Source of the DNA: Pseudarthrobacter sp. C4D7 | Lineage (GTDB): Bacteria; Actinomycetota; Actinomycetes; Actinomycetales; Micrococcaceae | DNA length: 64,000 nucleotides | NCBI RefSeq assembly: GCF_013359725.1 | Contig: NZ_JABFMW010000018.1 | Coordinates: forward strand, 1-64,000 | Reading direction: 5' to 3' | In this document: piece after piece, positions 1 to 64,000 of the stretch | How positions within the stretch are numbered: position 1 is the stretch's first letter | Layout: each line of letters opens with the position of its first letter | The notes under the pieces: model-generated | Seen by the model: only the letters and a program-made list of their open reading frames with translations | Databases searched by the model: none | Told to the model about the DNA's origin: nothing | Program-made: the position numbers and the translations under genes

Positions 1-470
1 GACGCAGGCTTTCGTGGCGAATACGCTCACATTTGATCCGCAGGGATGCCAGTAGCGGCTGAGAGGGGCTGCAAATGATCACCGCACTCATCATCTCCTT
101 GCGCGGCCGCCGGTCCGCCGGGCGCCGGCAACTGGCGAAGCTCCAGTCAAATAGCGGTTGACCGGAGCTTCGCTCCATTATGTGCGCCTACGGCTGGGAA
201 TTTCCTGTGAAGCGGGGCAAGGGACTGATAGCCGACGTTACGTAAAGTATCAAGTTGATAGTTGCTAACGCTAGCTACCGAAAGCCCACCCTTCCTCCCC
301 TCGTTTCGGTGCTATGGGAGGCGGATACGCACGTGATGCCAGTCCTCCTGCAAGCCAAAAAGACCGATACTGGCTCTTTCCAGGGCTCCCAAGCACATTT
401 CAATTGAGCACACATACAGCAGCAGTTTGAAGTGCGTTTCTATGTTTTGGCGGCAATATACGATCAATGA
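1..470. other. Left-edge stretch without a recognisable gene
   Basis: I see no convincing coding frame on either strand here. The stretch holds a long hairpin at 136-172, a TTACGTAA palindrome near 238-245 and a TATCAA-g-TTGATA palindrome at 248-260. The last two could be operator sequences for the gene at 471, but nothing in the sequence proves this. Confidence 0.5.
136..172. terminator. Long hairpin, probable terminator
   Basis: The arms CGAAGCTCC and GGAGCTTCG pair, continue through one mismatch into GTCAA/TTGAC, and leave a 7-base loop. No T-run follows on either strand, so it would be a GC-stem terminator of the kind common in actinobacteria. The gene it serves lies outside the window. 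Confidence 0.4.
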
Positions 471-980
471 ATGGACCAATGCCTCACCCTCAGCACTAGC
501 GACCTCGTCAGCCTCTGCGTACAGCTGTCTGGACGTGTGGAGGGCCTAAAGGCTCAGCCCTACTGGACGGCCGCGATTGCCGCACTGGCGGCTGCATTCA
601 CCGCATTCCTTAGCACACGCGGGTCAATGCTCGCGAGCCGCAGAGAACGTCGGAATAAGAGTCAGCGTGAGGCACTGTACGGTGCCCAAGATGCTGCTCA
701 AGCGCTCCGCACAAAGTGGACCAGCCTAAAGTCATGGAGGGAAAACGGCGAAGACGGCAAACGCCCCCTACCAGAGCATAAGGAGCAGGACTTGCTTGCT
801 GCCTTCGAGAAGATGGTGAGTCGCATCAAAGACGAAGACCTAAAAGATAAACTCAGTGACTGGCGGGATTGGTCCCGCTTGTACTTCCATGGCTCCGAGG
901 AACACGACAGACATGGCGAACGGGATCGTTGGAAGCTTGCCATCGAACTATGTGGCAAGAAAGCGCTAGAAATCGACTAA
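471..980 (+). CDS. Hypothetical single-pass membrane protein
   Basis: The 169-residue product is not recognised. A hydrophobic segment rich in Ala, Leu and Phe at about residues 31-48 should cross the membrane once. A basic stretch (RRERRNKSQRE) and a charged, largely helical cytoplasmic domain follow, ending in a Trp- and Arg-rich region. No signal peptide or catalytic motif is visible. The ATG lacks a clear Shine-Dalgarno sequence. It converges on the STAS-like gene ending at 984. The layout (one membrane helix, then a charged helical domain) resembles the 201-residue protein at 24197-24802, though I cannot show homology by eye. Confidence 0.6.
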   Translation: MDQCLTLSTSDLVSLCVQLSGRVEGLKAQPYWTAAIAALAAAFTAFLSTRGSMLASRRERRNKSQREALYGAQDAAQALRTKWTSLKSWRENGEDGKRPLPEHKEQDLLAAFEKMVSRIKDEDLKDKLSDWRDWSRLYFHGSEEHDRHGERDRWKLAIELCGKKALEID

Positions 981-983
981 CCG

Positions 984-1265
984 CTAGGCGCTAGCGAGGC
1001 TCCGGACAGTGACATGCATACCGCGCTTTGATGCTTCGCGCTCCATGTCGGCGATCCACTCTTTGCCGCCTCCGATGACTTCGACGTCGGTAAGGCCAGC
1101 ATCGGCTACGCGCTTGACCAGCTGAGAGACGAAGCTCTCCGTATTGACATCCAAGTCTCGACTATCGATGAGAACTGACTCATGGGCATCCAGATTCGCG
1201 GAGCCGACAAGTCTATCGGCAAGCGCCCGAGAGCCGGCGACGCTAGGAACATTGATAATTTTCAA
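984..1265 (-). CDS. STAS-like domain protein (DUF4325-like)
   Basis: The 93-residue protein has the alternating beta-alpha pattern of STAS-like domains, with hydrophobic strands around ESVLIDSRDLDV and DVEVIGGG and helices between. Such short proteins are commonly encoded beside a GHKL ATPase, as here with the gene at 1349-2176, which suggests an anti-sigma/anti-anti-sigma-like switch. The start is a TTG preceded by AAAGGGGAATCCAA, a good ribosome site. The same strand, order and short gap of about 80 bases suggest cotranscription with the ATPase. The output of the switch is unknown. Confidence 0.6.
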   Translation of the reverse strand: MKIINVPSVAGSRALADRLVGSANLDAHESVLIDSRDLDVNTESFVSQLVKRVADAGLTDVEVIGGGKEWIADMEREASKRGMHVTVRSLASA

Positions 1266-1348
1266 TTGGATTCCCCTTTCGCCTGTGTAGTAAGTGTATA
1301 GGTTTAGGTAGGTTTCGGGACCTGCTCAGCAGATCATCCCGCAAATCG

Positions 1349-2176
1349 TTACGCGATGGGAAGCACAACGTCCAGGATCGTTCCCGCGTAGAAGCCCGCA
1401 TTGCCAGTCCATGGGTGTAGCCCGTGGGGGCTTAGGTGAACCAGGGAATGCCCGGAGATCAAGGCACCCCTTCCACCATGGAGCTTAATGGATTCATGAA
1501 TGGAGGTTAGTCCCCTGCCGCGGTCCTCGTCCACGAATTCTGATGTGCCCGTAACCGCCATCATCAAGGCGTGCTTCTCTGTCGTAGCCCCAGCCTTCAC
1601 AAGCGTTGAATAGACGCCTACCCCAGCGTCTGCAACTGCCAGCCGTAATTTGCTGCCACTGTTAAGAACCTGAGCTGCCATGAACCCTCGGCTTACCCTC
1701 GCATGCTCGGGCACGTTACATCCAGCCTCCAACAGTGCCTGTGAGACGGACCGCTGCAGCGGGGCTGCCACGGACTGATAATTGACGATGGAAACCAGGC
1801 CCGCGACGTCGTCCTCAGAGGAAAACGCCCTTACTTCCACAAGTGCCCGTTCGGATAAGGCGAGGTTAGCATTCACGCTAGGCAACTGATGGGCTACTCC
1901 GGCGGAATCAAACACCTTGTCCATTCCCATACGGGACAAGTAGTAACGCACATCCCGGCTGGCAGGGGGGACGAATCTTATCGGCATGCCAGCAGAGGCC
2001 TTTGCGTCAACGAAGGCTGCCAGTGATGCCATCATCGCAGGACCCACCCAGCCGCTTTTTGAAAGATCGACCAGACACTCAGACTCTGACCGTCCAGGGC
2101 ACAACGCGGAGAAAATTTGTGATCCCTCAGTGGCATCACATCGTTCCTGCGCTACCCAATCCACGACGGACCCCAA
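1349..2176 (-). CDS. GHKL/HATPase-type ATP-binding protein
   Basis: The product is up to 275 residues. The C-terminal half has recognisable Bergerat-fold motifs: an N-box-like helix at about 148-159 (LLEAGCNVPEHA), a G1-like VADAGVG at 181-187 and a G2-like DRGRGL at 218-223. The N-terminal half looks like a STAS-like or regulatory domain. No histidine-kinase phosphoacceptor domain is seen, so an anti-sigma-type ATPase is more likely than a sensor kinase. It is followed by the small STAS-like gene. The TTG at the listed start is weak; a GTG four codons in is an alternative. Confidence 0.6.
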   Translation of the reverse strand: MGSVVDWVAQERCDATEGSQIFSALCPGRSESECLVDLSKSGWVGPAMMASLAAFVDAKASAGMPIRFVPPASRDVRYYLSRMGMDKVFDSAGVAHQLPSVNANLALSERALVEVRAFSSEDDVAGLVSIVNYQSVAAPLQRSVSQALLEAGCNVPEHARVSRGFMAAQVLNSGSKLRLAVADAGVGVYSTLVKAGATTEKHALMMAVTGTSEFVDEDRGRGLTSIHESIKLHGGRGALISGHSLVHLSPHGLHPWTGNAGFYAGTILDVVLPIA

Positions 2177-2340
2177 TCTGCACCATTGTCTCGGCTATCT
2201 CAATCGAGGTCCCGCCAGGCTGCCAACCTATTCTACTGGGGGTCGTGCGCCCACAGGACTTCTTAAAGCAACCGCCACGTGCGCGACCACATGGTCCAAC
2301 AAGACCCACGTGCTCAGAGCCCCTAGAATTTCCTGCGCGC

Positions 2341-2379
2341 ACAAAAGGGAAGACCCCTATAAATGGCCTCCCCTTTTGT
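2341..2379 (-). terminator. Terminator of the type III R-M operon
   Basis: ACAAAAGGG at 2341-2349 pairs with CCCTTTTGT at 2371-2379, with further partial pairing inside. It lies just downstream of the res stop on the minus strand, where that operon should end. Confidence 0.5.
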
Positions 2380-2434
2380 ATGGCGTTTAGAAACGCGCCA
2401 TCGATTGCTGCGCCATGAACCCTTCTTATTCCAC

Positions 2435-4948
2435 TTAGCGCGTCCCGAACGCCTTCATCTGGTCCCAGTCAAGCCCGGCATCATTGACATCGTCTTCGGT
2501 GAGAAGGATGTAGTGCCAGCGCCCGTCAACCATGCCCGAATTATTGACGGTGTTGGCCCACGTCTTTGCGGCCTTCATTTTCTGCCGGACATCCTCAGCG
2601 GTGGCTTCCTTGTTCATCTTGGTCTCGATGAGCCAAGAAGTCCTTTGCCCGTCAATCTCCTCAATAGCAACCAAATCAGGATTGTACGTCCGACCTTCCT
2701 GCGTCCACGTAATTGGAAGGTCGTTGATGTGGAGACGAGCCCAAACAATCACGTTTGGGGCGTCATCCAGCGCCTGTGCTGCCTTATATTCAGGCGACGT
2801 GTCGAACCAGGCGTACTTGTAGAGGCACTTCTTCCAACCGTCGAAGGCAATGGCCTTGGAGTGTGGCTCAGAATGGCCATCGAGATGCTCTCTGGTAGAA
2901 ACCCGTTCTTTGGCCAACGGCGCGAACTGTACTTCGTCCGAAAAAACTACGTCGTTGCTGGCCACAACCTTCAGTTGCTCTGTAACGAGGGAACCGAGCC
3001 TGCGTACGGCACGCTCACCAAACGCAGATAGGTGCTCTTGGGCAGCATCTCCCATGCCATCGATAACTAGATTGACCAGGCGCTGTGCAGCGCGCACTTC
3101 GCCAGCATCAGGGCGGACCTTTGGCACACGCATAATTGCCTTGAGCAGAGCATCACGGGAGGATTCAAGCGGAATATCTAGCGCGAGTGCCCGAACCGTA
3201 CCCTCTGCTTGGACTCCTCGAATAGTCCCTGTTTCATCGGGCTTCAGCAGGGTCCGCCGCAATTCTGTGTCGGCCTCGGTAGTGAGCGCCCTCCCAAGGG
3301 CGATGAATGGCTGCTCATCATGAATTTGGTTCAGGGATACCGCCACCTTCGATGCAACCTTGGTTGTATAGGGGATTGCGATCTGAGTACGGCCGATGAC
3401 TGGGTAATGCTTACGCGGCTTCGACTCGGTTTCAGCCGCCGCAGCCTTCGCTTTCGCGAGGGTGTCCTCTATGTCAGCAAGTCCCCCTTTGGGTGCTTCA
3501 GATCTAGCAGAGTCGCCGCCCGTGTTGGTGAGTTCGCCAGTCGGCACAGTGGGCGGTTCGTCGCCCTGACCATCGGCAGGAAAGATGTCGGCATCTTCTT
3601 CGATGACTCTCTTACGGGCAATGAGTTTGCCTTCTGCAGTTCGGCGTAGCTCGGCTAGTACCGCGTGATCAATAAACCTCTCATTCAGTGCATGCCTCTT
3701 TGCTAGGAGGGCCTCATAGCGTTCGTGTGCAAGCACCTCGAGAGTGTCAAGCATTTCGATTCCGGTGTACTGGCCGAAGGGGAGTCGCATACCGCGTCCG
3801 AGAGTCTGCTCGGTGAGGACGGTGGAAACACTTACACGCATAGAGGCGATGACGTAGACGTTTTTGACGTCCCAACCCTCCTTCAGCATTCCGACACTGA
3901 TGATAATTCGGACTGGTGAGTTTGGGTCCTCGACTTCGTCCAGGGCAGCTAGGGCATTTTCCTTCTCGTCGCCGGTCAAGTTTGAGTGAACGACCAGCGT
4001 TCGGCCAACCCATGCACCGCCATCGAAAGCTTCGCTGTCCAGCATGTCCCGGTAGCGGTCTGCCTCGGAGGTGTCCTGGGCGATGACGAGCATGACCGGA
4101 TTGATCCTCGGGATCCCCTCTTCATCGCAGCGGGCATGAGCGAGCCGCTCTTTGTAGCGAAGTAGAGTAACGCCATCAAGGAGCTTAGTGTGGTCATCGA
4201 TGCGATCGTCCTTGCGCGCAACCAACACCGGCGTCTTAACAAGTCGGTCCGTTATCGCACGCGCCAGCGGATACCGGTAGACGACCATATCTCCGTCTGC
4301 AGGCGCGGGTGTGGCAGTTAGACCGACAACAAGCTCGGGATGAAGCTCATTGATGGTGCGGGCGAATGCCTTACCGCGGTAGCAGTGATGTTCATCGGCG
4401 AGTACGACCAAGTCGTTGAGGTTGGCTAGAAATTCGTAGAACGATCCGGAGAGCGTTTCCTGGTACTCGTGGGTCTCGCGTCCGCCGCTCTTCTCATCCT
4501 TCTGCGTAAGCGCTTGGACTGTAAAGATGTACAACTTCGTGCGACTTGGGTCTTTCATTGCGGTAAGGGTTGAGGACTGCTTGAAATTGTCTTTCGTTAC
4601 CACGTACGGGGCTGCCTTCATCGCTGCGGTGAGTGACTTGGAGTTTCCCGGGGTGAAGTTCTTGACGCTCTTGTCGCGGATAGTCCGCCCCGGCGCCAAC
4701 AGTAGAAAGTTGCGGGCCGGCGTCTCGAGGCCCGCGAAGTAATCGATCAAGCCCGCCATAACGTAGGTCTTGCCGACGCCCGTGGCTGAGTCGACAATGC
4801 ATTCGAAAGGGCCTTCTTTGCCATCGACGTCATAGTGCATTGACGTCATGGCTGCGACGCTCTCGATTGCCTGCTGGTTCGGATCTCGCAGTTCGAGGCG
4901 TGCGGCGATCTGTTTGAGCAGGTCCTGGTCAATAGTCACGTCAGTCAT
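2435..4948 (-). CDS. res: Type III restriction enzyme, Res helicase-nuclease subunit
   Basis: The 837-residue protein has the type III Res layout. An SF2 helicase core carries a Walker A motif ATGVGKT at 55-61, an ADEHH motif II at 184-188 and a TATP motif III near 208. A C-terminal PD-(D/E)xK nuclease carries NPDLV followed by IETK ending at residue 777. It should cleave DNA after ATP-driven communication between two unmethylated sites, in complex with the Mod subunit. I chose the ATG at 4946-4948 because AGGAGG precedes it and it overlaps the mod stop by 8 bases, a sign of translational coupling. The frame is open further upstream, but that part lies inside mod. Confidence 0.9.
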
Positions 4949-7160
4949 GGTTCGGTCCCTCCTGGGTGGCAGCTCGCCGCCTGAACGGAGAGGTCTGGGC
5001 GGCCCGACGACGATAGGCGTCGAGTACGGCTTCAGGAATGCGTGTGAGTTTCGACCCAGGACGGGCTTTACGGAGGGCCTCCGCGGCATCTACGTCAAGT
5101 TGGGTAGCCCACACTTCAACGATTTCGCCCTGCGGTAGTTGATCAACAATGGCAGCCACTGTCCCTTCCCCAACAAGTCCGTCGAGGATGACGTAACGGA
5201 CCCTGCCGTTCCTAGCGGCAAAGATGCCGTCCGGCTTATAACGGACCTCCAGCTGAGCGCACATTGCTTTTGCGAGCTCGCCTTGGGTGATCCAATCGGC
5301 AAGAACAACAATGCCACCGATATCCTCGAACATCGACGGTCCGACTTGGACGTGAGTGAATCCACCGCCGCCACCCCAGATCCGGGTGGCTTGTTGGCGG
5401 GTTTTAGTGAGTCGGCTCAATTGGCTCTTGACCGACTTCGTCGCATCAAACGTCGCCTGAGAGCCAATCTTCTTGAGGAGTGCAAGCAAAGTCTTATGCT
5501 CCCCGTCATTTAGCGGGCTGGTCCCGTCTTTCTTGGTGGCCCTGGCGATTTTTGCGAGTTCCTTATCCATCGAGACAGCAAGCAGGGCTTCGTCTTCGTT
5601 CTCCAAGAGTCTGCCAAGCACCTGCTGGAACTCCTGGGCGCCGTCTGGTTTCATTCCCTCTGGGAGATCGACGCCCTCATCAGCCACGCGCGCGATGAGC
5701 GTGGTGATACCACCTTGGTCCTCGCCTCGGACGACTTTGACAAGGCGAGGCTTGGTGAAGGAATCGACAGTCTCGGAGAGCAGCTCGCTCGTTACCCAAC
5801 GGCGTCCGAGCTTGTGTGCGACAGCTGCCGTGGTGCCCGACCCAGCGAAGCAGTCGAGGACAATATCGCCGGGCTCCGTGGATACCTCAATAATTTTTCG
5901 AAGCAGCCGTTCAGGCTTCGGAGTAGCGAACGGGGTCTGGCCGGGGAAGAGTGCCTTTATCTCGGCCTTCGCCTCTCGGTTGTGGCCAACCTCTTCGTTC
6001 AACCACAACGTTCGCGTATTCGTACCGGAATCGGGCTGAGGTCGTTTCCGACCAAGGGTTCCCTTGGGCCGAAGGATGAATTCGGGCCAGGAGCCAGCGT
6101 CTTTGCGTCGCTGCACAGATTTCTGAGCGTCTTCGAGGGGCTCCGCCAGCATGATTGCCGGGATTTCTTTCCGCAGCTTGTCTATGGAGACACCGCAGAT
6201 ATCGGCGCGGATATCATCGTCAGAACCCAGCACACGAAGTTCAAACTTCGCGTACTCGGAGAGCGCAGCAAAGACAGTCTCTTGCTTCGCTCCCCAGCAA
6301 CGTCCCTTAGCCGGATACATAAGTTCCCCGGTCACAGGTGATTGAATAGCGTAAACCCAGGTCTGGTTGCGGTGAGCACTCGGAGCAGTCGGGTCACCGT
6401 CGTACCAGGGCTCATCATCCCCATCCGCCGACTTGTAGATCGCGTTTAATTCTTCATCACGCAATCCGCGCACTAGGCCAGATTTCGCAGTCTTACCGTA
6501 AACAAGCAGGGTGTCATGGTCTACGGAGAAGTTTGGAAGGTCATTGCGTGGACCGTCTGCTTTCTGCCAGATGACTGTCCCGAGATACATGTCGATCCCG
6601 AGTTCCTCGTCCATGACCGCGCGGCAGCGGTGGACTTCGGCATCGTCGAGGTGCACCCATATAACCCCGTCATCAGCCATCAGGGGTTTGACCTGGCGGA
6701 GGCGATCCCTAAGCATCGTGACCCAGATGGAGTGTTCAATATTGTCTTCGTAGTGACGGAAGGTTTTCTTGGTATTGAAGGGCGGGTCTATATAGACCAA
6801 GCGCACGTTGCCGAGATATCTCTCCGAGTACTCAGGAGTCTTGGTGAGCGCGTCCAGTACGTGCATGGCGTCACCAGTAATAAGCAGGTTGTCAGCCGTC
6901 GGTTCGGGCTGATCTTCTAACTGATCCTGGGTCGTCGCCCCGTCGACCCGCTCAACCTCGCGTAGCAATCGGACTTCCGAGACCCGGAAATCCGACGGTT
7001 CAACGAATGTGTAGTCGTACTTGCCGTCACCAGTTGAGAGGAGCGCCTTGTCTTTGTTGGTCCAGGTGAGTTCGAGTCCTCCGCTGTGAGGCGCCATGCT
7101 TTGTCCATTCGTTCTGCTCAAGTTTCCACCCCATTCTTCACGACCCATGCACGTTTCCAT
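4941..7160 (-). CDS. mod: Type III DNA adenine methyltransferase, Mod subunit
   Basis: The product is about 739 residues. The catalytic motif IV DPPF (residues 125-128) precedes the SAM-binding motif FAGSG (437-441), the beta-class order expected of type III Mod N6-adenine methyltransferases. The region between them is the target-recognition domain and sets specificity, which cannot be read from the sequence. It forms one operon with res, mod first, with an 8-base overlap. The start is uncertain: ATGs at codons 1, 5 and 22 are possible and none has a strong ribosome site. A TGACGTCA palindrome lies just upstream near 7174-7181. Confidence 0.9.
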
Positions 7161-7231
7161 GTATGGGCTCGTGTGACGTCACCCTGGCCGCAGCCTTCGC
7201 CAACTGCCCCAGGCATAAACACGATGGATAC

Positions 7232-7271
7232 AGAGAGCGAGGAGACCGCTATAGCGGTATCCTCGCTCTCT
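7232..7271 (-). terminator. Large hairpin terminator after the 410-residue gene
   Basis: A 40-base inverted repeat has 12-base outer arms (AGAGAGCGAGGA / TCCTCGCTCTCT). They enclose, after one mismatch, a perfect ACCGCTATAGCGGT palindrome. It lies 12 bases past the stop of the gene at 7284 and before the mod start, so it probably insulates the two units. No T-run follows. Confidence 0.6.
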
Positions 7272-7283
7272 ACGTGGACTTAT

Positions 7284-8516
7284 CTAGCGGGCGGGCCCGC
7301 TCTTGGTCCGCTCCGCACCCACACCTGCCCCTGTCCGGGTCTTCTTGGCCTTGGCGGCAGCTTTACCCATGGTGACGGCTCCGCTGGGGTGTGTGCCCTC
7401 GCTGCGCTCCGCGGCTAGCCGCCCTCGAACTTGATTCTCGTTGGCGCCAGTAGTGGCCAGGGAAGCGGCAAATGCTTCCTGGCGCTCCGCTGATGCATAG
7501 TCCGCGGCAGATGTGCTTTCAGCCTTCAGCCCTTGGTCCTTGAGCCGGCTACTGTCATTGCCGGTGACACGGTTTTCGATTTCGCGGCCGACGCCTTCGA
7601 GGCGGGCAAAGAGTTCCTTCTCAGCGCGTTCGTAGCGCTGCTCCAGTGGCAACTGCTCGGAGCCCTGGAAGCCGCCCTCGGCGAGGAGTTTGGCTTCGTG
7701 CATGTCCTTGGCGGCTTTGACGAACTCGGGATCTTTGAAGTGGGCGTCGTTGGCTCCGTTGATGTTGGCCGTGGTTTCTTTGCGTAGCTGGTCGATGTCG
7801 GGTCCGTTGATGCCGTCCTTGCCGATGAGGAACATGCGTTCCTTGATGTCGGCGTCGGCAGCTGCGACTGCCTTCGGGGTTTTGGCGTTGTGTGCCCGTT
7901 GCAATGCCTGTGCCAGCTCGGGGTTGGCCAGGTACTCCACGGGCACTTGGTGGCGCTCCAGTTCCGGTGCCAGTTTCACTGCCTGCGCGCGGAGTTCTTC
8001 AGCGCGGGCCGCTGCGAGAAGCTGCATGGCCTTCTCTTGTTCGGCGGCTGCCTTCCGGGCCTCTTCCTGGCTCAGGGCCAGTGCCTCCTGACGGGCCCTT
8101 TCTGCTGTGATGGTCTGGATACCTGATTCCAGGTATGCGGTGTCCGCGCCGACGTCGCGGGTGTCGATCCCGTAGCGGGTCAGGACCTCCTGCCTGATGC
8201 GTTCGGCGGCCGCCAGTGCCGCTGGGTCATGGTCTTTCCAGGCTTCGGCCACAGCGTGGGCAGTGGCAATGTCGTCGGATTGCGCTTTGTCCCACCACTG
8301 ATCCTTCTCGATAGGCGAGAGTGCTGCGCGTGTGGCGCTGCGTTGGGCGGCCAGTTGGGCCTGCGCTTCATTCGCTGCCTGGGCGTCCTGCTGTTCCCTC
8401 TGCCGTTGCAGTTCCTGCCGGCGGCGAGCCAGGGTTTCGGCGATACGCGAGGCGATCAACAGCGACTGGCGCATTCCGCCGTCCAGGACTTCATCGATTC
8501 CATCTGATTCACTCAT
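7284..8516 (-). CDS. Coiled-coil protein of the mobilisation module
   Basis: The 410-residue protein is very rich in Ala, Glu, Gln and Arg, with long heptad-like helices at about 25-65 and 130-190. No catalytic motif is visible. The start is ATG after AAGGGGGAACACC, a strong ribosome site. It follows the relaxase by 30 bases on the same strand, so it probably belongs to the mobC-relaxase operon. It could be a relaxase partner or a structural transfer factor, but I do not recognise a family. The Ser/Gly/Lys/Arg-rich C-terminus looks disordered. Confidence 0.65.
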   Translation of the reverse strand: MSESDGIDEVLDGGMRQSLLIASRIAETLARRRQELQRQREQQDAQAANEAQAQLAAQRSATRAALSPIEKDQWWDKAQSDDIATAHAVAEAWKDHDPAALAAAERIRQEVLTRYGIDTRDVGADTAYLESGIQTITAERARQEALALSQEEARKAAAEQEKAMQLLAAARAEELRAQAVKLAPELERHQVPVEYLANPELAQALQRAHNAKTPKAVAAADADIKERMFLIGKDGINGPDIDQLRKETTANINGANDAHFKDPEFVKAAKDMHEAKLLAEGGFQGSEQLPLEQRYERAEKELFARLEGVGREIENRVTGNDSSRLKDQGLKAESTSAADYASAERQEAFAASLATTGANENQVRGRLAAERSEGTHPSGAVTMGKAAAKAKKTRTGAGVGAERTKSGPAR

Positions 8517-8546
8517 GGTGTTCCCCCTTGCACTTGGTGTTCTTCT

Positions 8547-10178
8547 TTATCGGTCGAGTCCGGGGCCGGATTCGCGCCCCGTGTGCTGGTGGTCCTTCGT
8601 CGGTGTCGGTGTCGTGGGTACTGCCGAACCTGGGCGGATGGGAGCCATGCCGCGAAGCCCAAGTTCCACGGACTTTGGCGCCGGCATCTGTTCTGACGTG
8701 GCTTGTTCGGGTGCGCCTACCGTGACTGGTTTAGGCATCGTGGCAGCGAAGGGCTTCAGCTGTTCGGTCACGACGGCGCGGATACGCTGCGCCTCCCGTT
8801 TGCGTCCCGATTGCTGGTGCATCTCGTGGATGGCAAAGGCAGTGTTCACCAGCTGCAGCATGAGGGCGGCTTGGGCCGCTGTCTTGTTCTTGCTCGACGC
8901 TGCCATGAACAGCATGGCCGTCCCCGCGATGGACGGCAGCGGCACAGGTTTGCTGTGCTGGCGTGGCGCACGCAACTGCGCTGTGCGGGACAGCTCCGCA
9001 GCGGTCGCAGCCAGCGGTCCCGGCGTGGGTTCGAGTCGATGCGACCATGCTGCAAATGCCCCCGAAACTTCCCGGGCCGCCTTCGCCCACGTGGCGTGGT
9101 CATCCCGCGGCAGTACCCGCAGCTTTTCAACCAGCGCCGCAGCATTGCGGGTGTACTCCACCCAGACATCGGCTGACGGCGTGGCGTTCTCAGGACCCGT
9201 CCTGGAGACCTTGCGCTTGTTGCGCGCGGCCGCGTTCCACTCGGCTGCAGCCTCCGTGGCCAACGGCGGGGAATCCATCCATTCCTCACGCAACGCACCG
9301 AGCTTCAGGTCCGAAGCCAACGTGCCGCCGCCGAACCAAATAGGACGCTCACCCGCTTTCGGGCGTTCGGCCACGGAGTAACCCACGATGACGTCAGTGG
9401 TGTTCTTCGCGTATCGCGGCCGGAGCAGCATTCCTGTGTCCCTGGCCCTCCGAACGAACTCTGCTTCGGTCGCTGACGCACTCGCGCTGGCGCGCACTTT
9501 CCGTGCCAGCGCACTGCGGTGCATTTCCCGCTCGTCACGGGCGGCCGTTGCCTTCTCGGCCCGGTCGTAACCGCGGGTGGCGTGCACGGTTGAGAGCTGT
9601 TCCAGACCGTACTTGACCTCCAGCTCGCGGCAGGTCTGCTGGGCCCTCTTGTAGTCGCCGTGCGTGGATGCCTTGGTGCCGTCTTCACGGACCAGGGACA
9701 CTGCGATGTGGATGTGGTGGTTGCCGTTCTCCGATGTGCCGTGATTAATCGCGGCCCAGCGGCAGCGTGCCTTCCCGCTGGTCTCGGTGAAGCCCATGGC
9801 GTCCACGAAGTCGTTTGCGATGTCACCCCACTGCTGGTCCGTCAGTGCGCCTTCCTCGGCACGCAGGCTCAGCGAGCAGTGCCAGACGCTGGCATCCTTG
9901 TACCCGACGTGGACGCGCTCCTTTTTGGCCGCATCCCACTGCATGTCCTTGATCTGAACTGACACACCAAAGGCCTTCCGGGGCCGGTCAAGGTGCTTGG
10001 CGATGGCCAGGGCATCGTCCTTATCCAGAACACCGTCGTCGTACCAGGCCATGATCGCCGCGTCGCCGGCCACTAGGTGTGGTTCGGTGTGCGCGTTCTT
10101 CGTCTTATCGGCATCCGTGGATGCGAGATACAGGACAAGGCCGGCCATCCGAGAGCCGCGGGTGATGTTAGGAATCAT
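8547..10178 (-). CDS. Relaxase / mobilisation nuclease (MobA/VirD2-like)
   Basis: The 543-residue protein starts MIPNITRG, typical of relaxases of this group. It carries a metal-binding histidine motif NHHIHI at about 153-158 and HCSLSL near 100. A Tyr in the N-terminal part would attack the nic site and stay bound to the 5' end. The C-terminal half is Ala- and Arg-rich and less conserved-looking. The gene starts 4 bases after the mobC stop, so the two are translationally coupled. A candidate oriT lies upstream of mobC. MOBP or a related class is likely from the motif spacing, but this needs a profile search. Confidence 0.85.
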   Translation of the reverse strand: MIPNITRGSRMAGLVLYLASTDADKTKNAHTEPHLVAGDAAIMAWYDDGVLDKDDALAIAKHLDRPRKAFGVSVQIKDMQWDAAKKERVHVGYKDASVWHCSLSLRAEEGALTDQQWGDIANDFVDAMGFTETSGKARCRWAAINHGTSENGNHHIHIAVSLVREDGTKASTHGDYKRAQQTCRELEVKYGLEQLSTVHATRGYDRAEKATAARDEREMHRSALARKVRASASASATEAEFVRRARDTGMLLRPRYAKNTTDVIVGYSVAERPKAGERPIWFGGGTLASDLKLGALREEWMDSPPLATEAAAEWNAAARNKRKVSRTGPENATPSADVWVEYTRNAAALVEKLRVLPRDDHATWAKAAREVSGAFAAWSHRLEPTPGPLAATAAELSRTAQLRAPRQHSKPVPLPSIAGTAMLFMAASSKNKTAAQAALMLQLVNTAFAIHEMHQQSGRKREAQRIRAVVTEQLKPFAATMPKPVTVGAPEQATSEQMPAPKSVELGLRGMAPIRPGSAVPTTPTPTKDHQHTGRESGPGLDR

Positions 10179-10182
10179 GGGC

Positions 10183-10584
10183 CTACATCAGCCCATCAAT
10201 GGCATCATCAATCCGCATCGCCACCGTACGGATATGCTTCAACGCCTGGCTCGCCTCGACAGGGAAATCTCCTGTAGCGTTCGCCTGCCGCGCCAGCTGG
10301 TTGATGTTGTTCGACGAGCGCGCCAGCAGGTTGTGCAGAGCCATCAATTCGGCAGCAATCGCGCGGCGCTCCGTGGGTGAATCGGAAGACTCTGACAGCG
10401 CCGATGACACCAGCAGGTTCGGTACCGTCACCCGTTCCCTGGCAGCACGCGCCATGAGGGCCGCGTCTTCCTCGGCGGTGACCCAAACGTCACGGCGCTT
10501 CTTGGTCCCAGCGGGCTTGTTCTCCCGACGCCGGCGGGAGAACCGGGAACGAGGTGCATTCTCTTCGGTCACTCGTTCCCCCAT
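10183..10584 (-). CDS. mobC: MobC-like relaxosome accessory protein
   Basis: The protein is about 133 residues. A basic N-terminus (RSRFSRRRR) precedes a helical core with VWVTAEEDAALMARA and, near the end, ARSSNNINQLARQAN, the hallmark of MobC proteins. It should bind near oriT and help the relaxase expose the nic site. The reading frame is open much further upstream, but that part covers the oriT region. I placed the start at the ATG at 10582-10584; a GTG four codons later with GGGGGA in front is equally good. The stop lies 4 bases from the relaxase start. Confidence 0.8.
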   Translation of the reverse strand: MGERVTEENAPRSRFSRRRRENKPAGTKKRRDVWVTAEEDAALMARAARERVTVPNLLVSSALSESSDSPTERRAIAAELMALHNLLARSSNNINQLARQANATGDFPVEASQALKHIRTVAMRIDDAIDGLM

Positions 10585-10646
10585 CCCTTCAACTGGCCCA
10601 GCGCAGCGACCCCGGAACCGGGGACCACACTGCCAAGTGTGCCGTA

Positions 10647-10710
10647 CTCGACCACCAGTGTCGAGCGCGACAAGCCACTTACGCGGGCGTAAGTGTATAG
10701 CTTGCTTCGC
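10647..10710. other. oriT: Candidate origin of transfer (oriT)
   Basis: The gap between mobC and the divergent gene at 10823 holds a perfect inverted repeat ACTTACGC-GG-GCGTAAGT at 10677-10694, followed directly by GTATAGCTTGC. An inverted repeat ending in TAAGTG next to the nick is the usual form of oriT for relaxases partnered by MobC. A second inverted repeat, CTCGAC...GTCGAG, lies at 10647-10665. The exact nick position is inferred, not shown. Confidence 0.65.
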
Positions 10711-10822
10711 CGATCGACCGTGCAACGCATCCCGCCCGATGGTGCGGGTTGCGGCAGGCGAACGACCCCGCGGATCCGTACACTGGAACCGGCACACACC
10801 TACGAGGGGGAAGTGAGAGACC

Positions 10823-11125
10823 ATGGCGACCATCAACATCGAAGCCACCAAAAGCCAGGCCCGCGCGCTGCTTGACTCGCGCATCAAGTCCGTCGAAGAA
10901 CTTGTCCAGGCACGCCAGCGCGTGACCGATCTAAAGGAGCAGCTCGCCGCCGCCGAGCGCGACGACAAGCGCGCTTACGTCAAAGCAACCCGCGACGGTT
11001 GGAGCCCGGAGGAACTGAAGAAGCTTGGCCTGGAACCGGCCGCAGCCGGCCGCCGTCGCAAAGCCCAGGCGAAGCCCTCCGAGTCCCCCGACGCGTCCGA
11101 TACGAACGGCGCCCAGGAGAACTAA
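10823..11125 (+). CDS. Small coiled-coil hypothetical protein
   Basis: The 100-residue protein is not recognised. Residues 8-55 form a charged amphipathic helix with heptad-like spacing (SVEELVQARQRVTDLKEQL). Residues 56-72 hold a short WSPEELKKLGL motif, and the tail is Lys/Pro/Ser-rich and probably disordered. The ATG follows GAGGGGGAAGTGAGAGACC, a good ribosome site. It is transcribed away from mobC across the oriT region, so it is probably an early or auxiliary mobilisation gene. A hairpin terminator follows at 11135. Confidence 0.65.
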   Translation: MATINIEATKSQARALLDSRIKSVEELVQARQRVTDLKEQLAAAERDDKRAYVKATRDGWSPEELKKLGLEPAAAGRRRKAQAKPSESPDASDTNGAQEN

Positions 11126-11134
11126 CCCCTCGCA

Positions 11135-11186
11135 CACATGGGCACGACAAAAGCTAAATCCTTCGGGCTTTTCCCGCACCCATGTG
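11135..11186 (+). terminator. Hairpin after the small coiled-coil gene
   Basis: CACATGGG at 11135-11142 pairs with CCCATGTG at 11179-11186, and an inner AAAAGC/GCTTTT pair narrows the loop. It begins 9 bases after the stop codon. Confidence 0.6.
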
Positions 11187-11602
11187 CACGACGGGACCCA
11201 CCTGACCGGCTGCACACAGACGCCAGGTCACCGAGCGCAGGAACCTCACCATCCGGGACCGGCGAATGTGCACAGCCTGGCGAGTGCCAGCACACCAACG
11301 GGCACGTTCCCCATGGTCCAAGACCGGCGCTGCCGTCGCACCCGAAGGGGACTGCTGGGTTTACTCCAGCAGGGACGACACGGGACTGCACAGCGGGACA
11401 TCCTATGGTGCATACGGAACCACTCCCGAGGGCTGGCTTCTAGGGCACAGGGGGGCTTCCCGGGCCGGTACAGGGCGGTGACAACCACAAGCTGTAGGGC
11501 GGCGCTAATCGCCACCAACTTCCGCAGGCCCGCGTGATCCAAACAATGGCACCAGCCGCAGCAAGAGACTTCACAAGAAGTGAACCTGACTATGAACTGG
11601 GG
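11187..11602. other. Stretch without a recognisable gene
   Basis: Open frames exist on both strands, but their translations are Pro/Gly/Arg/Cys-rich with no protein-like pattern, and none has a credible ribosome site. I see no clear repeat or RNA gene. Confidence 0.5.
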
Positions 11603-11635
11603 AAGGCCGGCAACCCGTAAGGGCGCCGGCCTTCA
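11603..11635 (-). terminator. Terminator of the small HTH operon
   Basis: GAAGGCCGGC at 11603-11612 pairs with GCCGGCCTTC at 11626-11635. It lies about 20 bases past the stop of the HTH gene ending at 11656. Confidence 0.65.
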
Positions 11636-11655
11636 CTGTCTCAAACCTTCGCACA

Positions 11656-11943
11656 TCAGTCGTCCGCGGGGGTCTCTCCCTCGGGCACTTGGCCGGACGC
11701 AATCCGATCCGCTGTCTTTTCGTAAGCGGCGTCAATGTACGCTGCCAGGTCATCCTCCCGCACGCGCCATATGCCCCTCGGTCCGAACTGCGCTCCCCTC
11801 AGCTCGCCGCTTCGCAGCAGCGCGTAGACCATCGGTTTTCCGAGGTTCAAAATCTCCTGGACCTCGGCCATCGTCAGCATCTTTAGGAACGGCAGGGACG
11901 TCCGGACGCCGATCTTGTTCACTTCTTCAGTCCACTGACCCAT
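11656..11943 (-). CDS. Helix-turn-helix, excisionase-family DNA-binding protein
   Basis: The 95-residue protein has a MerR/excisionase-type winged helix at about 23-72. LTMAEVQEILNLGKPMVYAL is the helix-turn-helix, and GIWRVREDDLAAYI is the wing and following helix. It lacks an effector domain, as in Xis-like and small plasmid regulators. The start lies 3 bases from the stop of the upstream RHH-like gene, so the two are cotranscribed. It may control excision, replication or the small genes around it; no integrase lies nearby. Confidence 0.8.
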   Translation of the reverse strand: MGQWTEEVNKIGVRTSLPFLKMLTMAEVQEILNLGKPMVYALLRSGELRGAQFGPRGIWRVREDDLAAYIDAAYEKTADRIASGQVPEGETPADD

Positions 11944-11946
11944 CGC

Positions 11947-12216
11947 CTACGTTTCCTCGTTTCGGTGCTTCATTTCATCCATCGTTCTCTGGCCCCGCCG
12001 CAGCTCGCCAGCCTGCACCGGAGGCCACGGCTTGCCGCCGTTGTACTTGCGCTGCAGACGCTTCACTTCACGCATCGTCGCCCGCACGATGAGGTCCGAA
12101 ACACTCGCGTCACCCTCCTGCAGGCCGGCCGCCTTGAACGCAGCCCGGACCTGCCCGGCCTGGTCTTCGGTGTAGTACGGGGTGAATGCCGGAACCTTCT
12201 TTGGTTTCGCCATCAA
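11947..12216 (-). CDS. Ribbon-helix-helix-like DNA-binding protein
   Basis: The 89-residue protein reads as a basic N-terminus, a short strand (AFTPYYTEDQAGQV) and helices around DASVSDLIVRATMREVKRLQ. This resembles the RHH domain at the C-terminus of ParB-type centromere-binding proteins of actinobacterial plasmids, as I recall the pCXC100 type. That would make it a DNA-binding adaptor or regulator, probably dimeric. It lies between the excisionase-like gene and a 120-residue unknown, all on the same strand. ATG ATG begins the frame; either could be the start. Confidence 0.6.
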   Translation of the reverse strand: MMAKPKKVPAFTPYYTEDQAGQVRAAFKAAGLQEGDASVSDLIVRATMREVKRLQRKYNGGKPWPPVQAGELRRGQRTMDEMKHRNEET

Positions 12217-12269
12217 GAGTCTCTGCTTTCAGGCGCGCGGTGCACTCGGGCAGGTCTCCAGGTTGCTGA

Positions 12270-12632
12270 TCATGAGTCCCCCTCTGTTTTGTATCCCTGC
12301 CCGGCGATGGCGTTCTGCGCCTCGGCCAAATGTTCCCCGAGCTGTGCAGCCAAGCCAGCGGCCGCACGCATATGCTCAGCGGCCACAGCGGCAGAGTGAG
12401 CCGGATCCCGGCCGTCATCCTCGTAGACGTTGTACTCGGTAACTGACCTCTCCAGGCCTGCGGCGAGTTGCTGAAGGGCCTGGGCCAACATGTGCCCCGT
12501 GGCTCCTTTCAGATTTCCCAGGACCTTGTAGACCGTGGGCGCCGGGTAAGTCTGGCTCATGTGGCAGATCGCGCGTACCGCGTCATAGATGGCATCGGCT
12601 TCCTGGACAACGGCCGTCGTTTCATCACTCAT
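12270..12632 (-). CDS. Hypothetical helical protein
   Basis: The 120-residue protein is not recognised. It appears almost wholly alpha-helical, with Ala-rich stretches at 85-110 and no membrane segment or catalytic motif. The ATG follows AGGAGCCCTCT, a good ribosome site. It lies first in a three-gene minus-strand run with the RHH-like and excisionase-like genes and downstream of ssb, so a plasmid maintenance or DNA-handling role is plausible but unproven. Confidence 0.65.
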   Translation of the reverse strand: MSDETTAVVQEADAIYDAVRAICHMSQTYPAPTVYKVLGNLKGATGHMLAQALQQLAAGLERSVTEYNVYEDDGRDPAHSAAVAAEHMRAAAGLAAQLGEHLAEAQNAIAGQGYKTEGDS

Positions 12633-12713
12633 AGAGGGCTCCTAGCTTCTTGCGGGAAGTGCGGCTTCAGGCCACGCGTCCCTGGTGCTCTTGACCGGGA
12701 TTCGGACAGTCGT

Positions 12714-12747
12714 GCGTCGGGGTCAGCGTATCGGCTGCCCCCGACGC
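12714..12747 (-). terminator. Terminator after ssb
   Basis: GCGTCGGGG at 12714-12722 pairs with CCCCGACGC at 12739-12747, and an inner TCAGC/GCTG pair tightens the loop. It begins about 10 bases past the ssb stop. Confidence 0.65.
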
Positions 12748-12757
12748 TGGGGTTGTT

Positions 12758-13273
12758 TTAGAAGGGGGGTTCGGAGTCGGGTCCGTTGCCCCATCCCCCG
12801 GCGGCATTGCTGGTGGCCGGCACGGCCCAGGGATCATCCTGCGGCCCGGTCTGCGGTTGGTTGTTGCCGTTGCCCTGGAAGCCGTTCCCCTGGCCGCCCT
12901 GGTTGCCGCGCTGCGTGCGGTTGACCTTGGCGTTGGCGTAGCGGAGTGAGGGGCCGATCTCGTCCACTTCGAGCTCGATCACGGTGCGCTTCTCGCCTTC
13001 CTTGGTTTCATAGGAGCGGGACTTCAACCGGCCCGTGACGATGACGCGCATGCCCTTGGTTAGGGACTCGGCGACGTTCTCAGCTGCCTCCCGCCACACA
13101 CTGGCCCGGAGGAAAAGTGTCTCCCCGTCCTTCCACTCGTTGGACTGACGGTCGAAGGTCCTGGGCGTTGACGCGATGGTGAAGTTCGCCACCGCGGATC
13201 CCGAAGGCGTAAAGCGGAGTTCTGGATCCGAAGTTAAGTTTCCGATGACTGTGATGGTGGTTTCGCCGGCCAT
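12758..13273 (-). CDS. ssb: Single-stranded DNA-binding protein
   Basis: The 171-residue protein has a canonical OB-fold at 1-110 ([19 protein letters not shown], the NFTIAS strand, [18 protein letters not shown]). A Gly/Asn/Gln-rich linker follows, and the acidic tip ends PPF, the usual docking site for repair and replication partners. A plasmid copy is common on conjugative elements, where it coats incoming single strands. The ATG follows GAGGAAAAGGAACCATC, a strong ribosome site. The frame stays open upstream for another 130 codons to the nrdH stop (see next entry), so a longer product cannot be excluded. Confidence 0.9.
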
Positions 13274-13663
13274 GATGGTTCCTTTTCCTCGTGTGCTGGT
13301 GGTGTTCTGGGTGTCTGTTGTGGGTTCGTTTTGAGGTTTGGTCCCACCCGGTTGGTCGTGGGTGAGGTCGTTGGGTTGGTACTGGTTCGCGGTGTGTTCG
13401 TCCCAGAGACCGCCGTCCCCGAGTGGGGCACGGTTGATTGCCTCAACGTAGCGGTCGTCCCCTCCCTTATCCGTGGCTGTGTAGCCGTCGTACAGGTCCT
13501 CACTGAGGGGTTCCACAATGGCGGGGTCCACAACGTAGGGGTCCACGACCTCGAAGGGAATCCTGCCGCTGGGGTTGACCTGCCGGAACAGGTCCACTTC
13601 CAACGGGATCCGTGGGCTGAGGTTGAACCCGACGACCGGTCCCGGGGCGGTCACGGCCCTCAC
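13274..13663 (-). other. In-frame coding-like extension upstream of ssb
   Basis: Between nrdH and ssb lie 130 codons in the ssb frame with no stop. They begin at a GTG that overlaps the nrdH stop (GTGA), preceded by AAGG. The translation looks protein-like, with segments such as [17 protein letters not shown] and [19 protein letters not shown], then a Thr/Asn/Gln-rich linker. If translated, it would produce a 301-residue protein ending in SSB, while the internal ATG with its own strong ribosome site would yield normal SSB. I cannot tell whether this is a true fusion, a two-product gene or a lost stop codon. Confidence 0.5.
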
Positions 13664-13926
13664 GCTGCCTTGTGAGTCATGGCCGCGTGGACGAGCTTGT
13701 CGCGGCGGAGGCCGGACCAGTGGTCCTGGTCGTCCGCGTTGTTCACGACGACGGGTGCCTGGGAGTAGCCGAGTTCGGCGGTGATGTACTCCAGCGCCGC
13801 CGGCACTTCGGTGATGTCCACGGCCGTGTAGGTGATGCCCTTGGAGTCGAAGTAGTCCTTCGTCTTCTCGCAGTTGGGGCAGTCGGGCTTGGTGTAGACC
13901 GTGTAAGCGGTGGGTGAAGCAGTCAT
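13660..13926 (-). CDS. nrdH: NrdH-type glutaredoxin-like redoxin
   Basis: The 88-residue protein has a thioredoxin fold with the redox-active motif CPNC (Cys16, Cys19) after the first strand ([12 protein letters not shown]). The cis-Pro segment QAPVVV and a WSGLRRDKL segment close to the NrdH signature follow. It should donate electrons, for example to class Ib ribonucleotide reductase, and so may support nucleotide supply during transfer or replication. The ATG at 13924-13926 is preferred over a longer start because it matches family length. Its stop overlaps the GTG of the ssb extension. Confidence 0.8.
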
Positions 13927-13975
13927 TTTCAGCACCTGGTTTCGTATCAAATAAGTTTCGTTCGTCTGGCTGACT

Positions 13976-14010
13976 TGCTAGCTCAATTCTAGCAATCATT
14001 CAACTGAATG
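13976..14010 (-). promoter_or_regulatory. Palindromic operator region of the nrdH-ssb operon
   Basis: Two inverted repeats lie 50-85 bases upstream of nrdH: TGCTAG-ctcaatt-CTAGCA near 13976-13994 and CATTCA-ac-TGAATG at 13997-14010. The segment is AT-rich compared with its surroundings. This fits an operator or promoter; no matching regulator is identified. Confidence 0.4.
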
Positions 14011-14461
14011 AATAGGGATCCTGCCGCATTTTTCGGGGTTTTTCGCTTCCAGTTCGGTTATGTAGCTCAACCTAAGGGCTATTGGCCCTATAACCACTTC
14101 TGTCGATTTCAGAAGCTGATCGCACAAATGTCAGAAGTCCTATTCACATAGCCCACACTGGAGCCTAGCGTGGCGGGTTTTCGGCAGTAGAAGGCAGGTG
14201 ACGCCGCCGGCGACTGTGGTCATCCCCGCAGGCTCGCCAAAGCGAGAGCCCCCCTGTGCCCTAAGAGGCTCCCCCGCTCCCGGCGCCGCAGGAAACCATG
14301 GCGGAGAGGTGGCACTGGTATGTGTCGTCCCTGCTGGAGAGACCTTGGCCGCCGATGCCGGGTGCGCCGGCCCTGGTCGTCGTGGCCCATGGGGAAGTCC
14401 GCCGCGGAGTCCCCGCCTTGCCTTGCCGGCCTCCTGCCGGTGCACGCTGCAGTACGCGCGG
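14011..14461. other. Stretch without a recognisable gene
   Basis: Open frames here give low-quality translations rich in Pro, Gly and Cys. The right part lies just beyond the SRAP stop, so its terminator may be present, but I see no strong hairpin. The left part is AT-rich and probably promoter DNA. Confidence 0.45.
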
Positions 14462-15166
14462 TTAGGCTGCGGGCTCGATGAGCTCGGGACCATTGTTTCG
14501 GACGCTGTTCACCCGGTCGCTGACGATCCTTGGGGTTAGGACCGGGTCAGGCAGCGAATCCAGTAGGTGCTGCACGTCGTCCTTGTCCGTCAGGTCCGGG
14601 TCCAGCCACTCGCCAAACCGGTCACGGGGGATGATGACCGGGGAGCGGTCATGGATATGCCCCAGCGTGTCTTGGGTAGTGGTAGTCAGCACGGTGAAGC
14701 TCAGTAACCACCGTTCCGGGTCACCCTCGGGCAGGGCGGGATCAGCCCACCACTCGTACAGGCCGGCGAACCCCAGCAACGGCTCTTGTTCGGAGTACAG
14801 GTAGTTCGGGATCTTCTTGCCGTCCTCAGTCTTCTGCCATTCGTAGTACCCCTCGGCCGGGACCAAGCATCTGCGCTTCACGGCCGCCTTGCGGAAGGAA
14901 GGCTTTTCCAGGATGCTTTCGCTTCTGGCGTTGATGAGCTTGTTCCCGATCTTGATGTCCTTGGCCCAGGACGGGACCAATCCCCAGTGCGCTATGAGCA
15001 GGTGCCGGTCCAAAGTGCCTTCATCGAGCCGCTCGGCGACGATGGGCACGTCCTGAGTGGGGGCCACATTCCAGCTCGGGGACGGCGGGGTACCCTCAAC
15101 CTCCTTGGCGTCGAAGGCGCTCAACAGGTCACCGGTGGCTTTGGACATCACGTAACGGCCGCACAT
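14462..15166 (-). CDS. SRAP-family abasic-site peptidase (YedK/HMCES-like)
   Basis: The 234-residue protein starts MCGRY, so Cys2 becomes the catalytic N-terminal residue after Met removal. It keeps the family residues: an Asn in LINARSES (about 79), a Glu in PAEGYYEW (105) and a His in IHDRSPVII (172). SRAP proteins form a stable link to abasic sites in single-stranded DNA and so shield them. This fits a conjugative element that enters the cell as single strands. It is close to full family length. A second, broken copy lies at 37357-37686. Confidence 0.88.
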   Translation of the reverse strand: MCGRYVMSKATGDLLSAFDAKEVEGTPPSPSWNVAPTQDVPIVAERLDEGTLDRHLLIAHWGLVPSWAKDIKIGNKLINARSESILEKPSFRKAAVKRRCLVPAEGYYEWQKTEDGKKIPNYLYSEQEPLLGFAGLYEWWADPALPEGDPERWLLSFTVLTTTTQDTLGHIHDRSPVIIPRDRFGEWLDPDLTDKDDVQHLLDSLPDPVLTPRIVSDRVNSVRNNGPELIEPAA

Positions 15167-15229
15167 AAGCCCATTCTGCCCGACCCGCCGGCATCCAGGC
15201 CCTCATGCCAAATCCGCGCGGGGAGGGGT

Positions 15230-15430
15230 CTAGGAGCAGCCGCCTTGCAGGCGCTTCATGGCCGCGCGCTCGACCAGTACCGGAACCATCGCCCTGACCG
15301 GCCCGGAATTAAAGGCCGAATACTCTTCGCAAACGGCGTCCTCGACGTCCGTCCGGGAGCGCCCGGGAAATCTGCAGGCAAGGGTGTTGATTACCGACAC
15401 CACAGCCCGCTGCTCTTCACTGCACTCCAT
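15230..15430 (-). CDS. Small three-helix-bundle protein (DUF3562-like)
   Basis: The 66-residue protein has the pattern V..V...LA.RFPG..R.DVE..V...Y..F....VR..VPVLVER, which matches a small actinobacterial three-helix dimerisation family. Function unknown. The ATG follows GATGAGGTAAACG. It stands alone upstream of the SRAP gene on the same strand and may be cotranscribed with it, with a gap of about 60 bases. Confidence 0.7.
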   Translation of the reverse strand: MECSEEQRAVVSVINTLACRFPGRSRTDVEDAVCEEYSAFNSGPVRAMVPVLVERAAMKRLQGGCS

Positions 15431-15630
15431 CGTTTACCTCATCGTCGAGCCTATGCCGGAGCTTGAATGATAAGCATGCTTTCTATGAGGGTTTGGAGTC
15501 AAGCTTCTTCGCCTGGCCCCCATCAGGCGAAGTGGTTTCGAGGAAAGCCCTGCAGCTCCCAGCGTTGCGGGGCTTTTCGCTACCCGCGTTCCAGCGGGTG
15601 TCAGCATCCGATCGGCAGAGGGAGTGTGCA

Positions 15631-15858
15631 GTGGCTCAGGGCGACATCGAGACGTACTACGAAAATGGCCAGTGGAAGAACAAGCGTGAGGGTAGTGACC
15701 GCGCGTTCGGGGCCGGCTACGACACCAAGGACGAAGCGGTGACTGCGGGTCGGGCAGCGGCGCAGGCCGACAAGGTGGAGCACGTCATCAAGAACCAGGA
15801 CGGCCAGATCAGCTCCAAGAACAGTTACGGCAATGATCCGAGGAATGTCCCGGGCTGA
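15631..15858 (+). CDS. DUF2188-like small protein
   Basis: The 75-residue protein reads ETYYENGQWKNKREGSDRA...GYDTKDEAVTAGRAAAQADKVEHVIKNQDGQI, the DUF2188 pattern of about 60 residues with a central helix (function unknown). I chose a GTG at 15631-15633, preceded by AGAGGGAG, which gives the normal family length; the upstream open frame does not look coding. A strong terminator follows. Confidence 0.75.
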   Translation: MAQGDIETYYENGQWKNKREGSDRAFGAGYDTKDEAVTAGRAAAQADKVEHVIKNQDGQISSKNSYGNDPRNVPG

Positions 15859-15902
15859 TCCTTCCTGCGGTTGCCCCACCGGTAGAAGGCAACTGGGAAC
15901 AA

Positions 15903-15948
15903 CGCGAGGGGCCGGCATTTGCCGGCCCCTCGCGTTCGTTCTTTCTCT
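15903..15948 (+). terminator. Strong rho-independent terminator
   Basis: A perfect 15-base stem CGCGAGGGGCCGGCA / TGCCGGCCCCTCGCG with a TT loop at 15903-15934 is followed by a T-rich tail to 15948. Confidence 0.9.
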
Positions 15949-15955
15949 GTCGGCA

Positions 15956-15985
15956 CTTATCCCTATTAGCCCTAATAGGGATAAG
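15956..15985. repeat. Perfect 30-base AT-rich palindrome
   Basis: CTTATCCCTATTAG at 15956-15969 and CTAATAGGGATAAG at 15972-15985 are exact inverted copies separated by CC. It lies between two converging genes, so it may terminate the giant minus-strand gene. Unlike other terminators here it is AT-rich and has almost no loop. Confidence 0.7.
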
Positions 15986-16012
15986 AGCTGGGTCTATGGT
16001 TCAGAAGTGCTG

Positions 16013-19000
16013 TCACCGTTCCCAGCCGGGGCTCCTGTCGCGCAGCGGCTGAGTGGTTCGGGTGTGCCCAGGGCCGGCGGAAGGACCTGCGGTGCCGGGC
16101 CGGGTGGGGAAGCTGGCGGCAAGTAGACGCCGGTGTTTTTCGGCCACTGGGTCGGCGGCTGCTGTTGCGGGCGGCTCCTGCTGTTGGGCGGGTTCGATGG
16201 AGGCTTTGAGCCGCTCGTCCAGCTCGGCGCATGTAGCTCGTGCCTGGGTGAGCTTGTCCTCGTATTTGAACGGCTTCCCTGCCTGCTTTTCCACATCGGC
16301 GAGGACCGCGTTCTTTTCTTCGATGGTCTGGCGAAGCTGGGCTTCATAGTCAGGCAGGGCGGTGACCTTGTTTTCGAGTTTGGTGATGATGCCGCTGTTT
16401 CCTTCCAGCAGCTCCATTCGCGTTAGTACAAGCGGCGGCGCAGGCACATCCTTGATGGTGATTGCGAGGTCCTGGTATGAGCCGAGTCGGGAGTGTTCTC
16501 CTGCGTTGCGGACCTGCAGCTGGTGCCCGCCGAGGGTGGCCATGGTTCCGTAGTCCCGTTCCTGGCGGTAGTAATTGCCGTAGTCAGGGGTGTGGGCGCG
16601 GATCCATTCGGAGATCGCCGCGACGGCTTCGGTGCGTTTGGTGTAGCTGCGCCCGTCGATCGTTGCGCTGAAGTTCTCCCCGGCGGTCGATGTGATGAGG
16701 GGCAGGGCTGCCTGCACTGCGGGCAGTGCCGACTCTGCCCTGGCGATGCTCGCCTGGGCAGAGGACCTGGTCCAGGCAAGGCTGCTTTGGCCTTTTTCGT
16801 GGGCTCGTTTGAGGCGTTCAAGTTTGGTGCGCGCGGCGTCGGCTTCGATCTTTTCCATAACGAGGGGGTTGCCGCTGGTCGCTGCCTTAATTTGAGCGGC
16901 GTTCAGTGCCAGGTCCCCGACGTCCTCTATTTCGCGGATATCCAGGCGGCCGCGGAGAACCTGCTGGATCATGGTGGCCTTGCGCTGGATGCCGTCCCAG
17001 GCCGCGCTGTCATAGCTGCCAACGGTGGCGTACTGGAAGTTGTGGACTTCAGCGTTGGCGTTGCCCTGCCTGATGATGCGCCCGTCGCGCTGGGTCAGGT
17101 CTGCCGGCCTCCAGGGACAGGTGACGTGGTGGATGGCTTTGGCGCGCAGCTGCACGTTGGTTCCCGTGCCCATCATGGCGGTGGAGCCGACGAGGACGGC
17201 GACCTCACCACTGCGGCACTGCGCGAAGAGCTGGGCCTTCTGGTCCGGCTTGGGCGCCTCCTGGATGAAACGGATCTGTTCAGGCTGGATCCCGCCGGCG
17301 ACCAGCTGGTCTTTGATCTGCTGGTAGGCGGTCCAGACGGGCTTGCCGTCCGGACCGGTGTCCTTGGACGGCGTGCCGAGGTCGCAAAAGATGATCTGCA
17401 GTGCTCCCCTGGTGCTCGAAGGGACTCCTGATCTGAAGCTGGTCTCGTACTCGTTGTCCCGGTTCTCTCCCCAGACTTTCAGGGTCTTGGCGACGACCTG
17501 GTCGATCTTCGTCCCGGACTCCGGCTCGATGCCGACCATACGCAGATCAAGGGCTGCCTTGCGCCCGTCGTTGTAGACGTTCAGTGCGTTGTCCGCGCCC
17601 TTTTCGGCCCAGCCGGAGAGGGAGTCCAGGCGATCCGCCAGGCCTTTCATGTAGTCCGCCAGCTCGGGCGGCTGCGGGATAAGCACCAGCTCCGGCTGGC
17701 GTTCCCCGTCGCCTGGCCGGCGGGCCAGGTTTGGGGTTTTGAGGTTCAGGTCTTCGGAGAGCTTCACGTCTGCGAAGACGTGGAAGCTGCGCAGCATCTC
17801 CGGGACGTTCTTGAACTTGGCGAAGCGTGGTTTGTTCTTCAGCCTGCCACCGGCATCCATCTCGATGGCGGTGACGGTTTCGCCGAACGTCGCTCCCCAC
17901 ACGTCGAAGTTCTCCACCCCTGCTGCCTGCAGCAGGTCGGGGCGGAGGTATCGCTGCATGACATGGGCTTCGGTGATGGAGTTGGCGATCGGGGTACCAG
18001 TGGCCATGGTGACCACGCGCTCACCATGCGTCTGGCGCAGGTACTCCAGCTTCAAATGCATGTCGGTGGCGCGCATGGAGCCGGCAATTTCGGCGCCCTT
18101 GATGTTGGTGACCGTACGGAGGTTCTTGTAATCGTGGGCTTCGTCGACGAATAGATAGTCGACACCCGTGTCTTCGAAGGTCAGGCCAGTATCCGGGGCC
18201 GTGTCCATGAGCCGCTTCATGCGTTCTTCTTCGGCCTGGAGCTTGGTTTCGAGCTTCTTGACCGTAGTGCGGTCTTCCCCCTCGGCCTGGGCGTTGACGA
18301 TCGTCTGCCGGACGTCGGCGATGATCGATTCCTGGTAGGCCTCGATGGTTTCGGCTTTGACACCGATGCTCTTGAAGGCCTGCTGGGTCATGATGATGCC
18401 ATCCCAGTCGTTGGCAGCTGCCCGGGCGACGAACTGCCGGCGGGTGGTGAGGTCTCCGCTCCTGGTTTTGATGTCGTCCGAACCCGCAGAGAGCAGCCTC
18501 GCCTGCGGGTACAGCTCCAGCCATTCGCGGGTGAACTGCTCCAGCATGTGGTTCGGAACAACGACCATCGGCTTGGTGGCCATTCCGAGGCGTTTGAGTT
18601 CCATGGCGCCCATGACCATCTCGGCGGTTTTGCCGGCCCCGACTTCGTGGAACAGGCCAACGGCGGGCTCGGAAATGATGCGGGCCACGGCGGTGCGCTG
18701 GTGCGGGTGCGGCGTGAAGGTCTTGGCCAGTCCGGGAAGGGTCAGGCGGCCGCCTTCCTTGGTGTAGTCGCGCAGTGCGATGGAGTTGAAGCGGCGGTTG
18801 TATTCCTCGATGAGCCGGCTGGCCCGTTCGGGGTCTTCCCAAACCCATTCGGCGAAGCGTTCCTGCAGGGCCTCGGCTTTCTCCTGGGCGGCTTCGGTTT
18901 CTTCGAGGTTGGCGACGAGCTTGCCGTCCTCGTCTTTGTCCTCGACCTGGATGGATTTCTGCTCCAGGATGCTTTGGAGCAGGTCAGGTGCGGGCCGGCG

Positions 19001-21493
19001 CCATGTGCCCCATTCGTTGGTTGACCGGACGGTGCCGCGGTTGGCCTTTACGCGCCAGATGCCGCCACCGACGCTGGTGACAGTGGCATTGGGGTCGGCC
19101 AGGATCTCCTGGACGAAGCGCTGGTGCTCCTCGGGCGAGATCCAGACCGCACCCAGCCGGGCTTCGACGTCCTCCATCCCTACCTTGGGTGGCTGGACTT
19201 CCTCGAGGGCCTGGACGTTGACGTTCCAGCGTTCGTCCTCGGCCGCGGCCGCACGCGCGGCATCGAGCTTGGTTCGGACGTTGCCGGACAGGTACTCCGG
19301 GGCCGTGACCAGTCTGCCCGTCTCGGGGTCGTCGAAGACAAGGGTGCCGAGCTGGTCGCGGGCTTCGTCTTCGGTGACGCCCAGCAGGTCTGCGATCTGT
19401 TCCAGGTCCGGGGATCCGTAGGTGTCCAGGGTGATCGCAAGGGCTTCGTCAACGTTGTCCGCTCCCATGGCGGGTTTGCGGGCCACTACCTGGCGGTGCT
19501 GCAGCAGCGCGGCCGGGGTGGCGGTCTGCGTTTCGTCGTTGAAGTTTTCCAGGGCGCCCGGAAGCGAGCCGAAGGGGTCTTTGGAGCTCAGGAGCCGGTA
19601 GGCCGGCGACAGCCGGCGGGTGATGATGTCCTCGCCGGTTTCCTTGTCGGTGCGGACCGTTTCGGTGTAGCGGTTGACGGGCCCGTGCTTCGGGACGAAC
19701 GCCGCGTAGCGGGACGCGAGACCTGCGCGCATGGTGTCCAATTCCGGCGTGTCTTCGCTGTCAGAGGCTTCCAGTTCCAGCAGCGTCCGTGCGCCGTCCC
19801 GCAGTGTCAGCAGGTCCCGCAGCTCTGCGGCGTGGGCCTTGGGCACGGGCAGCTCTTCGGCCTCTCCTGCCCGCACAATGGTGAAGGACCCGTCCGGCTG
19901 GGCGTTGATGGTTCCGTCCCACTCCGGGCCGGTCGCGGGCAGCAGAGCAGTCGCGGTCTTCCCTGGGGCACGTTCTGCGGGGGTATGGGCCAGGTCGCGG
20001 TCCAGCGCATCGGTGACAATGACGTTGAGCCGGTCGGCCAGCAGCTGCGGCACGGCCGACAGGTCAGCGGCTTTGACGCTGATGGTTTCATCGCCGTACA
20101 TGCCGTTCCCGACGGTGATGTCTCCCAGGACGTTCTGGGGATTCATATCGAAGTAGGCGTTGATCTTGATGTTCCGGTCCCCGGCAATGGCGGGGGTGAC
20201 CCGTTCCCATTCGGTGTTCATGGGTTCACGGCCGGGCTCGCGTTTGCGCAGCAGCAGCAAGTCGGTGAGGGCTTCCGTGCCGGCGGCGCGGCGGTGTGCT
20301 CCGCTGGGCAGGCGCACTGCGCCCACCAGGTCGGCCATCGCGCTCATCTCGCGCCTCGAGGTCGGGTTGGCCGCGTCCATGGTGAAACTGGAAGTCAGGA
20401 CGGCGACGTAGCCGCCCGGTTTCACGGCCGCGAGGCTCTTGAGGATGAAGTGGTTGTGCATCGAATGCCGGGAGTCCGGGTTATGCGTCTTGTCGTACAG
20501 CGCGTTGTTGCTGAACGGGACGTTCCCTACTGCCAGATCAAAGGAGTTGGGCTTGACCGGGGTATCGGCAAAAGATTCGCTGCGGATGGTCGCGTGAGGG
20601 TACAGGCCGCGGGAGATGGACGCTGTCAGCGGGTCCAGCTCAACCCCGGTCATGCGGGCAGCTTCCGGAGCGAAGCCGATGAAGGTACCGGCTCCGGAGC
20701 CAGGTTCCAGCACCTCTCCCCCGGTGAAGCCCAGGCGCTCTACGGCTGACCAGATTTCCTTTACCAGTGCTGCGTCGGTGTAGTAGGCGTTGGTCGTGGT
20801 CCTTGATGCGGCGGCATACTCCCGCTCGCTCAGAACCTCGCGCAGCTGGGCACGTTCGGCTGCCCAATCGTCCTTGTCGAACAGCTGCGGCACTGCTCCC
20901 CAGCTGGACCACTGCGCCAGCGCACGCTGCTCATCTGCCGTCGCTGACCGCTGCTGCTCCTGCAGCTCCCGCACGATGCGGATCGCTTCAAGGTTCGCCG
21001 CGAAGCGGGCCTTCTGCCCGGACGGGGCAAGGTCTGCCTGGGACTGGGGACGGAACCGGCCGGCGACCTCGGCAGCTGCCGGCTCCGGCGACGGTTCGGG
21101 CTCTAGTTCTGCTCGTCCTGCTGGCTGGGGGCCGGTTCCATTTCCTCCGGTTCCTGGGGCAGGCCGTCGTAGATCATCTCCTGGTACACGATCTCTCGCG
21201 CCCGCAGCTTGGCCATGTTCACCAGGCCCACGTACTCCAGCGGGTTCTCCTGCCCGCGGGGCGGGATCAGGTCCTCGCTCAACGCCCAGATCCGGTCCTG
21301 AATCTCCCGCCCCAAAGTCGAAAAGTGTGTCTCTGGATCCGCTATCTGCGCGAAGCTCTCCGGGTCGTGATTCTTCATGGTTTCCATGGCGTGTCTGCCG
21401 TGCTCGTTCATTGATTACCTCTTCCGGTTCGGCCCACAAGGACTCCAGGCTCAGCTGACCCTCAATGTGGTTTTTCGATTTCCTCGGTGCCAT
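16013..21493 (-). CDS. Giant N6-methylase/SNF2-type helicase protein
   Basis: The open frame encodes about 1,826 residues. A methyltransferase-like domain has motif I EPGSGAGTF (about residue 276 from the frame start) and the degenerate motif NVPF (about 333). It is followed by an SF2/SNF2 helicase with EVGAGKTAE (about 961), FVDEAHDY (about 1,126), TGTPIANS and QRDGRIIRQGN (about 1,481). The long C-terminus is coiled-coil. Such fusions occur on phages and conjugative plasmids, for example DarB-like antirestriction proteins, and may protect or process incoming DNA. The start is uncertain: the ATG at 21491-21493 has GGAGGGGG in front, but codons covering 21411-21103 look non-coding in this frame because another gene occupies them. 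Confidence 0.8.
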   Translation of the reverse strand: MAPRKSKNHIEGQLSLESLWAEPEEVINERARQTRHGNHEESRPGELRADSGSRDTLFDFGAGDSGPDLGVERGPDPAPRAGEPAGVRGPGEHGQAAGARDRVPGDDLRRPAPGTGGNGTGPQPAGRAELEPEPSPEPAAAEVAGRFRPQSQADLAPSGQKARFAANLEAIRIVRELQEQQRSATADEQRALAQWSSWGAVPQLFDKDDWAAERAQLREVLSEREYAAASRTTTNAYYTDAALVKEIWSAVERLGFTGGEVLEPGSGAGTFIGFAPEAARMTGVELDPLTASISRGLYPHATIRSESFADTPVKPNSFDLAVGNVPFSNNALYDKTHNPDSRHSMHNHFILKSLAAVKPGGYVAVLTSSFTMDAANPTSRREMSAMADLVGAVRLPSGAHRRAAGTEALTDLLLLRKREPGREPMNTEWERVTPAIAGDRNIKINAYFDMNPQNVLGDITVGNGMYGDETISVKAADLSAVPQLLADRLNVIVTDALDRDLAHTPAERAPGKTATALLPATGPEWDGTINAQPDGSFTIVRAGEAEELPVPKAHAAELRDLLTLRDGARTLLELEASDSEDTPELDTMRAGLASRYAAFVPKHGPVNRYTETVRTDKETGEDIITRRLSPAYRLLSSKDPFGSLPGALENFNDETQTATPAALLQHRQVVARKPAMGADNVDEALAITLDTYGSPDLEQIADLLGVTEDEARDQLGTLVFDDPETGRLVTAPEYLSGNVRTKLDAARAAAAEDERWNVNVQALEEVQPPKVGMEDVEARLGAVWISPEEHQRFVQEILADPNATVTSVGGGIWRVKANRGTVRSTNEWGTWRRPAPDLLQSILEQKSIQVEDKDEDGKLVANLEETEAAQEKAEALQERFAEWVWEDPERASRLIEEYNRRFNSIALRDYTKEGGRLTLPGLAKTFTPHPHQRTAVARIISEPAVGLFHEVGAGKTAEMVMGAMELKRLGMATKPMVVVPNHMLEQFTREWLELYPQARLLSAGSDDIKTRSGDLTTRRQFVARAAANDWDGIIMTQQAFKSIGVKAETIEAYQESIIADVRQTIVNAQAEGEDRTTVKKLETKLQAEEERMKRLMDTAPDTGLTFEDTGVDYLFVDEAHDYKNLRTVTNIKGAEIAGSMRATDMHLKLEYLRQTHGERVVTMATGTPIANSITEAHVMQRYLRPDLLQAAGVENFDVWGATFGETVTAIEMDAGGRLKNKPRFAKFKNVPEMLRSFHVFADVKLSEDLNLKTPNLARRPGDGERQPELVLIPQPPELADYMKGLADRLDSLSGWAEKGADNALNVYNDGRKAALDLRMVGIEPESGTKIDQVVAKTLKVWGENRDNEYETSFRSGVPSSTRGALQIIFCDLGTPSKDTGPDGKPVWTAYQQIKDQLVAGGIQPEQIRFIQEAPKPDQKAQLFAQCRSGEVAVLVGSTAMMGTGTNVQLRAKAIHHVTCPWRPADLTQRDGRIIRQGNANAEVHNFQYATVGSYDSAAWDGIQRKATMIQQVLRGRLDIREIEDVGDLALNAAQIKAATSGNPLVMEKIEADAARTKLERLKRAHEKGQSSLAWTRSSAQASIARAESALPAVQAALPLITSTAGENFSATIDGRSYTKRTEAVAAISEWIRAHTPDYGNYYRQERDYGTMATLGGHQLQVRNAGEHSRLGSYQDLAITIKDVPAPPLVLTRMELLEGNSGIITKLENKVTALPDYEAQLRQTIEEKNAVLADVEKQAGKPFKYEDKLTQARATCAELDERLKASIEPAQQQEPPATAAADPVAEKHRRLLAASFPTRPGTAGPSAGPGHTRTTQPLRDRSPGWER
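21103..21411 (-). CDS. Small helical protein nested in the helicase 5' end
   Basis: The 102-residue protein has a protein-like sequence with motifs such as HAMETMKNHDPESFAQI, THFSTLGREIQDRIWALSEDL and EYVGLVNMAKLRAREIVYQEM. The ATG follows AGAGGTAATCA, a good ribosome site. I recall similar small proteins (DPE.F...LG.....I......L......YL..VG.LN.A...AEE.V) encoded directly before such helicases in actinobacterial elements, with no known function. It overlaps the 5' part of the helicase frame completely, in another frame. The helicase may therefore begin downstream, or the two genes overlap for about 300 bases. Confidence 0.7.
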   Translation of the reverse strand: MNEHGRHAMETMKNHDPESFAQIADPETHFSTLGREIQDRIWALSEDLIPPRGQENPLEYVGLVNMAKLRAREIVYQEMIYDGLPQEPEEMEPAPSQQDEQN

Positions 21494-21560
21494 GCGCGCC
21501 GCTCCCCCTCCGTTTGCTTCCACGCTAGCGAAGGCCTTTGAGGATTAACAGCCGGCCCGG

Positions 21561-22325
21561 CTACCGGCGAGAGGGATGAATTCGAGAAGCTGCAATCCTT
21601 TGGAGTTCTTCTTCAGTCAACAGATAGCTTTTCCTGCCAGCTTTTCGAGCGGGGTTTTGCTTCACCTCGCGGTACTCGGTCAACATACGAGAGTAGACGG
21701 GAATCGATTGGTGATGAGAGTTCCCGCGCTCTGGCCCAAGTACAAACTCCTCCTGCTCTGTCCATTTATCGTTCTCCACGAGAAAACGGACGTAGTCCGA
21801 CATCTGGTTTTCCAGTGGGTCGTTGTGATCGAATCCATCGAACGTCAGTGCCCGACGCAAGGATTCGGCATTCTCTACTCCGTCTTCCTGCAGAGCATCC
21901 AAGCTGTAGAGCATCATGCGGAACATTTCGAGAACATCCATAACGAACTCGCAGTTACGCGCTGTCAGTTCTGGTCGAAGGCCAGCAAACTCCATCCAGT
22001 ACTCGGTAGTGAAACCCCGTTCCAAGACTTTGGCACGCTCCAGCTGGTACTCCCTGTCCCCATCAACATCGTTCGCGTCATCAGGGAGCACGCGCCCAAG
22101 GATCCGATGAAGCAGAGACAGAGTGTGCCGGTCGAGAGCGGAAAGCGTTTCGGGCTGCAGCTCCTTCGTCCTGTCGCCTTTGCCCCCCTGATCTTCACGA
22201 TATGCAAACACTGCATCCTGAAGACGATCTCGCACGAAGTCACTAAGAGTCTGTCGTTCTTCATCTGCCCTGGCCTGCAGGGCATCTCTTACTGCATCGT
22301 CTAGGCGAACCGTGATCGTAGCCAT
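21561..22325 (-). CDS. YfbU-family protein with N-terminal RHH domain
   Basis: The 254-residue protein begins with a ribbon-helix-helix (MATITVRLDDAVRDALQARADEE... at 1-40) and continues into a YfbU domain at about 65-215 (SLLHRILGRVLP..., YQLERAKVLERGFTTEYWMEFAG, CEFVMDVLEMFRMM). YfbU proteins are widespread with no settled role. The RHH part should bind DNA, most likely the palindromes at 22341-22385 in its own promoter. It is divergent from an Mrr-like nuclease gene, so it may regulate that gene or work with it. Confidence 0.82.
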   Translation of the reverse strand: MATITVRLDDAVRDALQARADEERQTLSDFVRDRLQDAVFAYREDQGGKGDRTKELQPETLSALDRHTLSLLHRILGRVLPDDANDVDGDREYQLERAKVLERGFTTEYWMEFAGLRPELTARNCEFVMDVLEMFRMMLYSLDALQEDGVENAESLRRALTFDGFDHNDPLENQMSDYVRFLVENDKWTEQEEFVLGPERGNSHHQSIPVYSRMLTEYREVKQNPARKAGRKSYLLTEEELQRIAASRIHPSRR

Positions 22326-22340
22326 AACTCGTCCTTTCGT

Positions 22341-22385
22341 TATGTATTACATAGAAGACTACACGTAAGACGTTAATACGTGTAG
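22341..22385. promoter_or_regulatory. Divergent promoter with two palindromic operators
   Basis: TATGTA-t-TACATA at 22341-22353 and CTACACGTA-(9)-TACGTGTAG at 22359-22385 are perfect inverted repeats in the AT-rich gap between yfbU-like and the nuclease gene. An RHH regulator encoded next door is the natural candidate to bind them. Confidence 0.6.
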
Positions 22386-22418
22386 TACGTTTGTTCTGCG
22401 GCAACGGGACGGAAGCTA

Positions 22419-24182
22419 ATGAGGGAGAGCCAGGGCATGCACCAGGGGACAATTGAGTGGCGAATCATTGGCGAAGAACGCTTCAACCGAGTAGTCGAAG
22501 CGCTCCTTATGCGTATGTTCCATCAGCCCCCGGCGTCGAGAGTCGAAGTCATCGATGGGCGGGGCGGGGACGGTGGCATCGATGTAGCGGTGTACGTTGA
22601 CGACAAGGTAGACCGGATATTCCAACTCAAGCACTTCCCTGAGGGGTTCTCGGGCGGGTTCCGAGAAAACAGGCGCCCGCAAATCAAGAAGTCGTTCGAA
22701 ACCGCGTGGAAAAATCACCAGCCGCCTCGCTGGGCCCTTGTCTTTCCAGGAAACCCCACGGTCAACGAGAGCAAATTCGTGACCGTACTCGGGCAGAACA
22801 AGAAGGTCACAGCTACCGTGTGGGGCCAAGCCCGATTGGACAGCGAAATGGCTAAATTCCCGGATCTGCTGGCATGGGCCACCCGCGACAGCTTGGTGGA
22901 GACGCTGAAGACTTTCCACCAGGAAAAGGCGGCCCTGGAAGGACCTAACGACTTGGAGGATCGCGCCCGGGCACTTCACCAACTCGTTGATGGCCGCAGC
23001 GCCTACTGGGGCGTGGACTTCGGAGTCACTGAGCACGGCGTCACAAAGATTATTCGCGCCAAAAATCCGCGCGCTGCCGAGTTGGAGCCCTTGGGTTTCA
23101 GGTTCAACGTCAGCACCAATGATGAGGCCTTGAGCCGGAGTATCAAGGGGGTACTCGATTACGGCGCCCGTCGCAAGGTAGCTATCCCAGGTGCAGCCGT
23201 AAGCGACTTCTCGACAATAGGACCTGATTGGTTTCAGGAAGCCGGCGACGTTCAGCTGGTAGAGCTGCCCGCGGAGGAGTGTGTGCCGGCGGATCGCCCG
23301 ATTCCGTTGAGTTTAGAATTTTTGGACAGCGCAGGATTCACCAGCGCGCGGCACCAAGGCTTCCTAACCCGCAAAAGCAGCGGTCTGAAGGGCATCGGAT
23401 TCACTGCTCGCTTCTGCCGGGTACTTGAGCTCGACGCGGAGATTCCCTTCGACACTTCGGAGCCGGGGAACTTCAGTATCAGCCTGGATCTAGCAAATGC
23501 ATCTGTATCGGATGCTAAGAACGCTCTGCGGATCATTGAGGAGTTCAATGAGGGTGCGTCCATACAGATTCTTTGGGACGGAAAGAAGCTTCTGAAGGCA
23601 GCTACAAACGAACAGATACTAGGGCTGGCGGACCCCGCTTCAGAGCTACTGATCGATGATCTTTCAGTACTGGAGAAGCGACTTAACGCAGCATTTGTCG
23701 TGCCCGTTGCAGTGACGAACCGGGAACGAGTCATGATCCGCATAGCCCGGCTGCTAACGGAGGGTCATGCTACGTGGCTTCCTCCAGAGATTTCCCTTAC
23801 CGCGGAAATTTCAGATGACTTCCCTGATGAGCTTGCCCATCATCTCGCGGAGCACCGCGCAGTACTGATGCAAATTCCTGCCCTGCCAATCGAGATTCAG
23901 GGAAGCATGTTCAACATGGGTCCGGCGCTCCTACATCATCCAGACGCTGTGGTGCAAGATCATGAAGTAGTGCTCAAGGCTATTGCTGATGGCACGGCGG
24001 CAGGGATGACGGTGAAGTTTGATCCGGCCGATGAACAATTAATCCGGGTCATTCCAATGCCTGAGAACGGTATAACGCCGAAAGTTGTGGATTGGGGTCT
24101 TCCTGATATTCCCGTACCAGGTTTGGAACAGCAGAGCAGGGAAGACGTGGAACTTTTCGAGGAGCCCGATAGCGAGATGTAG
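22419..24182 (+). CDS. Large protein with N-terminal Mrr-like nuclease domain
   Basis: The product is 587 residues. Residues 15-140 look like an Mrr-type PD-(D/E)xK fold: helix FNRVVEALLMRMF, then GGDGGIDV (49-56, Asp55 as metal ligand), then a strand with the QLK triad (69-71) in place of ExK, as in Mrr-type enzymes. The remaining 440 residues are not recognised. They seem mixed alpha/beta, with no helicase or NTPase motif. It is a candidate defence effector or modification-dependent nuclease. A second ATG at codon 7 has GAGGGAG in front. The 201-residue membrane protein starts 15 bases after its stop, so they may be a pair. Confidence 0.65.
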   Translation: MRESQGMHQGTIEWRIIGEERFNRVVEALLMRMFHQPPASRVEVIDGRGGDGGIDVAVYVDDKVDRIFQLKHFPEGFSGGFRENRRPQIKKSFETAWKNHQPPRWALVFPGNPTVNESKFVTVLGQNKKVTATVWGQARLDSEMAKFPDLLAWATRDSLVETLKTFHQEKAALEGPNDLEDRARALHQLVDGRSAYWGVDFGVTEHGVTKIIRAKNPRAAELEPLGFRFNVSTNDEALSRSIKGVLDYGARRKVAIPGAAVSDFSTIGPDWFQEAGDVQLVELPAEECVPADRPIPLSLEFLDSAGFTSARHQGFLTRKSSGLKGIGFTARFCRVLELDAEIPFDTSEPGNFSISLDLANASVSDAKNALRIIEEFNEGASIQILWDGKKLLKAATNEQILGLADPASELLIDDLSVLEKRLNAAFVVPVAVTNRERVMIRIARLLTEGHATWLPPEISLTAEISDDFPDELAHHLAEHRAVLMQIPALPIEIQGSMFNMGPALLHHPDAVVQDHEVVLKAIADGTAAGMTVKFDPADEQLIRVIPMPENGITPKVVDWGLPDIPVPGLEQQSREDVELFEEPDSEM

Positions 24183-24196
24183 CAGCGTGGCGCACT

Positions 24197-24802
24197 TTGC
24201 GGGTTAGCAACGGCGAGTTGGAGCATCTGCGCAAGCGCCAGATGCGGGAGCATCGAGCAATGGAAATGCTCGCCACACTCATGGACATTCTTAAAACTGT
24301 CGCACTGCCCCTTGGCATAGCAATCATCACTGCCCAGGTGACGCTCAATGCTGGGCGTCAACAAATTCGTGCTCACGCAGCTGAGCGCAACGAGAGCCGC
24401 CAGTATGAACATCAAAAACGCCTAGAGGACAACGACGCGTCAGCGCGTGCTGTCCGAGGGGAGACCATCGAAGCCATCAGTGACGCCATGGACCAATACG
24501 TAGAGGATGTTCGAAGCGAGAAGAACCCCACCACTGCAGCTGTAACCCGCTCACTCTTCCGCCTCTCCAGCCGCTGCTCTGCTGACCACCTGGCCGACAC
24601 GTGTCGAAGCTATGTTGAGGACTCTGCTCGGGCCCCTGACCGCGGGCATGTGGTGGAGGCGATGCTCGATATCCGCCGGCGGTTACTCGGCTGGCATATC
24701 GGTCATCTCACTCTCGAAGACACTGAACGCCTCATACAGGAGGGCCACCGGGAACTAGTGGAGCACCTCGACGACGTCCGGGCGGCTGAGGGCGCGAGTT
24801 AG
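24197..24802 (+). CDS. Hypothetical single-pass membrane protein, coiled coil
   Basis: The 201-residue product (TTG start; an ATG at codon 16 is possible) has one hydrophobic segment at about 31-48 (ILKTVALPLGIAIITAQVTL). A charged coiled coil follows at 50-90, then a helical C-terminal domain with Cys, His and Arg. No family is recognised. It closely follows the Mrr-like nuclease gene, suggesting coexpression, perhaps as a membrane partner. Its 3' end overlaps the convergent resolvase gene by 48 bases. Confidence 0.55.
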   Translation: MRVSNGELEHLRKRQMREHRAMEMLATLMDILKTVALPLGIAIITAQVTLNAGRQQIRAHAAERNESRQYEHQKRLEDNDASARAVRGETIEAISDAMDQYVEDVRSEKNPTTAAVTRSLFRLSSRCSADHLADTCRSYVEDSARAPDRGHVVEAMLDIRRRLLGWHIGHLTLEDTERLIQEGHRELVEHLDDVRAAEGAS

Positions 24803-25336
24803 TGATGAGACGCTGACGCTGAGTATCTGGGCGGTCTCCTTGAGAGTTTTCCCTTGTCTGCGCAGCTGGCGGGCAGCCTCTGTTTTCGAGGGAGTCATTG
24901 TTCGAGGGCGGCCGCCAAGTCGCCCTCGTGCTTTGGCTGCCACCAGGCCGGCCTTGGTCCGTTCGGAAAGGCGGGACCGTTCGTACTCAGCGAGGGATGC
25001 GAACATGTCAAATATGAGCTTGCCATGTGCGCTAGTGGTATCGAGCCAAGGTTCAGCGAGGGAGCGGAAGCCTATCCCCCGCTGTCCAAGCACCGTCACG
25101 ATGTCAGCCAAGTCCGCGGTGCTGCGGCCCAGCCTGGTCAGATCCGCAACTGTCAGGACATTACCGGGCTGTAGGTAGTCAAGGCATTCCTTCCAGCGCG
25201 CCCTGGCCTGAGTGGCGCCGGACGCGTACTCCTGAAACACGCGCACTGCCCCTGCGGCGACGAGTGCATCCACTTGCGAGTCCAATGACTGCCCGCGGGT
25301 GCTGACCCTCGCATACCCAATTGCATTTCCCGACAC
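24755..25336 (-). CDS. Serine recombinase, resolvase/invertase family
   Basis: The 193-residue protein is a complete small serine recombinase. Ser12 sits in YARVSTRGQSLDSQ, conserved arginines lie in LTRLGRS, helix E follows EYERSRLSERT, and the C-terminal HTH is at about 155-190. It should cut and rejoin DNA at paired sites (resolution or inversion). No transposase is adjacent, so it may resolve plasmid multimers or be a remnant of a Tn3-like element. The ATG start gives the usual length. Repeats at 25358-25396 are candidate binding sites. Confidence 0.9.
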   Translation of the reverse strand: MSGNAIGYARVSTRGQSLDSQVDALVAAGAVRVFQEYASGATQARARWKECLDYLQPGNVLTVADLTRLGRSTADLADIVTVLGQRGIGFRSLAEPWLDTTSAHGKLIFDMFASLAEYERSRLSERTKAGLVAAKARGRLGGRPRTMTPSKTEAARQLRRQGKTLKETAQILSVSVSSLTRALSRPDVVEVLH

Positions 25337-25357
25337 GTCAAAAAGCCTTCACTTTGG

Positions 25358-25396
25358 GTTTTGACCAGTTTTCATTTCGACAACCAGTTTTGACCA
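25358..25396. repeat. Direct repeats upstream of the resolvase
   Basis: GTTTTGACCA occurs at 25358-25367 and again at 25387-25396, in the AT-rich gap before the resolvase start. This could be part of a res site or an operator. Classical res sites have three inverted-repeat subsites, which I do not see. Confidence 0.4.
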
Positions 25397-25542
25397 ACAA
25401 TACGAGTGATTTTTAGTCTTTTTTCGAAGGCGTGCCGGATGTCGGTCAGAAACGGTCGTTATTGAGGCACGCTTGGCCGTGGGCAAAATACTTCTTGGCC
25501 CAAGGACTGGGCAGGGGCCAGTGCGCTAACTAACCTCTGGTT

Positions 25543-26916
25543 ATGGATGAATCAGCCCTCAGGGCCCTTCGCGCGGGCACTGGGCCCTGGAGTAGATTTC
25601 GGGCATATCGAAATAGCGAGGACCGGCTGGATCTCACCGGAGCTCGCCTCGCCGGCGCGAACCTTAGCGGAGAAGACCTAAGCAATGTGGACCTGAGCGG
25701 AGCAGACCTCACCGGGACGAACCTGGCTAGCGTTTCCCTTGAATATGCCAACCTCACAGGCGCGAACCTGAGGAGCGCGAATCTCACAGGTGCCATCCTT
25801 TATCGTGCGAATCTCACCGATACGAAACTCACAGGCGCCGTCCTCACACGAGCCGAACTCGGCAGAGCAAATCTGACTGGCGCCGATCTTGCCTCTGCTG
25901 ATTTCAGCGCTTCAGACCTCGGTCGGGCCAACCTCACCCAAGCGTTTTCCCCGCAAGCGGATTACACGGCGGCAGACCTACATGGCGCGATCTTCACCGG
26001 GGCAAATCTCACAGAATCCAAGCTGATTCATACGACACTCTCAGAAGCCGTACTTACTCGAGCAGACCTGACCGGGGCTGACTTCAGCGACGCTATCCTC
26101 ATTGGGGCTGACCTCTCCCACGCACAGCTCCTTGACGCGAACTTCGCTAGAGCGACGTTTGATGACAAAGGACTGCAAGCTCCCCCCCTCCACGACCGAG
26201 CCAATGCGGAGGCGGAATTTTTAGAACCGGGAGCCATCCGACTTCAATCGGACCTTCCTCCTAACGCCGATCCTGAAGTACTTGCTAGATTTGCGGCCTC
26301 CGCGGCCGTCATCGCCCGATTAGCATCGCAAGTAGGTAGCCAGCTAGAGCGCAGCCTGTTTGGGGAACCGTCCCCAGAAACGAACCGTGGCGTCCTGGTC
26401 ACGACAACCGAAGCTGACACTGCTGTTATCAGAATCAGTCGCGCCCACTATGGGAGCCCCTGGTGGATGGACTTGATTGAGACCGTGCCCCCCGCGGTCC
26501 AAGGTGCCGCGGTTACAGCTGCCGGATCCACCGCGGCATTTCTCTTGCGAAAACGAAGCCAAGGGCTCCTTTCCCTCTTGCTAACACTCGCTCGGCGTCA
26601 AGAGCGAGAACCGTACATGGAGGAACGTGTCCTCGAGCAACAGGGGCGGCTTGTAGACCGACAAATATCAAACGAACGTAAGGGTGCCGACCATGCTCAG
26701 GAGCAACTGCGCAGGATGCAGGCAGAGGATGCTGTCGCCCGCTACAAGCGACTGCAGATTGAACCGGCAACCGAATATGAGCTTGAAGAACGCATCAACG
26801 AGGCTGTGACCGACGGGGAAGCAAAGGCCGCGCTCCTCAAAGCTAGCCCCGACATTACGCCCCTCATAGAGAACGGCCTGACCGTCATCGTTTCTTCGGA
26901 CGATGAGAATGCCTAA
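25543..26916 (+). CDS. Pentapeptide-repeat membrane-associated protein
   Basis: The product is 457 residues. Residues 29-205 consist of about 35 pentapeptide repeats of form A(D/N)LxG/X, which fold into a right-handed beta-helix. Behind it lie a linker, a modestly hydrophobic segment near 305-330 that may be membrane-associated, and a highly charged coiled coil at about 335-400. Pentapeptide proteins include DNA mimics that protect gyrase, but the added C-terminal half speaks for another role. It lies in the accessory island without close partners. A 140-base gap separates it from the DUF3644 gene. Confidence 0.85.
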   Translation: MDESALRALRAGTGPWSRFRAYRNSEDRLDLTGARLAGANLSGEDLSNVDLSGADLTGTNLASVSLEYANLTGANLRSANLTGAILYRANLTDTKLTGAVLTRAELGRANLTGADLASADFSASDLGRANLTQAFSPQADYTAADLHGAIFTGANLTESKLIHTTLSEAVLTRADLTGADFSDAILIGADLSHAQLLDANFARATFDDKGLQAPPLHDRANAEAEFLEPGAIRLQSDLPPNADPEVLARFAASAAVIARLASQVGSQLERSLFGEPSPETNRGVLVTTTEADTAVIRISRAHYGSPWWMDLIETVPPAVQGAAVTAAGSTAAFLLRKRSQGLLSLLLTLARRQEREPYMEERVLEQQGRLVDRQISNERKGADHAQEQLRRMQAEDAVARYKRLQIEPATEYELEERINEAVTDGEAKAALLKASPDITPLIENGLTVIVSSDDENA

Positions 26917-27057
26917 ACAGGCAGGGTGGCGTTGATCTGCTCAACCCTGTTGCTTCGCTTGCACTTTCAGGTTGCAGCTGCATTACATCAGGTCATCGCG
27001 CATCAATTGGCCCCAACATCCCCATAAGGCTGTCAAAGGCGACATAGGCTGAAGCCC

Positions 27058-28104
27058 ATGGCTCCTCGTCCCAAATGGTGGCACGCCCTGCAAGCTTCCA
27101 AGGGGGAAGTTCGGCTCGCGGTCGACCTTTATAACCGTTCTGGAAACGAACGACAGCTTGAAGCGTTCATCGTTCACATGAATCTTGGTTGGACGAAGCT
27201 ACTGCAGGCACGCACGGAATATGACGGCGGCGATCTGTACGAACGCGATGGACGCGGGTGGCGCAAGAAGCACCCTGAGGGTGGATACCTTTATAAGCCC
27301 CTTCGGACGCTACTCGGAGAGCAGTTTTCCAACGCAGACCCCTGCCTGAGCAACATCACCTTCTTTCAGGGCCTTCGGAACCAGATAGAACATCGCCATG
27401 AGGCCAAAATTGCCGCCCTCGTTGCAGGTCGTACCCAGGCCCTCCTGATCAACTACGAGCAAACGCTGGTGGAGTGGTTCGGACAGGACGAAGCATTAGG
27501 TTCAGAGCTTCGCTTCCCCTTGTTCGTATCGACAATCACCGACGACGCGGCCACAGCGGTCAAGGCGCTACGGGCCCAGATACCGCGGGGAGTCCTCGAC
27601 TGGGTTCAGGACTTCGATGCCTCGCTCGAACCTGGCCTGACAGCCGACCAGCGCTTTGACTTCAGGATCTACCTCGTGCCGCACAAGGGCCCTAAAACCC
27701 AGGCCGATGCCTCTATGACCTTCGTGCGAGAAGAGGAACTTACCGAGGACCAACGTGCGGTGCTCAACCAGGTGCAAACCATCATTCGGGAAAAGCGCGT
27801 GTCTGTCGAAGACCTAAATGGGCTGAAGGCCGGCGAGGTGGTTGAACAAGTCGACGTACGCCTGGACTCAACATTCAACATGCATATGCACACACAGGCC
27901 TGGAAGTACTACGCGATACGGCCGCCTTCCGATTCGACGGACCGCGCTGCCACGAAACCTCAGTTTTGCTATTACAACGGCACCTTCGAGCAGTACATCT
28001 ATACGCCTGCGTGGGTGGAATACCTTGTGCGGCACCTAGCTAATGCCGAGGAGTACGCCGCCGTGCGAGCGTGGCGCCCAGCGAATACGGAGCCTAGGCC
28101 GTGA
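27058..28104 (+). CDS. DUF3644 (HEPN-like) protein
   Basis: The 348-residue protein matches the DUF3644 pattern. Helices at 1-60 (VRLAVDLYNRSG...LEAFIVHMNLGWTKLLQA) are followed by LRNQIEHR, where Arg107 and His112 form the RX4-6H motif of HEPN RNases. HEPN proteins often act as RNases in toxin-antitoxin and phage-defence systems. The C-terminal 200 residues are unassigned. It has no obvious antitoxin next to it. The start is ATG, with no strong ribosome site visible. Confidence 0.75.
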   Translation: MAPRPKWWHALQASKGEVRLAVDLYNRSGNERQLEAFIVHMNLGWTKLLQARTEYDGGDLYERDGRGWRKKHPEGGYLYKPLRTLLGEQFSNADPCLSNITFFQGLRNQIEHRHEAKIAALVAGRTQALLINYEQTLVEWFGQDEALGSELRFPLFVSTITDDAATAVKALRAQIPRGVLDWVQDFDASLEPGLTADQRFDFRIYLVPHKGPKTQADASMTFVREEELTEDQRAVLNQVQTIIREKRVSVEDLNGLKAGEVVEQVDVRLDSTFNMHMHTQAWKYYAIRPPSDSTDRAATKPQFCYYNGTFEQYIYTPAWVEYLVRHLANAEEYAAVRAWRPANTEPRP

Positions 28105-28158
28105 GGTGTCAGAACGTCAGAATGGCATACGACGCCCCCACCCTCGTTTCCCAGGCAA

Positions 28159-28284
28159 CTAGCCCGGGAGTCCACGAACAATATCCCAAACCACAGGGAT
28201 TAGAGCAGCGATCACTACGCTTACAGTATTTACCCACAACGGACCGTTCCCAGCCTTCCGTTCTCTAGGTCGTGCTGCGTTCAT
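28159..28284 (-). CDS. Tiny membrane peptide, 41 residues
   Basis: This short frame has a basic N-terminus (MNAARPRERKAG), one hydrophobic helix (about residues 17-35, VNTVSVVIAALIPVVWDIV) and a short tail. The ATG follows AGGGGGTGGTTCAGA. It overlaps the last 20 bases of the 267-residue gene in another frame, so it is translationally linked to it. The layout resembles small membrane toxins or regulators, but no homology is claimed. A second such peptide is encoded at 36835-36948. Confidence 0.55.
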   Translation of the reverse strand: MNAARPRERKAGNGPLWVNTVSVVIAALIPVVWDIVRGLPG

Positions 28285-29068
28285 TCTGAACCACCCCCTG
28301 CCCCAACATATCGGCGTGCTTTTGAAGGATCTCGCTAAGGTCGATCGTCCCTTTGGACGGCAGACTGAACGGGGCTTTGAGGCTGTAGTGGCGCTCCGTA
28401 AACGTGATTTGCGCCGTTGAGTAATCCTCTCTAGTGCGGTCCTCCGAGGAAATCAGGTTGTGCGCTCTCAGATCATTGAAACCTTCGGTGAGAACATCTC
28501 CTGAGAACCCGTACCACTTCTTGACGAGGTTGCCTGGTAGGTAGAAACCGGGACGTAGAGACCGGGCAACTAGAAGGACCGCCTTGCCCTGAACGGTTAA
28601 CTTTCGATACCAGTCATCCGACCAGTACTCCAGTGGAAGCGTGAAGTAGTTGCCGGATGGGGCTGTATACGGCTCGCCGCTTCCGCTTTCGTGAAGCGTG
28701 GTGATTTTTGCTTGCTTGGATTCCCTTTCTCGGAGAACGAGCTTTCGGGAGGCAAGCCTGGCCCAGCATCGGGAAACAGCGTCCTTCCCGTACGCCTCAT
28801 CGCCGAGTCCCATAGCCCGTGACCAAACGGCTGCGTCTCGTTTGGTGTCCCAGGGTTCGGCGGATGCTGCCAAGCGGTGAAGTAAGTAGAGATCCAGAGA
28901 GCGCCCGTTGCTAGAGTTGATGAGGGCACCCAGAGCACCTGGAATTTTTCCCTTGCCGTCCTGGCGTTGAACGAAATCGGTCCGAATAGGTACGTTCTTC
29001 CTCCGTTTCGAGTCAGTCAGAAGTGCCTGCACCGACTTGTCTTGAAGTTCTTTCCATTGCTGTTTCAT
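28265..29068 (-). CDS. Unrecognised basic protein, possible DNA-binding
   Basis: The 267-residue protein is not recognised. It is basic at the N-terminus (DSKRRKNVPI), with helical segments that could form one or two winged helices, for example DLYLLHRLAASAEP and, later, VLTEGFNDLRAHNLISSED. It is preceded by a long perfect hairpin and three related 10-base repeats, an arrangement seen at plasmid origins and at autoregulated promoters. A replication initiator or repressor is therefore possible. The tiny membrane peptide gene overlaps its 3' end. Confidence 0.6.
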   Translation of the reverse strand: MKQQWKELQDKSVQALLTDSKRRKNVPIRTDFVQRQDGKGKIPGALGALINSSNGRSLDLYLLHRLAASAEPWDTKRDAAVWSRAMGLGDEAYGKDAVSRCWARLASRKLVLRERESKQAKITTLHESGSGEPYTAPSGNYFTLPLEYWSDDWYRKLTVQGKAVLLVARSLRPGFYLPGNLVKKWYGFSGDVLTEGFNDLRAHNLISSEDRTREDYSTAQITFTERHYSLKAPFSLPSKGTIDLSEILQKHADMLGQGVVQNERSTT

Positions 29069-29107
29069 GCACTGATCTAAGCACTATCAGCCGATTTGAG
29101 TTGGCGG

Positions 29108-29200
29108 ATACCATCCGCTGAACTGTCGTTTCAGCGGATGGTATATAACGACCGTTAACAAATTCCACATAGCAATACCGTTGCAAACGCCCGTTAACAA
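29108..29200. promoter_or_regulatory. Long hairpin and iteron-like repeats
   Basis: ATACCATCCGCTGAA (29108-29122) and its exact complement (29130-29144) form a 15-base stem with a 7-base loop, about 40 bases upstream of the 267-residue gene. CCGTTAACAA follows at 29152-29161 and 29191-29200, with a degenerate CCGTTGCAAA between at 29178-29187. The arrangement is an operator or small origin. Confidence 0.55.
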
Positions 29201-29374
29201 TGCCAAAAGGCCAACCGGCGTTTAAGCGCAAGCCCGCCGCGGCGAGGGTATGCAGCTATTGCGACTTTAAAAACTTTGGTTGGAATTCGAGACCGCCTCC
29301 GCCCCCGGCCTCCGGGGCCAGCCACGGAGCCGCCATAGTCTGTGCAGCGGACGCCCGGGTGGTGCACAAAGTAG

Positions 29375-29411
29375 GGAAGGACCGGCACCAGTTCACGGTG
29401 CCGGTCCTTCC
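29375..29411. terminator. Strong hairpin terminator
   Basis: GGAAGGACCGGCACC pairs perfectly with GGTGCCGGTCCTTCC around a 7-base loop. A similar hairpin lies at 33111-33144, and both are followed by the same 18-base element (29420-29437 and 33153-33170). No convincing gene lies between 29201 and 29374. Confidence 0.7.
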
Positions 29412-29419
29412 TGGGTTTC

Positions 29420-29437
29420 CCTCTGCAAAGGAAATCT
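29420..29437 (+). repeat. Conserved CCTCTGCAAAGGAAATCT element, copy 1
   Basis: These 18 bases recur exactly at 33153-33170, both times just after a GC hairpin. The core CCTCTGCAAA-GGA recurs in opposite orientation at 31036-31049, 32445-32458 and 34570-34583, in the ribosome-site region of three genes. Confidence 0.7.
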
Positions 29438-29636
29438 GTGTTTCAGCGTAGCTGAATTGCGGGTGCTGCTGCCACGGGATGGGGATCTTCGTTGTTCCTG
29501 GTCCCGCGGGGAATTGGTTTCTGGGGTTGTGTCGCGTGGAGCGGCGGTCCGCCGCTGGTGAGTAGTTGCTGTGGTTCGCCCTAGCGGCGGACCGCCCCAC
29601 TTTGGGAGGTTCCCGGTCCGCCGCTGGTGGTTGGTG

Positions 29637-29669
29637 CCTTGCCGGGCGGTTGGTTACCGCCCGGCAAGG
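29637..29669 (-). terminator. Terminator of the ParB-domain gene
   Basis: CCTTGCCGGGCGGT at 29637-29650 pairs with ACCGCCCGGCAAGG at 29656-29669, just past the stop at 29675. Several smaller GCGGCGGTCCGCCGC-type palindromes lie between 29538 and 29630. Confidence 0.75.
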
Positions 29670-29674
29670 GTCCT

Positions 29675-31027
29675 CTACGCGGCTTCGGTGCTGGTTTCCT
29701 TGCCGCTGTCGATGATGATCTGTTCAGTCTCGGATGCGGTGTAGCCCCAGGTGACCAGCTGGTTGAGGTAGTCGCGGTGGCTTTGGTGCGGTGAGCGCCA
29801 TGAGTCCTTGGCGATGGTCTTCTCGTATCCTGCGCAGATCAGGGCGATCAGGGAGAACTCGGGCCTGTTGGTGGTGTGGGCGACGTGGTCGCGGAGCGGG
29901 TTCCAGCCCCAGCGTCCTGCCTTGTCTTCGGTTTTGGCTCCGATCATGTCGGCGGCCACTTCGCCCTGGTAGCCGCTGGCGGTTTCGGGGTGGTGGGTGA
30001 TGGCGTGGACGGTGAAGTACTGCCATCCCTTGGGTGCCTGCTTGCGTGCGAGCAGGGTTTTCACGAACTCGCGGCGGACGACACCAGCGGATTCCATGGC
30101 CTTGTTGTTGGCGATCAGGGTCTTCCGCTCTGCTTTCTGTTCCTCGGTCATGGGGCCGGACTGTGCGGGGCGGCCGCCGTCGTCGCGTTCGTGGCGCGGG
30201 GTGAAGCCGAGTTCCTTCCAGCCGTTGATGACTGGTTTGGCGGAGTGGTGGCCTTGCCAGTTGCGCTGGATGACGTAGGCGTTGGCGTCGTCCTCGGTGG
30301 CGGGTTCTCCGTCGGCCCGGTTCGCGGCCGAGACGTACAGGGCTTCTTCGTCCGCGTAGTGGCCCGCGTCCTCCACGATGGTCTTGCCCTGGCCTTCGAG
30401 TTCGGCGACCAGCGCGGCGCGGGCGGCGGCGATGTCCCGCTTGTCCCGCAGGCGCTGGGTGACGTGCAGGAGCATGTCGGGTTCGTCGGCGAGGACTGAT
30501 TCGAGTTCCTCGGTCGCGTCGGGGTCGTCTTCAAATTCGGCCAGAATCAGGGCTTCTTCGATGGTGCATCCCTTGCCCAGGGCGGTGTCCCCAGCCGTGG
30601 TGGACTTGGCCTTCAGGGCATCCTCGACATTGATCTTGGTCCGCCCGGTCTTCTTGGCGATCTGTGCCGCTGAGACGCCGATCAGGGAGAGCTGGTGGTA
30701 GGCCTCGGCTTCGTCGGCCTCGGTCAGCGCGGAGCGTTGGATGTTCTCGACCACCTGGGTGAGGATGCGTTCTGCTTCCTCGGGGCTGTCGGTGACCATG
30801 ACGGGGATCTCGGGGCGTTCGGCTTCGACGGCTGCGCGGGTTCGGCGCTGTCCTATCAGGACGTGCACGGTGCCGTCTTCCTTGCGGTGCGCGATCACGG
30901 GCTCGAGTACGCCGTGTTCCTTGATGCTGGCCACGAAGGCAGGGGTGAGCGCGGCGTCTTTGCGGACGTTGACGTCGATGGTCAGGGTCTTGGGGTCGAG
31001 CATTTCCAGCGTGGGTGTGGTGTTCAT
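29675..31027 (-). CDS. ParB/Spo0J-domain protein
   Basis: The 450-residue protein has a ParB N-terminal domain at about 5-100, with GQRRTRAA (59-66) corresponding to the CTP-binding box of ParB proteins, and an HTH near 110-140 (VSAAQIAKKTGRT). The long C-terminal half is helical and acidic and lacks a match to ordinary ParB. No parA lies next to it; the plasmid's parAB pair is at 38.3-40 kb. A role in plasmid DNA organisation or regulation is more likely than simple partition. The ATG at 31025-31027 follows AAAAGGAG. The frame upstream of it is the repeated leader, not coding. Confidence 0.8.
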   Translation of the reverse strand: MNTTPTLEMLDPKTLTIDVNVRKDAALTPAFVASIKEHGVLEPVIAHRKEDGTVHVLIGQRRTRAAVEAERPEIPVMVTDSPEEAERILTQVVENIQRSALTEADEAEAYHQLSLIGVSAAQIAKKTGRTKINVEDALKAKSTTAGDTALGKGCTIEEALILAEFEDDPDATEELESVLADEPDMLLHVTQRLRDKRDIAAARAALVAELEGQGKTIVEDAGHYADEEALYVSAANRADGEPATEDDANAYVIQRNWQGHHSAKPVINGWKELGFTPRHERDDGGRPAQSGPMTEEQKAERKTLIANNKAMESAGVVRREFVKTLLARKQAPKGWQYFTVHAITHHPETASGYQGEVAADMIGAKTEDKAGRWGWNPLRDHVAHTTNRPEFSLIALICAGYEKTIAKDSWRSPHQSHRDYLNQLVTWGYTASETEQIIIDSGKETSTEAA

Positions 31028-31378
31028 GGTGTTGCTCCTTTTGCAGAGGATTCCGGTGGGTGGGGCGACCAATGGTGACCGGCCAGCTTCCCTCTCCCCC
31101 CGTTGTTTTTTGGCTGCTGGCGGAGCTTGCGGAGCTGTGCCCGACGGAGGCCCGTCTACCCGCCAGGGCAAAGGACGGGAAATTCCTGAAGGAAATAAGC
31201 GAGGAACGAGCGCCGCAAGGAAATTCCAGGCCTGCAGGCCCCGACGAAGGAGGGGCTAGACGGGGTGGAGCGGGCACGTACGATCCGAAGGACAGCAGTC
31301 AAAAAACGTCGTAGACACACCAGGTCCAGGGACGGCGGAGCCGGCACTGGACCCAACAGCCGGCCGCGCCAGCGGACG
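31028..31378 (-). promoter_or_regulatory. Repeated structured leader, copy A
   Basis: This segment is identical to copy C (34562-34913) over about 350 bases and similar to copy B. It lies directly upstream of the ParB-domain gene and contains its ribosome site. On the minus strand, CCCGTCTA (complement of 31257-31264) can pair with TAGACGGG (complement of 31151-31158), enclosing hairpins at 31159-31179, 31183-31194 and 31238-31256. A further stem lies at 31323-31353. A TTGACT box (complement of 31297-31302) may be a -35 element. A transcribed, structured leader is the best reading; a free ncRNA is also possible. Confidence 0.65.
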
Positions 31379-31504
31379 ACCGAATCAGTGTGAGCCCTGC
31401 GAGCACCATTCTTTGTCCTGCGCCCTATTGGACTTTTCCTGGGCCGGCCAGGAGGCTGGGCGCGTCCGGGCGGCAAGGTGATGAGCGTCAGTCTTTTCGG
31501 GATT

Positions 31505-31558
31505 GGCGGGCCGCCGCCGGCGACCACCGCGGCAACTGCACCGTTGCGGCGGCCCGCC
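31505..31558. repeat. GC-rich inverted repeat
   Basis: GGCGGGCCGCCGC at 31505-31517 is the exact complement of 31546-31558. A smaller inverted repeat sits in the loop. It lies between leader A and the terminator of the DUF3846 unit, in a gap without a gene. Confidence 0.6.
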
Positions 31559-31572
31559 CGGACCTGGGCCGG

Positions 31573-31615
31573 CAGGCAGGTGGCCGGGAGCTTTCCGTTC
31601 CCGGCCACCTGCCTG
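31573..31615 (-). terminator. Terminator of the DUF3846 operon
   Basis: A perfect 17-base stem (CAGGCAGGTGGCCGGGA and its complement) with a 9-base loop begins 5 bases past the stop at 31620. Confidence 0.85.
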
Positions 31616-31619
31616 GTTC

Positions 31620-31970
31620 TTAGGCGGAGAGTTGGGCGTCGAAGAGGTCTTCGGCGAGCCCGACGAGGTAGTCGGGGACGTCAGTCTCTTCGCCATGAGT
31701 GCCTTGGCCCAGGAAGACCACGTCACCGCAGAAGATGTCGTTCAGGTAAAGCCCGGTTTCGCGGAAGAGGTGTCCTGCGCGGATGTTCGCGGGCAGGTTG
31801 ATGATCTTCCCTTCCTCGTTGAGGTAGGCGTGCCATTCGCCGCGGGTGATGGCTTCGATATTGCCTTCGACCAGGGCCTGCAGCGTGGGCAGGGATGGGG
31901 TGATGGTTTCGGTACGGACGGGCTGGGACAGCCGGGCCGGGACGATCAATGCGGTGCAGGTGGTGCTCAT
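31620..31970 (-). CDS. DUF3846-family protein
   Basis: The product is about 116 residues. The pattern TLQALVEGNIEAI...WHAYLNEEGKIINLPANIRA...IFCGDVVFLG is that of DUF3846 proteins, which are common on actinobacterial plasmids and phages and have no known function. The second ATG (31968-31970) is preferred, because AAAGGAG lies 7 bases before it but only 1 base before the first ATG. It follows the 142-residue gene by about 37 bases, and both are under leader B. Confidence 0.8.
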   Translation of the reverse strand: MSTTCTALIVPARLSQPVRTETITPSLPTLQALVEGNIEAITRGEWHAYLNEEGKIINLPANIRAGHLFRETGLYLNDIFCGDVVFLGQGTHGEETDVPDYLVGLAEDLFDAQLSA

Positions 31971-32007
31971 GGTCATGCTCCTTTAGGAAAGTTTGGGGCT
32001 GTACTGC

Positions 32008-32436
32008 TTAGGCGGCGTGGACGGCGTAGGGCATCCGGTACCGGCTGGGCAGTTCCGCCGCGGCTTCGGGCAGGTCGGCCGGGCCGTGGGCCTGCCCGTT
32101 CTTCCAGTGGAAGAACGCCTGCTCGGTGATGGCGTCCCACTGCCGGGCTTTGGTCCGGTAGTAGGTGGTTTTCACGTCGCCCTCGCAGTAGGTTGCGACG
32201 CCGAACAGGTTGCCGATGGAATCGGCGGTGCGAATGGCCGCGACCATGACGTAGGGCCACTGGCCAAGGTCCCAGCCCTCGCTCCCCCAACTGGGGATCA
32301 CGGTCCAGCCGTGTTCGGCGATAAGGTCCATCCAGTCGTACCCGCCGTTGGCGTGGTAGTCGCGCAGGACCGGGGCGTCGGTGATGACCTCGCCGGTATC
32401 GGCGGTGGTCACCGTCTCGGTGGTGATCGCGTTCAT
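32008..32436 (-). CDS. Hypothetical plasmid protein
   Basis: The 142-residue protein is not assigned. It has a Trp-, Tyr- and His-rich core (GYDWMDLIAEHGWTVIPSWG, WPYVMVAAIRT) and a short Thr-rich N-terminus. The sequence is clearly protein-like and soluble. It starts directly after leader B with ribosome site AAAAGGAG and is followed by DUF3846, so it is the first gene of a two-gene unit. Confidence 0.7.
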   Translation of the reverse strand: MNAITTETVTTADTGEVITDAPVLRDYHANGGYDWMDLIAEHGWTVIPSWGSEGWDLGQWPYVMVAAIRTADSIGNLFGVATYCEGDVKTTYYRTKARQWDAITEQAFFHWKNGQAHGPADLPEAAAELPSRYRMPYAVHAA

Positions 32437-32790
32437 GGTGTTACTCCTTTTGCAGAGGAATGTGGTGGGTGGGGCGACCAGGGGTGACCGGCCAGCTTCC
32501 CCTCTCCCCCCGTTGTTTTTTGGTTGCTGGCAAGCTTGCTTGCTCGGCGGCCGACGGAGGCCCGTCTACCCGTAGGGCAAGGCCGGGAAAATCCTCGGAG
32601 GAAATAAGCGAGGAACGAGCGCCGGACAGGAATTTCGCGGGTGCAGGCCCCGACGAAGGAGGGGCTAGACGGGGTGGAGCGGACGCCTAGAATCCGTAGG
32701 ACAGCAACCAGAAAACGTCGTAGACACACCAGGTTCAGGGGTGGCGGAGCTCTGCGACGGCGCCCCTGAACCCAACAGCCGGCCGCGCCA
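32437..32790 (-). promoter_or_regulatory. Repeated structured leader, copy B (diverged)
   Basis: This copy is about 80 percent identical by eye to A and C. It keeps the CCCGTCTA/TAGACGGG pair (32561-32568 with 32666-32673). The outer stem has GGTTCAGGGG/CCCCTGAACC (32732-32741, 32763-32772) where A and C have GGTCCAG/CTGGACC. One G-C pair has become an A-T pair, with both sides changed. This supports a selected secondary structure. The ribosome site and spacing to the ATG are the same as in A and C. Confidence 0.65.
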
Positions 32791-32865
32791 GCGGACGCCC
32801 ACCAGGGTGAAGCGCAGCGGAACCCGCAGCGCGCCCCGCGCGCTGCTTCTGCGTAGGGTGGGCGT

Positions 32866-33111
32866 ATGAATGACCCGGAAGCGCAGCATCCCGGCGGTCG
32901 TAGTGGCCGCCCACGGACCGGGCCGGACTATTCACGGATTCAGCGGATCCTGGTGTTGATTTTCACGGCAGCCGCAGCTGGCTGCTGGGTGCTGGTGGCG
33001 GCAGACCTGGCTGTAGGGCGGCCGGCGGGAGGCGATGTCTTCATCGCCGCGCTCAACACTCTCGCGGCCGCAGCGTTTTGGTGGATGGCTGCGAGCAACG
33101 GCGCGAGATAG
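32866..33111 (+). CDS. Small membrane protein, two helices
   Basis: The 81-residue protein has two hydrophobic helices at about 27-48 (RILVLIFTAAAAGCWVLVAA) and 57-75 (VFIAALNTLAAAAFWWMAA), with a basic N-terminus facing the cytoplasm. Function unknown. It is divergent from leader B and is followed at once by a terminator hairpin overlapping its last base. A GC-rich inverted repeat near 32825-32850 lies before the start. Confidence 0.65.
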   Translation: MNDPEAQHPGGRSGRPRTGPDYSRIQRILVLIFTAAAAGCWVLVAADLAVGRPAGGDVFIAALNTLAAAAFWWMAASNGAR

Positions 33112-33144
33112 GAAAGGCCGGCACTTGTGTGTGCCGGCCTTTCC
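33111..33144 (+). terminator. Terminator after the small membrane protein
   Basis: GGAAAGGCCGGCAC pairs with GTGCCGGCCTTTCC around TTGTGT. It is followed by GGGTTTT and then the conserved 18-base element at 33153-33170. Confidence 0.85.
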
Positions 33145-33152
33145 GGGTTTTC

Positions 33153-33170
33153 CCTCTGCAAAGGAAATCT
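33153..33170 (+). repeat. Conserved CCTCTGCAAAGGAAATCT element, copy 2
   Basis: Exact copy of 29420-29437, again next to a hairpin terminator. With the inverted cores in leaders A and C, it brackets the ParB-domain and DUF4192 units. Confidence 0.7.
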
Positions 33171-33197
33171 ATGGGTGCGGCGTCATTGCCGCGGGTG

Positions 33198-33350
33198 TCA
33201 CTGCTCGTCGAGTCGGTGGTCTTTGACGGGCCGGTCCACGGGTCCTGTGATCGGTCCTGCGGTTAGCAGGCTCAGTTCCAGGATGTCTTCCAGCGGGCTC
33301 GCGTCCGGGGCAACGGTGTCGTCTTCGGTCATGCGGAAGGGGTCAGCCAC
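33198..33350 (-). CDS. Small acidic hypothetical protein
   Basis: A 50-residue frame begins at a GTG preceded by AAGGAG at good spacing. The product is acidic at the N-terminus (MTEDDTVAPDASPLEDILEL) and has no membrane segment. Longer starts upstream give a non-protein-like extension. Function unknown. It lies downstream of the DUF4192 gene on the same strand, behind that gene's terminator. Confidence 0.5.
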   Translation of the reverse strand: MADPFRMTEDDTVAPDASPLEDILELSLLTAGPITGPVDRPVKDHRLDEQ

Positions 33351-33508
33351 GTGCGAGGCTCCTTGACTGTCTGGGATGGGCGTCGTCCCTTCACAGTATC
33401 GGTTGTTCCTGCAGCCCGGCTGGAAGTCGCGGCGCCCGCGGCAGCGTCCAACGCGGCCGGAGGAGCCCTGGCGGGGGAGGCCGCCGCGCACCTGGGAAAC
33501 CCAAACAG

Positions 33509-33543
33509 GTAGGCCGAACCCCTTTGTGTGGGGTCCGGCCTAC
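33509..33543 (-). terminator. Terminator of the DUF4192 gene
   Basis: GTAGGCCG pairs with CGGCCTAC, continuing after one mismatch into ACCCC/GGGGT with loop TTTGTGT, directly past the stop at 33548. Confidence 0.8.
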
Positions 33544-33547
33544 GGGT

Positions 33548-34561
33548 CTAGCGGCTCAGTTGTCGGTCATACGCCTTCTTCGGGTCGCGGGTGCAGTCGG
33601 CGAGCAGGCCGCGGTTGACCAGTTCGCCAAGGAGTTCGGCGAGTCGGTAACCGTCGACGTCCTCCAGTGCGAGCTTGAAGTAGCGGGCGGCGAAGCTGGA
33701 CTTTCCTTTGAGCCATTCCAGCCAGCCCATCAGGCACAGCATCGGTGCGCGCTGCCCTTCAGGGGTAGCCTTCATGAGTTCGAACGCCACTTCCTGGGCG
33801 GTGTCCACGCGGGCCCAATCAGGGCGGGTGAGGAACACACCGAGCATGACGGAGGTGAACTGGTCGGGTGCGTGGGTGATGATGTCACCCATCATGTAGT
33901 CCCGGACGGTGGGGTGCTGCAACGCTCCTGCCAGCTGGTGCGCGGTCTGGGTGGTCAGGCTCTTGGGGTCATCGAGCACCTTTGCCCACGCTGCGCGGCT
34001 GGCTTCCAAGTCCTCGGGCCAGCCGTCGGGCTTGTGCGCGGCGATCGCCTCGCGTGCTGCCTCGTCCCCGGTGAACGGTGCCGGTGCGGTGAAGCCGGTA
34101 ACGGCACTCCCCCGGTAGATCAGGGCGGCGTTGCCGGTACTGGTGGTGATGGCGTCCAGTGACTGGTTGGGGCAGCAGCTGGTGTCCATGCAGTGGTAGT
34201 TCCGCCACAGTTCGGAGGTCACCAACCATGCGTCCTGCAGTGGCATCCCGGCGGTTTCCAGTTCGGTGCGCAGGGCCTCCACGTGCCCGGAGTACGGGCG
34301 CGGATCCTCGGTGGTGTCCTCATCGGTGTAGATCACCAGAAGGCTGCCGGTGGCTGCGTCGTCGGCCGTCAGGTAGCTGACGATGGTTTGGGCATAGCCG
34401 ACCGGGTCCTGCCCGAACGGTGCATCGACGCGCAGGGTCGCACCGAGCTTGTTACCCTGCATGGTCAGGGCGACGAAGGACTCCGTAGGGGTTTGTCCCA
34501 GCGTGTGCGGGATGAAGGCCAGGATGTCGGCGGGGCCGGTGAACCTGATGGGGTCGTTCAT
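33548..34561 (-). CDS. DUF4192-family protein
   Basis: The 337-residue protein shows the DUF4192 pattern: PADILAFIPHTLGQTPTESFVALTMQ at the N-terminus, then GATLRVDAP, LLVIYTDED and a helical C-terminal half (FELMKATPEGQRAPMLCLMGWLEW). The family is widespread in actinobacteria on chromosomes and plasmids, and its function is unknown. The ATG at 34559-34561 follows AAAAGGAG. The frame upstream is leader C and is not coding. Confidence 0.85.
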   Translation of the reverse strand: MNDPIRFTGPADILAFIPHTLGQTPTESFVALTMQGNKLGATLRVDAPFGQDPVGYAQTIVSYLTADDAATGSLLVIYTDEDTTEDPRPYSGHVEALRTELETAGMPLQDAWLVTSELWRNYHCMDTSCCPNQSLDAITTSTGNAALIYRGSAVTGFTAPAPFTGDEAAREAIAAHKPDGWPEDLEASRAAWAKVLDDPKSLTTQTAHQLAGALQHPTVRDYMMGDIITHAPDQFTSVMLGVFLTRPDWARVDTAQEVAFELMKATPEGQRAPMLCLMGWLEWLKGKSSFAARYFKLALEDVDGYRLAELLGELVNRGLLADCTRDPKKAYDRQLSR

Positions 34562-34913
34562 GGTGTTGCTCCTTTTGCAGAGGATTCCGGTGGGTGGGGC
34601 GACCAATGGTGACCGGCCAGCTTCCCTCTCCCCCCGTTGTTTTTTGGCTGCTGGCGGAGCTTGCGGAGCTGTGCCCGACGGAGGCCCGTCTACCCGCCAG
34701 GGCAAAGGACGGGAAATTCCTGAAGGAAATAAGCGAGGAACGAGCGCCGCAAGGAAATTCCAGGCCTGCAGGCCCCGACGAAGGAGGGGCTAGACGGGGT
34801 GGAGCGGGCACGTACGATCCGAAGGACAGCAGTCAAAAAACGTCGTAGACACACCAGGTCCAGGGACGGCGGAGCCGGCACTGGACCCAACAGCCGGCCG
34901 CGCCAGCGGACGC
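34562..34913 (-). promoter_or_regulatory. Repeated structured leader, copy C
   Basis: Identical to copy A from the start codon to about 34913, after which the two differ. With B it shares a further stretch past this point (GTGGAGCGCAGCGGAA against GTGAAGCGCAGCGGAA). The pairing CCCGTCTA/TAGACGGG lies at 34685-34692 and 34791-34798. Identity to A suggests recent duplication or gene conversion. Confidence 0.65.
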
Positions 34914-34958
34914 CCTCATTCTGGGTGGAGCGCAGCGGAAACCAGGGCTTTTCGTGTG

Positions 34959-35034
34959 CCCGGGTTGTGCCCATTGGCGGGCAGGTGGAGCCCTCCGCAC
35001 AGCTCAAAGCTGTCCCCACTGGGTACAACCCGGG
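34959..35034. repeat. Nested inverted repeat upstream of the SOS-type operon
   Basis: CCCGGGTTGT at 34959-34968 is the complement of 35025-35034, and ACAGCT-caa-AGCTGT at 34999-35013 lies inside. It could terminate transcription or act as an operator; no gene lies in this gap. Confidence 0.5.
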
Positions 35035-35110
35035 TCCGCACTGTCGTACCCCTCCCCCAGGATGGGAGTCGGCGGCCCGCACCACGGCCGCCGTTCTTTG
35101 GCGTGTCTAT

Positions 35111-35126
35111 TCGAATATATGTTCTA
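35111..35126. promoter_or_regulatory. LexA-type SOS box
   Basis: TCGAATATATGTTCTA differs from the mycobacterial-type LexA consensus TCGAAC-N4-GTTCGA at two of twelve fixed positions. It lies 10 bases before the ATG of the gene at 35137, where a repressor would block transcription. The downstream genes (DUF6504, DNA ligase) fit DNA-damage control. Confidence 0.65.
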
Positions 35127-35136
35127 AGGTTGTGGT

Positions 35137-35469
35137 ATGTCCTCCGAAGAGTTCGCGGCCGCGCTGCAGGCGCAGTACGCACGGCGGGCCGGCCCAATCG
35201 GACTGACCGTGGAAGAGCTCGATTTCGAGCACTTCCCGGCCAAAAACGGGTATCCAGGGATCCCGGTGAAGGCGTGGATCCGGTTCCCGAACTGCGCCGA
35301 GCTAGTGGACGGCGAAGTCTTCGCCTGGACAGCCAAGGCAGCGGAAGTGACGTGGAAGGACGGGCCGGTCACGTACCGGACCTGGGTGTGGAGTTCGGCG
35401 GTCACCCGCCGGGAAGAAATGATGAACAGGAATTTGGGAGAGCGGACCCGTGGCAAGAACATCAACTGA
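35137..35469 (+). CDS. Hypothetical protein, first gene of SOS-type operon
   Basis: The 110-residue protein is not recognised. It appears alpha/beta, with GYPGIPVKAWIRFPNCAELVDGEVFAW and a basic, Arg-rich end. No catalytic motif is visible. It begins 10 bases after a LexA-type box and overlaps the DUF6504 gene by 20 bases, so all three genes here are likely one operon. A DNA-repair accessory role is inferred only from context. Confidence 0.65.
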   Translation: MSSEEFAAALQAQYARRAGPIGLTVEELDFEHFPAKNGYPGIPVKAWIRFPNCAELVDGEVFAWTAKAAEVTWKDGPVTYRTWVWSSAVTRREEMMNRNLGERTRGKNIN

Positions 35470-35776
35470 CAACCCCTTGGATGTGCCGGTGCAGGTCCGG
35501 TTTACCGCCAAAGGCATCCCCCTAGCGGTCAGGTATGACGGCCGGATCTGGGCCGTGGCCGCGGAACCGGTGCGCTGGTTCACCCGGGCGGACTGGTGGA
35601 ATACCGCCAAGCGGGCACCGGTCGGGTGCGGTGACCTGGTCAGCGTTGAACACTGGCAGATCCAAGTCAGGCTGACCTCGACGTCGGCGCTGCGCACATT
35701 CGATCTGCGCCGCGACCCGTTGTCCGAGCAATGGCTGCTGGCAGCCATCACGGACGAGGGGGCGGCCGCCGCCTAA
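35450..35776 (+). CDS. DUF6504-like protein
   Basis: The 108-residue protein follows the DUF6504 pattern: VQVRFTAKGIPLAVRYDGRIWAV, RWFTRADWW, then YW/HWQI and FDLRRDPLSEQWLLA. DUF6504 proteins are usually encoded next to the ImuB/DnaE2 translesion mutasome in actinobacteria. The start is GTG, overlapping the preceding gene. The absence of a polymerase here and the presence of a ligase make this an unusual combination. Confidence 0.7.
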   Translation: MARTSTDNPLDVPVQVRFTAKGIPLAVRYDGRIWAVAAEPVRWFTRADWWNTAKRAPVGCGDLVSVEHWQIQVRLTSTSALRTFDLRRDPLSEQWLLAAITDEGAAAA

Positions 35777-35810
35777 GCCTGACAGCCCTGGCGGCGGTAC
35801 CGTGGCTGTC

Positions 35811-36812
35811 ATGACTGAGGACGTGCCGGCCACGCTGCGTCCGCCCGTGCCCCTGGCGCTGGCCAAAGCAGTTGAATCGGTGCCGGCGGAAGCTGCACTG
35901 CCCGGCGGCAGCGTCTACGAGCCCAAGTGGGATGGCTTCCGGATGTGTGCCCTCGTGGGGGCTGGCGGGGTGTCGTTATGGTCGCGCCAGGGCAAGGACT
36001 TGACGGGGTATTTTCCGGACCTCGCGGAGGCATTGGCGGACCAGGTTCCCCCCGGATGTGTTCTCGACGGAGAAGCAGTCATGTGGACCGCTGACAGGCT
36101 GGATTTTGACGCCCTGCAGCGCCGCCTTGTGGCCGCAAGAGCCGGCCTGCCTGCCTTGGTCCGGGACCGCCCGGCCTCGTTTGTTGCCTTCGATCTGCTG
36201 GCCGTCGCCGGACACGACATCAGGGAAGCGCCCCTGTCCCAGCGACGCGAGCTGCTCGAGCAGCTGGCCAACGATTGGGAGCCTCCGCTGAACCTCTCCC
36301 CCACAACAAGGGACCGCGCCCAGGCCCTCACATGGTTCGAGGAACTGCACCACGCTGGCTTGGAAGGGCTCGTCGTCAAAGGCGCCGCCCAGAGCTACCA
36401 GCCCGTACGCCAGTGGGTAAAGGTGAAACGCCGCGAATCCGTAGACGTGGTGTGCGGTGCCGTCATAGGCCCACTGGACCGGCCCCAATATATTGTCGCC
36501 GGCCTGCCGATTGAGGGCGGGCTGCGGATCGTTGGACGCTCTACGGCACTTACCGCCAAGGCCGCTCGGGAGCTGTCCGCTTACCTTCACAAGCCGCATA
36601 GCTTGCACCCGTGGCCGGAGGTCATCACAGAGACCATGCTGAACAGATTCAGTAAGGACAAAGGCCCCGTGGCACTGACACTAGTAGAGCCCCTAGTGGT
36701 GGAAATTTCCGCCGACGTTGCTTGGACGGGTAACGCCTTCCGGCACTCAGTCAGATACCGGCGGCCGCGCCCGGAACTAGCGGTGCGGGACGTACAGCTG
36801 CCGGACCGGTAA
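35811..36812 (+). CDS. ATP-dependent DNA ligase (LigD/LigC-like)
   Basis: The 333-residue protein has the ligase motifs in order: YEPKWDGFR with adenylated Lys39, a DGEAV motif (86-90), FVAFDLL (124-130), EGLVVK (185-190) and WVKVKRR (202-208). An OB-fold follows. It should seal nicks or double-strand breaks with ATP. No Ku gene or polymerase domain is present, so it is closer to stand-alone LigC-type enzymes. The ATG at 35811 is preferred; a GTG three codons earlier is possible. The gap to the DUF6504 gene is 34 bases, so it probably belongs to the operon under the LexA box. Confidence 0.88.
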   Translation: MTEDVPATLRPPVPLALAKAVESVPAEAALPGGSVYEPKWDGFRMCALVGAGGVSLWSRQGKDLTGYFPDLAEALADQVPPGCVLDGEAVMWTADRLDFDALQRRLVAARAGLPALVRDRPASFVAFDLLAVAGHDIREAPLSQRRELLEQLANDWEPPLNLSPTTRDRAQALTWFEELHHAGLEGLVVKGAAQSYQPVRQWVKVKRRESVDVVCGAVIGPLDRPQYIVAGLPIEGGLRIVGRSTALTAKAARELSAYLHKPHSLHPWPEVITETMLNRFSKDKGPVALTLVEPLVVEISADVAWTGNAFRHSVRYRRPRPELAVRDVQLPDR

Positions 36813-36834
36813 TCCGGCAGCTGCCGCCTTTTGG

Positions 36835-36948
36835 TCAGGGCTGATCGCAGTCTTGGGACAAGAGCACGATGAGACGCGTGATGTTCAGAGCGATGTTCAC
36901 GATGAAGCTCATCGTTTTCCATGGCGTCTGTCGCTTTGGACGGGCCAT
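36835..36948 (-). CDS. Tiny membrane peptide, 37 residues
   Basis: The frame encodes a basic N-terminus (MARPKRQTPWK), one hydrophobic helix (TMSFIVNIALNITRLIVLL) and a short acidic tail. The ATG follows AAGGAAAGGAAAGCCGC, a strong ribosome site. It converges on the ligase gene. The size and layout recall small membrane toxins or transport regulators, but no antisense RNA or antitoxin is evident. A TGTATTG-ct-CAATACA palindrome lies about 80 bases upstream. Confidence 0.6.
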   Translation of the reverse strand: MARPKRQTPWKTMSFIVNIALNITRLIVLLSQDCDQP

Positions 36949-37027
36949 GCGGCTTTCCTTTCCTTGTTGGAAGGAGCCGTTTTTGTCCGGAGTGGCTGCC
37001 AGGCAGCATCAGGACTTACCCTAGGTG

Positions 37028-37043
37028 TGTATTGCTCAATACA
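37028..37043. promoter_or_regulatory. Palindromic operator candidate
   Basis: TGTATTG-ct-CAATACA is a perfect inverted repeat upstream of the tiny membrane peptide gene, in an AT-rich segment. No regulator is assigned. Confidence 0.4.
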
Positions 37044-37087
37044 ACGCCTGAGTGTAAACGGTTCCTTTTCGGCTGGCTCAGGATTGC

Positions 37088-37111
37088 TGAAGCCCGTTGG
37101 CGCGGGCTTCA
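37088..37111. terminator. Short hairpin
   Basis: TGAAGCCCG and CGGGCTTCA pair around TTGGCG. No T-run follows and no gene clearly ends here. Confidence 0.4.
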
Positions 37112-37356
37112 TGCATTTAAGTCAGCTGCCAAAGTCAGCCGCTCTGCCCGGCCGCACGATCCGCTGGGAATCAATTTCGGCACGAATGTCGCGGTCTGTC
37201 ATCAGCACAGCTCCAAATTACCGTATCGGTTATCCACAGCCGCACTTTCCCGTTGTTGCTGTGCCCCAGTGGGGCTAATGTTCCGAACGCTCAGAGTGCA
37301 TAACAGGGCACAGATCGGGCGGCCTCGTGCACCACTCTGCCCGCCACATCGGCCCG

Positions 37357-37686
37357 TCAATTAGCGTCCGGCTCGACCAGTTCAGGCCCGTTGTTGCGCA
37401 CGCTGTTGACCCTGGTGCTAACGACCCGTGGGACCAGGGTCGGCTCGGGCAGGGAATCGAGCATTGGATGTCCGCCTTGTCGGTGAGGTCCGGGTCCAGC
37501 CACTCGGCGTACCGGCTCCTTGGGATGATGACGGGGCTTCGGTCATGGACGTGTCCCAGCGCGTCCTGGGCGGTTGTGGTGAGCACTGTACAGCTAAGCA
37601 GCCAGCGGCCGGGGTCGTCCTCGGGCAGGGATGGATCCGCCCACCATTCGTACAAGCCGGCGAAGCCCAGCAGGGGCTCTTTTGGC
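37357..37686 (-). pseudogene. Broken SRAP-family gene fragment
   Basis: The C-terminal half of an SRAP protein can be read: EPLLGFAGLYEWWADPSLPEDD through HDRSPVIIPRSRYAEWLDPDLTDKADIQ. The reading frame then shifts, and LDSLPEPTLVPRVVS...VRNNGPELVEPDA to a stop is in another frame. The first 125 or so residues, including the catalytic Cys2, are missing. It is closely similar to the intact copy at 14462-15166, so it is a decayed duplicate or the scar of a recombination. Confidence 0.85.
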
Positions 37687-38268
37687 TAATGCTGAGGATT
37701 GACACAAGTGGGTTAACTGCTCGCTCCCCCGCCGGAGGCTGCCCATGCACATCCAGCGCTACCATGGCTGCAGTCGCAAACTGGGTGCAGGACCCTCGCG
37801 CGACCAAGAAGATTTCATGCCATAAGCCACGCCAGAATTCCTATTGGAAACCAAAGCCGAGCCATGGCTGGCGTCACTGCCTGCCGCCGCATTTGACACT
37901 CTGTATGAGAGCGCGTATAGAGCCAAACCCTGCTTCACATACATGGACACGCTGCCGCTCGGACTGGCGACGCAATGAACGCCCATATACGCAGGCCGAC
38001 CAGTCATACTGCCGGTGTCCTAACGGCGGCTCCAACCATTAATCCCGTACGGTCCACAATTGAGAATCCAATTGGAAATATCACCTGAGGCCCCGTAGGC
38101 ACCCTCGCGGGACATCTCGTCGCCCATATAACGTGCCGCGCCACGGGGGGACCCATCCAATCAATTGCGGTGTCTCATATGCGTGTCACTGCCGTCATTC
38201 CCGAAGAAGTGCACATAGCGTTGACAGCAGGACAATATGCCCCCACCGAGTAGGAGAGTTACCGGCCG
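37687..38268. other. Gap before parA without a recognisable gene
   Basis: The segment is less GC-rich than its surroundings. CAATTG occurs three times between 38054 and 38170. TTGACA and TATGCC lie near 38221-38240, too close together for a standard promoter. The centromere and promoter of parAB are expected here, but I cannot identify them with confidence. Confidence 0.45.
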
Positions 38269-39210
38269 ATGGCACGATCTCTGCAAACCCCCGTACCGCC
38301 GAAACCCCAGGCAACGCGCGCCATCGACCGTGTAGTCTCCCTAGCGAACGGCAAGGGCGGAGTGGGCAAGACGACAACAGCAGCCAACGTTGGCGGGTAC
38401 GTGGCCCTAGCTGGCTCCCGTGTGCTCCTGATCGACCTTGACCCTCAGGGCGACTTGGCTCGCGACCTCGGATATGAGCGCCAGACGGGCAGGGAATTTT
38501 TTCAGGCCCTCATCACCGGGACGCCGCCGATAATTCTGCGTAACGTGCGGGAAAATCTGGACGTCATCCCTGGCGGCCAGGACTTGGAAGACCTTCAGGG
38601 ACTTATGGTGTCCCGCTCCAGCCGCTCCGACGCCGGCGACTTCGGCGACATGCTGTACGCCGTCCTAGCCCCGTTGGCAGACGATTACGACTTGGTCCTG
38701 ATCGACACACCGCCGGGGGAGCGGATCCTCGTGGAGGGCGCCTTCGCGATCTCCAGCGCCGTCGTCATTCCTACCCGCTCCGATGATGCGAGTATCGACG
38801 GTGTCGAACGCATCGCACGCCGCTTCATGGCTGTACGTGACCGGAACCCATCTCTTCAATTGGCGGGGATCGTCCTGTTCGGTGTCGGACCGCGCTCCCT
38901 TCGCTTGGAGCGCAGCGTCCGAGAAACGCTGGAAGAAATGCTCGGCACCGTCGCCCCAGTCTTCGAAACCCGCATCAGGAACCTGGAAAGCGCAAGCGCC
39001 GATGCCCGTCGCAAAGGCCTGCTCTTCCACGAACTCGAAGGTGCCGTTACTGACGCTCAGAAGAACCGCCTGAAGGCGCTCCGGGCGGGTGAGAAGCCGG
39101 CGGACGGCTTCTTTTCACGCAATGCTGGCGGACTGGCTGAAGAGTACGAGCAGCTGACCGGGGAGATCCTCGCCCGACTGAACGAGATCGAAAGCGGGAA
39201 CCAGGCATGA
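38269..39210 (+). CDS. parA: ParA-family partition ATPase
   Basis: The 313-residue protein has a deviant Walker A motif KGGVGKTT near residue 29, a LLIDLDPQGD switch and VLIDTPPGE. This is a type Ia/Ib ParA without an N-terminal HTH domain. It should move plasmid copies by cycling on the nucleoid. The ATG follows GTAGGAGAGTTACCGGCCG. Its stop overlaps the start of the partner gene (ATGA), so synthesis is coupled. Confidence 0.92.
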   Translation: MARSLQTPVPPKPQATRAIDRVVSLANGKGGVGKTTTAANVGGYVALAGSRVLLIDLDPQGDLARDLGYERQTGREFFQALITGTPPIILRNVRENLDVIPGGQDLEDLQGLMVSRSSRSDAGDFGDMLYAVLAPLADDYDLVLIDTPPGERILVEGAFAISSAVVIPTRSDDASIDGVERIARRFMAVRDRNPSLQLAGIVLFGVGPRSLRLERSVRETLEEMLGTVAPVFETRIRNLESASADARRKGLLFHELEGAVTDAQKNRLKALRAGEKPADGFFSRNAGGLAEEYEQLTGEILARLNEIESGNQA

Positions 39211-39956
39211 GCGAGCGACAAAGTCTTGCCGGGGCATTCGCGCCTGTAGCGCCTGCCCGGGGCGCAGCACTGCAAGGGTTGCTTGCTCCAAAGCGGGGGA
39301 GGGGAGAGCCCACCCCGGAACCCAACCCCAAGGAGACCCCGGAGGCGCCGGCCAGGAACCTTGTACAGGCGCCGCCAGCAGCAGCGCCCGGCGCTGATAC
39401 GCAGGTGCCTACTGAACAGCCAGGGGCAGATGATCCCCGCACTGAACAGGCGACTGTGGAGGAGGCGCCCCTGGAGGCGATACGGGCGCGGGAGGAGTCC
39501 AAGCCTTCCTTAGTCAAAACCCCGAATGCCACCAAACGGCAGCAGCCCGCTTCCAAGAAGGCGACTAGCGCGGCCAAGGCGTCCGAGCTCGCTCCCGGGG
39601 CTCTGCGCAATGTCGGGGTTTACCTGCCGCCAGCGCTCCTGGCACAGCTCAAGGACGCCGTCTATCAGGAGCGGACCACATACGCGGACCTGTTGATCGA
39701 TGCATTCGAAGCCGTCGACGACAAACAGATCGCGAGGGAGTTCACCTCTGTCACCACGCTGACCAAATCCGGCATGCCTAGGCGCGCTCCACGGAAACGA
39801 GGAGAGGCCGGCATTCAGATCCAACTGCGCCTCGACGGACTTCAGGTTGCCTGGCTGGATGAGAAGGTCACTGAGTTTGACGCACCGTCGCGCAGTGCGC
39901 TGGTCTCGACCGTCTTCAAGCTTCATATCCAAGGGAAGCAAAGAGCGGGGGAGTAG
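39207..39956 (+). CDS. parB: ParB-like centromere-binding protein
   Basis: The 249-residue protein has a Pro/Glu/Ala-rich, disordered N-terminal half and a compact C-terminal domain (ALRNVGVYLPPALLAQLKDAVYQE and IQIQLRLDGLQVAWLDEKV) that resembles ribbon-helix-helix DNA-binding folds. It lacks the usual ParB N-terminal box. Position and overlap with parA identify it as the partition adaptor. The centromere could be the tandem repeats at 39997-40019 or the gap upstream of parA. Confidence 0.8.
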   Translation: MSERQSLAGAFAPVAPARGAALQGLLAPKRGRGEPTPEPNPKETPEAPARNLVQAPPAAAPGADTQVPTEQPGADDPRTEQATVEEAPLEAIRAREESKPSLVKTPNATKRQQPASKKATSAAKASELAPGALRNVGVYLPPALLAQLKDAVYQERTTYADLLIDAFEAVDDKQIAREFTSVTTLTKSGMPRRAPRKRGEAGIQIQLRLDGLQVAWLDEKVTEFDAPSRSALVSTVFKLHIQGKQRAGE

Positions 39957-39996
39957 TCCTGCCTCCCGGAAATCTAGGTCATCCCTTCCCATAGTA

Positions 39997-40019
39997 CTTA
40001 TGGCATGTCTTATGGCATG
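39997..40019. repeat. Tandem CTTATGGCATG repeats
   Basis: CTTATGGCATG occurs at 39997-40007 and 40009-40019, 12 bases apart. It lies between the parB stop and the rep stop. It is a candidate parS or iteron array, though only two copies are present. Confidence 0.5.
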
Positions 40020-40131
40020 ACATGAATGACCAAGGTACGTCCCGGGGTACAGGTACGACAGCTATCTCGCTGCACGCGCAAAACACTCCAGGTGACCACA
40101 TCGGCTTACTACTGACCGACTTTGATGCTGC

Positions 40132-41973
40132 CTACCCCGCTCTGTTGAAAGCCATGTCGGACAGCGACCATTCATCAGGGGGCCCCTCAAACAGTTCCCA
40201 GGGATAGTCATCATCGGGGGAGAGCAGTTGCGGAACGCAGTCCACGTTCTTTGCGAGCCATTCCCGCCAGACAATCCGGTCGTTGCGATACCGCTGCAAC
40301 TGGAGGGCCACAGCTTCGAAGACCCCGAACTGTTCAGCGAGCTGCCTCAGCGAGGTGCCAGCGACGATTGACCAGACCCGGCCTGCGCCGCGGGAAACCA
40401 GGTTCCAGGCGGCAAGAACCTCCAGGGCCTCGTGCACGGCGGACCGGGACAACCGGGTGACGCGCACGATGTCGGCTGTCGCCATGACGGAGGAGTGTTC
40501 CAGAGCTTCGTAGACGAACGCGGCCGGCAGCCCCAGTTCCCGAAACACCGGGCGGAGGGCATAGATCTTGCCTTTCTGCCAGGAAGCGTCTTCGGCGACT
40601 GCCTTCAGCTCTTCAGGAACCGTCAGCATGTAAAGGTCCCCCTTGGTTCCACGGGCTTCTTCAACGAGAGTGATCAGGGGCTCCTTCTCGCCACGTAATT
40701 CCCGCAGGTGCACGCCGACTGTGGTGTGATCGAGGCCTGTAGCGACCGCGATGGACCGAACGCCGAATTCGATAAACCGAGAAGCTGTCATGTGTGCTGC
40801 CTCACCCAACGCCCTAAGCACCATCCGTCGTGCCATTCCCGTCCTGGATTCCTGGTAGTTCACCTCCCTGATGCGCAGGGCATTTCGCCAGCTTCGGATG
40901 AACCGATGCTCCGCATCGGGGTTAGAAATTGCAGGGACCCCCTTTACCCCTGCCGCCTGTGTAGGGGGCTGGCTTGTGGGGGATCTGCGGACGTTGTCAT
41001 TTGGGTTGGTTTTTGCGGGTTTTTTGCTCAAGTAGCTGAGGGCTTTCATCCAGTCCCGGCGCAGGGCAGGGAGCCGGTGGCGGGCTGGGTACCGGGCGTA
41101 GAAGGAGGCCAGGCCAGGCCAGGTTCCCTGGAGGATGCGTCGCTCCACGTCAACGAGCTCTAGGCCGGCGGCCGCGGCGCCGACGATGACTGCCTGGCGC
41201 GCGTCCGAGTCCGAGGCGTACCGGTTGGTGTCATACATGCCGGTCTGGGCAAGTACCTGCATGGCCCTCGACATGCGCCCCACGGGGTGGTCCACGACGG
41301 GTGCAGAAGAGGATGCCGGGGTGAAGGTCTCTTCCTGGCGGAGTGCCCTGACGGCTTTGATCTCGGCGGACAGATCCTTGGTCATAGCGGCCCAGACCGC
41401 TGCGCTGTTGGGCCGACGGGCGATGTCATAGGCCATGGACAGGCTCATCGCCAGTTCCTGGTGGCCGCCTCGCTTATGCGGTGAGCCGGGTGTTCGCATG
41501 CAGCCATGGAGCAGGTTCTGGTGCGGGGTCTTGTCCAGGCTCCGGTACCGGGTGCCCAGCGCCTCGACAACATCACGCGCTTCGGAGAAGGTGACCCGAC
41601 GCGCCAGTGGGATGTAGACGTGGCGGCCGCCGTTGGGGGAGTAATCCTCAATCCACCGGGCGCCCATCGAATGCAACCAGGTCTGGACCGCGCGGACGTC
41701 GGCCTGGACCCAGTCTGTACCTGCTACCGAGGAGTCAAAGTCGAGGAAAATCGCCGCGCAGGTGCCGTCCTTGCCAAAAATTCTCACGGCCGCAGGCAAT
41801 GAGGGGAGCGTTTCGGTTAGGTTCCGTTCGTGTCGTTGCGGGTAGGTCTTGCCCCCATCCCGGGACAACCGTACGCGCGGCTGACCGGCCAATAGCGGTG
41901 TTAGTGCCGACCAAAGGGTGGCTGGGTCATCTTGCTGTCCTGACACGCCAGAAGTGGGGTGTGATGGCAGCAC
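40132..41973 (-). CDS. rep: Primase-polymerase-type replication protein
   Basis: The product is about 613 residues. The N-terminal half is an archaeo-eukaryotic-type primase domain: AAIFLDFDSS (metal-binding DxD), then SPNGGRHVYIPL (the GGxH motif), then MRTPGSPHKRGG. The C-terminal half contains two or more winged helices (for example VATGLDHTTVGVHLREL and ADIVRVTRLSRSAVHEALEV) suited to origin binding. This layout is typical of Rep proteins of actinobacterial plasmids. The start is unclear. I give the GTG at 41971-41973; the frame stays open to a TTG at 42117, but hairpins and an attenuator-like signal fill that part. Confidence 0.8.
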   Translation of the reverse strand: MLPSHPTSGVSGQQDDPATLWSALTPLLAGQPRVRLSRDGGKTYPQRHERNLTETLPSLPAAVRIFGKDGTCAAIFLDFDSSVAGTDWVQADVRAVQTWLHSMGARWIEDYSPNGGRHVYIPLARRVTFSEARDVVEALGTRYRSLDKTPHQNLLHGCMRTPGSPHKRGGHQELAMSLSMAYDIARRPNSAAVWAAMTKDLSAEIKAVRALRQEETFTPASSSAPVVDHPVGRMSRAMQVLAQTGMYDTNRYASDSDARQAVIVGAAAAGLELVDVERRILQGTWPGLASFYARYPARHRLPALRRDWMKALSYLSKKPAKTNPNDNVRRSPTSQPPTQAAGVKGVPAISNPDAEHRFIRSWRNALRIREVNYQESRTGMARRMVLRALGEAAHMTASRFIEFGVRSIAVATGLDHTTVGVHLRELRGEKEPLITLVEEARGTKGDLYMLTVPEELKAVAEDASWQKGKIYALRPVFRELGLPAAFVYEALEHSSVMATADIVRVTRLSRSAVHEALEVLAAWNLVSRGAGRVWSIVAGTSLRQLAEQFGVFEAVALQLQRYRNDRIVWREWLAKNVDCVPQLLSPDDDYPWELFEGPPDEWSLSDMAFNRAG

Positions 41974-42024
41974 CGAGACGTGCTGATGTACGATGACTGT
42001 AATCCTTTCGGGGATTGAGGTACG

Positions 42025-42086
42025 AAAAAGGGCCGATCCTGCCAGATCGGTTTCATAGCAACACAAAGGATGGCCGTTTTTCGGCC
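42025..42086 (-). promoter_or_regulatory. Attenuator-like leader of rep
   Basis: On the minus strand, a GGCCG-AAAAA-CGGCC hairpin (42072-42086) is followed by CCGATC-tggcag-GATCGG (42033-42050) and a T-run (complement of 42025-42029). A stem followed by five T residues ahead of the rep coding region looks like an intrinsic terminator in the leader and would allow copy-number control by attenuation or antisense RNA. Confidence 0.5.
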
Positions 42087-42145
42087 TTCCACGACTTACA
42101 ATCTGATCCGCCGGCAAGCAATCCAGAGGGTAAGTCTCAAGCTTC

Positions 42146-42174
42146 GAAGGCCCGCCTAGTGCGGGCCTTCTTTT
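42146..42174. terminator. Rho-independent terminator
   Basis: GAAGGCCCGC pairs with GCGGGCCTTC around CTAGT, followed by TTTT on the plus strand. It lies between rep and the small RHH-like gene, so it may also end a plus-strand (antisense) transcript from the rep leader. Confidence 0.75.
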
Positions 42175-42176
42175 GG

Positions 42177-42413
42177 TTATGAGGCCATGCGGATGGGCAA
42201 CTCCTGCTGATAGTCATCCCGGTCGAGTGCGGCCAGGTCTTCCTTGAGTCGTGGCTCGACAACGGACAGGAGGTATTCCGTAACGGTCAGGCCCTTGTGC
42301 GCTGCGACTTTGGCGATACCGTCAGCGGTTGGTTCAGGTGAGCGGAAACCAATGAACTTACGCAGCCCCTTGCTAGGACGCCCGCCGCCTCGATTTACTG
42401 CTACTGCCGTCAT
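42177..42413 (-). CDS. Small RHH-like DNA-binding protein
   Basis: The 78-residue protein has a basic N-terminus (RGGGRPSKGLRKF) and IGFRSPEPTADGIAKVAAHKGLTVTEYLLSVVEPRL, which suggests a ribbon-helix-helix or similar small dimeric fold. Placed directly upstream of rep, it is a plausible copy-number repressor or replication accessory. This is an inference from position and size. Confidence 0.65.
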   Translation of the reverse strand: MTAVAVNRGGGRPSKGLRKFIGFRSPEPTADGIAKVAAHKGLTVTEYLLSVVEPRLKEDLAALDRDDYQQELPIRMAS

Positions 42414-42733
42414 TTGCTGTGTCCTTTGATTTTGTAGCCGCCTAAGCCGCTACAGCTTCATCGTTGTGGTGCCCGCCCCGCAGAATCACAGGTTGATCCT
42501 TCGCGACTGCTCCGAAACTATCACCGGCCTAGCAGCCGTTTGGGGATTTGTTTTCAGAAAACGGCAGCGTGTCGCTTGTGTGACTTTCCTCCGGGCATAG
42601 GGCCTCCCTTCGGCGCCAGGCATTCTTTCGTACGTTTACAAACTCGCCGTGTGACAAGCGCAGCTAGGGGCCCCTTGGTAGGGTGTCCCCTTGTTTGACG
42701 GACACAGTCAGGCGCTAAACCAATATTACACAT
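42414..42733. other. Gap with origin-like features, no gene
   Basis: Contains GTAGC...GCTAC near 42436-42455, GTTTTC-a-GAAAAC at 42550-42562, a GGGGCCCC palindrome near 42667 and GTGTCC...GGACAC at 42683-42705. It lies upstream of the RHH-like and rep genes and could hold the origin, but no clear iterons are visible. Confidence 0.45.
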
Positions 42734-42752
42734 CACTGAAATAATTTCAGTG
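42734..42752. promoter_or_regulatory. 19-base palindromic operator, copy 1
   Basis: CACTGAAATAATTTCAGTG is a perfect palindrome about 22 bases before the ImmA-like gene. A near-identical palindrome lies at 45446-45464. The two bracket the ImmA-membrane-PAP2-XRE operon, whose XRE protein is the likely binder. Confidence 0.75.
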
Positions 42753-42774
42753 GCATGTTCGCTGGGGTGAGAAG

Positions 42775-43269
42775 TTGACGGGGAACCAATTGTTAGAACC
42801 TACGGAGTTGTCCCTGCGGACGATCCAGTCCTTGCAGCTGCCGCCTTCTCCAAGTCTCCCGCATCTGATCAGCGCCGTAGAGCGGGCCTACGGCAAGCCG
42901 TTGGAGTTCGACGAAGTCCCGGATGAGGCCCTGGCCGAGGGGGTAACCGGTCGTTGGGTGGATATGCCGGACCGGGGGATTATCCAATATCGCCGCGGTC
43001 ACGCGTTCTGGTGCCGCCATGTCATCCTCCACGAGTTTGGGCACATTCTGCTGGGGCACAAGGGTGAACCAGCTGACGGCCTCCAGTCCGCAGGCTTCTT
43101 TTCTGGAGTCGGTAAGCGTCGCGGGATCAGCTGGATGTGCCGGCCCGCCGCCATCCCCCTGGAAGAGGCCGAGCAGGCGGCGGAAAATCTCGCCTACGCC
43201 CTGGCCCAACGCCTGGTGACAGGTCAGGACGCCTGCGTCTCCGACGCAGAACGGATTTTTGGACTGTGA
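42775..43269 (+). CDS. ImmA/IrrE-family metallopeptidase
   Basis: The 164-residue protein carries the zinc motif HEFGH (86-90) with further acidic residues behind. ImmA-type peptidases cleave XRE-type repressors and so relieve repression on mobile elements. An XRE regulator is encoded in the same operon. The start is TTG at 42775. The stop overlaps the next gene's GTG (GTGA), so both are coupled. The operator palindrome lies upstream. Confidence 0.85.
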   Translation: MTGNQLLEPTELSLRTIQSLQLPPSPSLPHLISAVERAYGKPLEFDEVPDEALAEGVTGRWVDMPDRGIIQYRRGHAFWCRHVILHEFGHILLGHKGEPADGLQSAGFFSGVGKRRGISWMCRPAAIPLEEAEQAAENLAYALAQRLVTGQDACVSDAERIFGL

Positions 43270-44264
43270 TTCAAGCTGCATTCTGGCTGCTGGCCGTTGT
43301 TTTTGCGGCGAGGTTGTACCTCGTGGCACGGCATAACGCGTCGTCGGCGTTTTTGGGGGCCACTGGCGTCGGCGTCGTTGGCCTCTTCTGTACCGGCCAA
43401 ATCGTCCCGGAAAGCACCCTGGACGCTCTGATCGGGGGGACCAACTGGCTGCACCTGGTGAGGAACCTCCTTGTGACCGCAGCAGTGTGGCTGGTCCGGG
43501 AAGGTGTGTTCAGCGCGCTGTCCACCGAACCCGAGGCCAGGCGGCGCGTGGCGCGCAGACCGCTGTTTCTCGCCGCACTCCTGCTGGCCATAACCATCCC
43601 ATTCACCCTGCAATCCTTCGTCCCCACCACGGACGCCTTCATCCCCGAAACCGTTCAGCAGCCCGCTGTCTATGTTTACGCCACGGTCTACATGGCCGTC
43701 CTTGGAGGCCTGGGCCTGTCCGTCCTGCGAGTGAGCATTGGTCCACGAGACAGCCGCACCGTACGCGCAAGCGCCACAGTCGTCGGCATCGGAATGGGCC
43801 TCATGGTCCTGGGCTGTGTCGATGAAATCATCTACATGAGCCTGCGCTTCCTCGGCTTCCAGGGTTCCATAACCGATGTGACGTACATGCTCTTCACACC
43901 CCTCTTCTACAGCGGAATCCTGCTCACTTCGCTGGGACTCGGCATACCGCCTATGGTGCGGCTCTGGCGCAGACTGGCTCTCGTAGATCGTTTCTGGATC
44001 CTCGTGCTCCATTGCAGGTTCCCTGCCGTAAGAAGCACCGCCCAGGCATCGAAGACGCGGTTGTCGGTCGCGGCAGACGTCCTGGGGCCCCGCCCGGCCG
44101 AAAGGCTGTACACCCTGGTTATTGCCATCGGTGACCTCCGCGCTGCAGGCCGGCAAGCAGCTTATTCCCCGCCAGCTGAAAGGGCTCTTGTCCTTGCTCA
44201 GCGGCGGTTGACCAACACATTCGAGCCCCTTGGGCTGGAGCTTAGGAAAAGGGCGGAAATCTAG
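43266..44264 (+). CDS. MAB_1171c-like multi-pass membrane protein
   Basis: The 332-residue protein has about seven membrane helices over residues 1-240 and a cytoplasmic C-terminal domain (VDRFWILVLHCRFPAVRS... ERLYTLVIAIGDL). It matches the MAB_1171c-type putative transporters that are regularly encoded beside ImmA/IrrE peptidases in actinobacteria. The start is GTG, overlapping the ImmA stop. The role may be sensing or transport that controls the peptidase. Confidence 0.75.
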   Translation: MIQAAFWLLAVVFAARLYLVARHNASSAFLGATGVGVVGLFCTGQIVPESTLDALIGGTNWLHLVRNLLVTAAVWLVREGVFSALSTEPEARRRVARRPLFLAALLLAITIPFTLQSFVPTTDAFIPETVQQPAVYVYATVYMAVLGGLGLSVLRVSIGPRDSRTVRASATVVGIGMGLMVLGCVDEIIYMSLRFLGFQGSITDVTYMLFTPLFYSGILLTSLGLGIPPMVRLWRRLALVDRFWILVLHCRFPAVRSTAQASKTRLSVAADVLGPRPAERLYTLVIAIGDLRAAGRQAAYSPPAERALVLAQRRLTNTFEPLGLELRKRAEI

Positions 44265-44882
44265 GTGGCTACAGACACCCAATTCGCAGTCATTACCCCT
44301 TCGGTGATGCAGCGTGTGGCTCGCATTTCAACGGAGGTGGCGCAGCCGCCACTCGTTCTCTCCCTCCTGCTCATTCTCGCTGCAGTGCGAGACGGGGGAG
44401 GAGTCGTTGCCCTGATCCCTGGGCTCGTGGCCGCTGTGACGATCTGCCTGGCGCCTCTGCTGGTAGTGGTGCTTCTTGCCCGTCGTGGGAAACTCACGGA
44501 TCACCACGTGGGGGACAAGAAGCAACGCCGCCCGGTGATGCTGTGGACGCTGGGATCGGCCCTCGTTGGTTGCGGAATACTGACCCTCATCAACACTCCT
44601 GTGGCCGTGTGGGCACTGATTGCCGGCATTCTCGGCGGCATCCTGGCCCTGATTATCGTCAGCCCATTCTGGAAGGTGTCCGGGCACGCCATGACCCTTG
44701 GGGGCGCGACGATTTCCTCGGCCATGCTGTTCGGGGTCTGGTCAATCCCGTTCGTGATTGCCGCGCCTTTGGTGTGCTGGTCAAGGGTGTACCTGAAGGA
44801 TCACACGCTCTCCCAAGTGCTGGCCGGGTTCGTAACAGGCCTTGTCGTATTCGGATCAGCCTGCGCGCTGATTCTGAACTGA
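44265..44882 (+). CDS. PAP2-like membrane phosphatase
   Basis: The 205-residue protein has about six membrane helices and two PAP2-type motifs: SGHAMTLGG and a later SRVYLKDHTLSQVLAG, whose Arg and His would serve catalysis. The usual first KxxxxxxRP motif seems to be KKQRRPVM. It should hydrolyse phospholipid or isoprenoid phosphates at the membrane. The GTG start directly follows the stop of the MAB_1171c-like gene. Confidence 0.75.
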   Translation: MATDTQFAVITPSVMQRVARISTEVAQPPLVLSLLLILAAVRDGGGVVALIPGLVAAVTICLAPLLVVVLLARRGKLTDHHVGDKKQRRPVMLWTLGSALVGCGILTLINTPVAVWALIAGILGGILALIIVSPFWKVSGHAMTLGGATISSAMLFGVWSIPFVIAAPLVCWSRVYLKDHTLSQVLAGFVTGLVVFGSACALILN

Positions 44883-44918
44883 CATAGTATTTTTTCTGAA
44901 CGTTCAGGGTCCCCAGCT

Positions 44919-45434
44919 TTGGAACAGCAGACCGGTACTACGAACGGCCTTGATGCGGCTCCGAGAGCAGGGAAAATGACTGAGGGTACCAACCCCGTTG
45001 ACAGCAGGACTGACCGGGAGGTCTTGGCGTCCAAGCTGCAACTCCTTCTCGACATCGTGCATGCCAAGGATGCCGCCAGCTTCACTTACGACGAGATCCG
45101 CGCCGGCCTGGCTGAACAGGGCTTCAATCTGACGAAGACCCGGTGGCATCGGCTCCTGGCCGGCTCTCCCGACAACCGGTGGGATCCCGACCTGCTGAAA
45201 GCTCTGGCGTACTTCTTCGACGTGGACCCCGACTACTTGCTGCAGCGCAGCGGGCCAGTCCCCGAGCGTGTGGAAGCCGAGCTGCGCCTTATTGAGGCGT
45301 TGCGCATTTCAGAGGTCGAACATTTTGCTGCACGCGTCCTGGGGGAAGTAAACATCGACGCCGTCCGCGCAGTCACTGAGGCCCTGAGAAATCTTCCGGG
45401 CCGGTCGCGGCCTGAAGGCACCACGCACGACTGA
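44919..45434 (+). CDS. XRE-family regulator (EspR-like HTH)
   Basis: The product is about 171 residues (TTG start; an ATG at codon 20 is an alternative). The HTH is in FTYDEIRAGLAEQGFNLTKTRWHRLLAGS, followed by DPDLLKALAYFFDVDPDYLL, close to EspR-type regulators. The C-terminal helices are likely for dimerisation. It ends an operon that begins with an ImmA-like peptidase, its probable inactivator. The palindromes at 42734 and 45446 are the likely targets. Confidence 0.8.
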   Translation: MEQQTGTTNGLDAAPRAGKMTEGTNPVDSRTDREVLASKLQLLLDIVHAKDAASFTYDEIRAGLAEQGFNLTKTRWHRLLAGSPDNRWDPDLLKALAYFFDVDPDYLLQRSGPVPERVEAELRLIEALRISEVEHFAARVLGEVNIDAVRAVTEALRNLPGRSRPEGTTHD

Positions 45435-45445
45435 AAGAAATTCAC

Positions 45446-45464
45446 TACTGAAATTATTTCAGTA
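45446..45464. promoter_or_regulatory. 19-base palindromic operator, copy 2
   Basis: TACTGAAATTATTTCAGTA is a perfect palindrome that matches 42734-42752 at 16 of 19 positions, including both half-site cores ACTGAAAT/ATTTCAGT. It lies 11 bases past the XRE gene's stop; no obvious gene follows closely on the plus strand. Confidence 0.75.
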
Positions 45465-45573
45465 GGATTGGTGCATGCCCCGCTACCTGCAGGCCGCCGA
45501 AAGCCATTCTTCGGCCCGCCCCGACTGTCACCACACAGCCAACGGTAGCCGCAGGTGTAATGGCACGAGGGGG

Positions 45574-45903
45574 CTATTCGCCCCCCGAAGCGACACCCAA
45601 AGCTTCGCCAAGCAGCCTGTATCGCCGCTGGACCTCGTCCCGTGCCAGCAGGTACTGCACCCTCATCCCGTTGCGCTCTTCGGTGGCCGGCGGATCCTGG
45701 GTGGTAATCCCCTCATCGGTAAGCAGTTGCAGATTATGCTTCGCCGTCGCAACTCCGATGTTGAGGCCCGCCGCCACCTCTCCGCGCGTGGCAGGACCGT
45801 TCTGCGCCAGGAATCCAATAATGGCCACCCGCGTCAGGTTCCCGAACGCGTTAATGACCGGCTCCAAATGAGCTGTGGTCTTCGGGTGGGCATACCTGGG
45901 CAT
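45574..45903 (-). CDS. Winged-helix (ArsR-like) regulator
   Basis: The 109-residue protein is an ArsR-type winged helix (LTRVAIIGFLAQNGPATRGEVAAGLNIGVATAKHNLQLLTDEGI). It has no metal-binding Cys cluster. The ATG at 45901-45903 gives the natural length; the frame is open 15 codons further. It is divergent from the transfer operon with a palindrome between, so it probably represses conjugation genes and itself. Confidence 0.75.
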   Translation of the reverse strand: MPRYAHPKTTAHLEPVINAFGNLTRVAIIGFLAQNGPATRGEVAAGLNIGVATAKHNLQLLTDEGITTQDPPATEERNGMRVQYLLARDEVQRRYRLLGEALGVASGGE

Positions 45904-45950
45904 ACCTGCAATCTTGCCGTACCCACGTGTGTGCTCGCATAGCAACACCG

Positions 45951-45975
45951 TAGCGGATAGTTTAATTAACCGCTA
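45951..45975. promoter_or_regulatory. Operator between the regulator and the transfer operon
   Basis: TAGCGG-(13)-CCGCTA with an AT-rich centre (TTTAATTAA) lies between the divergent ArsR-like gene and the transfer genes, about 60 bases from the plus-strand start. Confidence 0.55.
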
Positions 45976-46036
45976 TGCTCGAGGCAGAAGTCAGACGCCA
46001 TCGGGTGAAGACAGATTCAAGTTGGGGGAAAGCACG

Positions 46037-46087
46037 ATGACCAGGTTGCGGTTCGACGCCCGCCGTCACGGCCAGGTTCAGCCGTGA
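46037..46087 (+). CDS. Possible 16-residue leader peptide
   Basis: MTRLRFDARRHGQVQP starts at an ATG preceded by GGGGGAAAGCACG, the best ribosome site in the region, and its stop overlaps the ATG of the transfer lysozyme gene (TGATG). It may couple translation of the operon or be the remnant of a longer gene. Confidence 0.4.
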   Translation: MTRLRFDARRHGQVQP

Positions 46088-47166
46088 TGCAGCGGAGGTC
46101 ACTTGGCCTCGTGGCGCTGATCGTTGTCCCCGGCTTCATCTTCGGGCTGGTCTTTTCCATACTCTTGCTCCTTGCCCCGGCAAAGCCCGCCGCTGCCGAC
46201 TGCGGCCCGACAGTCTCGGTGTCGATCAACGGCGATACCAAGGTCGATGGTTACTCGCAGGAGCAGTTGAAGAACGCTGCGGCGATCATGGGTGCAGGCA
46301 AGGCGCTGAATCTGCCTGTGAAGGGCCAGATGATCAGCGTCATGGTCGCCTTGGGGGAGTCAGGGCTCCGTGTTCTGGACCGTGGCGACGTCGCTGGGCC
46401 GGATTCACGGGGTTTGTTCCAGCAGCGCGGGAATGGGGCGTGGGGATCGTACGCGGATCGGATGGACCCGACCATCAGTGCGACGAACTTTATCAAGGCG
46501 CTGCAGAAGGTGGATGGCTGGGAGCTGCTGGAGCCGACCATTGCCGGCAACAAGGTTCAGCGCAACGCGGACCCGTACCACTATCAGAAGTATTGGCCGG
46601 AGGCCGTGAAACTCGTTCAGGCACTCTCGGACGGCACGTTCTCGCTGGAAGGTGGCGGCTGTGCCATTCCAGGGCAGTCCGGAGCTGGGGATGACTACCC
46701 GTGGAAGAACTCACCGACCTGGATGCAGGCCGGAACGGGCGGAGCGGCGGCGTCGCCGCTGGGCATGTTCTACCGCGAATGCGTGGACTTCGCTCTGTGG
46801 CGGGTCAACCAGCAGATGGGCTCCACCAAAGCACCGTTCAAGTTCCTCAATGGCACCTTCCGCCCGGACGGCCAGGGATTGGGCTCGGCCCTGACCTGGA
46901 AGGCCGGCTGGGACGCCAAGGGCTGGGCCACCGGCAACATTCCCCGGGTCGGCGCGGTCGTTTGGTACGCGCCGGGTGCCGGGGGAGCGGACCCGACCTA
47001 CGGCCACGTCGCCGTGGTCAAGGAAGTCAAGGACAACGGGACCTACGTCGAAGAGGGCTACAACGGCAACGCGCCCCCGGATGACCACAACTACTACACC
47101 CGGACGGTCAGCAACACGGCCCCGTCAGCCTTCCTGTATCTGCCCATCCAAGAGGAGAAGAAGTGA
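46087..47166 (+). CDS. Transfer-associated peptidoglycan hydrolase with CHAP domain
   Basis: The product is 359 residues. A membrane helix at about 8-30 leads to an extracytoplasmic region. Residues 45-170 look like a lysozyme-type domain (VALGESGLRVLDRGD...SRGLFQQR). The C-terminal 150 residues form a CHAP domain with Cys in RECVDFALWRVNQ and His in YGHVAVVKEV. Such two-domain hydrolases open the wall for actinobacterial conjugation systems (VirB1-like). It is the first main gene of the transfer operon. Confidence 0.85.
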   Translation: MQRRSLGLVALIVVPGFIFGLVFSILLLLAPAKPAAADCGPTVSVSINGDTKVDGYSQEQLKNAAAIMGAGKALNLPVKGQMISVMVALGESGLRVLDRGDVAGPDSRGLFQQRGNGAWGSYADRMDPTISATNFIKALQKVDGWELLEPTIAGNKVQRNADPYHYQKYWPEAVKLVQALSDGTFSLEGGGCAIPGQSGAGDDYPWKNSPTWMQAGTGGAAASPLGMFYRECVDFALWRVNQQMGSTKAPFKFLNGTFRPDGQGLGSALTWKAGWDAKGWATGNIPRVGAVVWYAPGAGGADPTYGHVAVVKEVKDNGTYVEEGYNGNAPPDDHNYYTRTVSNTAPSAFLYLPIQEEKK

Positions 47167-47675
47167 AAAAATCCCTGGCACTGACCGCGGCGGTCCTGCT
47201 GTGCACCGCCTGCGCACCGGCAGCGGACACCACACCGGCCCCGGCGACCAGCACGGCTGCCACAGCCTCAGCACCGGTCTCTCTGAGCGCGGACAGCGGC
47301 CCGCAGGCCCCCGATGGCACCGTCCCGGCCACCATCGGCATCAGCTGGGATCAGGCCAGCAAGGACGCCGCCGTAGATACCGCCCAGAAGGCCATGACGG
47401 ACTTCGCCCGCCCGGGCGTGCAGGACAAACAGTGGGCCAACGACCTCGCCCGTTGGCTCACGCCGCAGGCCACCGCCGACTACTCCGCCGTGGATCCCGC
47501 CAATATCCCCGCCACCCGCGTCACCGGCCCCGTGACGCTGACGGTCGATGAGGCGAACGGCTACGGCGTTATGGCGGCCGTGCCAACCGACGCCGGGACC
47601 TACTCCGTGCAGCTGCTCCGCACCGGCCAGGAAGCCCGGTGGAAGGTCAACCGGCTCACGCCGCCCGCGTCCTAA
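47163..47675 (+). CDS. Transfer-operon lipoprotein
   Basis: The 170-residue protein starts MKKSLALTAAVLLCTACAP, a lipoprotein signal with lipobox LCTAC. A Thr/Ala/Pro-rich linker precedes a small domain (ISWDQASKDAAVDTAQKAM... DEANGYGVMAAVP) that may be NTF2-like. It would sit on the outer face of the membrane. The GTG start overlaps the preceding stop. Confidence 0.75.
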   Translation: MKKSLALTAAVLLCTACAPAADTTPAPATSTAATASAPVSLSADSGPQAPDGTVPATIGISWDQASKDAAVDTAQKAMTDFARPGVQDKQWANDLARWLTPQATADYSAVDPANIPATRVTGPVTLTVDEANGYGVMAAVPTDAGTYSVQLLRTGQEARWKVNRLTPPAS

Positions 47676-47719
47676 GCGCCCGCACTTCACCAACCCCGTC
47701 AACGTAAGGAATCAGGTTC

Positions 47720-49177
47720 ATGAGCACCACTCCAACAGAGGTCCTGGCCTTCCCGAACATCAAGGCCATCATCAGCGACAACGGCACCGCCGAGGTCGTC
47801 GTCGCAGGAAACTCCCGCGTCGTCCCGGCAGGGGAGACCCTGCAGGACCTGCGCGACAACGCACTGGCCCTTGTCGTGGCCGAAGCCAAGACGCTGCAGC
47901 GCCCCGTCCGGGTCCGCATTGAGGATCCCGAAGGCCAGGGAGAACTGATCGTCCACCCGGGCGGCAACGTCGAATCCGTCTCCTACGAGCCCCGGCCCGT
48001 CCGCCGCAGAACTGCCGCACCCGCCAGCACTCCCGCTGCGGCCGCCGTCGAAACCAGCGATACCGCTGCAGCGCCAACGCCTGCGGTGAAGCCTGAAGCT
48101 GAGCCGACGGTGGAGCGTCAGCCCTGGCCGCCCCTTCCCGCCGAGACCGCGTTGGCCGAGGACGTGGCGCCGGCGGACGATGAGGCACCGCAGCAGGCTG
48201 CTGCAGCCGATGCGCCAGTGACCCGACGCAGCTTGAAGGAGACCTCCTTCCTGGTCAGCGCCCCTGTGCTGGAGCCGGCCACGCAGGGCTGGCGGGGTGC
48301 GCTTACCCGCCTGGGCTTCCGGATGGACCCCTCAGCGGAGGAACTGTCCGAGCGTGAAGACATCCGCACCGTCAGCCAGCACTGGCCCGGGCCGCGGACC
48401 ATCGCCGTGGTCAACCGCAAGGGCGGGGCCAACAAGACGCCCACGGTTGTGATGCTCTCGGCGATCCTTGCCCGCTACAGCGGCGCCGCAACGGTGGCCT
48501 GGGACAACAACGAATCCCAGGGCACCCTGGGATGGCGGACCGAGAAAGGCGCCCACGACCGCAGCGTCCTGGACCTGATCGATTCCTCCACCGAGCTGCT
48601 GTCACCGTCCACCAACGCGGCCGAGATCGCCAAGTTCGTCCACCACCAGACCGCCGACAAGTTCGACGTGCTGCGCTCGGACGAAAACGAAGAAGGCGAC
48701 CACGAAGTCACCGCCGAGGAAGTGGACATCGCCCACCAGGTCCTCACCCGGTACTACCGACTGGTCATCATGGACTCCGGCAACACCGCCCGGGCAGCGA
48801 ACTGGCGGCGGATGATCGACCACACCAACCAGCTCGTCGTCCCTGTCACCGCCATCGAGGACCGCGCAGAAGCCGCCCGGCTGACCCTGCAGACCCTCGA
48901 ATCCCGTGATGGCCACGACGCCGAGCTGGCGCGCAACGCCGTCGTGATCGTCTCCGAGTCCACCGATGCCAAGCGCAGCATGACCGGCGACGCCCTGAAG
49001 CGCGCGAAAGCCGAGGCGCAGCGGATCGCGGACGGCTTCGAGCCGTTCGTGCGCGCCGTCGTCCGCATCCCGTACGACCCCGCCCTGGTTAACGGGCCGA
49101 TCCGCTACGAAGCCCTCCAGCCCGCCACCCAGCGGGCATGGCTCGCGGCGGCCGCAGCCGTCGCCAAAGGCTTCTAG
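47720..49177 (+). CDS. ParA/MinD-like ATPase of the transfer operon
   Basis: The product is 485 residues. An N-terminal domain of about 90 residues and a Pro/Ala-rich linker precede a MinD/ParA-type ATPase with an unusual deviant Walker A, RKGGANKT, at about 231-238 (the normal GK[T/S] Gly is replaced by Asn) and VIMDSGNTA. Proteins of this type occur in SCO6880-type transfer operons, perhaps positioning the apparatus. The ATG lies just after AAGGAATCAGG. Confidence 0.75.
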   Translation: MSTTPTEVLAFPNIKAIISDNGTAEVVVAGNSRVVPAGETLQDLRDNALALVVAEAKTLQRPVRVRIEDPEGQGELIVHPGGNVESVSYEPRPVRRRTAAPASTPAAAAVETSDTAAAPTPAVKPEAEPTVERQPWPPLPAETALAEDVAPADDEAPQQAAAADAPVTRRSLKETSFLVSAPVLEPATQGWRGALTRLGFRMDPSAEELSEREDIRTVSQHWPGPRTIAVVNRKGGANKTPTVVMLSAILARYSGAATVAWDNNESQGTLGWRTEKGAHDRSVLDLIDSSTELLSPSTNAAEIAKFVHHQTADKFDVLRSDENEEGDHEVTAEEVDIAHQVLTRYYRLVIMDSGNTARAANWRRMIDHTNQLVVPVTAIEDRAEAARLTLQTLESRDGHDAELARNAVVIVSESTDAKRSMTGDALKRAKAEAQRIADGFEPFVRAVVRIPYDPALVNGPIRYEALQPATQRAWLAAAAAVAKGF

Positions 49178-49216
49178 AACAATCCCTACGGAATCTGAGA
49201 GTAGAGAGGAGGAACC

Positions 49217-49816
49217 ATGCAACAGACCCTGAACCCCTGGGTTACCCGCCCCACGGCTGATGAACCGGCTGAGGAAACCCGGGCTGCGGCTGCCCCGCCG
49301 GCGGCGGTCATCAGCACGCCGCTTCGGGGCATGGTCGAACCAGACGCGGCCGACCGGCTGGCGACCCGCAGCATGGCCGGTACAGCCCGTCTCTGGGTTG
49401 TTGGTACGCATGGGGGAGCGGGCGAAAGCCGGATCGCTGACCTCATAGAATCTGCCCGTTCCACAGACCATTGCTGGCCTGTCCTCCCCAGCGGCGCCAA
49501 GCCGCGGGTGCTGCTGGTCTGCCGCGCAGACATGCGGGGCCTGACAACTGCCAGGAACGCGCTCACCCAGTGGGTGTCAGGCGCGGCCCCGCAGGTCGAT
49601 CTCCTCGGCCTCGCCGTCCTTGCAGACGCCCCGGGAAAGACGCCCAAAGCCCTCCGGGACTTCACCGCCCTCGTAGGTGGCGGAGCGCCCCGATTCTGGT
49701 CCTTGCCCTGGGTGGACGCTTGGCGACACACAGATGCCACGGAGCTGCCAGCTGTCCGCGAATATCAGCGCTTCATTACCGACGTGACCGCCCTAGCCAC
49801 GACAACCAACCACTGA
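49217..49816 (+). CDS. DUF6668-like protein
   Basis: The 199-residue protein follows the DUF6668 pattern: LWVVGTHGGAGESRIADL, a degenerate P-loop-like segment, then PRVLLVCRADMRGLTTARNAL. It seems to be a relative of MinD-type proteins without a full ATPase site. The ATG follows GAGAGGAGGAACC. Between the ATPase and the pilin-like gene, it probably modulates the ParA-like partner. Confidence 0.7.
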   Translation: MQQTLNPWVTRPTADEPAEETRAAAAPPAAVISTPLRGMVEPDAADRLATRSMAGTARLWVVGTHGGAGESRIADLIESARSTDHCWPVLPSGAKPRVLLVCRADMRGLTTARNALTQWVSGAAPQVDLLGLAVLADAPGKTPKALRDFTALVGGGAPRFWSLPWVDAWRHTDATELPAVREYQRFITDVTALATTTNH

Positions 49817-49827
49817 AAGGTCTCACC

Positions 49828-50097
49828 ATGAACAGGTTCACCGCACTCACCACGAGCGTCATTCCCAACCCCACCCCCGTCGTCCCCGCGCAGGCAGGCG
49901 GCCTGCTGACCATCCTGAACTGGGCCTCCGGCATCGGCCTGGTCCTGGGCGTCCTGGGCGTCATCATCGTCGGCATCGGCATGGTCATCCAGCTCCAGCG
50001 CGGTGAAGGCGCACAGGCAATCGGCAAGCTCGGCTGGGTCCTCATGGGCTGCATCATCATCACCGGTGCCGCGGGCATCGTCCGCGCCTTCGTCTAA
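49828..50097 (+). CDS. Pilin-like/VirB2-TrbC-like small membrane protein
   Basis: The 89-residue protein has a short N-terminus and two hydrophobic helices at about 27-52 (LTILNWASGIGLVLGVLGVIIVGIG) and 66-86, with a short basic loop between. The position before the VirB6-like gene and the size fit the VirB2-type subunit of gram-positive transfer systems. The ATG follows GAAAGGTCTCACC. Confidence 0.7.
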   Translation: MNRFTALTTSVIPNPTPVVPAQAGGLLTILNWASGIGLVLGVLGVIIVGIGMVIQLQRGEGAQAIGKLGWVLMGCIIITGAAGIVRAFV

Positions 50098-50124
50098 ACC
50101 AGCACCACCAACGGGAGGTTCCGT

Positions 50125-50862
50125 ATGAGCCAGTCAACAGAGAGCACCACCGAAAGCAATCCGTTCACCAAACCCGGCTTCATCATCGCGGCCGCGCTTG
50201 TGGTCACGCTGCTGGCAGCAGGAATTGTCATCTTCCTGCTCCCCAAAGGACAGAGTGACGCACAGCCAGCACCACCAACTCCGGGAACCGGGAGTACGCC
50301 TACTGCCAGCCCCAGCGCCTCTACCGCTGGCAGCAGCGTTTGCGGTCTTCCGACCGCGCCGGAAACATCCCTCGGCGCCGCACCCGAAACCAAATGGGAG
50401 CTGGTAGGAACGATGGCTGCTCCCACCGACCCACAAATTGGTCCGGGAAAGACAGATGCCCAGGGGATCAGGTCTTGCTTCGCCCACACGCCAAAGGGCG
50501 CGCTTTACGCGGCTGTGAACCTTTGGGCTCTGGGCAGTGACCCTTCAAAAGAACGTGCCATCGCCGAACAGCTCGCGGCAAAGGGACCTGGACGCGAGGC
50601 AGGCATGAAAGCGCCCCAGACTCAGGCTCCCGCTTCAGCCGTGAAAATCCAGATCGCCGGATTCAACGTCTCCTATACGGCCAACCAAGCCGTCGTCGAC
50701 TTGGCATTCAAGGCAGACAACGGTGCGCTTGCCTCCGTTCGCACCACGTTGCTTTGGCAGGACGGTGATTGGAAAGGTGTCGTCGCCGATAACGGCGCAC
50801 CGCTGGAAGAACCGCGACAGGTCCGGGACCTGTCCGGCTTTATCCCGTGGAGTGGGGCGTGA
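50125..50862 (+). CDS. Membrane-anchored transfer protein (VirB8/TcpC-like position)
   Basis: The 245-residue protein has one membrane helix at about 19-40, a Pro/Thr/Ser-rich linker and an extracytoplasmic domain (TPKGALYAAVNLWALGSDPSKERAIAEQL... ASVRTTLLWQDGDWKGVV) that looks NTF2-like, as in VirB8 and TcpC. It probably assembles the channel outside the membrane. The stop overlaps the GTG of the VirB6-like gene. Confidence 0.75.
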   Translation: MSQSTESTTESNPFTKPGFIIAAALVVTLLAAGIVIFLLPKGQSDAQPAPPTPGTGSTPTASPSASTAGSSVCGLPTAPETSLGAAPETKWELVGTMAAPTDPQIGPGKTDAQGIRSCFAHTPKGALYAAVNLWALGSDPSKERAIAEQLAAKGPGREAGMKAPQTQAPASAVKIQIAGFNVSYTANQAVVDLAFKADNGALASVRTTLLWQDGDWKGVVADNGAPLEEPRQVRDLSGFIPWSGA

Positions 50863-52112
50863 AACCCACATGGAACCCCGTTGGGGACTGGGTTCAGGGC
50901 CTCGCCGACGATGCAATCAGCAACTTGGCGAAATCCATCATGGAGGGAATGAGCCAGATGGTGACAACCCTCTCGACCTTCTGGGTCTCCATGCCAACCG
51001 TGAACCTCATCAGTGAAGACCGCACCGGAGCGAGCCCGGTGGTCACCACCGTGAACAGCCAGCTGTGGCCCTGGACGCTAACCTTGGCCGTTCTGGCAGT
51101 CATCATCGGAGGAATCCGCATGATTTGGGAGCAGCGGGGCGCACCGTTGAAAGATCTCTTGCGCTCCCTCATCACCCTCACGGTGGTGTCCAGTCTTGGT
51201 GTGGGCGTCATCTCCATCTTGATCATCGCGGCAGACACCTTCGCAGCCGCGATCATCCAGCGGTCCACCGACGGGAAGGGTTTCGCGGAATCGATGCACG
51301 TCCTCGTCGTAACGGGCCAGACCGGTGTCGGGGCCTTCATTCTGATCGTTCTGGGCCTCGTCGGATTGATCGCATCCCTTGTCCAGATCGTTCTGATGGT
51401 GGTGCGCAGCGGCATGCTGGTGATCTTGGCCGGCATCCTGCCCACCACCGCCGCTTTCACGAACACCGAGATGGGCAGGCAATGGTTCCAAAAGGCCGTC
51501 GGCTGGACCATCGCCTTCATCCTCTACAAGCCTGCGGCAGCCATCGTGTACTCAGTCGCATTTCTGCTGATGGGCAACACGAGCGGCCGTGACGCCCTCG
51601 TAGGCTCCATCAGCGGGTTCACCCTCATGATCGTGGCCTTGTTCGCGCTTCCAGCCCTGATGCGGTTCGTCACCCCAATGGTCGGAGCCGTTGCCTCTGG
51701 CAGCGGCGCAGCGGCCGGAGCGGCTGTGGGTGCTGTTGCCACCGGAGCTGTCTCCACGGGCCGCACCGGCAGCGGGCGGGGTAATGCAGCACCGATCCCG
51801 GCAAGCACCAGCAATACACCCAGCACGAACGCAGGCAGCTCTCCCAAAGGGAGCCCCGGATCCTCCGGTCCTCGGGGTGGGGGAGGACAGCCCACGCCGG
51901 GCACCGTGGGCCCGGGCGGGGCAGCTGGTAAGGCAGGCACAGCTGGAGCGGCAGCACCGGCCGGAAGCGCTGCAGCCACGACCGGTGCCGCAGCCACGGG
52001 CCCGGCCGGCATGGCCGTAGCCACAGGCGTCCACGTGGCGTCCAGGACATCAGAGGCAATCAAGACGACCGCGCAGGATTCAACCGGGGAGGGCCCCAGT
52101 GGCAGCAATTAA
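50859..52112 (+). CDS. VirB6/TrbL-like polytopic membrane protein
   Basis: The 417-residue protein has about six membrane helices between residues 70 and 270 (for example LTLAVLAVIIGGI, SSLGVGVISILIIAAD, ILIVLGLVGLIASLVQIVLMV). The cytoplasmic tail is rich in Gly, Ala, Thr and Pro. It should form the channel core. The GTG at 50859 overlaps the preceding stop; its own end overlaps the next gene by 14 bases. Confidence 0.82.
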   Translation: MKPTWNPVGDWVQGLADDAISNLAKSIMEGMSQMVTTLSTFWVSMPTVNLISEDRTGASPVVTTVNSQLWPWTLTLAVLAVIIGGIRMIWEQRGAPLKDLLRSLITLTVVSSLGVGVISILIIAADTFAAAIIQRSTDGKGFAESMHVLVVTGQTGVGAFILIVLGLVGLIASLVQIVLMVVRSGMLVILAGILPTTAAFTNTEMGRQWFQKAVGWTIAFILYKPAAAIVYSVAFLLMGNTSGRDALVGSISGFTLMIVALFALPALMRFVTPMVGAVASGSGAAAGAAVGAVATGAVSTGRTGSGRGNAAPIPASTSNTPSTNAGSSPKGSPGSSGPRGGGGQPTPGTVGPGGAAGKAGTAGAAAPAGSAAATTGAAATGPAGMAVATGVHVASRTSEAIKTTAQDSTGEGPSGSN

Positions 52113-53607
52113 CACCGAATACAAGGAACCGTCCTACGGCAACTGGCGCGTCCCACGCTCAGCTGGCCTGGGCAACCTCGGCGCTATCGGCACCGGCATT
52201 GTCATGGTCGGACTCCTTCTGGGCATCGTCAGCTTCGCCATCTGGGGCCTGTTCGTCGGCCTGGGCGTTCTTGCCGTCGCCGGCGCCTGCGCGCTGTTGC
52301 TGACCGTGAAGGACAAGCACGGCCAGTCCGTAGTAGATCGTTTCGGTACCCGCTTGGCTTTCAGGGTCTCCAAGTCCTCCGGCACCAACCTGTACCGTTC
52401 CGGCCCGTTGGGTGTGACCGAGTGGGGCATGTACCAGCTGCCCGGGTTGGCGGCGAAGTCCACCCTGTACGAGTTCACCGACTCCTACAAGCGCCCCTTC
52501 GCCATGTTGCACGTCCCGGCCACCAGCCACTTCACCGTGATCTTCTCCACCGAACCCGATGGGGCTTCCCTTGTTGACCCGGAGCAGGTTGATGCCTGGG
52601 TCGCAAACTGGGGCGGCTGGCTCGCCGGGCTCGCCGACGAGGCCGGCCTGGACGCCGCGGCCGTGACCGTTGAGACCGCCCCGGACTCCGGGTACCGGCT
52701 GCGGAATGAGGTCATGATGAACATCGACCCGAACGCTCCGCAGTTCGCCAGGGACATGCTGCATGAGGTCGTCGACACCTACCCGGAAGGCTCTGCCACG
52801 GTCCGCGCCTGGGTGTCCCTGACCTTCAATGCCTCCCTGCGTGCGGGCTCGAAGAAGCGCACCCCGGAGGATGTCGCCCGCGACCTGGCCTCCCGGATCC
52901 CCGGCCTGTCAGCACGGCTGCAGTCCACCGGGGCCGGGATCGCCCGGCCCATGTCCGCGCAGGAACTCTGCGAGGTCGTGCGGATCGCCTATGATCCGCC
53001 TGCAGCGTTGATCATCGACGAAGCCCATGCCGCCGGTAGCCCGGTGTCCCTGGCCTGGGGCGAGGTCGGCCCGACCGCGACCCAGGCAAGCTGGGACGAC
53101 TACCGCCACGACTCCGCGTTCTCGGCCTCCTGGACCATGACCGGCGCGCCCCGCGGTTCGGTAAATTCCTCTGTCCTGTCCCGTCTTCTGGCCCCGCACG
53201 GGGACATTGACCGCAAGCGCGTCTCCCTGCTGTACCGCCCGATGGACTCGGCCCGTGCCGCAACGGTGGTTGAGCGGGACCAGAACAACGCGAACGTCCG
53301 CATCACTTCCGGTACCCGCCCCACGGCCCGGGCACTGATTGATGCCCGCTCTGCTGTCCAGACCGCCCAGGAAGAAGCCCAGGGTGCAGGCCTGGTGAAC
53401 TTCGGCATGGTCGTCACCGCCACGGTGACCGACAAGGAACGCCTGCCGGACGCCGTTGCCGCCATCGAGCAGACCTCCGGTACTGCCCGGGTCCTGCTGC
53501 GCCGCGCCTACGGCTCGCAGGACACCGCCTTCGCAGCGTCCCTGCCCCTGGGGCTGGTCCTGCCCAAGCACAGCATGGTGCCCACCGAGATAAAGGACGC
53601 CCTCTAA
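52099..53607 (+). CDS. SCO6880-family transfer protein
   Basis: The 502-residue protein has two membrane helices near the N-terminus (about 26-70) and a long cytoplasmic region with TSHFTVIFSTEPDG and ELCEVVRIAYDPPAA. It matches the SCO6880 family, found with VirB4-like ATPases in actinobacterial conjugation and possibly equivalent to PrgI plus the N-terminal part of VirB4. The start is GTG, inside the end of the VirB6-like gene. Confidence 0.85.
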   Translation: MAAINTEYKEPSYGNWRVPRSAGLGNLGAIGTGIVMVGLLLGIVSFAIWGLFVGLGVLAVAGACALLLTVKDKHGQSVVDRFGTRLAFRVSKSSGTNLYRSGPLGVTEWGMYQLPGLAAKSTLYEFTDSYKRPFAMLHVPATSHFTVIFSTEPDGASLVDPEQVDAWVANWGGWLAGLADEAGLDAAAVTVETAPDSGYRLRNEVMMNIDPNAPQFARDMLHEVVDTYPEGSATVRAWVSLTFNASLRAGSKKRTPEDVARDLASRIPGLSARLQSTGAGIARPMSAQELCEVVRIAYDPPAALIIDEAHAAGSPVSLAWGEVGPTATQASWDDYRHDSAFSASWTMTGAPRGSVNSSVLSRLLAPHGDIDRKRVSLLYRPMDSARAATVVERDQNNANVRITSGTRPTARALIDARSAVQTAQEEAQGAGLVNFGMVVTATVTDKERLPDAVAAIEQTSGTARVLLRRAYGSQDTAFAASLPLGLVLPKHSMVPTEIKDAL

Positions 53608-55199
53608 TGGCCCGCATGAAGCTTTTGACAGCAAAGAAGGCAAAGACAGTAAAGACAGTAAAGACAGTAAAGAAAGCAAAAGCCCCGGCAAAGGAAGCAG
53701 GGCCAGGCTCGCGGGGCTGGACCGGACGGGGCGGCGGCATGGCCCAGCTCCTCCCGTCCGTCCGGGAGTACCGGGGAACAACCGTTCAGGTCTGCGGGCT
53801 GTGGCCGTTCTCTTCGGGTGCGTCATCACCCATGATCGGTGTCCCGCTCGGCCGGCATGAGGAAACCCAGGCAACGGTGTGCTGTGACCCGATCAGCTGG
53901 TTCCAGCGCGCACGCCTGATTTCCAACCCGTCCGCGTTCATCCTCGGCAAACCAGGCCTCGGAAAGTCCACGGTGGTCCGCCGGATGTTCATCGGTCTCT
54001 CCGCACAGGGCGTCCACCCTTTGATCCTGGGCGACCTCAAAGGCGAGCACGTCAAAGCCGTCAAAGCCCTCGGCGGACAGGTCATCAAGCTAGGCCGCGG
54101 CGTCGGCTACATGAACATCCTCGACCCCGGCCAGGCCGTCGAAGCAGCCCAGCTGCTCGAAGCCAGCGGCCACCACGAAGACGCCGCACGGGTCCGCGCC
54201 GACGCCCACGGACGGCGCCTGACCATGGTCGTCTCCCTCATCACCATCAGCCGGAACAACCCGCCCACCGACCAGGAACAGACCATCCTGGACCGGGCCC
54301 TGCGCGTCCTCGATGAACGCTTCGACGGCGTCCCGGTCCTGAAAGACCTGCTCGACGTGATCGTCGCCGCCCCGGACGAACTGCGCCAGGTCGCCCTGGA
54401 CCGCGGCGACATGAACATCTACCTCCAGGAAACCCGGGCACTGGAAGCCACCCTCCTGGGCCTGACCGGCGGCGGAAAGCTCGGCGAAATCTTCTCCCGC
54501 CAAACCACCAACCCCATGAAGCGCGATCGCGCCGTCGTCTTCGACGTCTCCAGCATCGACGAGACCGAAACCGACCTGCAGGCCGCCGTGCTCCTGGCCT
54601 GCTGGTCCTACGGCTTCGGCACCGTGAACGTCGCCAACGCCCTCGCCGACGCAGGCCTGGAACCGCGCAGGAACTACTTCGTCGTCCTGGACGAACTGTG
54701 GCGGGCCCTCCGCGCCGGCAAGGGCATGGTCGACCGCGTGGACGCCCTCACCCGCCTCAACCGATCCGTCGGGGTCGGGCAGATCATGATCTCCCACACC
54801 ATGTCCGACCTGCTGGCCCTGCCGGCCGAGGAGGACCGGATGAAAGCACGGGGTTTCGTTGAACGCTCCGGCATGGTCATCTGTGGCGGCCTGCCCGCCT
54901 CCGAGATGCCGCTGCTGACCTCCGCGATCCCGCTGTCCCGGCAGGAACAACAGAAACTCATCTCCTGGCAGGACCCGCCCGCGTGGGACTCCCGCGGTGT
55001 AGACGTCGAACCGCCAGGTCGTGGGAAGTTCCTCATCAAGGTCGGCGGCCGTCCCGGAATCCCGGTCCAGGTGGGCCTGACCTCCGTGGAGCACGGCCCC
55101 GACGGGGTCAACGACACGGACGGGAAATGGCACGGATCCCCGGAACCGATCCTGGACCCGGCCGCAGCCATCCTGCCGATTGAAGGAGGCACGCTGTGA
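53607..55199 (+). CDS. VirB4-like transfer ATPase
   Basis: The product is 530 residues. The Walker A motif GKPGLGKST is at 114-122, Walker B is near YFVVLDELWRAL, and QTILDRALRVLDE and SHTMSDLLAL are typical of VirB4/TraC-type ATPases. It is shorter than ordinary VirB4, and the missing N-terminal domain may be provided by the SCO6880 protein. The start overlaps the previous stop by one base (TAATG). Its N-terminal tail is a Lys/Thr/Val repeat encoded by a 9-base tandem repeat at about 53640-53670. Confidence 0.85.
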   Translation: MARMKLLTAKKAKTVKTVKTVKKAKAPAKEAGPGSRGWTGRGGGMAQLLPSVREYRGTTVQVCGLWPFSSGASSPMIGVPLGRHEETQATVCCDPISWFQRARLISNPSAFILGKPGLGKSTVVRRMFIGLSAQGVHPLILGDLKGEHVKAVKALGGQVIKLGRGVGYMNILDPGQAVEAAQLLEASGHHEDAARVRADAHGRRLTMVVSLITISRNNPPTDQEQTILDRALRVLDERFDGVPVLKDLLDVIVAAPDELRQVALDRGDMNIYLQETRALEATLLGLTGGGKLGEIFSRQTTNPMKRDRAVVFDVSSIDETETDLQAAVLLACWSYGFGTVNVANALADAGLEPRRNYFVVLDELWRALRAGKGMVDRVDALTRLNRSVGVGQIMISHTMSDLLALPAEEDRMKARGFVERSGMVICGGLPASEMPLLTSAIPLSRQEQQKLISWQDPPAWDSRGVDVEPPGRGKFLIKVGGRPGIPVQVGLTSVEHGPDGVNDTDGKWHGSPEPILDPAAAILPIEGGTL

Positions 55200-56965
55200 G
55201 CGCACCGAACCGCAAAGGCATCGGTCTCGGGGACGCCATCCTCGTCTGGCTGGCCATCGGCTTTATCGTCGTCTTCGGTGGGGGCACGTACGCCGCGGTA
55301 CACATCGGCTCGTGGATGGCAGGCATCGACGCGCCTCCGGCCCATCCTATTGACCTGATCGCCGGGCTGATCAAGGGCAAGGTGCCGTGGCCGGCCCAGT
55401 CCACCATCGTCGTCTGCGTCATGGCCGGCCTGGTACTGGCCCTGGCCATTGTCGTCCTGATGGCGTGGCGGCAGGGTGCGTCCAAGCGTGCCCGCGTGGA
55501 CAAGGCCGCCCGCTACCTGGGCCGCGGGAAGTCCCTCGCCGCGTTCTCCGACAAGGGTGCACAGGCCAAAGCCGAACGGCTGGGAATTAGGGACAACCCA
55601 GGCATCGTCGTGGGAAAGGTGGTTTCCACCGGCCAGAAGTTCGTCCAGTCCTGGGAAGACCTCAGCCTCGACATCTGGGGACCCCGAACGGGTAAATCCA
55701 CCTCGCGGGTGATGCCCGCGATCCTGGACGCTCCCGGCGCGGTGGTCTCGACGTCCAACAAGCGTGACGTGGTGGACGGCACCCGAGGCGTCCGCGAGAA
55801 CGTAGCCCCGGTGTGGGTGTTCGATCCGCAGAAGATCGCCCAGGAAGAACCGGACTGGTGGTGGAACCCGCTGTCCTACGTCACCGACGAAGAGAAGGCC
55901 TACAAACTCACTCAGCATTTCTCTGTTGGTTCCCGCGTGCCGGGGTCAAAACCGGATGCCTACTTCGACCCGAAGGCTGAAGACATCCTGTCCTCGTACT
56001 TCCTCGCGGCCGCGCTCGGTGGGCTGCCGATCACGCAGGTCTACCTGTGGGTGACCGAACAGGTGAACCGTGAACCGATCAACATCCTCAAGCAGCACGA
56101 CTACGAGCTGCAGTACAAGGGCCTGGAGTCCACGCTGGAACTGGCTGACAAGCAGCGCGATGGCATCTTCGGCACCGCCGAGAAGATGATCCAGTGCCTC
56201 AAAAGCCGCAACACCCTCCGCTGGGTCGCTCCAACCGGCGGCGCGACCGTGGCCACGGATACCCGCCGACAGTTCAACCCGCACGCCTTCGCCGCCTCCC
56301 AAGATACGATCTACATCCTCTCCAAGGAAGGCGCTGGCTCAGCCGCCCCGCTCACCACGGCCCTCACGGTGGCGATTGCAGAGGCTATGGAGGAACGCGC
56401 AGAGCGCAGCGGTGGCCGCCTGCCCAAGCCGGCCCTGTTCGCCCTGGACGAGCTGGCCAACGTCGTCCGCTGGGCCGGCCTTCCGGATCAGTTCAGCCAC
56501 TACGGCTCCAAGGGCCTGATCGTTATGGGCATCCTCCAGTCCTGGTCCCAGGGCGTCGAGCTGTGGGGTGAAGCCAACATGCGGAAAATCTGGTCGGCTG
56601 CGAACGTCAAGGTCTACGGCGGCGGTGTCGCCGAAGAAGGCTTCCTCCGCGCCCTTTCTGATCTGATCGGGGACTACAGCTACATCAACGTCTCCGTCTC
56701 CTCAGGGAAGTCAGGTTCCAGCCGCTCCCGCCAGGAAAGCAAGGAACGCATCTTCGACGTCTCCAACCTGGCGGAGCTGGACCGCGGCCGCGCCGTTGTC
56801 CTGTCCTCGGGTGCACCGGCAACCCTCGTCCGGACCATGCCCTGGTACACCGGGCCCCACAAAGACGCGGTGGAGTCATCCATCAAGAAGTACAGCCCCC
56901 AGTCCGAGGAAGAGGCGGAGCCGGTTGCAGCCGCCGCTGTCGCTAATCCCTGGGTAACGAAGTAA
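55196..56965 (+). CDS. VirD4/TraG-like coupling protein
   Basis: The 589-residue protein has two membrane helices (about 13-37 and 69-90), Walker A GPRTGKST at 162-169 followed by SRVMPAILDAPGAVVSTSNK, and a later FALDELANVVRW as Walker B. This is the standard T4 coupling protein that brings the relaxase-DNA complex to the channel. The GTG start overlaps the VirB4-like stop. Confidence 0.92.
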   Translation: MSAPNRKGIGLGDAILVWLAIGFIVVFGGGTYAAVHIGSWMAGIDAPPAHPIDLIAGLIKGKVPWPAQSTIVVCVMAGLVLALAIVVLMAWRQGASKRARVDKAARYLGRGKSLAAFSDKGAQAKAERLGIRDNPGIVVGKVVSTGQKFVQSWEDLSLDIWGPRTGKSTSRVMPAILDAPGAVVSTSNKRDVVDGTRGVRENVAPVWVFDPQKIAQEEPDWWWNPLSYVTDEEKAYKLTQHFSVGSRVPGSKPDAYFDPKAEDILSSYFLAAALGGLPITQVYLWVTEQVNREPINILKQHDYELQYKGLESTLELADKQRDGIFGTAEKMIQCLKSRNTLRWVAPTGGATVATDTRRQFNPHAFAASQDTIYILSKEGAGSAAPLTTALTVAIAEAMEERAERSGGRLPKPALFALDELANVVRWAGLPDQFSHYGSKGLIVMGILQSWSQGVELWGEANMRKIWSAANVKVYGGGVAEEGFLRALSDLIGDYSYINVSVSSGKSGSSRSRQESKERIFDVSNLAELDRGRAVVLSSGAPATLVRTMPWYTGPHKDAVESSIKKYSPQSEEEAEPVAAAAVANPWVTK

Positions 56966-56978
56966 GGAAGCTGCTGCG

Positions 56979-57416
56979 GTGACAGATGATTTTGGGTTGT
57001 TCGATACGGACACTCCGCCCGCCAATGCCGGCGGAAGTGAAGACGAGAAGACCGAGAAGAAGCCGGAGCTCGTCTACGGTTCGCCCGAGGAGTTCCTTCA
57101 TGAGCAGTTGCTGCCCACCTATGTCCGCAGCGTCACCGGAAAATCCGCGAAATGGTGCATCGAGTGGTACTTCCACCCCGAGGCCGTCTCACGCGTAGCT
57201 GCATTGTGGCGGGCCTGGGAGCACCTGCGACTGGACCCTGCGACCGGCATGAGCGTGTGGTGGAAGGACCATGCAGACCACCACATGCGGGTGCTTTTGG
57301 ATCCCCAAGGGCCGTTCTACAACTGCGACATGAAAGAACACCGCGAACCCGAACACCTCGAACCCAAAAAAGCCCCGGCGGGATGGTTCCCAGACGTGCG
57401 GACTATTCCCACCTAG
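56979..57416 (+). CDS. DUF4913-family protein
   Basis: The 145-residue protein has an acidic N-terminus and the DUF4913 core: EFLHEQLLPTYVRSVTGKSAKWCIEWYFHPEAVSRVAALWRAWEHLR, followed by WWKDHADHHMRVLLDPQGPF. The family lies at the end of actinobacterial transfer operons and has no known function. The start is GTG, 13 bases past the VirD4 stop. A terminator follows, ending the operon. Confidence 0.85.
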   Translation: MTDDFGLFDTDTPPANAGGSEDEKTEKKPELVYGSPEEFLHEQLLPTYVRSVTGKSAKWCIEWYFHPEAVSRVAALWRAWEHLRLDPATGMSVWWKDHADHHMRVLLDPQGPFYNCDMKEHREPEHLEPKKAPAGWFPDVRTIPT

Positions 57417-57454
57417 AAACCGGCAGCTACAGGATGAGGGCAGCGCAATAAAAT

Positions 57455-57504
57455 AAGTCGAGGCTGGAATCTGTTATAGATCCCAGCCCCGACTTTTCTT
57501 TGTT
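57455..57504 (+). terminator. Rho-independent terminator of the transfer operon
   Basis: AAGTCG...CGACTT with an inner GGCTGG/CCAGCC stem at 57455-57495 (two mismatches) is followed by TTCTTTGTTT. It may also serve the convergent lsr2 gene. Confidence 0.85.
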
Positions 57505-57510
57505 TCCGCC

Positions 57511-57840
57511 CTAGTGAGCGGCTTCGTACTTCTCTACGACGTCCGCTTGAATACGACCACGAGTATTTACCTGGATGCCGTTCTCAACTGCCCACATCCG
57601 TACCGCTTTGGCGTCCGGCCCACTCTGCGAAGACTTCGTACGAGCCGCCGGACGACCACGTCCGCCGGATACCTTGCGTCCAGCGTCGGTAAAACGACTC
57701 AGAGCTCCGCGCAGTTCATTCGCGTGCCCCTCGTTCAGATCAATCACGTATTCACTGCCGTCGAGCGCGAAAGATATCGTTTCGCTAGCTTCCGAGCCAT
57801 CAATATCATCTTCCAGAACCACGACCGTCTTTTTTGCCAT
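57511..57840 (-). CDS. lsr2: Lsr2-like nucleoid-associated silencer
   Basis: The 109-residue protein is a full-length Lsr2. The N-terminal oligomerisation domain is at 1-55 (VVVLEDDIDGSEASETISFALDG... IDLNEGHANELR). A linker leads to the DNA-binding domain with an RGR AT-hook-like motif at about 94-96 (VNTRGRIQADVVEKYEAA). Lsr2 coats AT-rich DNA and silences foreign genes. A plasmid copy may reduce the cost of carrying the plasmid in a new host. It converges on the transfer operon. Confidence 0.92.
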   Translation of the reverse strand: MAKKTVVVLEDDIDGSEASETISFALDGSEYVIDLNEGHANELRGALSRFTDAGRKVSGGRGRPAARTKSSQSGPDAKAVRMWAVENGIQVNTRGRIQADVVEKYEAAH

Positions 57841-58105
57841 AACTCAAGGTTAACAGCCTGCTGAACGGATGGGTCGGGAAAAACTGCACGCAAGCAACCG
57901 CCCTCAGGAAGGATTCGTCCATGGCTAGGGTCAATCCGGGTATACATGGTTGAAACGTGAGCTGTGGAGAGAGCCCAGAGTAGCGTAGCGCTGAATTGTC
58001 CACCAGGATTATCCCTGCTTGTAGGCAGCAAGTGGCTTAGCATCAGCCAGACCAGCGCTATTGAAAAATAACGCCCTAGCAGTCTGTCTTTCCCAAGTGC
58101 CGTAC

Positions 58106-58129
58106 TGCTAAATTGAACGCAATTTAGCA
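58106..58129. promoter_or_regulatory. Palindromic operator before the helix-repeat gene
   Basis: TGCTAAATTG-aacg-CAATTTAGCA is a perfect inverted repeat 14 bases before the ATG, just ahead of the ribosome site GGAGG. It could bind a repressor, or as an AT-rich site, Lsr2. Confidence 0.6.
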
Positions 58130-58143
58130 ATCACGGAGGCGGC

Positions 58144-58854
58144 ATGGCTGACAATTCTGGAGGACATGGTCCCCATTCCCATCGCACGTCCGACAAGGGC
58201 AAGATGATTTATAGGCGCGTAGGAGATGGCAAGGACTTTGATACTGGGACCTATGCCGATCGAGGCAAAGTTGCGGCCCGCCAAGAATACATAGACCATG
58301 CTGGAAGAGCTACGTCAGTTACTGAATACGAGAGCGGTCGCGCGGACATTTTCGTAGGCGATGACCAAGTTGGACGCTGGAAGACCGAGGCCGCCAATGT
58401 ACCTAACACCGTAACCGGGAAAAACCTTAAACAGCAGGAGTGGGAGGCCCGGCAGGCCGAACGCGCCCGCAAGCAGCAAGAATACGAAGCACGAAAAGCC
58501 GAGCAGGAACGCAAGAAGCGCGAGTGGGAGGCCCGACAAGCCGAACGCGCCCGCAAGCAGCAAGAATACGAAGCACGAAAAGCCGAGCAGGAACGCAAGA
58601 AGCGCGAGTGGGAGGCCCGACAAGCCGAACGCGCCCGCAAGCAGCAAGAATACGAAGCACGAAAAGCCCAACAGCAGCGGGAGTATGAGGCCCGACAGGC
58701 AGAAAAACAGCGCAAGCAGGCGGAGTATTTGGCGCGGCAGGCCGCAAGATCTTCCCGCTCAAGCAGCATGTTTGATCCTCGTCCGCGAGGGACTCAAGCA
58801 CGAAGCATTTTCGATCCCAGGCCGAGAGGTAAACAAACGAAGAGCTGGTTCTAA
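58144..58854 (+). CDS. Long charged-helix protein with internal repeats
   Basis: The product is 236 residues. The N-terminal 95 residues form a small soluble domain. Residues 99-200 form one highly charged helix of 28-residue repeats (EWEARQAERARKQQEYEARK...), probably a single alpha-helix or coiled coil. The C-terminus holds two FDPRPRG motifs. No family is recognised. The ATG follows GGAGGCGGC. It lies beyond the transfer operon and lsr2 under its own palindrome. Confidence 0.65.
   Translation: MADNSGGHGPHSHRTSDKGKMIYRRVGDGKDFDTGTYADRGKVAARQEYIDHAGRATSVTEYESGRADIFVGDDQVGRWKTEAANVPNTVTGKNLKQQEWEARQAERARKQQEYEARKAEQERKKREWEARQAERARKQQEYEARKAEQERKKREWEARQAERARKQQEYEARKAQQQREYEARQAEKQRKQAEYLARQAARSSRSSSMFDPRPRGTQARSIFDPRPRGKQTKSWF
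58438..58689 (+). repeat. 84-base tandem repeats inside the helix gene
   Basis: Units begin at 58438, 58522 and 58606, exactly 84 bases apart and almost identical. The third diverges near its end into a partial fourth. Each encodes 28 residues in frame. Near identity shows recent expansion. Confidence 0.85.
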
Positions 58855-59102
58855 GGAGCGCCAAGACCGAGGGCCTGCCGTGCAGCCATTGCCTGATGTC
58901 CGATTTGGGTCTAGATCCGGACCAGAACGTGTCTAGAAGCATCCTAATAAGCCCTAATCTGACGCCCCTTTCAGTGCCCCCTGACGTCAGGTTGGGGTGT
59001 GCCCATGCCGACGCGGAGGCCGAAGGACCGGGCCTCGCAGCTGCAGTCCGAAGGGTATAGGGGGTGGGGTGGTCGCACCTGCATCGGGTCCACGAGGCTT
59101 GC

Positions 59103-59438
59103 TTACTTGATGGGGCGATCAGAGATTTGCTCCGGCCAAATGTCTGTGGGACTCAGAAGGTATGACGTCACGTGGAGTACTACCGGGCCGTCTGCTTCCG
59201 ATTGTTTCTTGACTTCTATCCAGTGGGGGTCAGCTTGAAAGGAGGCCCAGTTGGTGGAGGGGTCGTTGTCGTGACGCACCAGATAGATGAGAATGTCCGG
59301 TTGCCCTTGGACCTGCCAATAGGCGATGCTGTGGATTCCATGTGTCGGAAATATATCCAGCGTGTGGTTCCGGAAGCGCTCGAGTAGTTTCTCAATCTGT
59401 CCTGGCGCGGTCGTATAGGTTCGCAATTCCAATGTCAT
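59103..59438 (-). CDS. NIPSNAP-family protein
   Basis: The 111-residue protein follows the NIPSNAP ferredoxin-like pattern: ELRTYTTAPGQIEKLLERFRNHTLDIFPTHG, then SIAYWQVQGQPDILIYLVRHDN and WASFQADPHWIEV. Members are often encoded in catabolic operons of actinobacteria as small accessory enzymes. It ends a minus-strand sugar-type operon and lies 56 bases from the preceding oxidoreductase. Confidence 0.85.
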   Translation of the reverse strand: MTLELRTYTTAPGQIEKLLERFRNHTLDIFPTHGIHSIAYWQVQGQPDILIYLVRHDNDPSTNWASFQADPHWIEVKKQSEADGPVVLHVTSYLLSPTDIWPEQISDRPIK

Positions 59439-59494
59439 GTGATTCTACTTCCGACCTGATGGGCAGTTGCTGAGTGTGGGAGGCTTTGCGTTGC

Positions 59495-60685
59495 TCAGAC
59501 TTTTTGCCATTGGCTGGAATTTGCGGCGCTGGATTCCACTGCGGCGAGGACCCGCTGGACCTGCAAAGCGTCGGCGAAGGACGGCTCCGGCTGGCGGTCT
59601 TCGCCGATCGCGGTGACGAGATCCACCACCTGGTGGGTGAAACCGTGCTCGTACCCCAGGCCGTGGCCTGTCGGCCACCAGTGCCCGACATAGGGGTGCT
59701 CGGGCTCGGTGACGAAGATCCTGCGGAAACCGGCGTCGGGGGACTCGGCCGCATCGTAGAAGGACAGGACGTTCATGTCCTCAAAATCGAAGGCGAGGGA
59801 ACCTTTGGTGCCGTTGACCTCCAGCCGCATGGCGTTCTTCCTGCCCAGGGCGTAGCGCGTTGCCTCAAACACGCCGATCGCGCCCGCGGAGGCGCCGCCG
59901 TCGAACTTTGCGCTGAAGATGGCCGCATCATCCACGGTGACCTCCCCGCGGGGCGCGTCGCTGCTGAGGTCACCGTGGCCGCCAAGGCCCACCAGGTCAC
60001 CGGCCAGCGGACGCTCCCGGACAAAGGTTTCCAGCATCGCCGATACCCCGCTGATGTATTGGCCCGTGACCCACTGGGCAGCGTCGATGCTGTGTGCACC
60101 GATGTCGCCCAGGGAACCGGAACCGGACTTGCTCTTGTCCAGCCGCCAGGTCATGGGCGCGTTGGCGTCCGAGAGCCAGTCCTGCAGGTACTGCGCCCGG
60201 ACGTGCCGGATCTCGCCGAGCCTGCCCTGCTCCACGAACCGCTTGGCCAGCGCCAGGGCAGGGGTGCGGCGGTAGCTGAAGCCGCACATGGACAAGACGC
60301 CATGCTTGGCTGCGGTTTCCGCCGCCAGTGTCATCCGCTCCGCTTCCTCCACGGAGTTCGCCAGCGGCTTCTCGCACAGCACGTGCTTGCCGGCCTCGAG
60401 GGCTGCGATGGCGATCTCGGCATGGGTGTTGCCGGGAGTGCAGATATCGATGAGGTCGATGTCGTCACGCTCAAGCAGGCGCCGCCAGTCAGTCTCCACC
60501 GATTCCCAGCCCAGCTTGTCCGCAGCGGCGCGAACGCCGTGGGCATTCCTTCCGGCCACTGCGGTGAGCTGTGGTTGCAGGGGCAGGTCGAAGAACCGGG
60601 GGGCGGTACGCCAGGCGTGGGAGTGGGCGGCACCCATGAAGGCGTAGCCCACCATGCCTACGCGCAGGGGTTTGGTCTCGGGCAT
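59495..60685 (-). CDS. Gfo/Idh/MocA-family oxidoreductase
   Basis: The 396-residue protein has a Rossmann motif (RVGMVGYAFMGAAHSHAW), the catalytic-region motif HVLCEKPLA, and a later SGSGSLGDIGAHSIDAAQW that carries the family Asp and His. It should oxidise a sugar or polyol with NAD(P). The pattern is close to levoglucosan dehydrogenase-type enzymes of Arthrobacter relatives, as I recall, but the substrate cannot be read. About 190 bases separate it from the second family member. Confidence 0.85.
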   Translation of the reverse strand: MPETKPLRVGMVGYAFMGAAHSHAWRTAPRFFDLPLQPQLTAVAGRNAHGVRAAADKLGWESVETDWRRLLERDDIDLIDICTPGNTHAEIAIAALEAGKHVLCEKPLANSVEEAERMTLAAETAAKHGVLSMCGFSYRRTPALALAKRFVEQGRLGEIRHVRAQYLQDWLSDANAPMTWRLDKSKSGSGSLGDIGAHSIDAAQWVTGQYISGVSAMLETFVRERPLAGDLVGLGGHGDLSSDAPRGEVTVDDAAIFSAKFDGGASAGAIGVFEATRYALGRKNAMRLEVNGTKGSLAFDFEDMNVLSFYDAAESPDAGFRRIFVTEPEHPYVGHWWPTGHGLGYEHGFTHQVVDLVTAIGEDRQPEPSFADALQVQRVLAAVESSAANSSQWQKV

Positions 60686-60876
60686 CGGGAGTTCCTTTCA
60701 GTGGGAGGGACTGCGTGGTGAAAGCCTCTCAGCAGTGCCATTGGCTATGGCGTACAGCAGGGGCCTCATTTTCGAATTGTGGGCCGGCCGTCTCGTCTGT
60801 TCCGTATTCTTTGGAGCTCGTGCTTCGCTGACCCAGCGGTTCGGGGCTCCTGCTGTGGTCCCGGCTCGCCTTTCCC

Positions 60877-62016
60877 TCATTTGAGTAGCGCGTGGCCGCT
60901 GAGTGCCTGTGAAACCTCTGACCAGGACGCGAGTATTTCCTTCACTTCCGGCCTGGTTTCTTCGGCCTGCGCTGTAGCGTGGGCGGCTGAAAGAACGTGT
61001 TCGATGCTTACGCGCGCCTTTTGTTCAGCCGACAGTACGGCAGCTTCGACCATGGCAAGGCTGAGGACGTTTCCATGGACTTCTCCGGAGGGTTCCGTAC
61101 CTGTTCGTAATGCTTGTACGAATTCCGCGAGGGAACCGGCGATCTCCTCTGGAATGTCAGTGGCGTTCGTCGGCGTGGGATCTTCACCGCTGCTTTCGAT
61201 GTCAAAGACTGCGTCTTTTTCACCGTCCCAGGTTGCTGTCCCGTTGGCACCGCTGATGCGCCAGTTCCCGTTCCAGGACGTTTCGAGCCCGGGACTGCAC
61301 CAGCTACCTGTGAAGATGTAGCGGGCGCCGCCGCTGAGTTCGAATATTGCGCTGGTAGCGGCGTCTCCTTTGTACCAGCTCCAGTTGGGATTGTATTCCT
61401 CGCAATAGACGGATACCGGTTCCTGATCCAGGAGGTAGCGGGCCACGTCGAAGGCGTGGATGGCCATGTCTACCAGGAGGACGTGGTCCATCTCCTCGCG
61501 GAAACCGCCGAAGTGAGGGGCCTTGAAGAATTCCGTTGTGACGATGCCGATGTCTCCGAGGGAGGGCAGCTCGTTTTTCAGCCTGGCCAGCGTGCGGTAG
61601 TAGCGCCGTGACTGGCTGATCATGAGCAGTTGTCCGGTCGCTTCGGCGGCTGCGACGAGGGACAGTCCCTGGCTGACCGTTGGTGCCACAGGTTTTTCGC
61701 AGAGAACGGGGAGTCCGTTGAAGAGAGCTTCCATGTTGGTGGGAAGGTGTGCTGCCGGGATGGTGACGTTGACAACTGCCTGTGCGCCGGTGCTGGTTGC
61801 TACCTGGGTGAGGTTTGTTCCGGTGGTCACGTTGGTAAGGCCGGCCTCGCTGAGCGCCGCCTCTGCTGCAGCCAGGTTCAGGTCAACGAGTCCGACCAGC
61901 TCGACATCCGGGTTTGCGGTCAGCGCGGAGATCCATTTTTTGCCCATTAGTCCCGCCCCGATGAGGACTACGCGTATGGGACTGGTCGGGTCACTTTGGG
62001 TGGCGAAGGTCCTCAA
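60877..62016 (-). CDS. Gfo/Idh/MocA-family oxidoreductase
   Basis: The 379-residue protein has the Rossmann motif [17 protein letters not shown], the motif [11 protein letters not shown] and a C-terminal domain of the same family. It differs clearly from the neighbour at 59495, so it is not a recent duplicate. Its ATG overlaps the ThuA-like stop by 4 bases, so the two are coupled. It probably takes part in the same sugar-oxidation route. Confidence 0.85.
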
Positions 62017-62801
62017 CTTTGGATCGCTCCTTGGTATCCCTGGCCGTTGTAGAAGTCTTCGGTGTCATATCGAAGGAGGGTGGGCTTGGTTCGCTCCGGG
62101 CGCTCGGTCTTGGCCCACTGGACACCATTGGCGATTACGCGGCGCACGTCGTCGTGGAAGTACACGGGGTAGTCCTGATCGCCGGGGCTGAAGTAGAAGA
62201 TTTTGCCAAACCCGCGCTTGAAGGTGCATCCGCTGCGGAAGACTTCACCACCGGAGAACGAACTCATGAAAATGAGCTCGTCGGGGGCGGGAATGTCAAA
62301 GAATTCCCCATACATTTCCTGTTCAGGGATGATGAATGGGTGGGGAATTCCTTGGGCGATCGGATGGGTGGGATCCACGGTCCAGACGATCTCGCGGTCC
62401 CGCTCCGAGCGCCACCGCAACGTGCAGGTGGTGCCCATTAGTTTGCGGAAAATTTTTGACCAATGACCGGAGTGCAGAACGAGCAGTCCCATGCCGGCCA
62501 GCACATGCGAATGCACGCGTTCGACGACCTCATCGGAGACTTCTCCATGGGCGGCGTGGCCCCACCAGACCAGGACGTCGGTGTTCTGCAGGACCTCCTC
62601 GGTGAGCCCGTGTTCGGGGTCGTCGAGGGTTACGGTGGACACCTGTGCCCGGTCGCCCAGGTTTTTTTCTATGCCGTGGCGGATCGCATTATGCATTCCA
62701 TCGGGATAAATTGCTGCGACTTCCGGTTCCCGCTGCTCGTGGCGGTTTTCTCCCCACACCACGACCCGAACGGGCGCGGTTGAAGTATCTGTTTCAGGCA
62801 T
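62013..62801 (-). CDS. ThuA-like protein
   Basis: The 262-residue protein is a ThuA domain (glutamine-amidotransferase-like fold): [65 protein letters not shown]. ThuA proteins occur with sugar dehydrogenases and ABC transporters for disaccharide or 3-keto-sugar metabolism, and their reaction is not settled. It lies between the ABC permease and the oxidoreductase, overlapping the latter. Confidence 0.85.
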
Positions 62802-62856
62802 GATTTCCTAACTGATTGCGGCGGGTAGACGGGCTTGGTGGCCCTGGATCGTTGTC

Positions 62857-63726
62857 TTATTTCACGGCGCCGCCGGTGGCTCCGGCGGCTATGTATTTTT
62901 GGGCGATTAGGAGCAGGACAATGGCCGGCAGGGAGGACAGCACAGCGGTTGCCATGACTGCGCTCCAGTTTGATATTTCCGATCCCAGGTACTGGTAGAT
63001 GCCGAGCGTCACGGGCCGGACGGCTTGGGTAGTGGTCAGGGTGAGGGCGAACAGGAAGTCACTCCATGAGAAGAGGAATGAAAACAGCCCGGCCGTGATG
63101 AGTGAGTTCCGGCTTATTGGAATGACTATGGAAAGGAACGCCCTGATTAGGCCGGCCCCGTCGACTCGTGCTGCCTCCACCAACGATGGTGGGATACCGA
63201 TCATGAAGGCCCGCAGGATCAGGATCGCGAAGGGGACGGAGTGGGTGGAGTCGGCGAGGATGAGTCCCGGGATTGAGTTCAGGAGACCGAGGTCGTTGTA
63301 CGCCGCGTAGAGGGCGTTGGCGATAACGATGCCCGGAATCATTTGGGCGATGAGAATCACCAGAAGCGCGGCGTTGATCCACCGGAACTTGAACTGGGCC
63401 AGCGCGTAGGACGCTGGTGCCGCTATGGCGAGGGTGAGAAGCACAGTTCCTGTGGAGACCAAAAGGCTGGTGACGAGATTCTTTCCCTGCTGAGAGACGG
63501 CGGTTGCGTAACCATCGAAGCTGGGGTTTGTTGGAAAGAATCCCGCGGTCAGCGTGTTCCCTGAGGGCTGCAGTGATGCGTTGACCATCCAGTAAATGGG
63601 GAAAAGCATGACGGCGAGGAACAGAATCCCAAGGGCGGTCAACAGCCCTGCGTGCATGGACCGCTTCTTGCCCCGCGTGGTTCCTCGCAGCTCGGGATGA
63701 ACTCTGGCTATTGTCGTGGTGGCCAT
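62857..63726 (-). CDS. Carbohydrate ABC transporter permease (MalG type)
   Basis: The 289-residue protein has six membrane helices and the EAA loop EAARVDGAGLIRAFLSIVIPIS, which docks the ATPase. It is the second permease of a CUT1-type sugar importer. It starts 9 bases past the end of the first permease. The ATPase and the binding protein are not in the window; the latter is probably upstream, beyond the right edge. Confidence 0.9.
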   Translation of the reverse strand: MATTTIARVHPELRGTTRGKKRSMHAGLLTALGILFLAVMLFPIYWMVNASLQPSGNTLTAGFFPTNPSFDGYATAVSQQGKNLVTSLLVSTGTVLLTLAIAAPASYALAQFKFRWINAALLVILIAQMIPGIVIANALYAAYNDLGLLNSIPGLILADSTHSVPFAILILRAFMIGIPPSLVEAARVDGAGLIRAFLSIVIPISRNSLITAGLFSFLFSWSDFLFALTLTTTQAVRPVTLGIYQYLGSEISNWSAVMATAVLSSLPAIVLLLIAQKYIAAGATGGAVK

Positions 63727-63735
63727 CGGATGTCC

Positions 63736-64000
63736 CTATTCGTCAACTGCACGCCGGTTGGCGCGCAGGTAGATGATCGCGAAGATGAGTGAGATGAGAA
63801 TGAGCACGTTGCTGTAGGCAGCGCCCGAGCCAAACTGGAAGTTGATGAAGGACTCCTGGTACGAGCGCACCGCGAGCGTCTGGGTCGCGTTCGCCGGGCC
63901 TCCGTTCGTCAGGCCGAGAATGATGTCCAGCACTTTGAGGGTGTAGACCACTCCGAGAACCAGGACCACGCTGACGACAGGCCGAAGATTGGGCCAGGTG
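63736..64000 (-). CDS. Carbohydrate ABC transporter permease (MalF type), partial
   Basis: Only the C-terminal 87 or so residues are in the window; the frame is open to the edge. Segments such as VVYTLKVLDIILGLTNGGP and AVRSYQESFINFQFGSGAAYS are typical of MalF-type permeases past the EAA loop. It pairs with the MalG-type permease downstream. Confidence 0.85.
   Translation of the reverse strand, partial: TWPNLRPVVSVVLVLGVVYTLKVLDIILGLTNGGPANATQTLAVRSYQESFINFQFGSGAAYSNVLILISLIFAIIYLRANRRAVDE

Follow-up and report, generated by a model that had tools for sequence, protein, structure and literature searches.

Transcription of single-stranded DNA (ssDNA) explains how the first plasmid proteins can be made before any double-stranded DNA (dsDNA) exists. 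For the F plasmid, transcription from the entering single strand has been shown, and the stem-loop of Frpo rebuilds a -10 and a -35 box (PMC9849209). Frpo1 and Frpo2 of F and related elements of ColIb-P9 are repeated non-coding stretches of several hundred bases that precede leading-region genes, with the hairpin in the strand that templates these genes; the leaders reported below resemble them in these respects. Sequences like Frpo, found with the known Frpo sequences, are reported widely among conjugative elements. EGeRS of the pLS20-family plasmids of Bacillus offer another likeness, being repeated regulatory sequences of establishment operons on Gram-positive conjugative plasmids; for EGeRS1 the authors reject an ssDNA promoter, as its fold contains no promoter and nicking affects the non-template strand (PMC8708921). 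DNA repeats 5' of DUF4192, DprA and ParB genes have been reported on related Arthrobacter plasmids (Mihasan and Brandsch, 2016, as described in PMC10494377) and are mentioned also in PMC6305408; these two citing papers take them to mark a partition and conjugation machinery in common and do not present them as ssDNA promoters. Our literature search, for which subscription papers were mostly beyond reach, returned no function for the Arthrobacter repeats and, with one query flooded by unrelated papers, no ssDNA promoter from Actinobacteria or Gram-positive plasmids.

Here, we have analysed a window of 64,000 nucleotides of Pseudarthrobacter sp. C4D7 (contig NZ_JABFMW010000018.1, positions 1 to 64,000), in which one long leader is repeated in front of three genes. 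Based on our results, we propose, with a probability of about 0.75, that these leaders are ssDNA promoters which work like Frpo of F without being similar to it in sequence. The repeats of Arthrobacter plasmids are already known; the function as ssDNA promoters is newly proposed for them.

One leader before three genes

Copies 1 and 3 of the leader are 100% identical over 357 bases (as is their 300-base core), and copy 2 is 85% identical to both, with a 10-base insertion among the differences (Table 1). The repeat reaches into the first two codons of each gene, the ATGs being at 31027, 32436 and 34561 on the minus strand. This repetition is not due to chance: with up to two mismatches allowed, the core pattern occurs three times in the window and never in 100 shuffles. 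The first-pass annotation had described two identical segments and one diverged copy directly upstream of a ParB-domain, a 142-residue and a DUF4192 gene, and both points are borne out by the identities above, the ATG positions and the Pfam matches. Its view that the leader has no coding role holds except for the final two codons, which belong to the gene. Its suggestion that several units share one signal is supported as well, a common control signal being the simplest reading.

Table 1. Positions of the leaders, their predicted structures and the associated genes in the window.
Feature	Position	Strand	Remarks
Leader copy 1	31022..31378	-	before the ParB-domain gene; gene-proximal end holds first two codons
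Leader copy 2 (85% identical)	32431..32797	-	before the 142-residue gene
Leader copy 3 (identical to copy 1)	34556..34912	-	before the DUF4192 gene
Hairpin, copy 1	31101..31311	+ (template)	DNA fold and family covariation; outermost predicted pair 31101/31311
Hairpin, copy 2	32511..32720	+ (template)	DNA fold
Hairpin, copy 3	34635..34845	+ (template)	DNA fold
-35-like TAGACG, copy 1	31257..31262	+	6/6 bases paired with 31153-31158
-10-like TACGAT, copy 1	31279..31284	+	4/6 bases unpaired
-35-like TAGACG, copy 2	32666..32671	+	6/6 bases paired with 32563-32568
-10-like TAGAAT, copy 2	32688..32693	+	5/6 bases unpaired
-35-like TAGACG, copy 3	34791..34796	+	6/6 bases paired with 34687-34692
-10-like TACGAT, copy 3	34813..34818	+	4/6 bases unpaired
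ParB_N-domain gene (450 aa)	29675..31027	-	behind copy 1; Pfam E 1.5e-10
DUF3846 gene	31620..31976	-	after the 142-residue gene, same strand, without own leader (Pfam, leader search)
142-residue gene	32008..32436	-	behind copy 2; without Pfam match
DUF4192 gene (337 aa)	33548..34561	-	behind copy 3; Pfam E 3.3e-38
Relaxase gene (PF03432)	8547..10178	-	on the leaders' strand, downstream of them, 20.8 kb away

Distribution of the leader family

The absence of homologous leaders elsewhere had been named in the first-pass annotation as evidence that would speak against its reading; homologues are in fact widespread in PLSDB, in genomes of the family and in a GTDB scan. The host genome has eight leader matches on four contigs. 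PLSDB holds matches at 191 places in 63 records, which belong to Arthrobacter (36), Paenarthrobacter (16), Pseudarthrobacter (9) and Citricoccus (2), with one to six places per plasmid among the matches listed. Within the host's bacterial family, matches were found in 117 of 395 sampled genomes. The GTDB pattern scan yielded at least 116 stretches with the leader pattern and, among the matches listed, 77 of 80 are titled Arthrobacter, Pseudarthrobacter, Paenarthrobacter or Sinomonas. One of those listed is titled Kiloniellaceae, possibly by chance, and two are titled 'Vibrio cholerae strain 35D', a title that is probably wrong. Beyond the family, among 394 genomes sampled from the class, only that of the host had the exact core pattern, a weak negative given that this pattern recovers only 3 of the host's own 8 matches.

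SAS/ESAS of mycobacteriophages are also repeats just upstream of start codons, but are much shorter than the leaders and are not known to carry a hairpin promoter. A phage origin of the leaders was considered and rejected, as INPHARED gave no match at E<=1e-5.

A covarying hairpin with a promoter in one arm

Comparison across the family started from 185 profile matches, of which 114 cover at least 88% of the model; 106 of these are unique, and 72 remain below 92% identity. The template strand of the genes folds into a long hairpin that covaries across the family. On 47 copies, 94.0% of cells are paired, covariation is 0.333 compared with 0.130 when shuffled and at most 0.098 for slid structures, and 226 cells are changed on both sides compared with 68.1 when shuffled; these copies were hand-picked from the 106 unique ones, and since their alignment also supplied the structure, the comparison with slid versions is biased in its favour. 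The top six column-pair covariation scores all fall inside the hairpin. The best of them, 79.4, is barely above 79.3, the maximum of 200 simulated alignments, whose median identity of 0.63 is slightly below the 0.67 of the real alignment, and only 2 of the 91 predicted pairs reach E<0.05 singly.

The gene-distal arm carries a conserved promoter pattern, namely a TTGAC-like -35, 16 bases and a YANRAT -10. A strict scan places it at one position of the template strand, with the 16-base spacer in 61 of 72 copies (two more have 15), and gives no coding-strand match; under looser settings it is at that position in 68 of 72, and in at most 2 of 72 at any coding-strand position. All 72 copies share the A at positions 2 and 5 and the final T of the -10, as well as the T that opens the -35; two copies have a poor -35 (TCAGTG). 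The mean unpaired probability is 0.19 at the -35, 0.65 at the -10 and 0.08 in the lower stem. The -35 changes together with its partner, from TAGAC/GTCTA to TTGAC/GTCAA (UA in 26 and AU in 16 of the 47 copies), a change that is mostly a single split between groups of copies and on its own is not significant (E=86). Read in dsDNA, this promoter faces away from the gene, and folding of the template strand turns it toward the gene. In silico, then, the single strand forms a stem-loop in which both boxes are restored, as described for Frpo (PMC9849209), and the promoter so formed faces the gene.

Genes behind the leaders and position of the relaxase

Among 143 leaders whose 3' end is present (a set that includes the duplicate stretches L046 and L060, equal to L038 and L039), 134 themselves supply the start codon of the open frame. 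The proteins behind the leaders had been called unrelated, and they are so to each other, but they are not arbitrary: four families, DUF4192 (41), ParB (36), the 142-residue family (31) and DprA (19), make up 127 of 132 distinct proteins. A structure model of the 142-residue family (mean pLDDT 91.7, from 26 rows) had no PDB match at E<=0.001, and its best Z of 4.5 is little informative. The DprA protein matches ShosA and PsyrA in PADLOC; we rejected these assignments, reading the matches as the common DprA domain.

At all 29 loci with a relaxase gene (MOBP 17, MOBF 12), every leader is on the relaxase strand and upstream of the relaxase, and none of the 54 loci with several leaders has mixed strands. 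The distance of 20.8 kb in the window is the farthest of the 29. For this survey L046 and L060 were dropped as duplicates, 35 of the remaining 64 stretches had no relaxase match, and L048/L049, L070/L071 and L072/L073 are pairs of stretches from one contig each. In the 17 MOBP loci, a search of the DNA upstream of the relaxase gene revealed no consistently present RP4-type nic motif. The position and strand of the relaxase would fit a transfer of the template strand, with the leaders in the leading region.

Proposed mechanism and alternatives

Our model is as follows. Conjugation would deliver the plasmid as one strand, on which the leader would fold into a hairpin of about 210 bases. The gene-distal arm, read from loop to base, would carry the -35 and the -10, with the opposite arm holding the -35 in duplex, while most of the -10 and start region would be open from the outset within an internal loop. 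At this site host RNA polymerase could start with the gene-proximal arm as template, and the transcript would begin within the leader, some 95 bases upstream of the ATG and thus near 31120, 32529 and 34654 in the three copies, and run into the gene. The ParB-domain, DUF4192, DprA or 142-residue proteins made in this way would presumably serve establishment. Once the second strand is made, the hairpin would be gone and the promoter would face away from the gene, so that expression would be turned off. The plasmid regulon controlled through its leaders, as first proposed for this locus, is retained as far as the shared signal is concerned. As the conserved promoter is on the strand opposite the genes, however, we favour a promoter formed by the single template strand, rather than an ordinary dsDNA regulon or a leader acting as RNA.

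The evidence from hairpin and promoter would also fit if the hairpin were mainly a single-strand initiation site, at which RNA polymerase makes a short primer for the second strand and the gene matters less; primer synthesis appears beside transcription in the title under which Frpo was first published. We consider this unlikely, since the element sits at the gene start codon (134 of 143) and recurs before the same four families, and since several copies per plasmid (one to six, among the matches listed) are not obviously needed for priming alone.

An RNA leader, that is, a folded 5' region of the mRNA controlling the units in cis, appears quite improbable. The coding strand folded as RNA also covaries, with a covariation term of 91.0 versus 95.5 for the template strand as DNA. 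However, Rfam 15 gave no match at gathering score in the window, the coding strand has no conserved promoter within the aligned leader, and an RNA leader leaves the -35/-10 pair of the opposite strand and its unpaired -10 unexplained. Counted as minimum changes on the tree, wobble substitutions within the hairpin also favour the template strand, with 83 G.T to 25 A.C compared with 55 to 63 outside, although the RNase P control, at 46 to 43, had no G.U bias. Likewise, the template-strand DNA fold is more stable than the coding-strand fold in 72 of 72 related copies, but 10% of random windows have a strand difference as large as the leaders' mean, and known RNAs showed no sense bias (sense favoured in 8 of 22 for RNase P and 10 of 27 for tRNA; 22 of 24 RNase P loci were used, and 27 of 30 tRNA loci, from 47 found). 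Because these controls did not discriminate, neither is a validated strand test and we give both little weight.

We regard as similarly improbable an ordinary dsDNA promoter that fires away from the gene and yields a regulatory or antisense RNA or the transcript of an upstream gene. In dsDNA the hexamers do face outward, and the pairing change at the -35 lacks significance by itself. When the upstream neighbours of 20 leaders were inspected by eye on five annotated plasmid stretches (one fragment, L041 19289, left out), 7 were divergent, but 13 were annotated on the strand of the leader gene, in a PLSDB gene table that is incomplete; in L220 the upstream neighbour is umuD. Such a promoter would moreover not require a covarying hairpin whose arms enclose it. 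Finally, dsDNA repeats that are bound by a protein such as the ParB-domain one and act in partition or in gene regulation would fit a location before parB and the literature wording 'partitioning and conjugation', but are hardly credible given that such a site needs neither the start-codon ends, nor one strand per locus, nor a covarying hairpin with a promoter.

Relation to F and to the Arthrobacter repeats

The leading-region genes of F also include a ParB-domain gene, and the gene order is the same, given the position of oriT in F. The leaders differ in preceding DprA, DUF4192 and 142-residue genes and in having actinobacterial hosts. Positions 50000-70000 of F hold two 90% repeats, one before ssb and one before the gene at 14033, which we take as Frpo2 and Frpo1; in this stretch the leader profile (nhmmer) had no match at E<=10. 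The promoter scan, run on these elements as a positive control, did not pick them out, and the leader hexamers outscore anything it detected in the gene-distal arms of these presumed Frpo repeats. In fold stability the template strand was ahead in both repeats (-141.5 versus -130.3, and -147.6 versus -132.5), and only this direction agreed with the leaders. Compared with EGeRS1, the leaders have a promoter in the fold, and their template is probably the nicked strand.

The leaders may well represent a separate family of ssDNA promoters on conjugative plasmids of Micrococcaceae, not related to Frpo in sequence, that turns on establishment genes at strand entry. In that case ssDNA promoters would have more than one origin, and a second family, in Actinomycetota, would show transcription of the entering strand to be a general solution. 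A promoter averted from its gene, with a covarying hairpin around it, would then offer a general way to find such elements, and the DUF4192, DprA-like and 142-residue proteins would become candidates for early establishment or anti-defence functions. Repeats known since 2016 would also gain a function: those of Mihasan and Brandsch are described as preceding DUF4192, DprA and ParB genes, as the leaders do, on Arthrobacter-type plasmids. A Paenarthrobacter nicotinovorans plasmid of 165,141 bases is among the leader matches, with dprA under the match.

Results

The identical pair of leaders and the diverged third copy described in the first-pass annotation were confirmed (see table), and the 3' end of each forms the first two codons of its gene. 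The host genome holds eight leader matches over four contigs; since the ends of host contigs C51, C20 and C38 (L083, L084 and L085) fall within leader copies, the assembly breaks at these repeats, and the host probably carries at least three further leaders beyond the window's contig. A relaxase gene is also present on C38. In PLSDB, 191 leader places were found in 63 records, exclusively from Arthrobacter, Paenarthrobacter, Pseudarthrobacter or Citricoccus and with a conjugative typing in 44, while the phage records searched gave zero matches. A sample of 395 genomes from the bacterial family to which the window belongs gave matches in 117, spread over 16 of 32 genera. Two leader contigs titled Vibrio cholerae strain 35D (L123, L141) are probably from a mislabelled record: the title does not fit, and a contig of equal length exists in that same family (genome G352).

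Leaders and relaxase gene in the window
Feature	Position	Strand	Remark
Relaxase gene	8547-10178	minus	leaders from 31022, minus strand; far end of the range of distances
Leader of ParB_N-domain gene	31022-31378	minus	identical to 34556-34912
Leader of 142-residue gene	32431-32797	minus	85% copy
Leader of DUF4192 gene	34556-34912	minus	identical to 31022-31378

A profile search of 66 sequences returned 185 hits. Among the 143 leaders whose 3' end is present in the examined sequences, 139 are close to an open frame of 35 codons or more, which starts exactly at the leader's own start codon in 134 cases. The 132 distinct proteins encoded behind leaders, which presumably serve plasmid establishment, are dominated by four families (DUF4192, 41; ParB, 36; the 142-residue family, 31; DprA, 19). 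The genes had been called unrelated, which holds for their mutual relationship; the choice is not arbitrary, as the same few families recur. The 142-residue family gave a confident predicted model (mean pLDDT 91.7) with no clear relative among solved structures. A DUF3846 gene (31620-31976) comes after the 142-residue gene, and in another stretch (L076) a protein that by eye resembles its product is encoded directly behind a leader.

The consensus fold of 72 aligned non-redundant copies is a long hairpin in mid-leader. For a 44-pair structure in 47 copies, 94.0% of cells were paired against 82.6% after shuffling, 26 pairs had changes on both sides (17.5 shuffled), and covariation scored 0.333, compared with 0.130 for shuffled data and a maximum of 0.098 for slid versions of the structure. 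Compared with 200 alignments simulated on a tree without pairing, the hairpin contains all six of the column pairs that score highest anywhere in the alignment; taken singly, E<0.05 is attained by just 2 of the 91 predicted pairs. The template-strand apical stretch GGAGGAAATAAGCGA..AGGAGCGCC (alignment A4, columns ~197-224) is strongly conserved and mostly unpaired; the promoter model has no need of it, and it could be a contact for polymerase, SSB or primase.

On the template strand, which is the plus strand in the window, the gene-distal arm read from loop to base carries a promoter made of a TTGAC-like box, 16 bases and YANRAT. No variation is seen among the 72 copies at T1 of the -35 or at A2, A5 and the final T of the -10; the -35 is mostly TAGACG in close copies and mostly TTGACG in divergent ones. 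In a strict scan the pair is found at a single template-strand place in 61 of 72 copies, with two more if the spacer is 15 bases, and is absent from the coding strand. A loose scan gave 68 of 72 at the template-strand place, and no place on the coding strand exceeded 2 of 72. This position is the strong strand-specific evidence for the template strand. Predicted folds keep the -35 double-stranded and the lower stem closed (mean unpaired probabilities 0.19 and 0.08), whereas the -10 is mostly open (0.65; 0.95 at its fifth base); in each of the window's three copies all six bases of the -35 are paired, and the -10 hexamer has four or five bases unpaired. The -35 and its pairing partner co-vary between groups of copies, a signal that alone is not significant against simulation (E=86).

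Counted as minimum changes on the tree, G.T changes on the template strand outnumber A.C inside the hairpin (83 versus 25) but not outside it (55 versus 63), a share matched by 1 of 200 simulations, and the DNA fold is more stable on the template than on the coding strand in all 72 related copies. Because the expected opposite bias was absent from the controls (RNase P for the wobble test, RNase P and tRNA genes for stability), we take both tests as weak support only.

At 29 relaxase loci (17 MOBP, 12 MOBF), every leader lies upstream of the relaxase gene and on its strand, the nearest at 2.6 to 20.8 kb (median 3.2), and none of 54 loci with several leaders mixes strands. An RP4-type nic motif was sought upstream of the relaxase gene in the 17 MOBP loci, and no consistent one was found. 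A single-stranded DNA-binding protein gene sits between ParB and relaxase in two of three annotated mobF stretches. In three annotated stretches (L039, L042 and L220), umuDC is encoded close to the leader island, on the opposite strand; in L220 (19214-20370), umuD is divergent and immediately upstream of a leader.

Two further segments, 29398-29440 and 33131-33173, form a 43-base direct repeat of 88% identity that is distinct from the leaders; the end of this repeat resembles the leaders' ribosome-site region (CTCTGCAAAGGA).

Discussion

We consider it likely, at roughly three chances in four, that the leaders are single-stranded DNA promoters acting on the logic of Frpo of plasmid F; the odds are slightly reduced by the -35 covariation, which alone is not significant. 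In double-stranded DNA, transcription from this promoter would head away from the gene; on the folded strand the gene-proximal arm would serve as template and transcription would enter the gene, with predicted starts near 31120, 32529 and 34654. Expression would be switched off once the strand becomes double-stranded.

Plasmid F shows the same arrangement: ssb, a ParB gene and psiB come first and tra genes follow on their strand, with oriT between the two groups. The relaxase gene typically lies in the lagging region (PMC11541004), which would place the leader genes on the leading side, oriented toward oriT; the relaxase position thus suggests that the incoming strand would act as template for these genes. 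The same paper describes anti-defence islands flanked by umu-like operons. According to PMC9849209 and PMC11541004, Frpo forms a stem-loop in which -10 and -35 boxes are restored, and early expression in recipients depends on it; the leaders would share this logic of a fold rebuilding a promoter that points into the gene. They show no similarity to F's leading region and thus fall outside the Frpo sequence family, while probably working like Frpo.

For EGeRS1 of pLS20, the authors reject a single-stranded promoter on two main grounds, a promoterless fold and the wrong strand (PMC8708921); in the Arthrobacter leaders the predicted fold contains a promoter, and the strand would be the correct one. 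The repeats themselves are already known: papers citing Mihasan & Brandsch 2016 place DNA repeats 5' of DUF4192, DprA and ParB genes in related Arthrobacter plasmids and regard such repeats as a sign that partition and conjugation are shared. The role as single-stranded promoters is proposed here. Our literature search for such promoters in Actinobacteria found no report, and the passages of PMC12826799, where Frpo was sought using known and putative sequences, report none from this phylum.

Finally, a leader-linked DprA-like protein (L041, 18173-19081) matches the PADLOC ShosA model (E 5.9e-48), so plasmid DprA genes of this kind might be miscalled as defence genes.
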